Below are positions 1 through 64,000 of a stretch of 64,000 nt of DNA, in pieces. Position 1 is the stretch's first letter. Each line of letters begins with the position of its first letter. The notes under the pieces were generated by a model that did no database searches, had not been told where the DNA came from, and saw only the letters and a list, made by a program, of their open reading frames with translations. Origin of the DNA: Siphonodentalium dalli. Lineage: Eukaryota > Mollusca > Scaphopoda > Gadilida > Siphonodentaliidae. The translations under genes and the position numbers were made by a program. The DNA is taken from assembly GCA_032622095.1 (NCBI GenBank), contig CP136065.1, positions 21,626,134-21,690,133 of the forward strand, in the 5' to 3' direction.

Positions 1-132
1 CGACCGGTTGCCATAGCAACATATTTTCGGAAATCTATGATTTTGGGGGCTGTAATTTCTCTATATGACGATATGTTTGCGATATTTTGAATCAAATATA
101 AATGGTTTCCAAGTTAAATGATCCAGGAATAT
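1..132. repeat. diverged direct repeat, copy A (about 132 bp)
   Basis: This stretch matches 399-530 along its whole length with scattered substitutions. Both copies begin CGACCGGTTG, both carry TTTGGGGGCTGTAATTTC, and both end at ATGATCCAGGAATAT. Copy A may begin before the window. No coding potential is seen. Confidence 0.8.
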
Positions 133-398
133 TTTGCCAACATCTAGAACTAACCTTTCTCGAAAATCACCCATCACCGACAGAGGGCGCCATTCAAAAT
201 GGCCACCAAACCCCCGTTTTCTAACGTTAAAATGCTTACTTTTATATCATTTTATAGCAATGTATGCGTTAATTTAATGCTGGCCAGACTATTTGTCATG
301 ACATAATTCTCCACGTGACAACTCATAATATATGGGTGATCATCCGTGGTCTATAAATCTTCCAAAATTTTTGGGTAGATACATGTACCACCAACTTG

Positions 399-530
399 CG
401 ACCGGTTGACATGGCAACCGTTTTTCGGAAAATTATGCGTTTGGGGGCTGTAATTTCGTATACGAGATGTCTGCATGCGACATTTTGAATCAAATGTAAT
501 TAATTTCCAAAAAATATGATCCAGGAATAT
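399..530. repeat. diverged direct repeat, copy B
   Basis: Second copy of the repeat at 1-132, same orientation, about 270 bp downstream. The degree of divergence suggests an old duplication. The sequence between the copies (133-398) shows nothing recognisable. Confidence 0.8.
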
Positions 531-660
531 ACTTAAATTGCTCCCGCTTCTATTTCCTTCCGCTGAAGGAGTCAAGATTCACCTGCCATGGTGATTACCA
601 ACCGAAAACTTGTCTACGCGTCTACGGCTTAGGCTACTGGGCGCCGACATTTTGGAACAA

Positions 661-700
661 TGACGTCACGAATCACGTCACGCGACCCCCACGTGACGCC
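661..700. promoter_or_regulatory. cluster of CRE-like and E-box-like motifs
   Basis: Within 40 bp there are TGACGTCA (661-668, the full palindromic CRE), a second CACGTCACG, and CACGTGACG (contains the E-box CACGTG). The last two form a small inverted repeat. CREB/ATF and bHLH factors are the known families that bind such sites. A regulatory role here is inference; the cluster lies about 840 bp upstream of the OTU-like ORF. Confidence 0.3.
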
Positions 701-821
701 AAAATTAGGTTACATCTTCCTGGACCCCTCACTGAGTGATCGGCCTATATTGAATACATGCTACTATGCTCAAAACATTTAATTATAAAAGATTCATGCG
801 ATGATAACAAGTGCGTGAAGT

Positions 822-888
822 GGGAAACGGATATATCCGTTTCCCGTCCTGTAGGTAATGTTTTGGGAAACGGATATATCCGTTTCCC
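822..888. repeat. two perfect 24-bp palindromes, 43 bp apart
   Basis: GGGAAACGGATATATCCG followed by TTTCCC occurs at 822-845 and again at 865-888. Each copy is a perfect palindrome and each is followed by the same GTCCT. Together they could form hairpins or a paired binding site. No family is recognised. Confidence 0.85.
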
Positions 889-1461
889 GTCCTAAACGAG
901 TTAACGGATCCATCTTTGATAGCAATGCAATGTAACGTTGATCAAATTCGAAAATATTTTTATACATTTGACACGGGCGTCAATGAAATCACATGTCGCA
1001 TTGACGTTAAAATTGACAAATGTTTCCTGGCGTTGTGTTTTTTCAGAGACGGATCAGCATTCATATTTTTCTTGATCATTATTGCATAGCGATCAAACAA
1101 ATGTTTTTTATTTCGTTAGATCATTATCTATTATTTGGTACACATGATTGATATATTTGTTACCTCGTTAGGAAAATATGGAATGTTTTTCTAGTTTTGT
1201 TTTTGGAGATGTACATATTTTATACATAAAACTGAACACAAGAAAACATACTGAACATTTTTCTTCATCATTACAATCGATAACTTTACTTGGTCATCGT
1301 TTATGAACGAAGATGAATTCATATGTTAAAACATCTTAATTAATTGCATATACTATCATGAATTTAATCTATAACATATCGAAATAGTGAAACTAACAGA
1401 TAATGCACTGAAAAGAAACACAACGTCAGGAAGCATTTGTCATTTTTAACGTCAAAGTATT
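889..1461. other. AT-rich unique sequence without recognisable features
   Basis: No open frame, repeat or RNA gene could be supported. This is the 5' flank of the OTU-like ORF. Confidence 0.5.
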
Positions 1462-1491
1462 ATGTGCTTTCTCTACCGCCCGCACAATCGT

Positions 1492-1533
1492 AATATATGT
1501 TCAAGACGGATCTTCAGACTTATTCTACATTCA
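1492..1533 (+). promoter_or_regulatory. possible core promoter of the OTU-like gene
   Basis: AATATATG at 1492-1499 is TATA-like. About 30 bp downstream is CATTCA (1528-1533), which resembles the cap-site motif of metazoan histone genes (PyCATTCPu). If used, the leader before the ATG at 1537 would be under 10 nt, unusually short. This is suggestive mainly because of the histone-type 3' hairpin. Confidence 0.25.
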
Positions 1534-1536
1534 AAG

Positions 1537-2004
1537 ATGACTGCTGTAAACATAACAGATCTTGACGAGATAATGGTACAGGGGGTATACTGTAAAGCAG
1601 TGTGCGGCGGCGAAGAAATATCTCTGTTTTGGAGGGCACTCAGCGTTGCGGTTTACGGGACGACCGATGGATGGATGGTTCTGAGAGATGCGGCAGTTGA
1701 CCTGTACTACGCAGAGAGTGACGAACTTGGTGCGTCGGCACAAGATTTACGGCGCACACCACTTTTGGCTGAATCAAGATTGATGGTTGAATTAGCGGCG
1801 ACTGTTATACAGCGACCTATCGTCATGTTTGATGCTACCAAAGGCGGCTACAAATCAACACCAAGATTCAAGTCATCAATAACTCTAGTGTGGATCCCAC
1901 ACGTTTGCCACGAGCATTATTGTGAATGCGAAATATGGATGAGGCGAGGAGACAAATCAATTGAAGTTTTGGCGAACAAAGAAGTTCAATGTGGCGGATT
2001 CTAA
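1537..2004 (+). CDS. OTU-like (ovarian tumour protease fold) small protein, probably inactive
   Basis: A single open frame of 155 codons from the ATG at 1537 to TAA. An in-frame ATG at 1462 would give 180 residues; 1537 is preferred because it has A at -3 and lies just after a possible core promoter. Three blocks recall OTU-type cysteine proteases. SLFWRALSVAVYG matches the usual DGNCLFRAIS block, but Ser stands in the catalytic Cys position and a Trp is inserted before Arg. ELAATVIQRPIVMFDA matches the helix and strand read in OTU proteins as an E-x-x-A-L-A-N-R-P-I-x-V pattern. HEHYCECEIW near the C-terminus matches the strand with the catalytic His (HY-D/N). Length suits a bare OTU domain. 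OTU enzymes remove ubiquitin; with the Cys lost, this protein may only bind it or be a relic of a mobile-element gene. No intron is seen. The 3' end carries a histone-type stem-loop. Vertnin-like proteins share a similar block and are an alternative. Confidence 0.5.
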   Translation: MTAVNITDLDEIMVQGVYCKAVCGGEEISLFWRALSVAVYGTTDGWMVLRDAAVDLYYAESDELGASAQDLRRTPLLAESRLMVELAATVIQRPIVMFDATKGGYKSTPRFKSSITLVWIPHVCHEHYCECEIWMRRGDKSIEVLANKEVQCGGF

Positions 2005-2023
2005 ACTATAACAAAAATAAAAC

Positions 2024-2039
2024 GGCCCTTTTCAGGGCC
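2024..2039 (+). other. histone-type mRNA 3' stem-loop
   Basis: GGCCCTTTTCAGGGCC forms a 6-bp stem with a TTTC loop and fits the replication-dependent histone consensus GGYYYUNNNNARRRCC at every position. It is followed by ACCA as in histone mRNAs (ACCCA) and preceded by an A-rich run. It lies 20 nt after the stop codon, a histone-like distance. A run GAAAAGAAAA at 2051-2060 sits where the U7 snRNA-binding downstream element is expected. AATAAA at 2016-2021 could alternatively serve as a poly(A) signal. In metazoans SLBP binds this hairpin and U7 snRNP directs cleavage without polyadenylation. Confidence 0.65.
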
Positions 2040-2184
2040 ACCAAATATTCGAAAAGAAAAACTCTTGATTGCTAATTGATATTTTCCAAAGTGAGATTTT
2101 CCTTTTGAAAAAAAATAATTCTAAGTCCATTTTCATTTTTTCCGATCAGAAATATCACATCAATGACAGGAATATCTATCCTCA

Positions 2185-2320
2185 GGGGGGAACTATGGCC
2201 CAGTACCCCCCAGTGGGGGGCACTATGGCCCAGTATCGAATACTGGACGATCTATGGTCCAGTATTCGATACTGGGCCATAGTGCCCCCCACTGGGGGGT
2301 ACTGGGCCATAGTGCCCCCC
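2185..2320. repeat. long hairpin (inverted repeat, arms about 62 bp)
   Basis: The left arm (2185-2246) is the reverse complement of the right arm (2259-2320) almost throughout, around a 12-nt loop. The core of each arm is CCAGTAT-CGAATACTGG. The right arm runs into the 30-bp tandem array. Confidence 0.8.
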
Positions 2321-2410
2321 ACTGGGGGGTACTGGGCCATAGTGCCCCCCACTGGGGGGTACTGGGCCATAGTGCCCCCCACTGGGGGGTACTGGGCCAT
2401 AGTGCCCCCC
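2277..2410. repeat. 30-bp minisatellite
   Basis: Just over four identical 30-bp units made of GGGCCATAGTG, CCCCCC, ACT, GGGGGG and TACT. The period is divisible by three, so open frames occur on both strands; they are not coding. Alternating C6/G6 runs make strong local hairpins. Confidence 0.9.
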
Positions 2411-3302
2411 ATTACTACTTTGATGTCTGAATATTGTGCAATTGGTAGATATACAGCAATAATCCGAATAACAGGGATGACGGAATCTACATTGTCTATA
2501 TATATAATACTATGGCACGGATGCATATAAGGTAACATAGAATTAGATTTATTCAAGACAATATCGCAATTCGCACCAAAATTTCACTCATATTAGTATA
2601 TGGTAATTGGTATGCAGCTATGCTTTATTGCTAGACATGATTTAACATATTACATGCAAAACATATATACATATATACAAATGTGGATTAGGATGCCTAC
2701 AATGGGAGACAGACACAGGCCATTGGACCGACAACTCTATATATGCCACCAAGTCCTTTGATGTGAACCAAACATGCATTGGTACTATATGGCTATTGTT
2801 TTGCATAAATGATAAAGGGCAACGTGAACATTGCACACAGCACACCCACATCGAGAAAGCAGGGGCTAGATAAATGTATCCCCTGTGTGAGATAATTAGG
2901 ACGTGGTGAAAGTGATGCCCAAATACCCAGTCGCACGCAGATTAAGTCTTCATGCTGTATTCTCTCAGACTCATGCCATGGCTAGCTTCAAATATATAGC
3001 CACATTTTTCAATACGGCTATATTCTCAACGTAGAGAAGTTTGTGAAATTTATACACGTTTAGGTATTTCCAGTAATATTCGGGTATATACTTTTGTCTA
3101 GTTTCTGAGAAACATATGCAAGTTATCATCAGGTGATATTCGTCCCCTATTCCATTCTTACACAAGGTACATAATCTCTCTTATTTGTTCGTTTTCTTCC
3201 ACCACCCACTCTCAATGGCAAGCCTTGCTGCCTATGATTCGATACGAACATGACATTTGGAACTGATTCCCTATTCCTTATTCCTTATTTTTTTAAATGT
3301 CG
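2411..3302. other. unique sequence, no supported feature
   Basis: Only short random open frames are present. No splice-framed exon or repeat could be supported. Confidence 0.5.
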
Positions 3303-5328
3303 CTTTCGACCGATTTGACGGCATGGGTGGGTGGCCGGCCCCAAATACCACCTAGAAACACCCAGACCCCCCCCCCCACCATCACCCCCGGGGGGTGCCA
3401 CCCCGAGGGGGTGAAAATGGGGTATGGACCATTTTCGAGAACGGTAAGTATTTCGACCGATTTGACGGCATGGGTGGGTGGCCGGCCCCAAATACCACAT
3501 AGAAACACCCCGACCACCACCCATCAACCCGGGTGGGGGGGGGGGGTGCCACCGAGGGGGTGAAAATGGGGTATGGACCATTTTCGAGAACGGTAAGGAT
3601 TTCGTCCGATTTGACGGCATGGGTGGGTGGCCGGCCCCAAATACCATCTAGAAACACCCCGACCCCCCACCCATACCCCCGGGGGATGCCACCCCGAGGG
3701 GGTGAAAATGGGGTATGGACCATTTTCGAGAACGGTAAGGATTTCGACCGATTTGACGGCATGGGTGGGTGGCCGGCCCCAAATACCCCCTAGAAACACC
3801 CCGAACCCCACCATCACCCACGGGGGGGGGGGGGGGGGTGCCACCCCGAGGGGGTGAAAATGGGGCATGGACCATTTTCGAGAACGGTAAGGATTTCGAC
3901 CGATTTGATTTGACGGCATGGGTGGGTGGCCGGCCCCAAATACCCCCAAGAAACACCCCGACCCCCACCCATCACCCCCGGGGGATGCCACCCCGAGGGG
4001 GTGAAAATGGGGTATGGACCATTTTCCAGAACGGTAAGGATTTCGACCGATTTGACGGTATGGGTGGGTGGCCGGCTCCAAATACCACCTAGAAACACCC
4101 CGAACCCCACCCATCACCCACGGGGGGGGGGGTGCCACCCCGAGGGGGTGGAAATGGGGCATGGACATTTTCGAGAACGTAAAGGATTTCGACCGATTTG
4201 ACGGCATGGATGGGTGGCCGGCCTCAAATACCCCCTAGAAACACCCCGACCCCCACCCATCACCCCCGGGGGTGCCACCCCGAGGGGGTGAAAATGGGGT
4301 ATGGACCATTTTCGAGAACGGTAAGGATTTCGACCGATTTGACGGCATGGGTGGGTGGCCGGCCCCAAATACCACATAGAAACACCCCGACCACCACCCA
4401 TCAACCCCGGGGGGTGCCACCCGAGGGGGTGAAAATGGGGTATGGACCATTTTCGAGAACGGTAAGGATTTCGACCGATTTGACGGCATGGGTGGGTGGC
4501 CGGCCCCAAGTACCACCTAGAAGCACCCCCACTCCCCACCCATACCCCGGGGGATGCCACCCCGAGGGGGTGAAAATGGGGTATGGACCATTTTCGAGAA
4601 CGGTAAGGATTTCGACCGATTTGACGGTATGGGTGTGTGGCCGGCTCCAAATACCACCTAGAAACACCCCGTACCCCACACATCACCCACGGGGGGGGGG
4701 GGGGTGCCACCCCGAGGGGGTGAAAATGGGGTATGGACCATTTTCGAGAACGGTAAGGATTTCGATCGATTTGACGGCATGGGTGGGTGGCCGGCCCAAA
4801 ATACCACATAGAAACACCCCGACCCCCCACCTATCACCCCGGGGGTGCCACCCCGAGGGAGTGAAAATGGGGTATGGACCATTTTCGAGAACGGTAAAGA
4901 TTTCGACCGATTTGACGGCATGGGTGGGTGGCCGGCCCCAAATAGCACCTATAAACACCCCGACCCCCCACCCATCACACCCGGGGGGTGCCACCCGAGG
5001 GGGTGAAAATGGGGTATGGACCATTTTCGAGAACGGTAAGGATTTCGATCGATTTGACGGCATGGGTGGGTGGTCGGCCCCAAGTACCCCATAGAAACAC
5101 CCGACCCCCCACTCATCACCCACGGGGGGTGCCACCCGAGGGGGTGAAAATGGGGTATGGACCATTTTCGAGTACGGTAAGGATTTCGACCGATTTGACG
5201 GCATGGGTGGGTGGCCGACCCCAAATACTCCCTAGAAACACCCAGACCCCCCACCCATCACCCCCGGGGTGCCACCCCGAGGGGGTGAAAATCGGGTATG
5301 GACCATTTTCGAGAACGGTAAGGATTTC
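3303..5328. repeat. satellite array, about 14 units of 141-157 bp
   Basis: The landmark GCATGGGTGGGTGGCCGG recurs at 3321, 3468, 3617, 3759, 3916, 4058, 4204, 4345, 4486, 4627, 4777, 4918, 5060 and 5201. The commonest spacing is 141-142 bp. Length differences come mainly from G and C runs in the ACCCCCGGGGGGTGCCACC part and from one small duplication near 3906. Since 141 is 3 x 47, long open frames exist on both strands; these are artefacts. The array is GC-rich against an AT-rich background. Confidence 0.95.
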
Positions 5329-6784
5329 GGCTGATATTTTTAGTCTATTTTGGATACATTTATATTTTAATGCTATTATTTTCCACCCCTCAATTAGTGC
5401 TAAGTCATGCAGAGTTAGGTGGCGGGCGCTCTTCGGCTTTTGGCTAAGTTCAAAGTGTAGTATCCGTCCCCCGCTGGTGGTAGGACGGGGTCGCTATTCT
5501 TTGATACGTCCCCGACTGGTGGTTTTCCCCACCTGACGGGACTTCCACTGGATGGTTTCGCAGCTTAAGGAGGACGAGTGGTCCCGACTTACTGACTGAC
5601 TGTCCGCTCTTTGCGGGGACTGACGTTCGTCGGGCACTTTGACCATCTCGTAAGGGTGGACCACCTCTGTCAGAATACAGGAAGATTCCATTGAGTGCCC
5701 ATCTGGACGATTGTTGCAGAAAGAGTTCCATGTCTTCCCGTTCTGCAAGATGTACAAGAGCAAAATACATCGCAAGATTCGGGAAGATTTCTTCAAAATC
5801 CTGTTCAAAGCAAAACTAAATGCTGACTAATGACGTAATAGCCGGAAATGCATGGGAGAGTTATCTGCCTTGCGTCTATTACGTACGACAATAACAGTCT
5901 ACTGAAGAGTGCAATGATAAGCACGAAAGGCCTCTAGACTTACAAATGTATTAAATGATCGTTGATTTGGATCAAGTACAATAAACACGCAAGTGAACTG
6001 GACATGGATCGACATTGAGCTGGACCGAAAGAGTATCTTTTCTCGTGGAACTGTTCCTACCCCGTGTATATGTGTTTCCTTGTTTTGTTTCAACTAAATT
6101 GATTAATACATTTCCCCAAGTATTCAGATATGTAGTTCCCAGTTTAGTCCGGTATTTTTAAAAGTCTTCAGTAGGCCTATGTGGTCTAAATTATAGGTTA
6201 TAAATACATGATTACGTGCATACATGAGCATGTATACCGTGATCAAGCATATATATGGGAGGCGGGTTTCACATTTATTAAATAATTGCACTTATTAAAG
6301 CTCAATTTAAAAACTCTAACTTAATTTGCGCTGCTGAAGTGCAAACATTCACTTAAGCTCAATTATTGAGCACCACATATATACAAACGCCCTCACATTA
6401 TTATTGCCTGAATAATGACTATAGCAGGTGGCATTGTCTTAATCGTCATTTGTCATTTTTAGAAATAACAGACGTGATAAAACATAAAACAACTAGGACA
6501 TCAAGATTGTGGACCTCATTTGATCTTCGAGGAGCTAAAGCTAAGCTTGCAAAGTGGAAGTGGGTAGCGTGTAAGATAAATTTAATTGCGCTCAATTTAA
6601 GAGCAATCGTAATTGTATTACACTTTAGTTCAATTATTAATAAATGTGAAAACGCCCCCCCCCCCATATACATGCGAATGCATGTGTGGTTGCTCTGAAT
6701 ATTCAGTATATATGAGGGTTGAAATCTAGAATGCTGGGCCTATATATATAAGTTACCGTATTACAATTATAAATATTTTTTCAG
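5329..6784. other. flank and presumed 5' intron of the SEA-domain gene
   Basis: Nothing is firmly recognised. 5400-5830 is less AT-rich and open in overlapping minus-strand frames, but no motif is seen. 6300-6665 has AT-rich segments. The missing upstream exon, which must end in phase 1, could not be located here. Confidence 0.4.
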
Positions 6785-7045
6785 CACAATGCCGCGATGG
6801 AGATGCTTATGACAACACAGGATATGAAACATACCCGGACAATATTAGAACAGCCTACCAAACAGAGTACACACCGGGTATGATGCAACACCCGGGCGAC
6901 TCGAATCGGGCGAGACGTTCTTCCAGAAGAAATGAAGAAGATAAGAAATCCAGGCCGTCCTATCGAAGGAAATGTATTATCATTGCTGTGTTGGTCATAT
7001 ATATTTTGATTGCTACCGCTGTTTTCGCCATTTTGTATAATCAAG
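6785..7045 (+). CDS. SEA-domain membrane protein, exon with cytoplasmic tail and transmembrane segment
   Basis: Internal exon of 261 bp between a good acceptor (TTTTTTCAG) and a donor (AAG/GTATGAG), phase 1 at both ends. It encodes 86 full residues. The first 30 are Tyr-rich (AYDNTGYETYP, TAYQTEY). Residues 41-62 are strongly basic (RARRSSRR, YRRK). Residues 64-84 are a continuous hydrophobic segment rich in I, V, L and A. Positive charges before the segment predict a type II membrane protein with the N-terminus in the cytoplasm; this is inference from the positive-inside rule. The Tyr-rich tail could carry phosphorylation sites. The exon's last base joins in frame with the SEA exons downstream (next base pair completes Glu or Val). 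The start codon lies in an unseen upstream exon. Layout resembles TM-SEA-ectodomain proteins such as type II transmembrane serine proteases and membrane mucins, but no protease exon is in the window. Confidence 0.65.
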
Positions 7046-7550
7046 GTATGAGCTAATATCGGTGGGGGGCTCCATTATTGCCAACAATATATATTTAGAA
7101 TAAGTCATACTAGGCTAGAGCCTGTATGCATGTGTCGATCTATAGTGTGCTTTATAAGTACCATATTTATATAAAGGGACAAACTTTTCCACTTTCTACA
7201 TAATTAAACCTTACGTTACTTGCGATAACAATGAAAAATGTTGCCCACAACATGGTTAACTTTCCATGTATCTATGATATTTCACCCCAATACCCCAATT
7301 ATTAAATACAAGGAGATTGCCCTAAAATGATGGGTCTATAGAGTTTCATCGGTTAATTCTATCTTATATCTGGCATACATGACCTATATATCGCTATATA
7401 TAGAGTTCGCTTAATGCTCTCAGCGGCGTCCGTACTTTCGTATATGCTAAAAACAAACTCCTCGCGGCGACGGAAATTTCGCCATGTAGCGTCCCCTGGG
7501 GAATGTGCTATACATATCAGGCCGTCGTTAACTGATTAGCCTGAAAATTT

Positions 7551-7870
7551 GCGTGTCGTATTCTAAGATGTGTCAGATCTTATGTTCCAAAATTCGTAGT
7601 TAAAAACTTACCAAAAAGCGCGACCGAGTTACACGCACATGCAGACAGACATACATACATACATGCATATATACGGTCGGGCGTACGTACGGACATACAT
7701 ACATACATACATACATTAGTTTTGATCGAATATTTGCGTGTCGTATTACAAGATGCGTCATATCGTATTTTATGTTCCAAATTTGGACTAAACTGGACGT
7801 AATCTTGAGTGAACAATTATAAACGCGCCAAAAAAGCGTGATCGAATTACACACATGTACTAGTATATAT
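7551..7870. repeat. diverged tandem pair with (CATA)n microsatellites
   Basis: GCGTGTCGTATTxxAAGATG begins two related segments (about 7551 and 7735). Each ends in an AAAAAGCG-cGA-cGAgTTACAC block. Between them are CATA runs at about 7650-7665 and 7694-7716. No coding potential. Confidence 0.7.
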
Positions 7871-8344
7871 ACGTGTACACAACTGGATACACACAGAGAC
7901 GACGGGTTTTATATATTCATCAGTGGATTTACCGTCAAAAATGACGGGTGAAAGGAGTTTGGTCGGTTTACTGATGGAAGGGGCATAACTCTATATGATG
8001 TATGCTTAATTACGCGCGCCGCGTGTATAACTGGTGGCGATATCCTCGTTATCCGTGGGGGTTGACATTATCAATGGGTGATTTATTAGTTTTATTTATA
8101 GAATGGGAATTTTTGAGATGATTAAAAGTCAAACTGCGAGCTGGAGGCCGAGTTCATTAAAAGGTGTAGTTGGGGGATTTCAGGTTCGTTTATTGTCGTT
8201 AATCAACGTTGATTAATGTTGATTTTTGGTTTGTGATAAACTATATGTCAATTACAAATAAAAGAAATTTCTGCAGCCCACTGGGGGAAAGTGGGGGTTG
8301 TGGTCTGAGACGGTCGAGTCGGCCGCCGGTTCGTTTATTAGGTG

Positions 8345-8605
8345 CTGGCTGTTATTGTTATTTTAACGGAATTCTGAGTTGGTCATTCGCAAAACCAATA
8401 TGTTTTATATTCTAGATTACAATCTTGGGTATATAATATATTATCTTGAGCGCGTTACCATTTCTGACATTGGTTTTCTTGTTTACGCCACCGGTGTAAT
8501 ATGTTCTCGAAAATTGAATAACGCTTGGTCCAATGGGCGATTGAATTATGGGTAATTAGGTAGTTTCGTACCTGACTCAATCGTACCGATAGAGTCACGT
8601 ACAGG
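8345..8605. repeat. dispersed repeat fragment (shared with 9.9, 13.5 and 38.7 kb)
   Basis: Carries TTTTAACGGAATTCTGAG, GCGTTACCATTTCTGAC and GCCACCGGTGTAATATGTTCT in order, then GTACCTGACTCAATCGTACC. The same blocks occur at 9942-10050 and its two duplicates, at 13508-13560 and at 37866-38830. An old interspersed family of unknown class. Confidence 0.65.
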
Positions 8606-9496
8606 CTGAAATTGTAAACTTAAAGGGACGCTTTGATTATTGCGACATAACGAAGATGCGGGCCCCGTTGGTTCAGAGTGCCCGGAAGAAGATAATTAAT
8701 CGAGTGTGTTTATCACAGTACGCGCTAACTGCTCGCCTTCCTATCGCCTGGTACCATAACACGCTGTGTATAGCAGTCTCTTGGAAAACAGACGAAATTC
8801 ATAAACGATGTACATCTGTTAGGAATTTCGTCGGCTTTTCAAAGAGACAGGCTATTTGGCCATGCGTTTGTCACAACAGACCTGTTTCTTGCGTGCTTGT
8901 ATAATTCGTGTTTTATTGATAGTAATGATGAAAAGAGTAACGAATTGTATTAATCGAATAATAAAAATGAAGTTATATAGTTTGCCGTATCGTAATCAGG
9001 ATGGACTTTATTTTACCTACGGACTGTTCATTCTTGAAAGTGCAGCCTACTCGTAGAGTAAAACTGGGAATTATGCTTGATTCATATCAAGGCGACGTCC
9101 AGTCGCGGGATGTTGGCCAGTTTCTGGGCCGAGGCCAGGGGCGTACACTGACGATGGCGGGGTTGTTGACGAGGGTGTCACGCGTGCAAATATATAGTGA
9201 CATTAGCATTAACCTTTACTAATAAAAATAAACTGAGTTCGTGTGTCTGTCAGGCAAAAGGCGACAAAACGACTGAACCCCTCTGAAAATGTGTACATGG
9301 GGTCATAGCATGCACGTGACCCGGGGATTAAGGGCGCTAATAATGTTTATAACTTTGGCTATATATAGGCGATCAAACGGACGGGCAGATCGGCAGATTT
9401 TTTAAAATTTGATCATTTTTTTGAATTTGGGAATAGATTTTTAAAACTTGTTTTGCTTTATCCTATTTTATGGATGTTAGTTTTGAAGACTATTAT

Positions 9497-10837
9497 AATA
9501 TTTAAGGAAGGGGCAGTCCTGTCAACACATTTGGTATTTTGAAAAATAGTGATTTTGAAGCCATTTTCACGAAGCTTGGTGTTATTCCTTTAAAATGGGG
9601 AATGTGACCCTAAAAATAATATAATAAAAAAAAATCCCGGACCCCTGTGTCTTATATATATATGTGTACTTTTAGTATTATGACCAATTTGTGCCAGGGG
9701 CCGGTGGTTGTACTATTCAAGTGTGTTTCCGAATACGTTGTTCGAATAAATAGGATTATCATTATTTGTGGCTGAGACATGAAAAGCTGCATAATTTTAT
9801 ATGTAAGACGCTATTTCAGAATGCATTTAGCTCAAGCTGCATGCTGAACATGAACATTCAAGTTGAGATATTGCCAATTTGCCATAGGTTGGTATCCATC
9901 GCCAGTGGTTTCCAAACATAAGTACGTCCGTCGACAATTTCCGCCACCGGTGTAATATGTTCTTGTCCAATGGGGGATTGGATTATGGGTAATTATGTAG
10001 TCTCGTACCTGACTCAATCGTACCGATAGAGTCACGTACATTACTTTCCTTTGAAATTTCAACACGCGCCTCAGTCATTACATACCCCACAGCAGAGTCA
10101 TGTGTTGGGTTCTCTTCGCTTTCACATTTGGAATCGCCGTCATTACTTTCCTTTGCAATTTCATCACGCGCTTCAGTCAATGCATATCCCAAGAGATTCT
10201 GTCTTTTGTTGTTGGCCTGGGTACTAGGCTAATTAGGTCGATGTAAAAATAAAAATGGGTCGCTTTAAAAGCTGTAGTCTTACCCCGCCAAATAAAATAG
10301 TCCGACACAGATTAGCACATGTGCTGATATTGATATTACCACACACTTTGGAAAGCATGCGATCGTGTGGTAATCAAAGATGGATTTCGACGAACTTTGA
10401 TACTTAGGGGTACTTGTGTCCGCGGAGTGTTTTGAACGGGTCAAATCGTGACCCCGACCTGACCTTGACATTCAAAATGGTCAATTCAAGGTCAAATCGG
10501 GTAAAACGGACGGATTTCGACGAAATTTTATACCTAGGGGTACTTTTCTCCGGGGGGGGGGGGGGTGTTTTGGACGGGTCAAATCATGACCCGACCTGAC
10601 ATTGACTTTCAAAATAGTCAATACAAGGTCAAATCGCGCCTTTCGTCGGAAATCTGATGGGAAACAGCCCGGACGAAGTCGGGCCCACCAGCTAGTGTAA
10701 TAAAAAGACAACTTGAAGAATGTAATGTATAACACGAGAAACGGGGAAAACTTGATATATGGAAGTATCCAAATTTCCCACATGGAATTTGAAAGCTAGT
10801 TAATATCATAATATTATAATTTCTATTTATGGCTAAT
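9497..10837. repeat. 1.34-kb tandem duplication, unit 1
   Basis: First of three nearly identical head-to-tail units starting AATATTTAAGGAAGGGGCAG. Period 1341 bp to unit 2. Each unit includes the GCCACCGGTG dispersed repeat and, at its right end, a fragment of the element ending CAGCTAGTG (here about 10381-10697). Unit 1 has the longest internal G run (14 G). Confidence 0.95.
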
Positions 10838-12174
10838 AATATTTAAGGAAGGGGCAGTCCTGTCAACACATTTGGTATTTTGAAAAATAGTGATTTTGAA
10901 GCCATTTTCACGAAGCTTGGTGTTATTCCTTTAAAATGGGGAATGTGACCCTAAAAATAATATAATAAAAAAAAATCCCGGACCCCTGTGTCTTATATAT
11001 ATATGTGTACTTTTAGTATTATGACCAATTTGTGCCAGGGGCCGGTGGTTGTACTATTCAAGTGTGTTTCCGAATACGTTGTTCGAATAAATAGGATTAT
11101 CATTATTTGTGGCTGAGACATGAAAAGCTGCATAATTTTATATGTAAGACGCTATTTCAGAATGCATTTAGCTCAAGCTGCATGCTGAACATGAACATTC
11201 AAGTTGAGATATTGCCAATTTGCCATAGGTTGGTATCCATCGCCAGTGGTTTCCAAACATAAGTACGTCCGTCGACAATTTCCGCCACCGGTGTAATATG
11301 TTCTTGTCCAATGGGGGATTGGATTATGGGTAATTATGTAGTCTCGTACCTGACTCAATCGTACCGATAGAGTCACGTACATTACTTTCCTTTGAAATTT
11401 CAACACGCGCCTCAGTCATTACATACCCCACAGCAGAGTCATGTGTTGGGTTCTCTTCGCTTTCACATTTGGAATCGCCGTCATTACTTTCCTTTGCAAT
11501 TTCATCACGCGCTTCAGTCAATGCATATCCCAAGAGATTATGTCTTTTGTTGTTGGCCTGGGTACTAGGCTAATTAGGTCGATGTAAAAATAAAAATGGG
11601 TCGCTTTAAAAGCTGTAGTCTTACCCCGACATATAAAATAGTCCGACACAGATTAGCACATGTGCTGATATTGATATTACCACACACTTTGGAAAGCATG
11701 CGATCGTGTGGTAATCATAGATGGATTTCGACGAACTTTGATACTTAGGGGTACTTGTGTCCGCGGAGTGTTTTGAACGGGTCAAATCGTGACCCCGACC
11801 TGACCTTGACATTCAAAATGGTCAATTCAAGGTCAAATCGGGTAAAACGGACGGATTTCGACGAAATTTTATACCTAGGGGTACTTTTCTCCGGGGGGGG
11901 GGGTGTTTTGGACGGGTCAAATCATGACCCGACCTGACATTGACTTTCAAAATAGTCAATACAAGGTCAAATCGGCCTTTCGTCGGAAATCTGATGGGAA
12001 ACAGCCCGGACGAAGTCGGGCCCACCAGCTAGTGTAATAAAAAGACAACTTGAAGAATGTAATGTATAACACGAGAAACGGGGAAAACTTGATATATGGA
12101 AGTATCCAAATTTCCCACATGGAATTTGAAAGCTAGTTAATATCATAATATTATAATTTCTATTTATGGCTAAT
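10838..12174. repeat. 1.34-kb tandem duplication, unit 2
   Basis: Second unit, 1337 bp, differing from unit 1 by a few substitutions, a small deletion near 11973 and a shorter G run (11 G). Confidence 0.95.
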
Positions 12175-13507
12175 AATATTTAAGGAAGGGGCAGTCCTGT
12201 CAACACATTTGGTATTTTGAAAAATAGTGATTTTGAAGCCATTTTCACGAAGCTTGGTGTTATTCCTTTAAAATGGGGAATGTGACCCTAAAAATAATAT
12301 AATAAAAAAAAATCCCGGACCCCTGTGTCTTATATATATATGTGTACTTTTAGTATTATGACCAATTTGTGCCAGGGGCCGGTGGTTGTACTATTCAAGT
12401 GTGTTTCCGAATACGTTGTTCGAATAAATAGGATTATCATTATTTGTGGCTGAGACATGAGAAGCTGCATAATTTTATATGTAAGACGCTATTTCAGAAT
12501 GCATTTAGCTCAAGCTGCATGCCGAACATGAACATTCAAGTTGAGATATTGCCAATTTGCCATAGGTTGGTATCCATCGCCAGTGGTTTCCAAACATAAG
12601 TACGTCCGTCGACAATTTCCGCCACCGGTGTAATATGTTCTTGTCCAATGGGGGATTGGATTATGGGTAATTATGTAGTCTCGTACCTGACTCAATCGTA
12701 CCGATAGAGTCACGTACATTACTTTCCTTTGAAATTTCAACACGCGCCTCAGTCATTACATACCCCACAGCAGAGTCATGTGTTGGGTTCTCTTCGCTTT
12801 CACATTTGGAATCGCCGTCATTACTTTCCTTTGCAATTTCATCACGCGCTTCAGTCAATGCATATCCCAAGAGATTCTGTCTTTTTTTGTTGGCCTGGGT
12901 ACTAGGCTAATTAGGTCGATGTAAAAATAAAAATGGGTCGCTTTAAAAGCTGTAGTCTTACCCCGCCAAATAAAATAGTCCGACACAGATTAGCACATGT
13001 GCTGATATTGATATTACCACACACTTTGGAAAGCATGCGATCGTGTGGTAATCAAAGATGGATTTCGACGAACTTTGATACTTAGGGGCACTTGTGTCCG
13101 CGGAGTGTTTTGAACGGGTCAAATCGTGACCCCGACCTGACCTTGACATTCAAAATGGTCAATTCAAGGTCAAATCGGGTAAAACGGACGGATTTCGACG
13201 AAATTTTATACCTAGGGGTACTTTTCTCCGGGGGGTGTTTTGGACGGGTCAAATCATGACCCGACCTGACATTGACTTTCAAAATAGTCAATACAAGGTC
13301 AAATCGCGCCTTTCGTCGGAAATCTGATGGGAAACAGCCCGGACGAAGTCGGGCCCACCAGCTAGTGTAATAAAAAGACAACTTGAAGAATGTAATGTAT
13401 AACACGAGAAACGGGGAAAACTTGATATATGGAAGTATCCAAATTTCCCACATGGAATTTGAAAGCTAGTTAATATCATAATATTATAATTTCTATTTAT
13501 GGCTAAT
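12175..13507. repeat. 1.34-kb tandem duplication, unit 3
   Basis: Third unit, 1333 bp, with the shortest G run (6 G). It runs directly into the dispersed repeat ATGATCTTCGTGTCGTTACC at 13511, which is probably the original right flank of the unit. Confidence 0.95.
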
Positions 13508-13827
13508 AATATGATCTTCGTGTCGTTACCATTTCTGACTATGATTTTCTTGTCACTCCTGCGATGGAAATTTCGCCATCGATCGAGACCCAAATTCACT
13601 GTGTATATACGACACCGAATATTATGCAGGAAAAATGTGTTTGTTTACTAGTACATAATATGCCGAGCTTTTTGACAGAACATTCGTGATTGTGAAAAAC
13701 CAGGACATATTGATCAGGAATATCACATACATCTGAATAATTGGTGAGTATGCTATACTTCGAAACTATACTATATATAAACAAGCCGATGAGCCCGACG
13801 TTGTCCGGGCTATTCAAAAACAAAATT

Positions 13828-14292
13828 TCAAGTCGATAGCTCTACCCAACCCGAAATTTCAAGTCGATAGCTCTACCCGTTTCCGAGATCTGGTCTGCGC
13901 ATGCGCGAAGCTGGCGTCGCACGGGCTCGGCGACCCGATAAAATTCGTATCCGGGGCAAGATACATTCACATACCAAATTTCAAGTCGATAGCTCCACCC
14001 GTTTCCGAGATCTGGTCTGCGCATGTGCGAAGCTGGCGTCGCACGGGCTCGGCGACCCGATAAAATTCGTATCCGGGGCAAGATACATTCACATAGCAAA
14101 TTTCAAGTCGATAGCTCCACCCGTTTCCGAGATCTCGTCTGCGCATGCGCGAAGTGGGCGCCGCATGGGCTCGCCAATACGACAACGTCCACCGCCTGGT
14201 CAAACTACACACACGTACCAAGTTTCGTCCCGATCGGTCGAGAATCGTAGATTTGTATTAATGACAGACAGACAAACAAACAGACAGACAGA
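13828..14292. repeat. 122-bp tandem array with (ACAG)n tail
   Basis: TCAAGTCGATAGCT starts units at 13859, 13981 and 14103, exactly 122 bp apart, after a short partial unit at 13828. Each unit holds CTGCGCATGCGCGAAG (one variant) and GGCTCGGCGACCCGATAAAA. The last unit leads into CGTCCCGATCGGTCGAGAAT and a degenerate ACAG/ACAAAC run at about 14263-14292. The tail suggests the 3' end of a retroposed element. Not coding: 122 is not a multiple of three. Confidence 0.9.
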
Positions 14293-14849
14293 GGTCTTCA
14301 AAATATATATGAGATTCTGAATATAAAGTACGTCCTCAGAAATCACGATTATTATGTGAAATTCCGCAGATCGTCTGCAACTTACTCTGTTAAACACCGA
14401 TTTTCTTGTATTTAAAATGTTTGTATGTTTAAATATTGCTATACGCATGACTTACGAAATGTCCACAATCAATTATATAGCACAAAACATGAGTTTTTCG
14501 GCTGTTTGTTAAAACTATTGCCGAAAGACATAATTATTTGGTGTACGGCGTATTGCAGGAGCACTGTCGTGCAAATTGAAATTCCCATATTTTGCCAAGT
14601 TACTGTACGGCATAATTATTGCAAGCCCAACACAATATCTGCCAATTGTAGGCAAATGATTGGTTCAAAACGGGAGTCGTATCATTACACATCATTATGG
14701 TGACGATTATGTCATTGTGTTGCTTCACAGCTCATTTGTACACCACCTGTGTGCTAATTAAATGGTGACTTATTTTTTAGTTTTAAAATAAGATCAGAGG
14801 GGGCTAACGACCAGAAATATAGTTGGCATGATACATTTGAAGGTCCTCT

Positions 14850-17190
14850 TTGAAATATAACACAATAGTCCAGTGCATTTATGAGAAAAAAATGCCACAC
14901 CCGGAACTAATTGCAACAGAATTTTTTTTTGCTGGAATAAGTACACAAACCCTCCATAAACAACATACTAAAAATCGGCAAAAATCGGAAAAAGGGAAAT
15001 TGGTGAATTTCGTGAAATAAATTTGGGGAAATTTGGTCAAATCATCAATTTATGGATTTTCATGGATGCATATAAGAACAATCAAATTCACAAATCCTAC
15101 AAATGGTATGTGTATTGTGTCGACCTAAATTTCCTGAACCCAGTACTGAAAACCAGTCCCAGATTCATTACGTATTTTTCGAGTTGTGTGCCTTCAAAAA
15201 CGCGAGTTTACCTGATTTCGGCCCATTTTCGGGGCCTCAATTTCGAAGAATGAGCCAAAATGCCTTATTTGTGATTAATTATTAAAAAAAACTAGAGCAA
15301 ACTGAAGGGATTTTTCAGTGTTATAGTAATTTCCTCACTAGATTAAACACAAAATATGATTAATATGTGTATCTATAATTAAGAAGAAGATTATATTCTC
15401 AAACAAAATGTGTGTTCCATTGTATGGACCTGGCCAATTTTGCCTCCGACACTGAACGTGTGTGATGAAATGCAATATTTGAGGTCATGTAACTCAATAA
15501 TTTAATACCCATATGCCATGCTTTTCTTATAACCTTTTAAGTATGTTGGATTGAACAAAATGTAAAGGTATTAACAGGACATTATATAAGAAAATCAACT
15601 TATGGCCCTTTGAATACTTAGTTTTAGCTTGTTTCCAAAGATGCCAGTTTGAGGCATTTTTGTCCAATCTAAAAGGTTTTGGGCCATAAAAACAAAAAAC
15701 AATGGGTGTTTTAATGTGTAAAATTATTTGAACTTTCCTCCCACAACAATTTAGTGATAAAAAATTAGCCTTACATTGGTTATGCCATAGTATTTCACTT
15801 GATTTCTTTCATTTTTCAGGAAACTGACTCCAAATTTGAACGTTGGTATAGGGGTATGAAAAATCACAAAATGCAATCTTATCACCAATTACAGCCATTT
15901 CAGACACAATGTTGTTTTCTTCCAGTTTGTGTACATTCCTGTTGCATTATAAAACTGCTTAATACATTATCGGACGTTGATTTATAATTTTATGGTTATG
16001 TTGTATAAAACAATCTCAAAATAGCCAATTTGACATTTCACTGCCAAATTATGACAAAAAATATTATAGCTCTGTCAATAAACATAAACAAAGGAAATAT
16101 GAGATTATGTATGAAAGAACAATGTAAGCAGAAACTGTTAATATAAAGTTTTCTGCTTCAAGATGCATAATTTTGAAGATTTTGTTGATATGCTTTCCCC
16201 TACCCCATTTTTCTGCCGTTCAAATTTGGAGTAAGTTTCCACAATGATGAGTGAAATCCAGTGAAATTCATTGGTATAGCCATTGAAATGCTATTTTCTC
16301 AACAAAAAAATGATTTAAGAGGACAAATCACATAATTTTACACAATAAACTTTCGTTAATTTTTCTGAATATGCCTAACATCCTTTTAAAATTGACAAAA
16401 ACGTCCCACAATTGCATTTTCGGAAAAGAGGCTAGACTAAGAGTTCATAGGACCATAATTTTATTTTCTTCACCAATGTATTTGGAAATTCCTTCACAAT
16501 TTGTTCAATCTAGTATTCTCAAAATGTTATGAGAAAAGCAGAGCATATGGATATTAATTTATTGAGTTACATGACCTCAAATATGGCATTTCATCACACG
16601 AGTTCTGTGTCAAGGCAAATTTGGCTAAGTCCATACAATGGAACACACATTTTGTTTGAGAATATTTTATTCTCCTTATTCATAGATGCACATATTAATC
16701 ATATTTTGTGTTTTATCTGGTGAGGAAATTACTAAAACAGTGTAAAAGTAATTAATTTTGCTCTAGTTTTTTAAATAATTAACCATATAATACAGCATTT
16801 GGCTCATTCTGCGAAATTAAGGCTCCGAAATCAGGTAAACTCTCGTTTTTGAAGGCACACAACTCGAAAAATACTTAAGGAATCTGGGAATGGTTTCCAG
16901 TTCTGGATTCAGGAAAATGTGGTCGACAAAATAGGCATGATATTTGTAGGACTTGTAAATTTGAATTTTTTATATACATTCATGAAAACCCATAAATTGA
17001 TGATTTGACCAAATTTTCTCAATATTTTTTCACGAAATTCACTAATTTCCCTTTTTCCGATTTTTGCCGATTTTTAGTATGTTGTTTATGGAGGGTATAT
17101 GTACCAATTCCAGCAAAAAAAAATTCTGTTGCAATTAGTTCTGGGTAAAACCATAAATGCACTGGACTACAAACTATCATATTTGGCGAT
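14850..17190. mobile_element. 2.3-kb foldback element with ~1-kb inverted arms
   Basis: The left arm (about 14850-15870) is the reverse complement of the right arm (about 16180-17190). Anchors include TAGTCCAGTGCATTTATG with its complement at the far end, GAAGGCACACAACTCGAAAA, GAGTTACATGACCTCAAATA and CTCCAAATTTGAACG. Arms have diverged by substitutions and short indels. The centre (about 15870-16180) is unique and AT-rich. No transposase frame is open. No target duplication was identified. Confidence 0.8.
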
Positions 17191-17630
17191 GGTTGTGATA
17201 CTTGTTTCCCAGAAACGCCAAACATTGAAATAAGCATTAATGATAATAATTGATTACAGACCTCCCACTAACTAATGTTCGAAGTCAGTCTTAGTTTAGA
17301 CACAGTCTGACTTCACACACCAGAACTGGTTAGTAACTGCACGCCAACAATGGTTTTATAAATGTAAAATAAAATGTGCGACAAACTATGCGAAGAATGT
17401 CTTCGTGTCATTATAAATGTAAATAACCGGAGTACATTTTTAACATCTGCGTTATACATGTAGCTCGACAAAAATAGCAAGTCGATGTTCAGTTTAGAAT
17501 TACAATTTGCCTGCAGATATGGGGAGAGAAAGAGAAAATGGAAAATATATTTATTTGTGATAAGACCTCACTTTCAAGTTTGTATTGTTGACCCCAGTCC
17601 CTAATATTGTCAGAGGACTATATAATTGTA

Positions 17631-18190
17631 ATCAGCGGTGTTTGTTCGTCCGCACATCCGTCCGTGTGTCCGTCCGATTTCTTGTCAGACTGTTAACTCT
17701 ATCTCAAATTATCCGACCGAAACGACACTTCAAATGAGCAATAACCAACACACGATTGAGGTCAATGTCAATTATGGTTTCATTCCGATGATTTTTCCCC
17801 TCAGATTTATGGTCATTTATTTTACTTAGACATTGCTATTTTCATGCTGTCAGGATAATAACTCCGATGAGTAATATCCGATCGGAACGAGACTTTGTAC
17901 GACTACAAACATTACATTATTGAGATTGTTCCGGTCAGGTGATTTTTTGTTAGATTTGATTGTTTTTCGACCTATAAATTGCCATTTTCGTCTTGTCCGG
18001 ATAATTCCAGTTAATATCAACTAATCCCAACGATACTTTACATGCATGAGGTATATCCATCACATTGTTCAAGTCAGGGTTGAATATGGTTCAAGTCTGG
18101 TGATTTTTGTCGGAACTATCGCCCTTTTTCTACATAAACATATTATGATTGTTCGCATAATTATTTTTTTTAAAACCCGGGCAAATAAAG
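17631..18190. repeat. degenerate tandem repeat beginning with GTCCGTCCG-rich sequence
   Basis: After CGTCCGCACATCCGTCCGTG, three related segments follow, each with a TCCGATCGGAACGA-like block, an ATT-GAGGT/GATTGT block, and a GGTGATTTTT block, at roughly 150-170-bp spacing. Probably the end of an old retroelement. Homology to a family is not established. Confidence 0.5.
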
Positions 18191-18428
18191 CCAACTTATT
18201 CGGGGGCGTGTGGCCTACTGGCCTTTTAATTTACATAATTGTGTTGTGTCTGGCTAATATCTCCGCAAACGTGGAATTAAATGCGTAACGTAGGGACAGT
18301 CGATTTGGCATACTAAAATAACATACTGCAACATAGGGGTTGCGCGTTGCATTTTAAACACCCTGTGATTGAGTTTTGCTATTCTTCATGTGAACAATGG
18401 CTCATTTTATTTTCCAGAGTATGAAGAA

Positions 18429-18683
18429 CTACCAGTGTGCATATTGTGATAAACGGGAGATAACATTAGATAACACCATCAGCCATCTCCCCGGGCCCAC
18501 CAAGCACTGCTGTGAAGAACTCCGATACATAAAAGATGTTTCCCTTTCCTGCATGTGCAGAACCAAACCCGGCTTTGATTTGTAAATCTTCCCACAAACG
18601 CCACAGACATGGTCTGCTTCTGGTGTGGTTGTTACTGTAGCACTTGGTAGGGTTCCATGGCGTCTTGATTTGTGAATTTTCAA
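18429..18683 (-). pseudogene. C2H2-like zinc-finger fragment, degenerate
   Basis: On the minus strand an open stretch contains HVCGVCGKIYKSKPGLVLHM. This has the C-x2-C, aromatic, leucine and first His of a C2H2 finger, but the second His expected a few residues later is absent (ERET). Such single fingers occur in N-terminal proteins of several non-LTR retrotransposons as well as in cellular proteins. The fragment points away from the LINE relic that starts 1 kb downstream, so a common origin is not shown. Confidence 0.35.
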
Positions 18684-19736
18684 GTTGTATTTATATTTCG
18701 TTTTAAAACCGAAATCTCACACGTATACAGTCTCGTTATCCACCTGGACAGACTCCACTACAGGTGCTATCTCCAATGAAGACATTTTGGACAGAACGAA
18801 TACCGCATTTGCAAGTTGTCCCATTTATATATGCACACAATACATGGGATAGGTGATTTGCACGGACATCACGGTGTGGACATGTGGTGTGTTATCTGCA
18901 TGATTACTGAGCTGGATTGCAAATAGGAAGGTCATCACAACCCCGTGCAGTGCACTAATGATGTGGGGAGGTCATTGCTGATGAAATCATTGGCAGCTGT
19001 GCACGTATTTTCACGCCCCAGTTTCGGCGTATTAAAAAAAATATGTCGTCGAAAAAATGATCCCACCACCTCCCAACACCACCGCGCTCCATATAAATAT
19101 AAGATCATTTGGACCATTTGGACCACACTATTAACATTTGTGCTCGCTGCTATCCATATGGTGAAATACGTCGCAATGACAAAAAAACTGTTACTTGTCC
19201 TTTCAGAATAACCCCATATAAATTCAAGAATCAACCTACATTAATCTACATGTATTTCTAATTTTAAAAACAGACATTTGTCCAGGGAGCAACCGACCTG
19301 CCCGTTTTACCACTGCAGAATAGTCGCATTGAGGGATCCATAAGCCCATATGTCCAGGAATTATAGGTACAATTTATAGAATGAAATATTTATAAATGAA
19401 TATTTATTTATAGATGAATATTGTTCATGTTCACAAGTTTATGATCAGAATTAAAATTTATTGGAAAAAAAAACAACAATATTTTTTATTATTTGAACAA
19501 TTGGGAACCAAGATGATGAATTGATGCATATGTTAGTTGAACTTCTATAATATAAAGGCAAACAATATACTTAAATTGAAATGTTAATTGAGAGCAGCGA
19601 AATATGTAACCCATGCAGAAGGGCAATTGGCTGCGGACACACGTATCACAGTAGCGATGGTATAGTGGGTGTGACAATTTATTATGGTGGAGTTTGGTGA
19701 CAATTGGTCCCTCATAATTCTGTGCCATAGCTATCC

Positions 19737-22297
19737 ATGTCGCCCGCTGATTTTCCGCACAATGAGTCGACTGGACCAAGTCTCCCAATCTCCAAAAGCA
19801 GAAGGGTTCCAGTAAAGAAAACCTGGAATGAAGAAATCACTGCAGCAGTAAAAATTAGCAAAGCCGCCTTCTTCAGATTGAAGCAAGCTGGGAGCCCCCA
19901 GGGAGATGACAATATAACACTTCTCCGCATGAAGCAAGCCAACAAAACAACTTAGTAAGACCCAGCGTCAACATTTCGCGCAAATTCGCCAAGATCAGAT
20001 AACAGCGATAATGGAAGCCAAGGATGAACCAAAGATATTCTTCAACCTGATTAAACAACAGCGATCCTCCAAATCTGAACATATACTTGAACTCATAACT
20101 GATGAACAAACATACAACACCCCAGAAGACATAATTCAGGGCTGGAATATATACTTCTCAAAATTAGCTACTCCACAGGAAGATCCAAATTTTTCTCCAA
20201 ATCACAAGAAACTGGTTGATGATGATATCTCCAGAATAGCTGTCACTTGCAATAGTCAACGAATCACTACTCCACTAGTTATCATAACTGAAGTATATCA
20301 GGCCATCAGGAATCTTAACAATAACAAGGCTGCAGACATTTTCGGAATAGCAGCTGAACACATAAAAAACTCTCCTGACGCAGTCACTAGTTACATCAAA
20401 AACCTCCCCAACCTATTAATACAAAGAAGATCGATTCCATCTATCCTTAAGGAGGGCATCCTGACTCCAGTATACAAGAAAGGTGAACCGCACCTTCCAA
20501 CCAACTACAGAGGCATCTCCGTCACACCTCTCTTACTAAAGATCCTGGAACATATTCTCAACATTAGGCACAATAAAGTTATCTCGAAAGACCAATCACG
20601 ACTCCAGTCTGGCTTCACGAAGGGTACTTCATGTCTGAATTATGCACCAATCGTCACTGAATGCATCAACGAAGCGGTACTTACCAACAATCCTAATCAC
20701 GCTTGGCGCTCAGAAAGCATTCGACGTTGTGGACCACAACATCTTGCTCAGAAAGCTGTACCTGGACGGTATCACTGGCTCAGATTGGGTCCTGTTGAAG
20801 AATCTGTACACCGGCATGACTTCTCGAGTGAAATGGCAAAACCAGCTCCCATTCAGTATACATGTAGCACAAGGGTTACGAAAAGGAGGAATCCTGTCAA
20901 CAGCGCACTATAAAAGGTTTAATAATAATCTCCTGTTACAACTGGAATCAAACTTTAAAGGTGCAACCATCGGCGATATCAAGATTCCTCATACGACCTG
21001 CGCTGACGATATTGCCCTGATGTCACACTCCTCAGTAGAAGCGCAACATCAACTTAATGCAGTGGAAAACTTCTCACGAAATAACCGATACAACATTAAT
21101 GCTGCAAAACGTGCATGCATCATTTACAATGCCAAGCTGACTCGAGATCTTCAAATCTTTGAAAAGAGTATTCCGCAGCCGCTGCTGACAAAACACCTGG
21201 GTATCACAAGAAACCAGAAGAGTGACTGCCAACATTGAAGAAAAAATCATTCTTAGCCGACGCACTGCATATGCACTGATGGGCTCCGGAATGCATGCAT
21301 GCACAGCTGGTAAAAGCCAAATTATGGAAAACCTACGTTATCCCACGCATCGTCTATGGTCTGGAATCAATCATACTTACAAATACACAACTCAGCAAAT
21401 TAGACACCTTCCATGATAAAATGCTCCGAAAACTACAGAATCTCCCAACAAGAACTGCCCTGACTGCAGTAAAAGCGCTTCTTGGCATTCCGCCACTATC
21501 TGTCATCATCCACAAGAACATGCTCAACCTATTCCTACGAATTGCCCGGTCTCCATGCAGACTCAGCAGAACACCAGATAGCTTGTCGCCAACTAGCCGT
21601 GAGATACATCAATCACAAAAGCTGGTTCTCCTATATCAGACGACTGCTAACAGGGTACAACCTACCTTCAGCTCATTCAATCATTCTACACCCTCCAACA
21701 ATGTCCGACTGGCGGAATACACTAGACGAGGCAGTCGCTGCTAAAGTGACAGGAAAATGGAGAAATGACATCTCAGCAAAATCCTCTCTACGGCTACTCA
21801 ACCCTGAAGGAATTGCCTACAACTCTGTCCATAGACTGTACAATGCTGTTAGACCTAGCATATTTGACATAAGACGTGCCGAGGTTAAGGCCAAGTTCCT
21901 GTGCGGTACCTATACCCTCCAGACTAATAAAGCAGCTTTCAACCAACACACTGTCAGTCCTACCTGCCGGACATGCAACCTTGGCCCAGAAGACCGATAA
22001 CATGTTCTCGCCTCCTGTCCCACCTACCAGAAGGAAAGATCCAGACTCAAACAGAAGATCAACAGCCTTCTCCCCAGTATAAAGCAAGTCCTCCTAGACA
22101 ATTCAGCAACCTTTACCCAACTCATCCTTGACCTTAGCCATCCAGATATTCCTGATACCATCGACTGGGAGGAACACTCTGTTGACCAGCTAGAACTTTA
22201 CTCCAGAGAATTCCTATATCAGCTCCATACTAGAAGATTTGCAGTTCTAAAGGTCAAAGGGAAAGTTTCACATAGACCACGCAAGACTCGCTCCTAG
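19737..22297 (+). pseudogene. non-LTR retrotransposon (LINE) ORF2 relic, reverse transcriptase without endonuclease
   Basis: Reading in five successive frame segments (19737-19950, 19950-20700, 20690-21238, 21290-21560, 21570-22297) gives a near-complete RT and C-terminal part. Motifs in order: NYRGISVTPLLLKILEHIL (fingers), LGAQKAFDVVDH (motif A), QGLRKGGILSTA (motif B), TCADDIALMS (motif C, catalytic CADD at 20999-21010), YVIPRIVYGLES (thumb region), and a C-terminal CRTCNLGPEDR-stop-HVLASCP zinc-like knuckle, broken by TAA at 21998-22000. The first Asp expected in motif A (LDAQKAFD) is Gly. Several frameshifts, one internal stop and the lost catalytic Asp mean it is dead. The upstream linker is present but no endonuclease domain is seen, so it is 5'-truncated near 19737. 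The clade was not determined; an I/Nimb-like or RTE-related origin is possible. Confidence 0.85.
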
Positions 22298-22475
22298 CTC
22301 AAATTCCCTAAAGTATTCTCTAGGTATAGAAGGCTCTTAACTGACGCCATATGTAAATACGTACACAGCTGTATATATTCACGGATTCAATTCAACTCGG
22401 AGGAATACATTCTACATTCATCCAATACTGGAGTGCCTCGCATAATCAACGGGGGAATCTCATTCAAAAGAAGAA

Positions 22476-23013
22476 GTATAGCAAAGTATAGATAGCTTGG
22501 ATATCATGATATTGAGTAATGGCCGCATTGGGCAACTCATTGGATGCAGCAATCTGCGAAAGCGGTCATGATTGAAGAAATACGGTACTGTTAATACGAA
22601 TTAATCTAATACTAGGCATAGTAATATTTTTAGTTATATCTGGGACTAATATATTAGTCCCAGGTTATATCTATACAAACATGGCAACAACAACTAAACA
22701 GTATGAAAAATATACGTTTCACTCATGAAAATAACTTAGATCCTATTGTCCCGTTACATCTAGGGTTTAGATGTTGATTGGCCGTTCGGGAACATTACAC
22801 GATAAGAATCCGTAGCTTTGATAACTTTATGTAGGTAAAAATGTGTAGACAGGTGATAGGTCTTGTCGGTAAGAAGGTTCGTGGTGAAGTGATCACTCCG
22901 CTCTCGGAGAAGTATACTTATTCCCAGTATTGCTGGTATATCATGTGTCCATATAAGGTCTGAGGTATCATGATATCCAAGCTTGGCAAGCTATCTATAC
23001 TTTGCTATAGTGT
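22476..23013. mobile_element. inverted-repeat element, about 0.54 kb
   Basis: ATAGCAAAGTATAGATAGC plus TTGGATATCATGATA at 22476-22513 is the reverse complement of 22966-23013, which has a 9-bp insertion (CTTGGCAAG context). Between them are about 450 bp of unique sequence with no open frame, including the palindrome at 22640-22663. Confidence 0.6.
22640..22663. repeat. perfect 24-bp palindrome
   Basis: CTGGGACTAAT followed by ATATTAGTCCCAG, fully self-complementary, inside the inverted-repeat element at 22476-23013. Confidence 0.85.
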
Positions 23014-23129
23014 ATATCACACAATTGATGTCTTACTATTTAAGTTGTTTTTCTTTGGTGTCTTTTTACTACGGTGACATCGGCTACTTATTCCCAGTTC
23101 CTTATTCCTTATTCGGAAATATTATATAT

Positions 23130-24850
23130 TTACCAAATAAACGGTGCGGTAGGGTGGCCCACCCGAAAATAACATATAATAACCGAAAACCGCAACCCTC
23201 TAGCCCGTGCGGTTGCCACAGTAGGTGGCCAAAGTTGCAACCATAGCCGTTTGGGCATTTATGAACCGATTTGGACCAAATAAACGGTGGTCAATGGTGG
23301 CCCACCCGAAAATAACATATAATAACCGAAAACCACAACCCTCTAGCCCGTTGTGGTTGCCACAGTAGGTGGCCAAAGTGGCAACCATAGCCGTTTGGGC
23401 ATTTATGAACCGATTTGGACAAAATAAACGGTACGGTAGGGTGGCCCACCCGAAAATAACATATAATAACCGAAAACCGCAACCGTCTAGCCCGTGTGGT
23501 TGCTACAGTAGGTGGCCAAAGTGGCAACCATAGCCGTTTGGGCATTTATGAACCGATTTGGACCAAATAAACGGTGATCAAGGGTGGCCCACCCGAAAAT
23601 AACATATAATAACCGAAAACCGCAACCCTCTAGCCCGTGCGTTTGCCACAGTAGGTGGCCAACGTGGCAACCATAGCCGTTTGGGCATTTATGAACCGAT
23701 TTGGACCAAATAAACGGTGCGGTAGGGTGGCCCACCCGAAAATAACATATAATAACCGAAACCGCAACCCTCTAGCCAGTGCGGTTGCCACAGTAGTCAG
23801 TAGGTGGCCAACGTGGCAACCATAGCCGTTTGGGCATTTATGAACCGATTTGGACCAAATAAACGGTGATCAAGGGTGGCCCACCCGAAAATAACATATA
23901 AAAACCGAAACCACAACCCTCTAGTCCGTGCGGTTGCCACAGTAGGTGGCCAATGTGGCAACCATAGCCGTTTGGGAATTTATGAACCGATTTGGACCAA
24001 ATAAACGGTGCGGTCGGGTGGCCCACCCGAAAATAACATATAATAACCGAAAACCACAACCCTCTAGCCCGTGCGGTTGCCACAGTAGGTGGCCAAAGTG
24101 GCAACCATAGCCGTTTGGGCATTTATGAACCGATTTGGACCAAATAAACGGTGCGGTATGGTGGCCCACCCGAAAATAACATATAATAACCGAAAACCGC
24201 AACCCTGTAGCCCGTGCGGTTGTTACAGTAGGTGGCCAAAGTGGCAACCATAGCCGTTTGGGCATTTATGAACCGATTTGGACCAAATAAACGGTAGTAA
24301 AGTGTGACCCACCCGAAAATAACATATAATAACCGAATACCGCAACCCTCTAGCCCGTGCGGTTGCCACAGTAGGTGGCCAAAGTGGCAACAATAGCCGT
24401 TTGGGTATTTATGAACCGATTTGGACCAAATAAACGGTGCGGTAGGATGGCCCACCCCAAAATTAGATATAAAACAGGAAACCGCACCCCTGTAGCCCGT
24501 GTGGTTGCCACGGGGGGTGGCTAAAGTGGCAACCATAGCCGTTTTGGTATTTATGAACCTATTCGTACCAAATAAATGGTGCTGTAGGATGGCCCACCCC
24601 AAAATTAGATATAAAAAACCGAAAACCGCACCCTCTAGCCCGTGCGGTTCATTTTATAGAGGTTGCCGTTAGAATATAAGGTAAATTAGATATAAAAACA
24701 GAAAACCGCACCCCTGTAGCCCGTGTGGTTGCCACAGGAGGTGGCTAAAGTGGCAACCATAGCCGTTTTGGTATTTATGAACCGATTCGTACCAAATAAA
24801 CGGTGCGGTAGGATAGCCCACCCCAAAATTAGATATAAAAAAAAGAAAAA
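23130..24850. repeat. satellite array, about 12 units of ~143 bp
   Basis: CCAAATAAACGGTG recurs at 23133, 23276, 23420, 23563, 23706, 23855, 23997, 24140, 24283, 24426, 24568 and 24792. The usual spacing is 142-144 bp. Units contain GGTGGCCCACCCGAAAATAA, ACCGCAACCCTCTAGCCCGT and GTGGCAACCATAGCCGTTT. The last two units are diverged and rearranged (spacing 224 bp, with a duplicated piece at 24680-24750). Long minus-strand frames are artefacts. Confidence 0.95.
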
Positions 24851-24975
24851 CCCCTATTTCATGTCAATAAGTGCACCATATGAAGGAAACAAGCCCCCCC
24901 CCTGTAACCCCTAATTTTATGGCCATGGAAATTGTATATATCTGTGCAGGAGATGTCCCTTTTATAAAATATACT
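24848..24975. repeat. dispersed repeat 'TGTGCAGGAGATGTCCC' family, copy 1
   Basis: Shares CCCCTATTTCAxGTCAATAA, CCATATGAxGGAA, GTAACCCCTAATT, TATGGCCATGGAAAT and ATATCTGTGCAGGAGATGTC with copies at about 26330-26830 (interrupted) and 26845-27060; a fragment lies at 30545-30640. Confidence 0.75.
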
Positions 24976-25150
24976 AGCAGGTTAGCCCGCCACTGGCGTG
25001 GTTCGTCTCATGGCTTTGTTCTAAAAAGCAATTGCAACAGCTTCCGAGACACGTATGCTGCACCTAGGTGTACAATTTCGTCGAAATCAGCGAGTTTTAC
25101 CCGATTTGACCTTGAATTGATCAGTAGGCTTCAAAATCGACACGGCAATT
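24971..25150 (-). mobile_element. ACTAGCAGGT-terminal element, fragment in minus orientation
   Basis: Begins ACTAGCAGGTTAGCCCG, the reverse complement of the end CGGGTCACCTGCTAGT at 31061-31076. Inside, a block complementary to GGTCAAATCGGGTAAAAC and CGACGAAATTGTACACCTAG shows the same tandem sub-unit as in 30790-31076 and in the 1.34-kb triplication. Confidence 0.65.
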
Positions 25151-25410
25151 GACTGCCGTGGGCCCTAACATGTTCATATTCGGCGGATCGGGCACTGCTG
25201 TCAGTCAAAAAACATAACGCGCACGCTATAACTCCGGTACCACTAACGTACGCGGCATTGGAAGGGTCAGGTTAACTTCCGCCTGGATCCACGTGGCGTG
25301 ACGTAATTCACAACCACGTGTATTTACCTAGATATTGTTACCAACATGACACATTTAAATTAATCCCGCCGTGCGCAGTTGGTGAAATTATCCCACTTTC
25401 CAAGTCAGGT

Positions 25411-25712
25411 AACTCTAAACATAACAACGCAACACAACTTTTACCTAAATAATTTAACCGTATATATGATAATCTTACCAATAAAAACTAGGCTTTAAAT
25501 ATTTATTTTAACTTGTATCAATGTGAAAAAGGAGGGATATTCTCAATTGAACAGAAAAGAATCGTGACAACTTTAGAATAACGCTGCGTCAGTCTCGGGG
25601 GGGGGGGGGGGGGGGTCAGTGAGAATTTACACCACGATATACCAAAACTATTTTGGAGAAGGGTTCATAAAAACTGTGTGAGGTGTTCGAGTTTGATGGT
25701 GTGGCGTAACTT
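25411..25712. repeat. inverted repeat, left arm (pairs with 28610-28899)
   Basis: Runs from AACTCTAAACATAAC through AACGCAACACAACTTTTACC to TTTGATGGTGTGGCGTAAC. Its reverse complement, somewhat diverged, is 28610-28899. The arms enclose 2.9 kb of nested elements. Contains a 19-G run at 25597-25615. Confidence 0.85.
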
Positions 25713-25814
25713 TCGTTCACATGGCGACTAACCCTGGTCCATATACAGACCACATCCGATCGTCACCAAAATTCATATGGATCTTTTGGGTGACCAAACT
25801 TCGGTACCACATGC

Positions 25815-26044
25815 ACTACCCAGCTTTTTTAAATATTCAGTTGGGTACCCAGCTTTTAAACAGTTTACATTTGGGGTACCCAGCTTTATGAAATCTCACA
25901 CAGAATGTAATTTAATTAGTGATTGCCATCAGTTTTTTAAATGAACCTGTTAAATTTGTGAATACTTGTTTAATGCAAATGTAAATTTTATAAAAGCTGG
26001 GTACCCAACTGAAATTTGTTATAAAAGCTGGGTACCCAACTGAA
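25815..26044. mobile_element. small inverted-repeat element (MITE-like)
   Basis: Three CTACCCAGCTTTT/GGGTACCCAGCTTT motifs at 25815-25885 face two AAAAGCTGGGTACCCAACTG motifs at about 25995-26044. The middle is AT-rich without a frame. Confidence 0.7.
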
Positions 26045-26092
26045 CGAAAGGCGGTGATAGTTATGGGAGGCCCTATTCATATTTATTATTTA

Positions 26093-26275
26093 TTTACGCT
26101 TAAGCGGAAATATTTGCGCTTAATTGCAAATAACTTCTATAATTTTTGCTTAAGCGCAAATATTTATGCTTAAGCGTAAATATTTATGCTTAAGCGTTAA
26201 TCATTTGCGCTTAAGCAAAAATCATTTACGCTTAAGGTCAAATCATTTGCGCTTAATCGCAAATAAAAATTAATA
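26093..26275. repeat. degenerate short tandem repeat of GCTTAAGCGCAAAT
   Basis: About ten copies of a 13-24-bp unit built on palindromic CTTAAG with flanking GCGCAAAT or variants. The same motif flanks the hAT-like element at 27172-27202 and 28311-28375, so the original array was split by insertions. A 19-C run follows at 26284-26302. Confidence 0.75.
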
Positions 26276-26372
26276 TTCATTGACCCCCCCCCCCCCCCCC
26301 CCTGAATTAATTTTAAACACATCACTCAAGTCTATATATGCCACCATATGAGGGAAGCAATCCCCCAGTAAC

Positions 26373-26695
26373 GCTGAAGGGGTCACTCACCAAAAAAAGT
26401 GCTGAAGGGTACACAGGGTTTGAAAATGTGCTGAAGGGTACACAGGGTTTGTGATCGCCACTTACATCATTACTTAAACTGTGTTTCTGAAAGTCTGGTG
26501 CCCATTAGCAGTTTGTTTTCAGTTCATTTTAATGTTCATTGGAATGTTAACAATTATTCTCTAACAGAAATCGTGGCAGATACGAAAACTAAACGTCATT
26601 TAGAACGACATTTCAAACCCTGTGTACCCTTCAGCACATTTTCAAATCCTGTGTACCCTTCAGCACTTTTTTTGGTGAGAGTGACCCATTCAGCC
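26373..26695. mobile_element. hAT-type MITE, copy 1, with 8-bp target duplication
   Basis: Terminal inverted repeats GCTGAAGGGGTCACTC and GAGTGACCCATTCAGCC, followed inward by paired copies of GTGCTGAAGGGTACACAGGG. Flanked by CCAGTAAC at 26365-26372 and 26696-26703. The paralogous repeat at 26845-27060 has no insertion and reads through one GGTAACCCC, so it serves as an empty site. Eight-bp duplications are typical of hAT elements. No transposase. Confidence 0.8.
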
Positions 26696-26703
26696 CCAGT
26701 AAC

Positions 26704-27060
26704 CCCTAGATCCCTTTTATGACCATGGAAATGATATAGATCTGTGCAGGATATGTCTCATTTATAATATATACTAGATCTATGGGATGGAGACACAAAT
26801 TCTTGGGGACAGGGATGTTGATAATATGAAAATAGGGTCCCCCCTATTTCAAGTCAATAAGTACACCATATATATGAGGGAAGCAAGCCCCTGGTAACCC
26901 CTAATTCCCTTTTTATGGCCATGGAAATGGTATATATCTGTGCAGCTAGGAGATGTCCCTTTAATAAAATATACTAGAGCTCTGGGTGGGAGGCACCAAT
27001 TCTTGGGACACCAGGGACAGAGATATATCGATGCTGATATGCATATGGAAATATGTTTTT
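26704..27060. repeat. dispersed repeat 'TGTGCAGGAGATGTCCC' family, copies 2 (right part) and 3
   Basis: 26704-26830 continues copy 2, interrupted by the MITE at 26373-26695. 26845-27060 is copy 3, uninterrupted. Both carry CCATGGAAATG, ATCTGTGCAGG and a CACCAATTCTTGGGACA-like end. Confidence 0.7.
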
Positions 27061-27202
27061 TCTTCATCTTCGAGTCTGTATGGGGCTATTACTATGGGCC
27101 CATAATAATATACTATGAGATATGGACTCAATCATTCACAATCAGAAGGAAGTAAGGGAGTGTTAGGTATTTGCACTTAAGCGCAAATGATTGTGCTTAA
27201 GC

Positions 27203-28310
27203 TGGGGTCCTGCGAATATTCGATATTCGTTTCGAGATTCGATTCGAAAGTCAAATTCGATTCGAATTCGAGTCGAAATTGCCAACTCGAAATTTCGAAT
27301 ATACACCGGTGGAAAAGTAGGCTGTTTACGGACATCGATCTTTGTGCCATTTAATTACAGAAAATGATGTATATATGCACCTTATAATTCTTATTATACA
27401 TCGCGATTATATATATTAAATATAAGTATAGCCAGCAATTAGCCACTATAGGACTACTAAATACGCTTGAATTCTAGCTTTGAACATGGTAGCCAAAAGC
27501 TCGGAGATCACCGATGGACCGACAACGCGCGTGAATAATAATAGCTGTGAGACTGAGCAACCGCTAGCGTTATTCGCCGTCTATCCGTCTCAGATTCTGC
27601 ATTATGTAGTATAGCTGATAATTTAAACAACACGTGTTCCCGGCATCGAAAAGTGCATTTTGGCCATGTTTTCTTCTGAAGTTTACTTTCAATTTCTGAG
27701 CGTTCTTTGACACTTGACAAAATGTCGTCGTGACGTCGTTATTCATGTTTATTTTAAACATGATAAAGCTGCAGGTAGTGCAGGGATGTACACGTGAGAT
27801 GAATGCAACCTGGTGTATAAATCGCAGGCATCTGGGACAATGACCCATGCATCTATGGAATCATCTGTCCAAGAAGCATCCAGCACTACATAAGCAGGCT
27901 ACCCTGCGACGGTTGTTGCATCTTCAAGTTTATAACAACGGGTGATTCCGAATGTCGATTTGAAATTTTGCATGTACATGCAAACTGTACAAATTTCGAG
28001 TGATTTTATTAATCGTCGTGACGGCCGCATGGACATTTTTTTTAATCTGCCTTTTTTTCTCGACAATTATCATTTGAAGTTAATAGTACTGCAAACGACA
28101 GTTCATCGCCACATTAGTTTATTGATGGAACTTCGTGCATGTAGTTGATAGAACGTTTCACAAATCGTCTAATCGTTGACAAAACATGCCCAATTAAGAA
28201 TGCAACACACAGATATGATTCGATTCGATATTCGATTCGATATTCAACTCGATTTCCAGAATTCGATTCGATATTCGATTCGATCAAAATCTCCAATTCG
28301 CAGGACCCTA
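27203..28310. mobile_element. hAT-like non-autonomous element, 1108 bp, 8-bp target duplication
   Basis: Ends are TGGGGTCCTGCGAATATT and CCAATTCGCAGGACCCTA; the second fits the hAT end rule (TAGGG when read inward). Direct duplications GCTTAAGC lie at 27195-27202 and 28311-28318. Subterminal regions on both sides are rich in ATTCGATTCGA repeats. The middle has only short frames on both strands (for example 27508-27848 minus) and no recognisable transposase. Caution: GCTTAAGC is also the unit of the surrounding repeat, so part of the duplication could be chance. Confidence 0.75.
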
Positions 28311-28609
28311 GCTTAAGCGCAATAAATTGATAGACATATTTGCGCTTAACGCAAATTATTTGCTCTTAAGCACAACTAAATAATAAATTTGAAAAGGGCC
28401 ATTTCACAATTTTCAGGGTCAGTGCATGCTTGAGTTGAACCAGGAGTCTAGTCTACAACTATAAGTTGTAGGCCAGTATTTAATTTTTTTTCAAATTGAA
28501 ATGTACCGGGTATATGGAATTAATATAATAATACACTTTTAATTAAAACAAATCAATTAAAGTCACGAAAATACTAACTTTGTAAAGTTCTGACTCTATA
28601 TAAACGGCA

Positions 28610-28899
28610 GTTGCACCACACCATCAAACTTAAATACCTCACACAGTTTTTATGAACACTACTCTAAAATAGTTTTAGTATGTCGTGGTGTTCGTAAGTA
28701 AATTCTCAATGATTTTCCCCAGAGACTAACGCAATGTTATTCTAACGTGGTTTTCTTTTATGTTCTGTTCAGGATATCCTTCCTTTTTTAACATTTATAC
28801 AAGTTAACATAAATATTTAAAATCTAGTTTTTATTGATAAGATTATCATATATATGGTTAAATTAGTTAGGTAAAAGTTGTGTTGCGTGAATTAGAGTT
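28610..28899. repeat. inverted repeat, right arm (pairs with 25411-25712)
   Basis: Begins TTGCACCACACCATCAAACTT and ends CACAACT/GTGTTGCGTGAATTAGAGTT context, complementary to the left arm. It lacks the 19-G run seen in the left arm, having CCCCAGAGACTAACGC there instead. Confidence 0.85.
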
Positions 28900-29697
28900 A
28901 TCCCTCCGGTACATCTGGGATCTTAGCCAGTGGAGATTTACCGATTACAATCGAGCACCGTTCGACTGTTTCCGGGGATCTTAACTATACTAGGGAAGAA
29001 CAGAAAAAAATCACAAAATGTGACAGATTTTGACAAAAAATGTAATATGCAATCGTAAACCGATCTTACAATTACCGCCAAGCGAACTCCGGGAAAAATA
29101 GAGCGCCACATCATACGGCGGAGTATTTGTTATGTTTAGGGTTACCTAACTTGAAACTGGGATAATTTTCTCTACCGGATATTACCAATTGCCCGCCGTG
29201 CACCTCATAACCAACGCGACATGTGCTGCGTTCTAAAAATAGGTCGATTGTAGTGGATTCGTACAGATGACGAAATATGAGTGCGACAGAGAATATTGTT
29301 TGATCAAAAGCATTTGAATTAATACGTCGCAATACTCGCCTTGATGATGGCTAATAGATATTTGTCCCTGCAAGGTTTTGGGAATGTCGTCACACAACAC
29401 GCTCATGTCTGCATACAGTCTTACACGCACACGCCGAGACCCAGACGTAAGAATGACATTAGGCACATACGCTCTTTATCAACTACAATGCGATAGGAAC
29501 GCTCTTTAACTATCAATCCCGAAGTGCCGTTTTTTGTGACTGAGAGTGGAGAACGGGTGCTCTGAGCTTCGTCAAAACGCCGCGACGACGATTCCCGTGG
29601 GTTTTTACCCTTAGATGGGAAGTTTGAACTCAATCGACCCAGCCGTTTTAGAGTCTATAGAGGACACATATACGGAAGTCTCAAAATATATAGTAGA

Positions 29698-29760
29698 GAC
29701 TAGCAGGTTAGCCCGCCACCGGCGGCTTGTCCGAAACATGACATTTGTTTTATATTTTTT
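29698..29760 (-). mobile_element. ACTAGCAGGT-terminal element, end fragment
   Basis: GACTAGCAGGTTAGCCCGCC matches 24970-24989 nearly exactly and is followed by an unrelated AT-rich stretch and then the 122-bp array. It shows that this terminal sequence is mobile relative to internal sequence. Confidence 0.5.
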
Positions 29761-29807
29761 TAAATTTTTAGCTCCACGCGTTTCAATAAGAAAAAATTGT
29801 GCCCGGT

Positions 29808-30330
29808 AGCTCCACCCGTTTTCGAGATCTGGTCTGCGCATGCGCGAAGCTGGCGTCGCACGGGCTCGGCGACCCGATAAAATTTGTACCCCGCGCAAGA
29901 TACATTCACATAGCAAATTTCAAGTCGATAGCTCCAACCGTTTCCGAGATCTCGTCTGCGCATGCGCTACACGGGCGTCGCACGGGCTCGGCGACCCGAT
30001 AAAATTTGTACCCGGCGCAAGATACATTCACATAGCAAATTTCAAGTCGATAGCTCCACTCGTTTCCGAAATCTCGTCTGCGCATGCGCTGCACGGGCGT
30101 CGCACGGGCTCGGCGACCCAATAAAATTTGTACCCGGCGCAAGATACATTCACATAGCAAAATTCAAGTCGATAGCTCCACCCGTTTCCGAGATCTCGTC
30201 TGCGCATGCACTGCACGGGCGTCGCACGGGCTCGCCAATACGACAACGACCACCGCCTGGTCAAACTACACACACCTACCAAATATCGTCCCGATCGGTC
30301 GAGAATCGTAGATTTGTATGAAGTACAACA
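29808..30330. repeat. 122-bp tandem array, second locus (4 units)
   Basis: AGCTCCACCCG-like starts occur at 29808, 29930, 30052 and 30174, exactly 122 bp apart. Sequence matches the array at 13828-14292, including the TGCGCATGCGC core and the terminal CGTCCCGATCGGTCGAGAAT. The tail here is ACAACACACACAC instead of ACAG repeats. Confidence 0.9.
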
Positions 30331-30789
30331 CACACACAAACATAAATATATAAGAGAGATATGTAAATTAGATAGATTGTATCAAAATATATAGGAGATA
30401 TATGTAAATGATCTACACACCATTACTGGTGTTTGTCAAAGTTTAGTGGGGTATATCAATACTCATTCACGATCATATCATTGAGGTCCGGAGTGTGTGG
30501 GCTATCTCTCGAATACACGGAGTTCTCAAAATATATAGGAAAGAAGAAGACTAGAGCTCTGGGAGTGAGGCACCAATCCTTGACCTTGGGACACCAGGGA
30601 CAGATATGCTGAATTGCTGATATGTGATTATTATGTCTGTTCGTACTTAGGGGTTCCTAGGAATGGGAAAGAATTTCATCGGATCAGTTTTTTCCACCCG
30701 AGGTGACATTCACCTTGAAATGGGTACCCACAAATGATCTAATATATATTTTGGGACTTCTGTCTGTTTGTTTGTCTGTTAGCTATGGC

Positions 30790-31076
30790 CAGCAAAACTG
30801 CTGGACGGATTTCGACAAAATTTGATACCTACAGGTTATTTTGTCCGGGGATTGTTTTGGACGGGTCAAATCGTTACCCCGACATTACCTTGACCTTCAA
30901 AGTGGTCAATTCAAGGTCAAATCGGGTAAAACTGACGGATTTCGTCGAAATTTGATACCTAGGGGTACTTTGTCTGGGGAGTGTTTTGGACGGGTCAAAT
31001 GGTGACTCTGACCTTGACCTTCAAAATGGTCAATTCAAGGTCAAAGCCCGGACAAAGTCGGGTCACCTGCTAGTAT
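30790..31076 (+). mobile_element. element with ~120-bp internal tandem units ending CACCTGCTAGT
   Basis: Two units each carry GACGGATTTCGxCxAAATTTG, GATACCTAxxGGT, TTTTGGACGGGTCAAAT and GGTCAATTCAAGGTCAAA. The end AGCCCGGACAAAGTCGGGTC plus ACCTGCTAGT contains a short hairpin (CCCGGAC/GTCGGG). Same family as the right part of each 1.34-kb unit. No frame is conserved. Confidence 0.7.
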
Positions 31077-31329
31077 TATATAAAATGATTATAGCCTATG
31101 TTTATGGTTTCTGCATGGAATAAATTGGGAGATGGGAAATTTATAAATTTGGAGGCAAAAACATATATACACAGGTCTAGCTGTTAGCTAGGTCGACACT
31201 AGTTACACTGGTAAGCAAGTATCAGGGACACACTAGTATCAAGGATAATGCAACATATTTAGGATGGGCCAGCCAAAGGTACCTGCAGGGTGTTTGTAAA
31301 AAATTCAAAATAAAATTGTCTGGTTAAGA

Positions 31330-31625
31330 TATGTCTTAACCCTTTCACAATGGGAGCTGCGCTGGTGCGGCGCATTACAGATCATGTTCCAGCTGCATTC
31401 GCTTATATATGCAAATTTCCCATAGGGATCAGGCTTGATATAATTAAAATAAGAAATGCACTATAGCTGGCATACAAGGTCAAGGTATAAATATTGTTAG
31501 GCCAATGAATTCTCTTATATATGCGAGGCTCGATCCCTATGGATTACTCGCATATATAAGAGAATTCCACTGGCACAGGATTTTCGCAAAAAATCAGGAA
31601 GCTCCAGTCATGGAAGGGTTAAATA
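31330..31625. mobile_element. MITE-like element with internal perfect hairpin
   Basis: Contains GGGAGCTGCGCTGGTGC at the left and TTCGCAAAAAATCAGGAAGC with TCATGGAAGGGTTA at the right. A perfect 21-bp inverted repeat (31507-31527 against 31547-31567, built on CTCTTATATATGCGAG) lies inside. A relative occupies 48355-48540. Confidence 0.7.
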
Positions 31626-32063
31626 TAAATATGTTTTCAAGCTAGATGTTTAGTGTGTCATATCATGCCCAATACATTAGAAAATATTGTGTTGAGTATT
31701 GTACTTACCAATTTCCATATTCATTTGTATCTTGGGGGAGCTGGATCGATATTCTCTCAGAACCTCAGGCTGAATGTTTGATTCATAGATAAACAGATTT
31801 CTTGTAATTTTTTCACAGCTTTAAAAAAATAGCAGGCTCTGTATATTTGAAATCATTACAGTACTAATCCTATGAACCTCAACTGAAGAAATCACAAGTT
31901 TATAAGAGCGCTAGAACATAAGTGCCTGTATTACTGGAACAACAATGGACTCCGTGAATATAGAGCTGTTAACATTCAAATATCACAGGGCAGGCATCTG
32001 CAGTATAAACAGAGGTGCTGATATAAAATTACAGAACCTATTTTTAGAAATTAATTCCCTTTA

Positions 32064-32119
32064 TCTGGTTGGGCCCATGTCTGCCATATTATCTGGTTGG
32101 GCCCATGTCTGCCATATAA
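32064..32119. repeat. 28-bp exact tandem duplication
   Basis: TCTGGTTGGGCCCATGTC and the following CTGCCATAT occur twice in tandem at 32064 and 32092. Confidence 0.85.
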
Positions 32120-32161
32120 ATTCCACTCCCATTATTTATTTGAAATTTTCTAAGTCCATGC

Positions 32162-32510
32162 TTCAGATCTGTTAGCCATTATGACTTTCATGAGGGCTAA
32201 CATTTGAATGTTTCTCCAGTCTGATGGTTATTTAACATACTCTTAACCATCAGTACTGATGGCTAGTGAATATAATTCCATGTTGACCAGTTGTGTTGAC
32301 CGCTTAATAAGCCATCCATAAACCAAAACTTAGCCATTCTTCCTGATAGGATGGCTTGCCAAGCCATCACATACCTTATTATTCTTCATGAGTGCTAATA
32401 TTGCTTTAGTGATGGTTTATCTTAGCCATCATTGGTTTCTGATGGCTAAGCGAGGGCTTAGGGATGGCTTAATAAGCCTTTATGTTTGGTAAGGGATAGC
32501 TTATTATAAC
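32162..32510. repeat. region of repeated GATGGCT/AGCCATC motifs
   Basis: Many short direct and inverted copies of GCTAAGCCATC, TGATGGCTAAG and AACCATCAG occur within 350 bp, giving a complex foldback. No family or boundary could be fixed. Confidence 0.5.
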
Positions 32511-34663
32511 AAGCCTGTGGATATCTGACACACTGACAAGATATACTCTTCTCCTGTGAAGTGGTACGTTATTTTTTTGACAGATACGTTACCAACATTT
32601 TCCTCTGTATATCAATACATGCTGGAAACTTTTTAATTAATTTGTTCTGAACATTTAACAACTTCGCCTATAAATCAAATAACTAAAGCTGGAAAGAAGA
32701 TTAAGATATATCTTCCAAATCGGCCAGTATAAATGTTTCCGTTCCACAGATACGTTACCGCGACAGATACGTTACCAATTGTTTAAATATTTTTTGGAAC
32801 CAGGCTGAAGAAAAGATCTTATCAAACGCCCGCAAATGAAATGTGTTCTTCGTTTTGGCACGTTATATGAAGTCTGTATCAGATCATGTATGTTGACTGA
32901 GGGTTAGTCCCAGAAGGCATCGACAAAGAAGCGATTTTGGTGTCATTCTATGCGGGAGTATCTCTTGTAAAACATATCAAAAATTCCCCTTTTGACAATC
33001 GCGAATTTGGCACAAATATAAGTCAATGAATTCAACATGTATGGATTGCTTTGGAAGGTGTGAGTGGCCGAGCACGATTCAACATTTGAAGATGGCTACC
33101 AACATGGCCGTCAAAAATTGTCAAGTTTTAAATTCTGCTGAGAAGCACACCGAAACAACTTTTCGGCTGTGCGTTATCGGTTCCAAACTCATTAAACGTG
33201 TAGCCAATACTATTTGACAAGACAATAATTCCCACCTATCAGCGCACAATTGTTCCACTGGGCAGTATCTATTGAAGGACCAAATGTGATGTCCACTTAT
33301 TATGGGGGACTACCTGGAAATTTCGTAGAGATAATTCATATTTCTAACGAATCCCTATAATATTACAACCACAGTGCCAATTTCTACATATAACCACGAT
33401 TCTGAACGATTCCAGTAAATATATGGGATCGGTGGTCTACAGTCTGCATAAGAAGCATATGCAATGGCATTATGCCGTAATGGGATATCCAGCGATGGAG
33501 AAGCTGGAAAAGAAGCAGAGGAGCACATAATCTGGTGTGGACGCAAAGGAATGGTAGCATAATTTGTGTATGTGGTCACGTGTGTCAGATGGGAAGAGCG
33601 TTCTTAGTTTGTCCTTATAGCTATAGCATTATGTTATAGCATCAAAAAGAGATATGCATTTGTATATATTCCACAATAATGTCGCCCTAAAACTCGAATC
33701 AATCTCAGACAGTGTCTCTTTTAACTAACTACAGCCATGTTGGCTGCTATCATGGATCCTGGATTATTCCTGGGATCTCCCCATGTCGAATGATAATAAA
33801 TCGCTTCTTTACCAATTTCTCATTGGTCAACTCCTTTTTCGCATACCACGACCATCAAAATATGCCTAGCATGTAGTCTATATGATATATACGTAGGTCT
33901 ATTTTTAAAGTATAAATTATATAGGCTTCGTAACATTGAACACATATTTTCTCTCTATATATGTAGCGAGAGATACGTTACCAAACATTATAGAAAACAC
34001 ATAACGGACGAACTGTTCATGGTGTATTGAGCACTCTCTCACGAGACTGAAAATTCAAGGTCCATTTGTCACTTTTACATTGAATCCAGTGTTCACATCA
34101 GTTTGCGGTAATATGTAAGGTGACTTGCGTGGTTTTGTTTCCTGGAAATGTACACCCTATTCAGTACACGAGCACAGCGGAATGTGTATTATAGCTATAA
34201 GTAGAACACTAAGAATAGAATTATGTTGTATGGAGTATGGGTTAACGCATTGGATGACAGATTTCCCGATGTTGCTTCTTATGACAAGGTTGATGCGATC
34301 GTCTGCTGCCATTACCACTCTTTGGGTCCGTTTTATAGTGTAAACAATTTTGCCCGCTGACACTGCATGATGAATAGTCTCTGAGTGACTATCAAATTTA
34401 CTACTATAGTAACATTGATTCAACAAACCAAACTCGAGACTGCATGTCATCAATTGCTGCAAAATCAGATGTGCTACTGTAACTTTATTAATATAAGTAT
34501 ATGGTCTGCTATATGATAATGACTTCCAAATGCGATCGGAATGGGACTTGGGTCATTTTAATCACAACAGGGAGGGCTTTCCGATTGCGTTTGGCAGTTT
34601 CTAGACCAAATAAATCCTTAACCAGGTTCCCAATATTTTGAAGAAGTTACCCGGGTTGGGGGG

Positions 34664-34894
34664 AATTGTGATAAAGTTACCCAGTTAATAAAATTTCATG
34701 TATGGCAACCAAATATTCATTTTTTGTGATCAAAATTATGACCATCTCCAGTACTAAATTTCCTTAATTTATTCTCATTAAGGGCTATCACTTTCCAAAA
34801 CTGAACAGTACAATAGTATATTTCCCTTTTAAGTCAATTTTAAATCGCTTTCATATTGTGAAGTTTGCTTAACCTGGGTAACTTTATCACAATT
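34664..34894. mobile_element. 231-bp inverted-repeat element (MITE-like)
   Basis: AATTGTGATAAAGTTACCCAG at 34664-34684 is the exact reverse complement of 34874-34894 (21 bp). The middle is AT-rich and without a frame. Confidence 0.75.
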
Positions 34895-35047
34895 TTGAAT
34901 TTTCACAACCCTAAACAGAGGTGAGTGACCAATTCAACTTTAATAATAGTGGCCTAACTAGGCTAACTAGAGATGTGTCAATTGATATTACTCATTTATT
35001 TATTAATTGTCACTGGGTCTTATACACATTTCAAACTTATTTTACAG

Positions 35048-35074
35048 AAGATGAACCAAAGCAAATATCAATTG
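35048..35074 (+). CDS. candidate 27-bp microexon of the SEA-domain gene
   Basis: The sequence lies between TTATTTTACAG and GTAAGTG, a strong donor. At 27 bp it preserves phase 1 on both sides. Joined to the upstream exon (last base G) it reads EDEPKQISI and then the shared Val that opens the next exon, giving EDEPKQISIVEVELQV, a plausible first strand of the SEA domain. The acceptor's pyrimidine tract is weak, and short exons can arise by chance, so transcript evidence is decisive. The gene reads in frame with or without it. Confidence 0.45.
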
Positions 35075-35342
35075 GTAAGTGAAGTAAAGTTATATAATGT
35101 ACTAACATGGAATATCCAATTATGCAATACACTTATAACAGCACATACGATAGATACAATAAATTAATTACTTATTCTATCATTTGTCCAAAAACATTTG
35201 GAGATCTTTTTTTATTCTAGTGAGAATATTTTTATTTCTATTTCTTTATACTCCTGAAACTATATATAAAGTTCATCTTTTAATATGAGAACAGGACTAC
35301 AAAACTGACCTGTATAGTATATACACAGACAGACACGTGTTT

Positions 35343-37416
<2,074 letters not shown>

Positions 37417-37768
37417 GTTTATGGGTTTGTTGCCACCACACAAGCGCTGTGCATCTCATTTTATCCTTTGTGATGGTACAAGTGCCACACCAGCAAACCA
37501 ATTTACACATGTGTCGTTCTGTGTTTATAACACATCACCCATCCTAGAATCCACGCTTTAAAAAATACAGTCTTACAGGTTTTATTTAGGCACATACAGG
37601 GCTTGTTTTCTCATGTGTGATGATGCTTTTGTTTTATAGTTCAGGTTTTATGGTTGAGGTGAATGTCATGTACGCCATTCGTACATTCCATACTGATTTA
37701 TAAATATGGAACATTAATCACACTGTACTTCCAGGAACAAGTGTGTAATAAATGCTATATACATATCA

Positions 37769-37772
37769 TCAA

Positions 37773-37811
<39 letters not shown>
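37769..37811. repeat. (ATC)n microsatellite
   Basis: About thirteen CAT/ATC triplets in a row. Length polymorphism is likely. Confidence 0.95.
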
Positions 37812-37865
37812 ATGTTTCGAAACAAGTCATTCGACTTTTGGTTTAGATATACACAAAAATTATTA

Positions 37866-38830
37866 ACGCCACCGGTGTATACTGTTGGCCAAATTATAGA
37901 AATCCATGATCCTATGTAGGTTTTATAAATAGATAATTGTTTTTTCCGGTTATTTTGGGACGCGTTAAAGTTGTACTGCGACCTCGAGTCCAGTAAAAGC
38001 TGCAGTAGTGTAATGTCCAAGTTCGTGAAAGTTATATTGACTATGCCGATGATTTGAGAAGCTTTATTGTTTTAGGATATTGTAGAAAAGCTAATCTGGC
38101 CGTGTCAAATTGAGCTATAGCGATGGGATATATCGCAGGACAATACATTTCGGGTTTTCGTGGGTGTGTATTCGCTGGATGTCTTATAGTTGCAGTATAT
38201 AACTACATGTATTATGACGCGTTAATTGCGTTCGATTTTTATAGGTATGAACAATGGCTGGGTCATGCACACTTGAAGATTTTATGGCGGGAGCACAATT
38301 TTTTATCGGCATTTAGAAGCTTTCTGGTTTGGTGAATGAAAAAGCTGCAGTAATAAGGCTGAAGGGTCACTCTCACCAAAAAAAGTGCCGAAGGGTACAC
38401 AGGGTTTGAAAATGTGCTGAAGGGTACTACACAGGGTTTGAACACCATTTCATAAATTGTGTTGATGAAAAGTCTGGCGCCCATTAGCAGTTTGTTTTCA
38501 GTACATTTTAATATTCATTGGAAGGTAAACAATTATTCTCTGGCAGAAATCATGGCAGATACGAAGACTGAATGTCCTTTATAATGACATTTCAAACCAT
38601 GTGTACCCTTCAGTACATTTTTTGGTGAAAGTGACCCCTTCAGCAGTAATAAACCGTAGTTTTTTGTAATAATTCGAAGGATTAGTTGTTTTAACGGAAT
38701 TCTGAGACGGTGCATTCATGTAACCAATATATTTTATATTAAAATTTATATTTATGGCTAATAATATGATCTTGGTGGCGTTACCATTTGTGACTATGGT
38801 TTTCTTGTTATAGATTGTGTCACAATAACT
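37866..38830. repeat. dispersed repeat segments interrupted by a MITE
   Basis: CGCCACCGGTGTATACTG at about 37868, TTTTAACGGAATTCTGAG at 38689 and ATTTATGGCTAATAATATGA, GCGTTACCATTTGTGACTAT at 38750-38800 belong to the family seen at 8345-8605 and 13508-13560. The MITE at 38357-38644 is inserted between them. 38123-38335 is open but has no recognised motif. Confidence 0.55.
38357..38644. mobile_element. hAT-type MITE, copy 2, with 8-bp target duplication
   Basis: Same family and orientation as 26373-26695: GGCTGAAGGGTCACTC at the left, GTGACCCCTTCAGC at the right, shared interior including CCCATTAGCAGTTTGTTTTC. Flanked by AGTAATAA at 38349-38356 and 38645-38652. Both known targets contain AGTAA, hinting at a site preference. 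Confidence 0.8.
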
Positions 38831-39341
38831 CAGTCGTCAGGAACTTCAGACTGTATAGTTGACAGTCTAGCTGTGATTTGAACTGTCAGTGAATTGACAA
38901 CGTGTTTGGGAAGTTTGTTGCAATTGAACTACAACGCGTTGTGTGAAAAAGTACTTTCCTAACTTCTTATTAACGGTTTTCTTTTGTAGCTTGAGATTAT
39001 GTCCTCTTGTATTAGAATATGTTGCTTTCTGGAAATGTTCATCTGTGTTATTGTTATAATGATTACCGGTATGTAAGTATGTCTCTATTAAATCACTGAG
39101 CAGACGCATGTACTTTACAGACATTTTTAAGTTCAGTCGAACTAGACAATCTCTGTATACAAGGTGCTTAGCTGAGGTACCAGTCTGGTTTCGCGACGCT
39201 GCACTTTCTCTAAAGCGGGGCAATTATATTTCAAATGAGAGTCCCGTGCCGTGTTTCAGTATTCAAGAATTGGTCTAACCATGATGTGTAAAGATCGAAC
39301 ATAATGACATGACATGTTAATAATCAAGAAATCTTTTTCAG

Positions 39342-39457
39342 TTGAAGTTGAGCTGCAGGTTGCAGGCAACCTTACGCTTAACGGCGACTTTAAACAGGAA
39401 CTCAATTATCCAAGCAGTTACCAGTATAAGAGATTGGAGTCAGGTTTCAAGAAATAT
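39342..39457 (+). CDS. SEA-domain gene, exon with the start of the SEA domain
   Basis: A 116-bp exon between ATCTTTTTCAG and TAT/GTAAGT, phase 1 in and phase 0 out. It encodes VEVELQVAGNLTLNGDF and continues to a LESGFKKY end, 39 residues. The pattern of a beta strand, an asparagine-linked glycosylation sequon (NLT), then PSSYQYKRLESGF matches the first strand and helix of SEA domains, where D/P-S-S-x-E/Q-F/Y-x-x-L is typical. SEA domains sit extracellularly close to the membrane in mucins and type II membrane proteins. The exon is 32 kb from the transmembrane exon, most of the intron being repeats. Confidence 0.7.
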
Positions 39458-39977
39458 GTAAGTTCAATTCATATACAAATTCATCTGCCAATTATGAGGG
39501 GGACCACCCACCCCCTCTGGCATCCGGCATCCGGCCTAAAATGGGGGTGGCATCTGGAATACTCCATAACAGAGGGTGGCATCCGGAATACTATTTATAC
39601 CAATTTAACCCATTGTTGCCAAACGTTTATAGCTAAAACAACGCATTGGTAATATCAAATGTGCAATTAATTCTATATATGACCATATATACTCAAAGAA
39701 ATCTCTTTACGATGCTCCATCCCGTCTCCGTGTCACAGCATAAACACCTTCCATGGGGGAATTCTGGGTCGGGTTTTAGCCTCTTCAATGATATTTTGTT
39801 TTGAAATTCGCCACACCCAACGATGCGACCCACTGAGTAATACCGTACTCATTGATGAGGAGGTTGTTACATGCATGTATCTCCGATAATGAAATATTGG
39901 TTCCATTTGACAGAGACAAACAAAAACTCCGCTGTTACGGGCGGCGTGATGAACTGAATTCCATCCGGAACGATTAG

Positions 39978-41155
39978 TCCATGAGATATTGGTCGACCGA
40001 TGCACCCCCATCAGGACTCAACTTCACCCCACTATCTTCCTCTAATTTGTTTCTGTTAACAAGAAAAAAAGTGGCCGCAGAGACTCCATCATGGCGGCCA
40101 TTTTTTTGTATATGCACCAGGTATATTTTTGATCACCATTATGGTAAAGATGATATCACATGCTGTCTTGTTTCCGCTCGATTCGTTATGCTAATATACA
40201 ACCATTACAAACGAGCCAAAAATCAGACACCAGAATCCAATATGGCAGTCAAGATGGCCACCGAAATGTGAAAATATGCTATTTTTATGACATTTCACCA
40301 CCTTTCGTTTGTCTCTGTGGGAAAATATTGGCATCATGGCGTAAATTTATACATTTATCGTATAGAAGAGCCATTGACGAACACAAGGGGAACATAATAT
40401 ACATCCATTGTGGGATATGTTTATCCGATATCACGTTTTCCCAAATACCGGTATAATAGGTCAAAGCCGAATCGACGCTAATAAAGCGATGTAATGTTTC
40501 GAATCAATGAATGTCATTGCTATCATAACAACACCTATGCATATATATGTGCAGGAGATATTTGAGCTAGGATTCCTCTTATACGCGAGTTGAGGAATAT
40601 TCGCCCAAATCTAAGATGGCGGCCAAAATAGCCCTAGAAATAGAAAAATCGCCGAAAATAACTGATTTTAACATCAGTGAGCGTTATTGTCACGACAACT
40701 CCATACCTACTTACAATTGTGAGTTGGGAACACTTAGGCGAAGAACTGTCATTGTACCATATCCAAATAAAAGTATCCCAAATCCAAAATGACGCCCACA
40801 ATGGCGGACAGATTTTGAAAAAATACCGAAATTCCCTCATATTCACATCATTGAGCATTATTGTCGAGAAAACTCCACCGATTCTTTCAGTTGAGTTGGA
40901 AATACTGAGGTGAAGTAATTACCTTACATCGCATATAAGAAATTGTTTTCCAAATTGAAGATGGCTGCCAAAATGGCAACCGAAATTTGAAAACACGCCT
41001 GCATGCATTTACTTTCTTACGATGGGCGTCATTGTTTTGCGATTTCCACACACCATTACATGTTGATATGGAATATTGATAAGAAGTATGTATTAATTTG
41101 AGTTTGGCAATTGATACTCACAGACAAGTAGGCGGTCAAGAAGTGTGGGTATATT
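39978..41155. repeat. long inverted repeat, left arm, with ATGGCGGCC-type motifs
   Basis: Reverse complement of 41755-42912. Anchors: GAGATATTGG, CAGGACTCAACTTCACCCCA, GTGGCCGCAGAGACTCCA, TTTCCGCTCGATTCGTTxTG, AAAAATCAGACACC. Motifs of the type AAGATGGCGGCCAAAAT recur near 40090, 40255, 40615, 40800 and 40970. The sequence is not open. Confidence 0.9.
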
Positions 41156-41754
41156 ATGCATTATGGTCTTCTACGTCTTCATCCGTCCAATGTCAGGCTT
41201 TCAACATTCGAAGCTATATACATAAGTTTTCCGGGTACGTCAGTGCATTAGATGAGTATGTGAATTGATGAACCATATACTGAGAAGTGGCTGTTTGTGA
41301 AGATCACCAGTAGTCCATGTTGTTATCCCCATTAGGCCATCAAAGCTCAAAATACGCAGATAGAGACCGGCACCGGCATATGCTTTGTTTGAAACATTTC
41401 GATTTCTACAAAGAAGTTTAGAACTGTGTTGGTGTGAGCGAGATAGATTAATCTGACGAAGAGACGGAAACTGGTCTGAATGTGGCAAATCGGAACAAAC
41501 TCAGGTACTGTTGTTTTGATTCTTGGAAGTCAAAATATGACTTCGCCGCACCTATATACATGTACGGTTACGGCCATTATGGGCGCTTAGTGGAGAATGG
41601 ATTTCGAAATGCCACATCGCGATTATTAATTGTGCGTTTTCATCCTTCCAGAAGGCTACAACTAATGTTGGAACTAATAGATGGCTTATATTATGTACCG
41701 TTTTGTCCATGGAAATAATGACAAAAAGTTGAAATTAGTATGTGATAATATCGA
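41156..41754. other. unique loop between the long inverted arms
   Basis: 600 bp without a mirror copy. The plus-strand interval 41482-41718 is open for 78 codons, but no motif or splice structure supports a gene. Confidence 0.5.
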
Positions 41755-42912
41755 CTTCTTTTCAATTTCTGGCCGCCAGTTTGGTCGCCATCTTGACTGT
41801 GAGAATTTGCCAAACTCAATTGATTACTTCATTATATAAATTTCCCATATGAACATGTAATTGTGGGCATAAATTGCGTAACAATAAGGCCCATCGTAAG
41901 AAGTAAAGGAATGTGAGCTTGTTTTCAAATTTCGGTCGCTATTTTGGCCGCCATCTTCAATTTGGAAAACAGTTTCTTGCATGCGATGCAAGGCAATTTT
42001 CTTCACCTCAGTATTTCCAACTTAGCTGTCAGCATATGTCCAGTTGTCTCGAAAATAATGGCCAATGATGTGGAAATGAGGGAATTTCGGTAATTTTTCA
42101 AAAAATATTTCGGCCATTGTGGGCGGCATTATATATTTTGGGAGACTTTTATTTTGGATATGATATAAGGACAGTTCTTCGCCTAATTGTTCCCAACTCA
42201 CAATAGTAAACAGGTGTGGATTTATCGTGACAATAACTGACTGATGTTAAAATCGGCGATTTTTCTATTTCTGGTGGCCATTTTGGCCGCCATCTTGGAT
42301 TTGGGTGAATATTCCTCAACTCAGGTATAAGACGAATCCTAACTCGAGTATATACTGCACCTGTACATTCATTGATTCGAAACATTACATCGCGTTATTA
42401 GCGTCGATTCGGCTTTGACCTATTATACCGGCATTTGGGAAAACGTGATATCGGACAAAAATATCCCAGAATGAATGTATATTATGGTCGCCTTGTGTTT
42501 ACTAATGACTCTTCTATAAGATAAATGTATAAATTCACTCCGAGAGGCCAATATTTTCCCACAGAGAAAAACGAAAGGTGGTGAAATGTTATAAAATAGC
42601 ATATTTTCACATTTCGGTGGCCATCTTTGCCGCCATATTGGATTTCGGTGTCTGATTTTTGGCTAATTTGTAAGGGTTGTATATTAGCACAACGAATCGA
42701 GCGGAAAACAAGACCGATGTGATATCTTCTTTACTATAACGGCGATCAAAGAGACCTGATGCATATAAATAAAATGACCGCCATGATGGGCGCCATCTTG
42801 TCTGGAGTCTCTGCGGCCACTTTTTTGTTGTTAGAGGAGACATTAAGAAAGAAAATTTGTGGGGTGAAGTTGAGTCCTGGGTGTGCAGAGGTCGGCCAAT
42901 ATCTCCTAGATG
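41755..42912. repeat. long inverted repeat, right arm
   Basis: Mirror of 39978-41155, with GGCCGCCATCTT-type motifs near 41770, 41950, 42290, 42620 and 42790. Divergence between arms is moderate (substitutions and short indels), so the hairpin is not recent. Confidence 0.9.
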
Positions 42913-43350
42913 AGATGCCTCAAATTTGAGCGCCATGTTTACTAAGTTAGATTGTCAAGGTCGCAAGTCGAAGTCTCGAAAGCAATCGAGTTATATATCG
43001 TACTATACATTTTGCGTTCACCGTCTACACTAGGCCTATTGTGATTATTTCTATATTGACGTGGGACTATTGTGAAATGCCGTCGTTCGACGGGAAGGAA
43101 AATTAAATAGCTGACAACCATAGTTAACTAGAATGCACCCAGAGAGATGCCAACGTGCGCAAAAATGTAATAAACAATAATTTAAAAAATAATTTCACTG
43201 TATTTTACTTAATTTATTTAATTTAATTTAATGTTAGCAAAAATAGACAATTACCATTTCTCATTTCATCACAGATAAACGGCAAATTACTATGTTAATC
43301 ATTTAAGTAATTAAAACCAATTCCATGTTGCCGAAAGGAAGAGACTTTAA

Positions 43351-43845
43351 AGGCACGTGAGGCCTTAGTTGTCGAAAATATTCATATTTGTTCCAATCAC
43401 CGTAAACAGAAAAAAACAGTAAAACGCATACAGTTTCGTTCATATATACCAAGACCATCGCGTAAACAGCATGTTATCATAAAGACCAACTATATATTAC
43501 CTAAGCAAGAGCCTGATTGTGTTACAGAAGAAAGCACAATGCTACTGGCTAATCACACACAAATGGCATAAACGCTCTTTAGTAGTTCCGTATCAGGAAT
43601 TCACCCACAAAGAACGCTCTTTATGTTTACCATTCTAATATAAACAAACACCAGAAAAGTAAATGTTTATGCTTTTGTTACATAACAATGGTCAACCATA
43701 TGACAATAACATACTGTTTATGCGATATTTCTTATTTGAATACGGACAAAGTCTGTCTACATTTTGATGTTCTTTCTGTTTGTGGTGGTTTTTGACGGTT
43801 GGAAATATTTTCACAGGATACCCACCGTCAAGGCCAACCGTACCT
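43351..43845. mobile_element. piggyBac-like MITE, copy 1 (495 bp, TTAA target)
   Basis: Begins AGGCACGTGAGGCCTT and ends AAGGCCAACCGTACCT, an imperfect terminal inverted repeat, and is flanked by TTAA at 43347-43350 and 43846-43849. TTAA duplication is the hallmark of piggyBac elements. Interior repeats ACGCTCTTTA motifs twice. Nearly identical to 61297-61790. Confidence 0.8.
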
Positions 43846-45215
43846 TTAATATCGATTACATTTTTTTCAGCGGCATATTTTCATTTTCATTTTCCGATAG
43901 TCAAAGTTGACCAAAGGAGCAATTATAAGAAATAATTAATACCATTTGTGTAAATATTGATAGCAGCCAATATGCAACAATAAATATGAATAATTAATCA
44001 ATAATTAATCAATAACGATCATTTTATGTAATAATAAACTCTTCAAACGGTGTTTGTGTTAACAAATGCGTTTTGTTTTGTGTTACATCATTCGTCGTAT
44101 TTGACCCGGAACTCTGCTGAAGGTTAGGCTATTCAGCCTATTGCGTCGAATTACGAAATCGCGTTTTGAATGTCTCTCTTTTCTCGCACGATAAAAAGAG
44201 GTCTTCGCACGAACCAAAAATGATAAAACTTCCCAATTATAAGTGAAAATACCCAAATGAAGGAGTCTATGTAGGTCCCGAAGGAGTCTATAGACTCTTT
44301 GATGTAGATCGATGGAGAAAATGTAGGTCGATCTATTTTTGTCATAACTCTGACGAATTTTGACCTGTGAGAAAAAATCGAAATCGAGGCCAACTACGAG
44401 CATGCCAGTTTTAAATATAGAAACAGGGAATCCTGACAAATGGCGATATCGGCGACAAACAAATAATCGAAAACAACACATAAAATAAACATAGCAAAAA
44501 CGCGGCACAGTAAAAATGTCAGAACGCCACGAGGTTTTACGTCGTTTTTGGTGACGTCATGGAGTGTGACACCAAGCTACCAAGCTACGAATCTGTCTGA
44601 TCGCCATACTGTTGCGCGAGCGCACGTAATAATATCTGTCATTGTGATTTCGGCATCCGGAATACGAAATATACAGGTTTCGGCATCCGGCGTACTGACA
44701 CTCGGCATCCGGAATACTCTATATTAAACCCGGAATATGGCGTACAAAAGGGGGTGGTCCCCCTCAATAATGATTGATTGTGTTAGTTTTACATGATCAT
44801 GCATGCAAGCATTTAGTCTAGTAAGTTAATTAGTGATTTTACCCTGACAGACTCGAAAAAAGTGCAATTTTGTTCACAGTAGATTTGGAAAGCCTAACTG
44901 ATTACATTTTGCTTCAAGAAGCAACTGTCTGTGTGATGTGACACTTTTTGTGAGTGTTTGAGAATTTTATCAGTGCTCTGTTTCCGTAGAATGAAAATCT
45001 AGGAAATGAACTAGCTCCCAATACAAAAGTTTATACATATATGCATGCTCGAATTAATGAGTTTTAGAGAAGATTGATCTATCGTGATTACCTAATTGAT
45101 GTATATCAAGCTGGACGAATGAATTAAAGCAAGTTTATAATCATTTACTAAAGCATTTCTGTGCCATACATGTACATAGAGACAAACAGGCCTGACTTTA
45201 GTGTGTCTGACATAT
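43846..45215. other. right part of the 5.3-kb element and following intron
   Basis: Apart from the terminal motifs at 44651-44766, nothing is recognised. A TGACGTCA-type motif lies at about 44554. Confidence 0.4.
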
Positions 45216-45307
45216 GCAGAATGAGGTCCCCAATGGGAGAATTTAGTGATACTCTCCCACACAGTGTGCTAGCATCACCAAGTTCACCTTTGGGGACCTC
45301 ATTCTGC
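45216..45307. mobile_element. short MITE, GCAGAATGAGGTCCCC family, copy 1
   Basis: GCAGAATGAGGTCCCC pairs with GGGGACCTCATTCTGC at the other end, 92 bp in total. Relatives at 45511-45566, 51635-51691 and 58001/59093. Confidence 0.8.
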
Positions 45308-45510
45308 TTAGGCCTCAACTGCTATGGGAGACCAAGGATTAATTTGAAGTACGCCAGTTGATTAAGCTGGTGATGTTCACCCGTTAGTTACCTCGATTAT
45401 GCATTTTATCTTCTTCAAATTAAGGGATATAGAAACTGAACAGAACAGAAATAGTAACTAAAAACAATGTAATTTGAGACTATAGATACTTCCCAGAAGA
45501 TGAGTACTAA

Positions 45511-45566
45511 GCAGAATGAGGTTCCCATGCGGGATGCCATCACTAAATTCACTCTCCTCATTCTGC
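45511..45566. mobile_element. short MITE, GCAGAATGAGG family, copy 2
   Basis: GCAGAATGAGGTTCCC at the left and CTCCTCATTCTGC at the right, 56 bp. Diverged internally. Confidence 0.65.
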
Positions 45567-45862
45567 AAATGCCAGACACTAAATTCAGGCTTGGAGACAA
45601 ATCAACTTTATAAGGCAAGTATCCGAACCATGAAATGGAAGCGTGGCCATAAAGTTAATTGTGCATTCAGATCTGACATATACATCATGTTATTTTGTGT
45701 CATCACTGAAAAGAGACAGGTAGTCAGGGACGTGATTGGAGGGTCTCCAATAGTTGGTGTTTGGAAATTTTCCAACTGATGGGAATTTGAATGAAAAAAT
45801 TTCACCTCCATAAAATAGGAAAATATTTGACTAATATCCAACCTAATTGCAACCTATTTTTT

Positions 45863-46496
45863 AGTCGAGTTTATAAAAAAAACTCGACTTATGGTTTGAC
45901 AAGGGACGGTTGGCGGGCGGGCAGCGGCCGGGCGGGCGGACCCAAAGAATGCCTTATATGTTATAACTTTTAAATTTGTGAAAGGATTCAAACAAAATTT
46001 GGTATGTTAGTTGCTCCCAATGACTATTTACTGCCTGTAGAAAATGGGTTGCGTCCGAACTTTTTGACAAGATTTATCCATCTTTGATTACTTTTTGGCA
46101 TTTTTTTTCACCGTTAGCGCGATAACTCAATCAAATATTCAAACCATATTTGATATATGAGTCTCTTGCAACTATATCTTGGACGAGTTCGAAAACCAGG
46201 TTTTCCGATTTTTTTCCCCTGAGTTACGGGCCTTAGTTTGTCTATTTTTAGCATTTTGTTCACCCTAGCACGATCGATAACTCAATTAAATATTAACTGA
46301 TTCAAACCATATTTGGTATATAAGTCTCTTGCATGCAACAATATCTCGGACGAGTTCGAAAGCCAGGTTTGTCCGAAGTTTTCCCCGGTGTTATGTGCCT
46401 TATAGTTTGTCTATTTTTAGCGACTTTTTGGGTCTTGTGTGGGACTTATTGCCAAGTTATTGGCAGAAGTTTTTTTCGACTGCCAATAAACTCGAC
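45863..46496. mobile_element. AGTCGAGTTTAT element, full copy
   Basis: Begins AGTCGAGTTTATAAAAAAAA with an immediate hairpin (CGAGTTTATAAAAAAAACTCG) and ends ATAAACTCGAC, a terminal inverted repeat. Inside, GGACGGTTGGCGGGCGG is followed by two related ~190-bp segments, each with GCGATAACTCAAT, AACCATATTTG and TCGGACGAGTTCGAAA-like blocks. Partial copies at 59189-59730 and 60168-60445. Confidence 0.75.
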
Positions 46497-49400
46497 ATAG
46501 CATCTTAAATAGATGTGTACCCCTTGTTGGTCTGTAATTTTATTTCATGCCATGAACTGTTTTGGCCAAAGTTCAGCTCCCCCAAACCCCACCTGTCTGT
46601 TAATGAAATCGGGAATAACATAATGTGGTTATGGTTCACATATTAGGTGTCAGTTGCGACCAGAAGACATTGAAATACATTCTGCTAAATGTCAGTTCCC
46701 AGTTATTTGAATGAAGTTGTATCCTATATTGTTCCTTACGCTGATTTGAAATATGAAATGAAACTTAGTATAACATCTTTATCGGCTTGGAAATATACAT
46801 GTGCATGAATCATTAGCTTCAGATCATTCTAGTAATCCTTCTCAATATTGCACTGGGGGGACCTTTGGAAGGATTGGAAGTTTATGGCCACCGGTGGTAT
46901 ATTGTAAGTTTCATACAACAGTGGTTTGATCGAATTGAGAGATGTGCAATTGTTATATCGTATGCTGTCATGATCCTTGAGCAAGGTCGCTCATACAGTG
47001 ACTGCTTCGCACCACTCATTTGTTAAAGGAGTACTCGGTTCACCATATAATGCGGTAAATTCACCATATAATGCGGTAAATAAATTGATCAGTTATTTTG
47101 TATTATTAATAAGGTATTCGTAAATTACATTTAATATCTAGGGGTTATCCAGTTTCTTTTCATTACATATATTCATATCGTTATCAGAGACGTACGTGTA
47201 CAGAATATTTTATACTCACTCACGAAATTCACATAGCTAAGTGCAATTTCACCGATGTGGTAACCGGTATCGGTTGTTTCTTTCGGTCAGGCCCAAGCAG
47301 AATTTGGACTTTATGCTATGATATGTTATATATTGTGAGCTATCAACAGATCTAAAAGAATTAGTTTCTTATTTTTTTTTATCGAAAATGTGTTTTTATG
47401 GCTGAAAATCATTTTCCCATTCTAAATTCCCATAGGGATTTTTTTCATAATTGGAAAAGTGGCCCAAAAGTCAATCTAACTGTTTGTTAAGCAATTTTCC
47501 GTTAATGGGTTGATAGCAGGTGTGAATATATGCATATCAATCGAGATTATATTGTTGATATTTTGCGAAAAATTATTTTATAAATGAAAATTAGTTTTCC
47601 CAGTCAGAAATTTCCCATACCCTAAACATGGCTCAATAGTTAATTTATTAAAGTGAAATCCAACTAACTGTTTGCCGATGAGCAAATATCTGAAAAGTTA
47701 CTCATAATTCTGCTGTGGTTAAGGAGTCATTTACTTAGGGCATTACTGTTGTTCCAATAGGAATGATACCTGAAAATCCCACATAAAGGACATTTAATAT
47801 GCGATTTGGAACAGCAAACATTACATTAACATTACACCTCGGATTGGGAATTCTAAAATCTAAGGAGTGGCCATCCATGGAGTCTCTCACAGGCTATAAT
47901 TTGAAGCATGGGATGTATTCATGTTAAAAAATTATGTAATACTATGAATATACTGTTACCAAAAATACGAATAAATTATAAAAAAAAAATTTGAAGCATG
48001 GGTTGGTCATGATGTTACAATCTCCAGGTTGCTTACCGTCTATACTTGTATATATGTTAGTATTATTAAAGTAATGGTATCAGTGATGGTATATGTATTT
48101 ATCGGCATATTGTGATAGGAATTTCCAACAAATTCTAAGCGGCCATTTTCATTAAAAATTACATGAACAATAATGCATGTGCGTTCTGTACTTTTTGTAC
48201 TTCCGATTTGACGTCACATATCGTGGAAGCAAGGATAAACAGTGAAACATCCGAACATCCGAACAAAGATCTGGACAGACCAAAAACATTACTTGCGTCC
48301 AATGTGCTCCCACCAATAAAAGTCTGTATTCTGACATGAATTAACAACCTTTTGATGCCAGGAGCTGCGCTGGTGCAGCATTAAAGATCCTCTGCCAGTG
48401 CATTCTCTTATATATGCGAGGCTCCATATTCTCTTATATATGCAAGCTAGGCTTCCTATGGGAGATTCACATATAGAAGAGAATGCATTGGGTAGGGTTT
48501 TCGCAAAATTTCAGGAAGCTTCAGTTATGGAAGGGTTAGGCATAAAAAATGCTACCTTCATACTACCGCCATTTTCGCCGGACGGTCATCCCCCCTAAAC
48601 TTTGCAAAATATATATTTTTTTAAGTTACCAATTTACAGCCTGAAAGTTCCCAATCTCGTTCTCCCAACTTGACCTTATTCTTCTATTTTCTATTAGTTT
48701 AAGTTGCTGATTTTAATTCATTGAGTCATTAGTAATTAACTTGCAAATTCGGGCTCACAAAACATACCAAACCGGGGTTAGTGGGCTAACAAACATCCAA
48801 AAACGCAATTCCTCAAAAACAGGAAAATTAAACAAAGTTTGTTAGACTCATGGGTATGGGATATGTTTATCAACACAATTTAATATGTTTATGGGTGTTG
48901 ATTAATAGAAATTAATTGATTGGATGTATATGACAACTGATTGTTTCATAGAAATTCTCAACAATCTGTTGTTAAATATTCTGATAGTTAGCAATTAAAG
49001 CATGTAACCCCAGTATGATAATTGGATGAAACATTGCTCATTTGTGGAATAATTTTCGCATACAGGGAACTCATGCTTTTATGGAATAACTACTTAATTC
49101 TTCATACTAACTTTAGTATACCAAGAATCAATGATGTATAATAGTCCTGACTATAATTTGTATATAATAATTTCTACCACTAGAGTAAAGTCTATATCAG
49201 ATTGATAGAGGTATATATTGACATAGTATAGTAACAGCTGGTACATACAAGTCATGTATCAGATTTATAGAGGTACTGACATAGAGTACTAAGACTAAGT
49301 ATGAGCTGGTTTATACACTTTGTCAGGCATGTCTAACCGAATAGATTAATAATAACTGTGTTGTCTATCGTCCACCTATTAAACTGACGTCATGATATGG

Positions 49401-49598
49401 CCGATCAAATGAAAATCATTGATAAACCAACCTTCTCAAGCATAATTTATTTACACTTAAAAATAATTACAATATATATATATATGGAGTCTACATGTAT
49501 GTGAATTACAGTTGAATGCAATTTGAACTGCTTATGTCATATTGTGCAAGATATAATAATGATGACAATGTCATTGAAAATGTTTATTCATATTTCAG
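46497..49598 (+). other. intron sequence, mostly unrecognised
   Basis: AT-rich. Contains a 21-bp tandem pair (TTCACCATATAATGCGG) near 47040-47080, a fragment of the palindromic MITE family at about 47700-47755 (AATTCTGCTGTGGTTA), and the MITE relative at 48355-48540. Otherwise nothing is supported. Confidence 0.5.
48355..48540. mobile_element. MITE-like element related to 31330-31625
   Basis: Carries CAGGAGCTGCGCTGGTGCAG, two CTCTTATATATGC motifs, ACATATAGAAGAGAATGCA and TTTCAGGAAGCTTCAG with ATGGAAGGGTTA, in the same order as the element at 31.3 kb. Confidence 0.7.
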
Positions 49599-49666
49599 AT
49601 GGATGCAAAATTTAAAAATAGTTCTTTGGCTGACACATATGAGAGAACAGTGGTGAATGGGTTCTC
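49599..49666 (+). CDS. SEA-domain gene, second SEA exon
   Basis: A 68-bp exon between TATTTCAG and CTC/GTAAGT, phase 0 in and phase 2 out. It encodes MDAKFKNSSLADTYERTVV and NGF, then two bases of Ser. This matches the middle of the SEA fold, where a short loop with an N-glycosylation sequon (NSS) and Leu-x-x-x-Tyr leads into the strand before the cleavage site. The exon boundary falls two residues before the Gly-Ser site encoded by the next exon. Confidence 0.75.
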
Positions 49667-49839
49667 GTAAGTTACAGCTCATATAAGTCTTTATCTAAGA
49701 AATGATTGTAATGATACTCCCCCTCAACAAAGTTGTGAGGGGTATATTGTGTATACATGTATAAGCTTGTTTCGTCCGTTGTCCATAAATTTTCTCAATC
49801 ATTTAAAAATAATTTTCCATGAAACTTGGCACAGAACCT

Positions 49840-50016
49840 ACAGTAATGCCCTAATTAAGCGACTCCATAACCACAGCAGAATTATGGGTAATTTTTCAGG
49901 ATTTAGTCGGAAATATGGCTTGTTGCCATTCAACAAGCCATATTTCCGACTAAATCCTGAAAAAGTACCCATAATTCTGCTGTGGTTATGGAGTCACTTA
50001 ATTAGGGCATTACTGT
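49840..50016. mobile_element. near-perfect 177-bp palindromic MITE
   Basis: Two 86-nt arms (49840-49925 and 49931-50016) around CCATT. Ends are ACAGTAATGCCCTAATTAAG and its complement. The arms differ at only a few positions. Related pieces occur at 47700, 53493, 54419 and 54710. Confidence 0.9.
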
Positions 50017-50574
50017 ATGCACCTGTGAGTATGAGGTCTGTTATTCCCCCTTTTGACTTAGAATTTTTTTTATACAGGGGTTACCATTGTCCAAGCTTTT
50101 ATTCCTACATTTTTTGGTAAATGTTTTTAAAACTTGGCAGGTATTTTGTACCATGGGAACCTGTGCACCTGTGATTATGAGGTCGATCTGACTTTTTTTT
50201 GTTGAGTTATCCCCCTTTTTCAACTTTTTTCAATTTTTATTTAACTTAAAGTTTACTGACATCTAAAGTGTTTAGGGGGTATCCTTAGTCCCATTGGGAC
50301 AGTCACACCACTATTTGATCATGTTTTATTGAAGAGTATAGCACTGTGTCTGTTGGGCACATTATGTGAACCGCTAACCAATATCCTCACATATCTATAT
50401 ATCAGATTTATTGAGGTACGGACTCTGTATGAGTGTTCATTGCTACAAATGTGCTTGCTTCAGTGTACAATTTCTTATTTATTATCAAAATGGCCATGTA
50501 TCAATTGGAATGGCACATCGAGATATCAGTTGATTCAATCAAGCTTGAAAATTGGTCTCAATATTTGCACATGT

Positions 50575-50636
50575 CAGGGCTTGAACCCACGCCAGCCTTG
50601 TCTAAAAAGGAAGCCCTTTCACTGAGCAATTGGAAG
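50575..50636 (-). repeat. tRNA-like sequence (SINE head or tRNA pseudogene)
   Basis: On the minus strand TTGCTCAGTG (A-box-like) is followed about 32 nt later by GGGTTCAAGCC, which fits the RNA polymerase III B-box GGTTCRANYCC. The acceptor and T stems do not pair well, so it is not an intact tRNA. Confidence 0.4.
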
Positions 50637-50682
50637 CGTATCATTCTGAACATAAAGTGTAATCGGTTCATTTACCATCTAT

Positions 50683-51517
50683 CCCTCATGTCTCCATTGT
50701 CCTTCAGCTGTTATTGTTTTCTCTATCCCTCATGTCTCCGTTGTCCTTCAGCTGTTATTGTTTTATCTATCCCTCATGTCTCCGTTGTCCTTCAGCTTTT
50801 ATTGTTTTCTCTATCCCTCATGTCTCCGTTGTCCTTCAGCTGTTATTGTTTTATCTATCCCTCATGTCTCCGTTGTCCTTCAGCTGTTATTGTTTTCTCT
50901 ATCCCTCATGTCTCCGTTGTCCTTTAGCTGTTATTGTTTTATCTATCGCTCATGTCTCCATTGTCCTTCAGCTGTTATTGTTTTCTCTATCCCTCATGTC
51001 TCCATTGTCCTTCAGCTGTTATTGTTTTATCTATCCCTCATGTCTCCATTGTCCTTCAGCTGTTATTGTTTCATATATCCCTCATATCTCCGTTGTCCTT
51101 CAGCTGTTATTGTTTCATCTATCCCGCATGTCTCCGTTGTCCTTCAGCTGTTATTGTTTTCTCTATCCCTCATGTCTCCATTGTCCTTCAGCTGTTATTG
51201 TGTTATTTATCCCTCATGTCTCCATTGTCCTTCAGCTGTTATTGTTTTATCTATCCCTCATGTCTCCATTGTCCTTCAGCTGTTATTGTTTTATCTATCC
51301 CTCATGTCTCCATTGTCCTTCAGCTGTTATTGTTTCATCTATCCCTCATGTCTCCGTTGTCCTTCAGCTGTTATTGTTTCATCTATCCCGCATGTCTCCG
51401 TTGTCCTTCAGCTGTTATTGTTTCGTCTATCCCTCATGTCTCCGTTGTCCTTCAGCTGTTATTGTTTCATATATCCCTCATGTCTCCGTTGTCCTTCAGC
51501 TGTTATTGTTTAATATA
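50683..51517. repeat. 44-bp minisatellite, 19 units
   Basis: CCCTCATGTCTCC starts units at 50683 to 51475 at exactly 44-bp steps without a single indel. Variation is limited to substitutions at a few sites (CCATTG/CCGTTG, TTTTATC/TTTTCTC/TTTCATC). The absence of stops leaves all three plus frames open, giving false long ORFs. Confidence 0.95.
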
Positions 51518-51634
51518 TCATACTCTGTCTATCTTTCTCTACTGACACATTGTCACCTGTTCCCTCAAATACGCCATTCCTATTTTATCTAATGCTTCCA
51601 CAGCCCAGGCCTGATAACAAGGTGCCTGTCAATT

Positions 51635-51691
51635 GCAGAATGACGTCCCCAGAGGGTGAAATATAGTGATGCTCTGGGGACCTCATTCTGC
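51635..51691. mobile_element. short MITE, GCAGAATGAGG family, copy 3
   Basis: GCAGAATGACGTCCCCAGAG pairs with CTCTGGGGACCTCATTCTGC around a short middle; 57 bp. Confidence 0.8.
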
Positions 51692-51843
51692 TTAGGCCTC
51701 ATCTTCTCTGGAAAGTTTCTGTATTATCAAATTTCTATAGAAACTGCTTCTCATGATTCTATTTTTTTATAGTTTAGTTTCTCTATATCCCCAAATTGGC
51801 AGACGACACATTGCATAATCAAGGTTCCGAATGGAACTCCTTT

Positions 51844-52240
51844 CAAGAGTTATCTCTCTTCGTTTATCTGCAAATGTTGGATTTCATACGCCTGTTCATA
51901 TATCTCAACCATGGGTTATCAGATCTTGATAAGATTTGGTATAGAGTTTTGGCATCAGGAGGGCTATCAAAAGAGGGTTCATTGACATTGTTCACATTTT
52001 TCTATCAAGAGTTATCCCTTTTTGTTTATCTGCAAATGTTGGTTTTCCTTCATCCACTCATATATATCAACCATCATTACCATGGGCTATCGGATTTTGA
52101 TGACATTTGATATGGAAGTTTGTCATCAGAATGGCTTTCTAAAGATGGTTCAGCTTTGTTGTTTGCATTTTTCGGTCAACTTCAAGAGTTATCATTGTTT
52201 GTTCATTTGAAAATGTAGATTTTTTTGTCCGTCCCCTCAT
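51844..52240. repeat. diverged tandem repeat, about 2.3 units of 162-177 bp
   Basis: CAAGAGTTATC starts units at 51844, 52006 and 52183; each continues with TTTxTTTATCTGCAAATGTxG and CTCATATAT. Short frames here are not supported as genes. Confidence 0.7.
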
Positions 52241-52748
52241 ATATATTTTTAAATTTGGTTTCCGTCCTGTATTTCAATTGGCACCACAGGGGTATCCCAG
52301 AACTGATTGCGCGATGTTTCTTGCCTTAATATGTGACATCTACAAACCAGAAAGTGTGAAGTGGTAACCTCGCTATATTATGCAAAGCATGTTTATATTC
52401 ATTTTGATACGTTTCTAATATTCCAATGTATTTCGTGGTCAAATAAATATTGTTCAACACTTTCTTTACTAAATATACTCATTGGTGAGTAGTCCCTAAG
52501 GGCATGTTCAGATAATTATTAACAAGTTCAACAAAGGTGTTTTGTTGAACTTATCCAAACATTTCCTATTGATCAATAAGAATCCTTACATAATGTGTTG
52601 TCTGCTAATATTTCCTGAACATCCCTCCTGATGAATAATAGACCATTCTAACTTATACTTTTATAACTGTTGGGAGAATCCATTTAGAAAAGAAAGGGTT
52701 ATGACATTCTAAAGCTAAACAATTTTCCTTGCTTTTATTTCTTTTCAG

Positions 52749-53008
52749 ATCTGGGAGCATTGTAACTAGATATTACATTGTGTTCATTGAGAAATTTGAA
52801 ACCACGGAGCCAGATACTATCCAAGACTCAACTAATGAGGAGGAGATAAAGCAACATCAGCAGTCTTCTAAGAGTGGTATCAACATGGGAGTGGTTGTCT
52901 CCGTGATCAAGGCTACAGCTGGGCCGCAGATCCTGCCAGGGACTACTGTCACTGTGAATGTTAACGTACAAGTTTCTGTTGTTCCCAAGGCACTGAAAGT
53001 TATTCGTG
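52749..53008 (+). CDS. SEA-domain gene, exon with the cleavage site and end of the SEA domain
   Basis: A 260-bp exon between CTTTTCAG and CGTG/GTAAGT, phase 2 in and phase 1 out. It opens with (S)SGSIVTRYYIVF. In SEA domains the sequence GSVVV or a close variant forms the turn where the chain cleaves itself between Gly and Ser; GSIVT has the Gly-Ser and beta-branched residues needed, so autoproteolysis is plausible but unproven. It continues with an acidic, Ser/Gln-rich stretch (EPDTIQDSTNEEEIKQHQQ) expected as the second helix, then GVVVSVIKA and a run of alternating Val and polar residues (TVTVNVNVQVSVV), probably a beta-rich linker. The minus-strand reading is a shadow. Confidence 0.8.
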
Positions 53009-53583
53009 GTAAGTAACATGCAGTAAACAAATTTTAGACACATAAGATGATTGTTTCCCGTATGCCATTTTTTGGGCCCACCCACCCGCGACCTTATTAT
53101 TTTCTGTTTTAGCTAGTTTTTTTCTGACTATTTTTCAATGCCCACTCTCAAAAAAATGCAAAATCAAAATTTTCCCGCAAGAATATCATAATTTTCACCG
53201 TTTACTCTGTTTCTTATCAACTACCCATTACAGTTGGTGTACATGTATATGATTGGCTTAGTGTGACATGGTAGTGATTGCTTATGTAATGTGTCCATGC
53301 GACTGACATATACCGGGTATTTAGTAATTTTACAACAAGAAACAATCTGTACGGACTGTCTGAAGGCAGTATTGATGTTAGAATGATATCATCTCTAAGT
53401 TTTAAGGCCAAAAATAGATGAAAACTATTTTATGAACTGTAAAAAAAAATAGCTTTTGCGTCCTCTTGACCACCCACTCACCCCCTCATACAGTAATGCC
53501 CTAAGTAATCGACCCCTTACTGTATTACTTATGTATTACTTATTGCATTACTGTAAGTGCCTGGAAAAAATTGGTTTACACCC
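53009..53583 (+). other. intron, unrecognised, with a MITE fragment
   Basis: ACAGTAATGCCCTAAGTAATCGAC at 53493 onward is a fragment of the palindromic family at 49840-50016. Nothing else is supported. Confidence 0.5.
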
Positions 53584-54397
53584 CAATGGGGGGAGATTCC
53601 CACTTCGCTGATGGCGTGGATTTCGGGTCAGGTGTGACTAATCCGTTCTCCAAAGAGATGCCGCTAAGTATGTGTTGAGGTGGTGTAGCTGGGGTAGTTT
53701 AGGGTTTGTTGGTCTGATTTGTGTTTTCGGTGGTTTCAGAGAAGACAATTTTAGATACTTTGAATTGAACATTTTGATTTATCTTAAGAGTTAAGATAAT
53801 ATATAGTTAACAAAACGAATAACATACATTCTAAATAGTAACTTGGACAAAATAGATTACATAAATTACAGGCAACAATAAAAACATAATTTTACTATTG
53901 GACTCTATTAACGACCGCTGATGTTGGAAACGTTATCTAGGAATGCCATAATGTCGATTTCGCCCTCTCGCAGAACTCTCTTGAAGTGGCGCAGTGAGTT
54001 GTCGATAGCCCTGTATATTCGGCGTCGAGGTGGCACCTTTCCACCGCCACTCAGCTGAAGAATTGTTGATTCAGATACATGTATGGTGTATAACTGATGG
54101 AATAGCTTTGGTGATTTTTCAAATGTCCCGTCGCAGCAGTATGTGGGAGCGTCGTTGGGCAGTTACAAGCTCGAAGTTGTTGCGAATACCATCATTTTGT
54201 TGCTGTCACCGTCAGAACCTAAAAGAAAATTGTCACCAGTATTTTGTTGGTACAACCGCATGGGGTATCAAAACGGATAGTGACTTGGGCTCAACTTAAC
54301 ACTGTTAGCTAAGAATCACATCTCACCAGTACCCTAATCCGCCCACTACCGCGATGTTTATTTAAGCAGATCGGCGAAGTGGGAATACCCCCCATGA
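53584..54397 (-). mobile_element. Mutator-like (MULE) element relic, 0.8 kb
   Basis: Left end CAATGGGGGGAGATTCCCAC and right end GTGGGAATACCCCCCATGA are imperfect inverted repeats (about 28 bp, with CTTCGCxGAT next to each). The interior encodes a minus-strand transposase remnant (53908-54135). An internally deleted, non-autonomous copy is the simplest reading. Confidence 0.65.
53908..54135 (-). pseudogene. MULE transposase fragment
   Basis: Minus-strand frame of 75 codons ending in TAA. It begins CDGTFEKSPKLFHQLYTIH, matching the D-G-T-F-x-x-x-P-x-x-F-x-Q-L-Y-x-I-H signature of Mutator-like and FLYWCH-associated transposases; the Asp of DGTF is the first catalytic acid in that family. After this the frame jumps to a basic segment (GGGKVPPRRRIYRA, NSLRHFKRVLREG) that fits the C-terminal part, so the catalytic core between them is deleted. 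A stop lies just upstream in the same frame, and the preceding reading (GIRNNFELVTAQRR) is in another frame. Confidence 0.65.
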
Positions 54398-54418
54398 GTA
54401 CTTCGGGAAAAAATCTTA

Positions 54419-54770
54419 CAGTAATGCCCTAAATAATCGACTCCTTAACCAAAGCAGAATTATCGGTAATTTTCCAGGATTTAGTCGGAAATATGGCTTG
54501 TTGCCATTCATCGGAAAGCTATCATGGTGCTTTAGAAAATTTTGTCATGATGCATAATTTTGTCTGAGTTTTATTCCTACATTTTTTGGTCAATTTTTTA
54601 GTACCAGTTATTTAGTACCATGGGAACCTGTGCACCTGCGATTATGAGGCCCGTCAGACTTTTTTTGTGGATTTACCTGCCTTTTTCGACTTTATCTGAA
54701 TTGCCATTCAGCGGAAAGCTCTCAGTGAGCAACAAGCCATATTTCCAACTAAATCCTGAAAAAAAAATGA
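54419..54770. repeat. fragments of the palindromic MITE family flanking a dispersed repeat
   Basis: 54419-54510 matches the left arm of 49840-50016 (ACAGTAATGCCCTAA, GGATTTAGTCGGAAATATGG). 54720-54768 matches the complementary arm. Between them, 54571-54690 repeats 50096-50215 (ATTCCTACATTTTTTGGT, CATGGGAACCTGTGCACCTG). Confidence 0.7.
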
Positions 54771-55283
54771 ATAATAAACATGAATAAACAAGAAAGAAAT
54801 GATATAATTACAAACATGCCATCTACTTATAGCATGGCATACTATTGCATCTTCTCCTTATTTAGACTTCAAAACTTACCAGATACAACTAGATATCATC
54901 GTAAATTCCTTATTTGGCAAGTGACATAATTGTAACATCTTGCGAGAAAAATACTCACTGGATATATAAAATTTGATCTCTTTGCAAAAACCATTCCATT
55001 AGGTAATGTAAACATGTTCTGTCTGATCATTACCCAATCATGCATTAACGTACATTAGCCATATTTTGCACTGACAATGGGTAGTATGGGTTGATTATTG
55101 TGATTTGAATGAGATTGCTGCACACATGCCACCAAGAATTTTTATCTCCGCCTTCCACAGCGCCCCCTATAAACAATGCAGTGAAAGTGGAAATCTTCGA
55201 TTGACTACGGCAGGTTCTGAGAGTTTGTTCATATACCGTACAAATTTCTGGATCTTTTTTGGCTTTTATTTACATAACATAGC
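54771..55283 (+). other. intron, nothing recognised
   Basis: AT-rich sequence without supported frames or repeats. Confidence 0.5.
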
Positions 55284-57612
55284 CAGGGTTTCCGCCAGGC
55301 CAGCTGCGGGTGCGTCCCACAGACCCATTCCCCTCGCAGATGATCTGTTTGATTCATACATGTACCAAAAGTCAGTAGCAATATGTCATAAAAAATCCGG
55401 CTGCAACGGGAGTTCGGGAGGTTAAACAGAATACTGGTGAAAAAGCGGGTCAATTGAGCACAGTGTGTTACCAGTACAGCGTAACCCTTTGAAATCAAAG
55501 CGCCAAAACTACAACGTAATCTTTGGTGTGCATTGAAATAATGACGTTATATACAGCGTAATAAATGTCGCGGTAACATCAAAGAATGTCGGACTGCTGA
55601 GTACGGATATTATTTTGCACGGGATTTCTGTGGTTGAAACTACTCACGCTCGGAGATCCCGTGCTATGGTACGATTACATAATTTGACCAAAGAATGCCG
55701 AATTGCTGAGTTAGGCAGAGTAGGGATCAACATACGCCAACAGGCGGCTCTCCTACCAAAGGAGGTATCTACCTCCGAGATCCCGTGCTATCGTACTGTT
55801 ATAATACGGAACCTGTCCCAAATCAGTCTTTATAGCGGGAATTCATAGTGACAAAATCATTCATTTGACCCATATTACATGCATGGAGGATAAACACAAA
55901 AAACATACCCCCTCCCCAATATGGAGATAAAGTCAAAGTATGGTCAATAATAGTTTCGTTGTCCCGCCGGGTAGGGTTCTCTATTCCGAAGGTTCGCTAT
56001 TCCGAAGGTTCACTAATCCGAAGGTTCACTAATCCGAAGGTTCACCAATCCGAAGGTTCACTTTTCCGAAGGTTCGCTATTCCGAAGGTTTTCTATTATG
56101 GGAGTTTTTAGCCAGAAATGAATCAAAATTTGCCCCCCCCCCGTACATTTATACACCCCAATCTAATATCTAATTTGTCCCAGATGTCGGTTATTAATAG
56201 CAAGAAGACAGTATCAGTTTATCATTTTAATATTATAGAAAGTTGAAAACACAATGACTGAAATAAACTACGAGTTAGAGATGCATTCTACCCGAACTGG
56301 CAATCTGTACTTGAAAGAAACATCAACATTAAAATCAAAACAAAGTCAGAATTGCAGTCAGGTCCATTCAGCGGTATGCTGCTATACAGTAAGTTATAGC
56401 GCTCCAGTATTGATTGACCGTAAGAGCCCCACTGTTATAGTCCGCCTTTAGCATTTGGGACATTATATTAATCAAAATAACTCCTATGTAAATCATTTAT
56501 AAATCAGATGATTTATTGAAGTTATGTCTACGTAAAATAACACTTCCTAAAACGACAGATGTCGTTTTAGTCCTCAGCCGATAGAGGACATAATTATATG
56601 TCGTTCTACTCGCCAAATATAAAAGGGTTAAATCTCAAGGAAACCCACGAAAACAAAAATCACATTAATTTTTTTAATGTTTTAAGTTATTTCCTTCATA
56701 AAAAGAGTCTTCGTACTAAAGAACCCTCTCAATACTTTAGAATATAGAATTAACTTTTAAAATAACAAAAACCTTCGGAATAGCGAACCTTCGGAATAGT
56801 GAACCTTCGGAATAGTGAACCTTCGGATTAGTGAACCTTCGGATTAGTGAACCTTCGGAATAGCGAACCTTCGGAATAGAGACATGTTCCCGTCCCGCCT
56901 GGGTCCCCAAACACAAACAACGGCACGCACATGTTCCCATTTCCCGACAAAACTCAATTATATTTTATAACACGTTGGCTAAAACTCTATTGCAGCGGTC
57001 GTCAGTTGTTGGACTAATACAGACTATTGACAAGCTATGCGTTCCGAGTTTGAAAGATTTGGCTACCATTCATATTTCGCCGCTATAAATATCTCTTGCA
57101 GACAAACCCTGCAGTATATATGACGTCACAGCGCACAAATAGTTTTATGATTGACAGAATACATGGAAAAATCAGTTTCATTTTCACGGAAGCTACTTGA
57201 AATTCAAGGAAATACTTAATTCAATTCTCCCAGCTAGGTAGTATTGGACAATGCATAGATGTGTTTAGTTTCATTATACCTGTCGGAATCTTATTGTAAA
57301 TTTTTAAACACTGTAACTTGTAGCTTGATATAGTCTTCAATCAGACGGCAGTCTTACGTGTGTAATTACATGATTAATTATCTGGATACCATCAACAGAA
57401 TTAATGCACCCACGGAAAATGATTGACTTGCGTAATATACGTAGCTTTGGATTGCTTTGTGGGACACTCAGGTGCAAGGAAATGGCTACTTTTCAGTGTT
57501 AAATTAGGTTAAATAACAAAATTTTCGCCTGACAGGATGAACCATGGTCATCCCGTCGTGTTATGTGTTTCCCCAATACGGACTCATTAATTTCCCCTTG
57601 GCGGAAACCCTG
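55284..57612. mobile_element. 2.3-kb DNA element with 14-bp terminal inverted repeats
   Basis: CAGGGTTTCCGCCA at 55284-55297 is exactly complementary to TGGCGGAAACCCTG at 57599-57612. CATAGC lies immediately outside both ends (55278-55283, 57613-57618), a possible 6-bp target duplication. CAGGG ends recall hAT elements, but those duplicate 8 bp. It contains a nested foldback (55975-56895) and no recognisable transposase. Confidence 0.65.
55975..56895. mobile_element. foldback element with 18-bp ATTCCGAAGGTTCxCT arrays
   Basis: About seven ~18-bp units at 55980-56095 face about seven complementary units (ACCTTCGGAATAGCGA type) at 56770-56880. Beyond them GTCCCGCC-GGG and its complement CCCGTCCCGCCTGGG extend the inverted ends. 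The interior has a C run at 56133-56141 and an open frame 56254-56451 with no motif. Confidence 0.8.
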
Positions 57613-57618
57613 CATAGC

Positions 57619-58000
57619 ATACTAATTTGACAATAACAAATTATTTAAGTGTTATTTATGATTGGTACACCGTAAGGACAACATACATATATGTCTATTT
57701 TGAAATATTCTTTCTGTTTATGGCGAAATTAACAGATGTGACTATTTTAACTGCAAATCTGCAATACACTCCACGAAGGATGCCCATATCTTTAAAGTGT
57801 TTGATGCTGGCTGATTTCCAAAACTCCTGCTATTTCTACAATAAAATAGCAAATATCTCATAACTCTTTCAGTGCCAAGTCTGATTTTTGTATCAACCCA
57901 TATCTCCTTGATCATTTTTCAAATTTATGGATTTTAATAATGTGATACATTGTTGGAGGGGTTTGTAAATCAAGCCTCGAAATATTGTGTCTTGACATTT
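57619..58000 (+). other. intron, nothing recognised
   Basis: AT-rich, no repeat or splice-framed exon supported. Confidence 0.5.
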
Positions 58001-59093
58001 GCAGAATGAGGTCCCCAGAGGGTGAATTTAGCAGGCTAGTATCAGACTCACTATTATATAATTATGTGCATCTGAAGTTTCTGAGACTGGATCTTCACAG
58101 GTATTGATGTTGCATGAGGGCTAAATTATTACTGATAAAATTGTCTATTACTTGTGTATTTTACCATTTCAAACTGTTTGTTTGGATTGTGATGTATCAT
58201 ACTTTATTGTTTAATTAACCCTTGTCATGCTCCATAGTTATTTCACATGTCATTTCTCAAATCGCAACGAGAGTAATGAATGGCTGGCGGAAAATTTATC
58301 GAAAAGGACACTAAACTTTGTCCACTAGCTGCCCTAGTCTAAACTGAAACCCTGACTCAGGAGTCTATCCATAATAATTTAAGCCTGTTAGCCACCAATA
58401 TGTATCTCTGATACTGTGATACACTTTTTGTTAATTTTTCAGTGTCTAAGAAGACTGTGACAACACAAGCTCCAGTTACAACCACGAAAGCCCCAACAAC
58501 AACCACGAAAGCTCCAACAACAACCACGAAAACTCCAACAACAACCACGAAAGCCCCAACAACAACCACGAAAGCTCCAACAACAACCACGAAAGCTCCA
58601 GGTTTTGCTCATTAATATTTACCAGAGTTAAAGCTCTTGTTTGACTTGTGAATTTTGTGTCCAAAAGAACATTTCAGCTTGTAACCCAGGTGTTATCGGA
58701 TTTCGTTGTTCTTTGGCATGGTTATAGCACAGGTTGCTGGAACAGATACCCACATACTACAGTTTTCATCCATTAATTTTTACCAAAATTACGGCCCTTG
58801 TTTGACATGGACATTTTTGAATTGAGGATTTGGGGGTATATAGTGGAGACCTTCGTCTGTTGATCCTTCATAGTGCAGGTTTTGTCCTCATTTTTTTTCC
58901 AGAGTTATGGCCCTTTGCCAGAGATATGACCCGGGGTTTGTTTTGTCCGCACTTTTTTCCCAGAATTATGGCCCCTTTGCCAGAGATATGACCCGGGATT
59001 AAACTGAGAGAATTGCCCCAGTATTACTTCATTTTCTCTCGAAATTCATAGTTGGCTAGCATCACCATATTCACCCTCTGGACCTCATTCTGC
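58001..59093. mobile_element. GCAGAATGAGG MITE halves bracketing the Thr-rich exon
   Basis: GCAGAATGAGGTCCCCAGAG plus GGTGAATTTAG at 58001 and its complement CACCCTCTGGACCTCATTC/TGC at about 59070-59093 are the two halves of the MITE family seen at 45216. They lie 1.1 kb apart with the exon 58443-58601 between them. Two separate decayed copies are the conservative reading. Confidence 0.5.
58443..58601 (+). CDS. SEA-domain gene, Thr/Pro-rich mucin-like exon
   Basis: A 159-bp exon with acceptor TAATTTTTCAG and donor CCAG/GTTTTG, phase 1 at both ends, in frame with the previous exon (GTG Val). It encodes VSKKTVTTQAPVTTTKAP and then five further APTTTTK or TPTTTTK heptads, 52 residues in all. 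Such Thr/Pro repeats are typical O-glycosylated stalks of membrane mucins. The 21-bp DNA repeats are nearly identical, so the heptads probably expand and contract. The donor is weaker than the others; if unused, the frame reads Gly-Phe-Ala-His and stops at the TAA at 58615, giving an alternative C-terminus. No further exon was found to 64000. Confidence 0.7.
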
Positions 59094-59188
59094 TCAGGCC
59101 ACAACTGGGAGACTGAGGATCAGATTGAAGTTACCCAGTTGAAATTGGTGATGTTCACCCATTATAGTCCCCTCGATTATGCATTTTT
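58602..59188 (+). other. sequence after the last recognised exon
   Basis: Contains a diverged repeated phrase (TTATGGCCC-TTTGCCAGAGATATGACCCGGG, twice at 58906-58995). No exon could be supported. Confidence 0.5.
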
Positions 59189-59730
59189 AGTCGAGTTTAT
59201 AAAAAAAACTCGACTTATGGTTTGACGAGGGACGGTTGGCGGGCGGGCGGGCGGACCTAAAGAATGCCTTATAACTTTGACATTTGTGAATGGATTCAAA
59301 AACATTTTGGTATGTGAGTTGCTCCCAATGACTATTTACTGCCTGTAGAAAATGGGTCACGTCTGAACTTATAAAAAACTTGACTTATGGTTTGACGAGG
59401 GACGGTTGGCGGGCTGGCGGACCTAAATAATGCCTTATAACTTTGACATTTATGAACGGATTCAAAAAATTTGTGTATGTGAGTTGCTCCCAATGACTAT
59501 TTGCTGCCTGTAGAAAATGGGTCACGTCTGAACTTTTTTTGACAAGAGTTATCCATCTTTGATGACTTTTTTGCATTTTTTTTCACCGTTAGCGCGATAA
59601 CTGAATAAAATATTAACTGATTCAAACCATATTTGATATATGAGAGTCTTGCAACAATATCTCAGACAAGTTCGAAAACCAGGTTTGTCCGAATTTTTTC
59701 CCCGGAGTTATGGGCCTTAGTTTGTTTATT
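59189..59730. mobile_element. AGTCGAGTTTAT element, partial copy 2
   Basis: Starts with AGTCGAGTTTATAAAAAAAA and CTCGACTTATGG as at 45863. The first ~170 bp are duplicated in tandem (CTTATGGTTTGACGAGGGAC at about 59212 and 59382). Ends without the terminal ATAAACTCGAC. Confidence 0.75.
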
Positions 59731-60167
59731 AAATGTTGAGACTGCTCCTTTAATAATGTTGTATAAGGGTATCATGAACTGAAAGGCAATTCAAACCTGT
59801 AGGCCCTACATGTATATGCAATTACAATAATTCCTATCCAACTACATGTGTCATATACAAACACTATCTTCAGAGTCGAGTGTTTAAGATATATAACACT
59901 CTGATTTCAGAAAGGTAATGCAAGCATGCCATTTGACCATACATTTTTAAATGGCATTTTAAATAAATCAAACATTGAGTTTCCATTCAAAATAGGATCT
60001 TTCTGTTGTCAAAATTCCTGACGACATGTCTGAAGAACGGAAAAATACCACAGTCCCAAAGTCTAGGAAGTAAAATAATTAATGACTCTAGGCGATTTTT
60101 TTTGCCAATTTGTTGGCAATCTTGTTACATTAGATTCCAACTAGCTCATCATAAAAGTCTTTTTTTT

Positions 60168-60445
60168 AGTCGAGTTTATAAAAAACTTGACTTATGGCTT
60201 GACGAGGGACGGTTGGCGGGCGGCAGGCGGGCGGCATTTTTTTTCACCGTTAGCATGATAACACAATCAAATATTAACTGATTCAAACCATATTTGATAT
60301 ATGAGTCTCTTGCAACAATATCTTGGACGAGTTCGAAAACCACTGGTTTGTCCGAATTTTTCCCCCAGAGTTATGGGTCTTAGTTTGTCTATTTTTAGCA
60401 TTTTTTTCACCGTTAGCGTGATAACTGAATCAAATATTAACTGAG
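60168..60445. mobile_element. AGTCGAGTTTAT element, partial copy 3
   Basis: Begins AGTCGAGTTTATAAAAAAC and GACGAGGGACGGTTGGCGGG, then skips directly to the TTTTTTCACCGTTAGC block; an internal deletion compared with 45863-46496. Confidence 0.75.
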
Positions 60446-61296
60446 AGTACTTTAATTATTTGACCGGTTGCCAATGATATATATAAAATATGTATGCATA
60501 TGGTACTTTAATTATTCGAACGGTTCCCGATAGTATCTAGATACTATACATTTGCACGCGGTACGTAATCGTTACATATACTGGTCTCGAGGAATTCGTG
60601 AGTTGGAAGGACTTGAGCACGTGCTGATGACACCGACGCCGGTAGGCGGAGGTGTTATGTGTGCGCGAAGTTTTTCTCAACTCATGAATATCTCTGAGAA
60701 CAGCAGGTAATTATCTTATATACCCAATACCCACGATCGTCTCAATCAACCAATTGGTCACGGATTCTCAAAACTAGCTAAGCCTACGTACTGCTCACTC
60801 TCGTCGGTGTCAATTTCTAGCAAAACTGTCAATCAATTCATTAATAAAATTGCACAGATCCCACAAGAGCCAGTGCATGGTAAGTTTCTGCTCATTGGAA
60901 ATTTTCCCCAGCAAATATGAGACCGAACATATTAGTAAATTCGCAAGATATCGAGTAATTATTTTAGCAGGTTTTGAATTGTTGTCAGTCATAACATCAA
61001 TGATAAAGAGCGTTTGTGATTCAATGCCCATTTACTAGTACGATGAATATTAAACAGCGGTTTGAAAACTTGCTTTATAAAAAATCTCAGCATTTTGTGA
61101 CAAATCGGAATGGATATGCAGAACGGGGTTTGAGAACGGGGGAGGGTAATATGTCAGGGACTTTGACAGAAAGTCTTCCTTTGTTGAGGGGTTAAATTGC
61201 AACCACCCGTGAACCAATCTGTTTTCCCAACTTGACCAAGTTTCATCTGGTCTCCCATTCGATGCTGAGTTTGAAATCCAACACACTACCATTTAA
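60446..61296. other. unrecognised sequence with a short direct repeat
   Basis: GTACTTTAATTATT followed by GACCGGTTGCC or GAACGGTTCCC occurs at about 60448 and 60503. The frames at 60850-61038 (plus) and 61050-61292 (minus) show no motif. Confidence 0.4.
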
Positions 61297-61790
61297 AGGC
61301 ACGTGCGGCCTTCATTGTCGAAAATATTCATATTTGTTCCAAACACCGTAAACAGAAAAACATTAAAACGCATACAGTTCCGTTCATATATACCATGACC
61401 ATCGCGTAAACAGCATGTTAGCATAAAGACCTACTATATTTTACCTAAGCAAGAGCCTGATTGTGTTACAGAAGACAGCACAATGCTACTGGCAAATCAC
61501 ATACAAATGGCATAAACGCTCTTTATTAGTTCCATATCAGGTATTCACCAACAAAGAACGCTCTTTATGTTTACCATCATAATATAAACAAACACCAGAA
61601 AAGTAACTTTGTATGCTTTTGTTTACATAACAATTGTCAAACATATGACCATAACATACTGTTTATGCGATATTTCTTATTTGTATACGGACAAAGTCTA
61701 TCTACATTTTGATGGTCTTTCTGTTTGTAGCGGTATTTGACGGATGGAGATATTTTCACAGGATACCCACCGCCAAGGCCAACCGTGTCT
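61297..61790. mobile_element. piggyBac-like MITE, copy 2 (494 bp, TTAA target)
   Basis: Begins AGGCACGTGCGGCCTT, ends AAGGCCAACCGTGTCT, flanked by TTAA at 61293-61296 and 61791-61794. Aligned by eye with 43351-43845 it differs at only a few percent of positions and has the same orientation. Confidence 0.8.
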
Positions 61791-61879
61791 TTAATAGCTA
61801 TAATATAGTCTTTGTAGAAAATAATATAATGTACTCTAAATATTACATATCTGTTGGGAACCGAAACTATCCAGACGAT

Positions 61880-62500
61880 CTCAGAAAGATTTTGCCTGAA
61901 ATTCAACTTATGTTATTGAAAATTCCAAATCTTGAAATTAGCTCACCGCATAATAATGACCAAAACGTTAGGCATTCCATGGCTGCCACGATATTCATTA
62001 GAAATTTTTAAATGTAAACTATCGAAATGATCTCAAACAGATTTTGCCTAAGATGTTCAACTTATAAAGTTATTGAAAATTTAAAATGTTGGGGGGGGGG
62101 GGGGGGGGGTAATACCTCGACCTCTATCGCCACATCCATGTTGCGATCACCCTAATTATTTGTTCTAACCCACAACCTCCCAGAGTGGGCAATCTTACTG
62201 TCAGGTCAGGGACATATGGGTAAGGTTGTCCCGCCCCATTGACTTTGACCAAAATGTTCAACAGTTAGGCATTTTATGACTGACACGACATTAATTTAAG
62301 TTATTGAAAATTCCAAAATGTTGAAAAGTTTGACAAAAATTGGAGAGGGGTGGTAACACCTCAATGTTCAAACCCTGTCGCCATATCCATTTTTGCACAC
62401 ATTACCTTATTTATTCCAACCCACATTGTCACAGATATTAAATCCTTACTGTCAGGGGCGTGCGGACAACGGGGTGGGGGCTTGACAACAGCATGTTGAT
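61880..62500. repeat. diverged tandem repeat, about 2 units
   Basis: TTATTGAAAATTCCAAA, GACCAAAAxGTT and TTAGGCATT recur at about 61912-61975 and 62245-62315, then GGTAAxACCTC, TCGCCAxATCCAT and CTTACTGTCAGG at 62108-62200 and 62352-62458. A 19-G run lies at 62091-62109. Confidence 0.65.
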
Positions 62501-64000
62501 AGCAGACCGCCTTTCTGCCAAACTGCTCTAAATGTAGGCCTACTGGTTAGAACAACAAACTATTTTAGTTGGTAGCTTGGTGAGCCCCAAGCCAAGTAAT
62601 TAATTGATATGAATACCTCAGACAAAATATGGGATGGGTAATATTTGTTTATTGGTTAAAAATGCCCCATATGTATCGCCAAAATTATAAAAAAAAATCC
62701 AAAAGTTGTGCATGTCGCCACGTCCCACATATCCCCAAGAAGTTAAATTACCCGCCAAACAATAACTAATCATGTCTATTATTGGGGGGGGGGGGGTGTT
62801 CAAATTTATGTTTTAGGGACACGCGGCATTTAATACAGTGACAACGTCCATTATGTAGTCATTAAATTTTGTCGTTTGTGGCGGATGCATAAATCCTAAT
62901 ATTACTCAACGTTACGACTCTAGGCCTACACTACAGCTGAAATAATTATTCTGACAACGTAATAACTTCCTTCCAACAGCTCCAGTCATGTGAACATTGA
63001 CACAACGTATCAATATGATGTGCTTCTTTGACGTAAACAATGTAAAATGATACGCACGTAATGTAAAGTTTGTAAAATGAAATTATTTTTTTGCAACTAT
63101 GGGTGTATGCCCATTGCTGGGCAGCGGAGCGCGTTTCAAACCCCTGTGACGTGAGTCATTGTAGAAAAGAGTTGAAAATTTCATGTCTGACACATCATTA
63201 CTTGGTAACTTTAAGTACGTGTTTTCATTGTCTGATTTTCCAACAATCAGTACGAATATTTTTGTTTACACCTCCAGTATCATATTTTTTCAACTTTTAG
63301 ACTTTAGTAAAAATTGTTGTCTGAAATGAACACCATTTTGGAAATGTTCCAGTCTTATTCAATTTGGAAATTGCCAACAGTTGAAAAGCCTGGGTGCCGG
63401 TTGGAAATTTTCAATGCAAAGCGGGGGGGGGGGGGTGTAAATGGAAACTCGCGAAGGAGTTTGGTGTCTGGTTCAAGAGGAAATTCAACGTTGACACACC
63501 ATAACAAAGACCATGTAGCCACGTCACTGATTCGGAGACCATAAATAGGTACATGTACATATTTCAGAAACTAAAAACTTCCCCGGGAATCATACTCGAA
63601 AGAATGGCCTGGTTGACAAAATATTGATACATTGGCGTCATATGCTCTGGTAAGTACTTCCCATTGTCATTTTCCAGCTGTTTAAAATTTTCGCACAGAA
63701 GTGAATCGAACGCTCTTTATTTATAACATATCAGGAATATATAGACGAACACGGAACGCTCCGTGTAAATAGCTGATTTTTGGTTGGGACCCAAACATCG
63801 TGTTCAATCTTGTATTTGTTATGACGTCAATGCATCTTTCTGTAACATTTATTATCGACCTATTTCGATACGGGGAAAAATCCGCAAGAGAATATTATTA
63901 GGTGTATTTTGGAGCGCAAACCGACAAGTGGATTTAAGGTACCGGTTGGAAAATACCGAATTAAGGGGAGGTTGTTCGAATATAGTTACTTAGCATTTGG
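62501..64000. other. unrecognised 3' flank
   Basis: Contains G runs at 62784-62796 and 63422-63435 and two GAACGCTC motifs at 63709 and 63756 like those in the piggyBac-like MITE. No gene, RNA or boundary could be supported. Confidence 0.4.

Follow-up and report, generated by a model that had tools for sequence, protein, structure and literature searches.

Histone-type stem-loops behind a block of accessory genes in a Polinton of the scaphopod Siphonodentalium dalli

Replication-dependent histone genes of Metazoa end in a stem-loop a short distance past the stop codon, after which come an ACCA-like cleavage motif and a downstream element rich in purines (RF00032; SLBP/U7). Among animal protein-coding mRNAs such 3' ends are described as confined to histones (PMC6303110). 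Polintons, or Mavericks, are elements of about 17 kb that possess a PolB polymerase, an rve integrase with chromodomain, an A32-like ATPase and an adenain-like protease, with terminal inverted repeats starting 5'-AG and a 6 bp target duplication. Adintoviruses, as treated in PMC11071296, include OTU-like PolB N-termini and accessory genes defined by motifs.

The Siphonodentalium dalli element described here shares all of these Polinton features, and differs from Polintons/Mavericks in four accessory genes (A to D) that have a common promoter module and histone-type stem-loop ends. These ends are like those of metazoan histone genes in stem-loop, ACCA-like sequence, purine-rich element and short stop-to-stem gap; unlike replication-dependent histone genes, genes A to D are non-histone and lie inside a mobile element. 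Polintons or viruses with histone-type mRNA ends were not found among the listed titles and abstract openings of open-licence papers, and the terms "stem-loop", "hairpin" and "polyadenylation" are absent from the main text of PMC11071296 on adintoviruses. As far as this limited open-licence check goes, it suggests that histone-type 3' ends on a whole block of Polinton genes have not been reported previously.

The Polinton and its copies

Gene A is the terminal gene of a recently amplified Polinton/Maverick of adintovirus type, the right end of which lies at the start of the window, i.e. the whole analysed stretch of 64,000 nucleotides (C5:21626134-21690133) of the 2.23 Gb genome (9 contigs). 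Features of this end are listed in Table 1. The gene content of the element, assembled from pieces of several copies, comprises a PolB of 1393 aa with the feature of family-B polymerases of the presumably protein-primed type (Pfam DNA_pol_B_2, E 5.6e-34), a retrovirus-like integrase core (rve, E 5.1e-13) and a chromodomain (Chromo, E 2.3e-5, its 24.7 bits just short of the cut-off of 25.1), these two read from two pieces that belong to different copies, an A32-type packaging ATPase (Pox_A32, E 3.6e-8) and an adenain-like protease (Peptidase_C5, E 5e-4), a borderline assignment because its 20.2 bits face a cut-off of 21.3. Two candidates (L032:6661-7965 and 8348-9199) for the double-jelly-roll major and single-jelly-roll minor capsid proteins occupy the expected place, with no match in Pfam and no relevant sequence match in PDB. 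The terminal inverted repeats begin 5'-AG (ends 5'-AGTAGTAATGGGG), and one copy measured end to end has 17,131 bp. Target duplications of 6 bp flank four of five copies checked (GCTGCT, GGAGTG, TCTATA and, in the window copy, TTGATG); the copy L014/L032 has no matching one. Searches of viral contigs with PolB (14 pattern-matching stretches, none confirmed), the ATPase, gene A and the hairpin pattern yielded no relatives.

Table 1. Features of the Polinton right end and its surroundings, in window positions
Feature	Position	Strand	Remarks
Nested insertion, 3' part	1..900		1,122 bp between TTAA copies, C5:21625912-21627033; window starts within
Polinton copy, right-end part	901..2419		by alignment to other copies; only this end inside the window
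Gene B start, interrupted here	901..913	-	intact copies: 162 aa, histone stem-loop 22 nt past stop
Promoter module, gene-B side	985..1065	-	blastn; one such module in front of each of genes A to D
Promoter module, gene-A side	1416..1490	+	blastn
Gene A	1537..2004	+	155 aa, accessory Polinton protein without assigned family; stop ends at 2004
Histone-type stem-loop GGCCCTTTTCAGGGCC	2024..2039	+	6-bp stem, 4-nt loop; 19 nt between gene-A stop and stem
ACCA	2040..2043	+	directly 3' of stem; predicted cleavage here or just past, by analogy with histone pre-mRNAs
Histone-downstream-element-like purine run GAAAAGAAAAACT	2051..2063	+	purine stretch AAAAGAAAAA at 2052-2061
Right terminal repeat	2180..2419		palindromic GGGGGGCACTATGGCCCAGTAC units, ends ...CCATTACTACT; inner boundary approximate
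Target-site duplication TTGATG	2420..2425		6 bp; matches C5:21610263-21610268 on the left

The whole window copy spans C5:21610269-21628552 (about 18.3 kb including the nested 1.1-kb insertion), with a left terminal repeat upstream and PolB at C5:21618958-21621360. Truncation near window position 895-900 was considered and rejected, since the copy has both ends and the nested insertion. The latter interrupts gene B, possesses 13-bp inverted ends (CTCGTTTGGGACG / CGTCCTAAACGAG, one mismatch) and presumably resembles a piggyBac-type non-autonomous element. The terminal repeats are nested palindromes, and the distance from gene A to the right end varies among copies. Elsewhere the window contains long tandem arrays at 3304-5329, 23132-24649 and 50677-51519, with units of 141, 143 and 44 bp.

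Going inward from the right end, the right arm consists of genes A, B (162 aa), C (62 aa), D (116-120 aa) and E, a zinc knuckle gene; A, C and E read rightward, B and D leftward. Gene E lies at offsets of about -3687 to -2989 relative to gene A in L069, and at L031:7681-8091. In L068 and L069 it shares its MFKRIKRPVSDD... N-terminus with PolB, which is encoded on the other strand, and its start reads as an inverted duplication of the PolB 5' end.

Copies are numerous and young. In a genome search with PolB at least 56 matches were scored among 2459 candidates, and with protein A at least 150 among 675; among these 150 scored gene-A matches, 72 show 100% protein identity, others 98-99% and a second group 95-97%, and an internal stop occurs in two. 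The genome contains 182 exact copies of the 40-nt hairpin tail of gene A and 248 of the 39-nt gene-C tail, against none for the reversed-pattern controls, so that the same ORF-hairpin pair, which the first-pass annotation had proposed to look for elsewhere, does recur. Its idea of an ORF that had landed beside a histone gene fragment is not supported, because ORF and hairpin move as one unit in many dispersed copies. Nor did homologous ORFs without the hairpin turn up among 37 gene-A copies, a biased sample because 30 of them were picked by the search as best protein matches: 35 possess the exact hairpin and two differ by one base, including L001 (RF00032 29.8 bits, below gathering). The exact B hairpin is found in 28 and the second C hairpin in 29 of the 30 loci L001-L030; one of these loci, L024, is the window copy, whose piece runs into the insertion. 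Because the copies are so recent, hairpin conservation within a subfamily says little. Three loci (L004, L071, L072) miss part of the right arm and have shorter arms; in L038 and L039 the D frames are broken and end early, with a longer stop-to-hairpin distance.

Histone-type signals behind genes A to D

The hairpin, the ACCA and the purine-rich run that had been noted 3' of the 155-aa ORF are all there. The Rfam model Histone3 (RF00032), suggested earlier as a check, matches window 2019-2065 with 41.8 bits (E = 6e-9), above its gathering threshold of 34, and this is the sole gathering-level Rfam match in the 64 kb on both strands. The bare 16-nt hairpin pattern has a chance expectation of 0.16 with at most one mismatch (one exact match was found), which places the evidential weight on the context and recurrence of the hairpin. 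A covariance model of host H2A, H2B and H4 3' ends gives the site 52.5 bits (E = 1.1e-8; E-values of this model are rough). A chance hairpin is ruled out by the RF00032 score together with the host-histone model: the gene-A hairpin with its context is not chance.

The ORF itself is not recognisable as the "OTU-like" protein of the first-pass annotation. Gene A is simply an open frame of 155 aa without Pfam domains even at E <= 10, and its 15 PDB matches at E <= 1 are all to ribosomal protein L3 (E 0.05-0.26), none of them meaningful and none an OTU; an OTU protease by sequence was rejected on these grounds. Derivation of gene A as a copy of part of the element's PolB was likewise discarded, as there is no real match to that PolB. 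No histone identity emerges from a Pfam scan of A, B and D, which gave no match for any of them, and the proteins A to D are mutually unrelated (no blastp match at E <= 10).

All four genes possess a stem-loop in sense orientation, 19 (A), 22 (B), 13 (C) and 19 nt (D) past the stop in L069, with RF00032 scores of 41.8, 40.1, 37.1 and 42.6 bits, all above gathering. A gene-B frame, for example, ends at the hairpin L003:3095-3139. Gene C has two hairpins in tandem, the first of which reaches 22.2 bits, below gathering, and is without a downstream element; the second has a compensatory stem change (GGTCC/GGACC). The stem is followed by ACACA in B and by AACCA in C. Other Histone3 matches at E <= 1 are absent from the polymerase, ATPase, protease, capsid-region and integrase parts of two copies (L031, L032). 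The earlier suggestion of a mobile-element gene with a histone-type 3' end is thus upheld at sequence level, and extends to four adjoining Polinton genes.

Polyadenylation signals are distributed unevenly. Gene A has an AATAAA 11 nt past its stop, and because this precedes the hairpin, its mRNA could alternatively or additionally be polyadenylated. In B and D neither AATAAA nor ATTAAA occurs within 300 nt, and none is seen from the C stop to the C hairpins. Gene E has an AATAAA 31 nt past the stop (L031). Core genes possess one of the two signals within 300 nt in seven of 12 cases and lack them in five; our guess is that the core genes are polyadenylated.

The promoter module, GAAATCACATGTCGCATTGACGTTAAAATTGACAAATG..., precedes each of the four genes, which form two divergent pairs. 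Elsewhere, L032 and the rest of the window gave 14-15-nt matches only, and three host histone loci none. Between the intergenic regions B|A and D|C the identity amounts to 93% over 571 bp, so the arm has been duplicated. B and D have 98 nt of homologous 3' region around the hairpin in common, and A and C each have 22-24 nt (hairpin and edges) plus short 11-18-nt matches in common with the others. From the B/D homology and the duplication, at most three origins follow for the ends (A, C and B/D).

Diverged copies extend the comparison. The D copies L092 and L094, at dS 0.24 and 0.20 from the reference L031, keep the hairpin and most of the downstream element; in the hairpin of L094 a C-to-T change keeps a G-U pair. 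Their dN/dS values are 0.22 and 0.37, respectively, and a diverged B copy (L093) has 0.62. Between subfamilies dN/dS is 0.09 for B and 0.48 for A; all five values come from few changes.

Likeness to host histone 3' ends

In a genome-wide RF00032 search at least 75 matches were scored among 409,530 candidates. The five best of these 75 are gene-D ends (44.2 and four at 43.2 bits; host H2B 42.2), and another three that were read belong to B or D genes in copies of greater divergence; Histone3 matches therefore do not always mark histone genes. A histone array lies at C5:111.4-111.7 Mb, where 25 loci were read: an H2B ORF with hairpin is present in all 25, an H4-type hairpin in 25 (21 with an H4 ORF found) and H2A in 10. 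Another array among the RF00032 matches is located at C8:156 Mb. Host H4, H2A and H2B possess ACCA or ACCCA 3' of the stem.

With three host sequences (H4, H2A and H2B) as its basis, the covariance model finds 13 sites at E <= 1 in 125,069 bases. Twelve of them are ends of genes A to D in the window, L002, L031, L065 and L069, and one is a gene end in a tandem array. The first of the two C hairpins is not found by this host-only model, and the window has no site outside the A-D ends.

Likeness continues past the stem. Over the following 30 nt gene C has 25 unshifted positions in common with host H2B, as many as 0 of 79,390 background windows reach; B and D each agree with host H2B at 21 (2 of 79,390), A with host H4 at 19 (3 of 79,390) and C with H4 at 18 (28 of 79,390); host H4 and host H2B agree with each other at 19. 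Near background are B-H4 and A-H2B (15/30 each) and D-H4 (13/30). The downstream element of A to D matches the host histone element in sequence and at about the host spacing, the A-rich core of gene A lying 12 nt past the stem vs 13 nt in host H2A/H2B.

The host possesses an SLBP RNA-binding domain: PF15247 matches two pieces within C2:174249081-174253053, the better one with E 3.1e-13. The same profile matches 0 of 14 control genomes, a weak control as all are prokaryotes. A host U7 snRNA was not identified, with a best Rfam score of 26.8 bits (cut-off 34) and pattern scans giving 234 matches with the longer and nine with the shorter spacer (reversed controls 72 and 14), the candidates read being unconvincing as U7 genes. 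Invertebrate U7 is short and variable, so this failure does not amount to absence of U7.

Proposed processing of the accessory mRNAs

The signals stand just past the stops, resemble host histone 3' ends and are repeated over unrelated proteins in a host with an SLBP domain. Quite probably, A to D are Polinton accessory genes whose replication-dependent-histone-type 3' signals are used via the host SLBP/U7 for poly(A)-less S-phase mRNAs. Processing by host SLBP/U7 into such mRNAs would be their most likely fate, and functional use of the histone-type ends is, judged from the nucleotide sequences, likely but unproven. Host SLBP would bind the hairpins of A to D, the U7 snRNP would pair with the downstream element, and cleavage would take place 4-5 nt past the stem. 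The resulting mRNAs would be capped, poly(A)-less, stable and translated mainly in S phase, or, as an alternative timing, in oocytes and early embryos, where histone mRNAs are kept in store. The polymerase, ATPase, integrase and capsid-region genes would use other 3' ends. Accessory or early gene expression would thereby be tied to host DNA replication, and an element replicating its own DNA would have its accessory proteins present when replication resources are high.

Protein B contains LPCKE (LXCXE) followed by an acidic stretch in all 31 copies with the frame found (46 loci scanned), and LPCKE is present in the diverged copy L093 too; LXCXE arises in 1.5% of shuffles of protein B. LXCXE is the binding motif for pocket proteins (Rb). 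Gene B may, speculatively, push cells into S phase, because it has this motif. With LXCXE and acidic stretch it is like the "Oncoid" accessory genes of small DNA tumour-type viruses as presented in PMC11071296; in that source, what makes a gene a member of the class is the possession of short linear motifs of interest, and gene B is likened to the class by its motif. Whether the element has two mRNA classes by 3' end, S-phase A-D and core genes, with SLBP/U7 as a cell-cycle switch for its life cycle and an S-phase-promoting LXCXE protein in support, is about evenly balanced in our judgement.

Other readings of the same hairpins have to be weighed against SLBP/U7 processing. They might be histone-derived and act after export on otherwise polyadenylated mRNAs, for example by making translation or stability dependent on SLBP or by serving as decoys for it; the AATAAA 5' of the gene-A hairpin and the additional C hairpin without downstream element could indicate this. 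We regard this as unlikely, for a downstream element at about the host spacing is kept after all four genes, and the signals for polyadenylation are missing within 300 nt of B and D and from the C stop to the C hairpins. Cleavage takes the histone downstream element off the transcript, and we know of no function for it in the mature mRNA.

It is very unlikely that a single histone 3' end was acquired once next to an accessory gene, multiplied when the arm was duplicated and is functionless now. The B|A and D|C duplication, the 98 nt common to B and D and the youth of the element, with its 72 identical proteins among 150 scored matches, are what such hitch-hiking would leave; yet A and C have little more than the hairpin and its edges in common with the others, the D copies at dS 0.24 and 0.20 keep the signals, and the hairpins stand in sense 13-22 nt past all four stops of the measured copy (farther in the two copies with broken D frames). 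A role of the hairpin at the level of DNA or replication, or a chance palindrome of palindrome-rich element ends, is hardly credible: terminal repeats full of palindromes and sub-threshold miRNA-precursor matches would speak for it, but the terminal palindromes are unrelated in sequence, the loop, the flanking ACC and the downstream element agree with the histone model, and the sites follow stops in a strand-specific manner.

If SLBP/U7 processing holds, the histone 3' signal set would be portable and sufficient to recruit the pathway for a whole block of unrelated genes, and the element would be, within our limited literature check, the first known virus-like element to take over replication-coupled mRNA processing. 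A self-replicating element would have a concrete reason for coupling its genes to S phase or to the histone mRNAs that oocytes and early embryos keep in store. The A-D ends also offer a natural way of finding out which sequence features are enough for processing by SLBP and U7.

Apart from the Polinton, an array at C8:110911984-111425066 contains 34 exact AACGGCTCTTTTCAGAGCCAA sites (reversed control 0), often spaced by about 2.36 or 3.8 kb. The only unit read, L090:364-717 (+), has a 117-aa ORF with no Pfam match over cut-off and no relevant PDB match. Its hairpin, which is the array site found by the host-only model, is located at 766, 48 nt past the stop, and followed by GAAAAGAGAGCTCTT; the array thus apparently is a second non-histone gene with a histone stem-loop.
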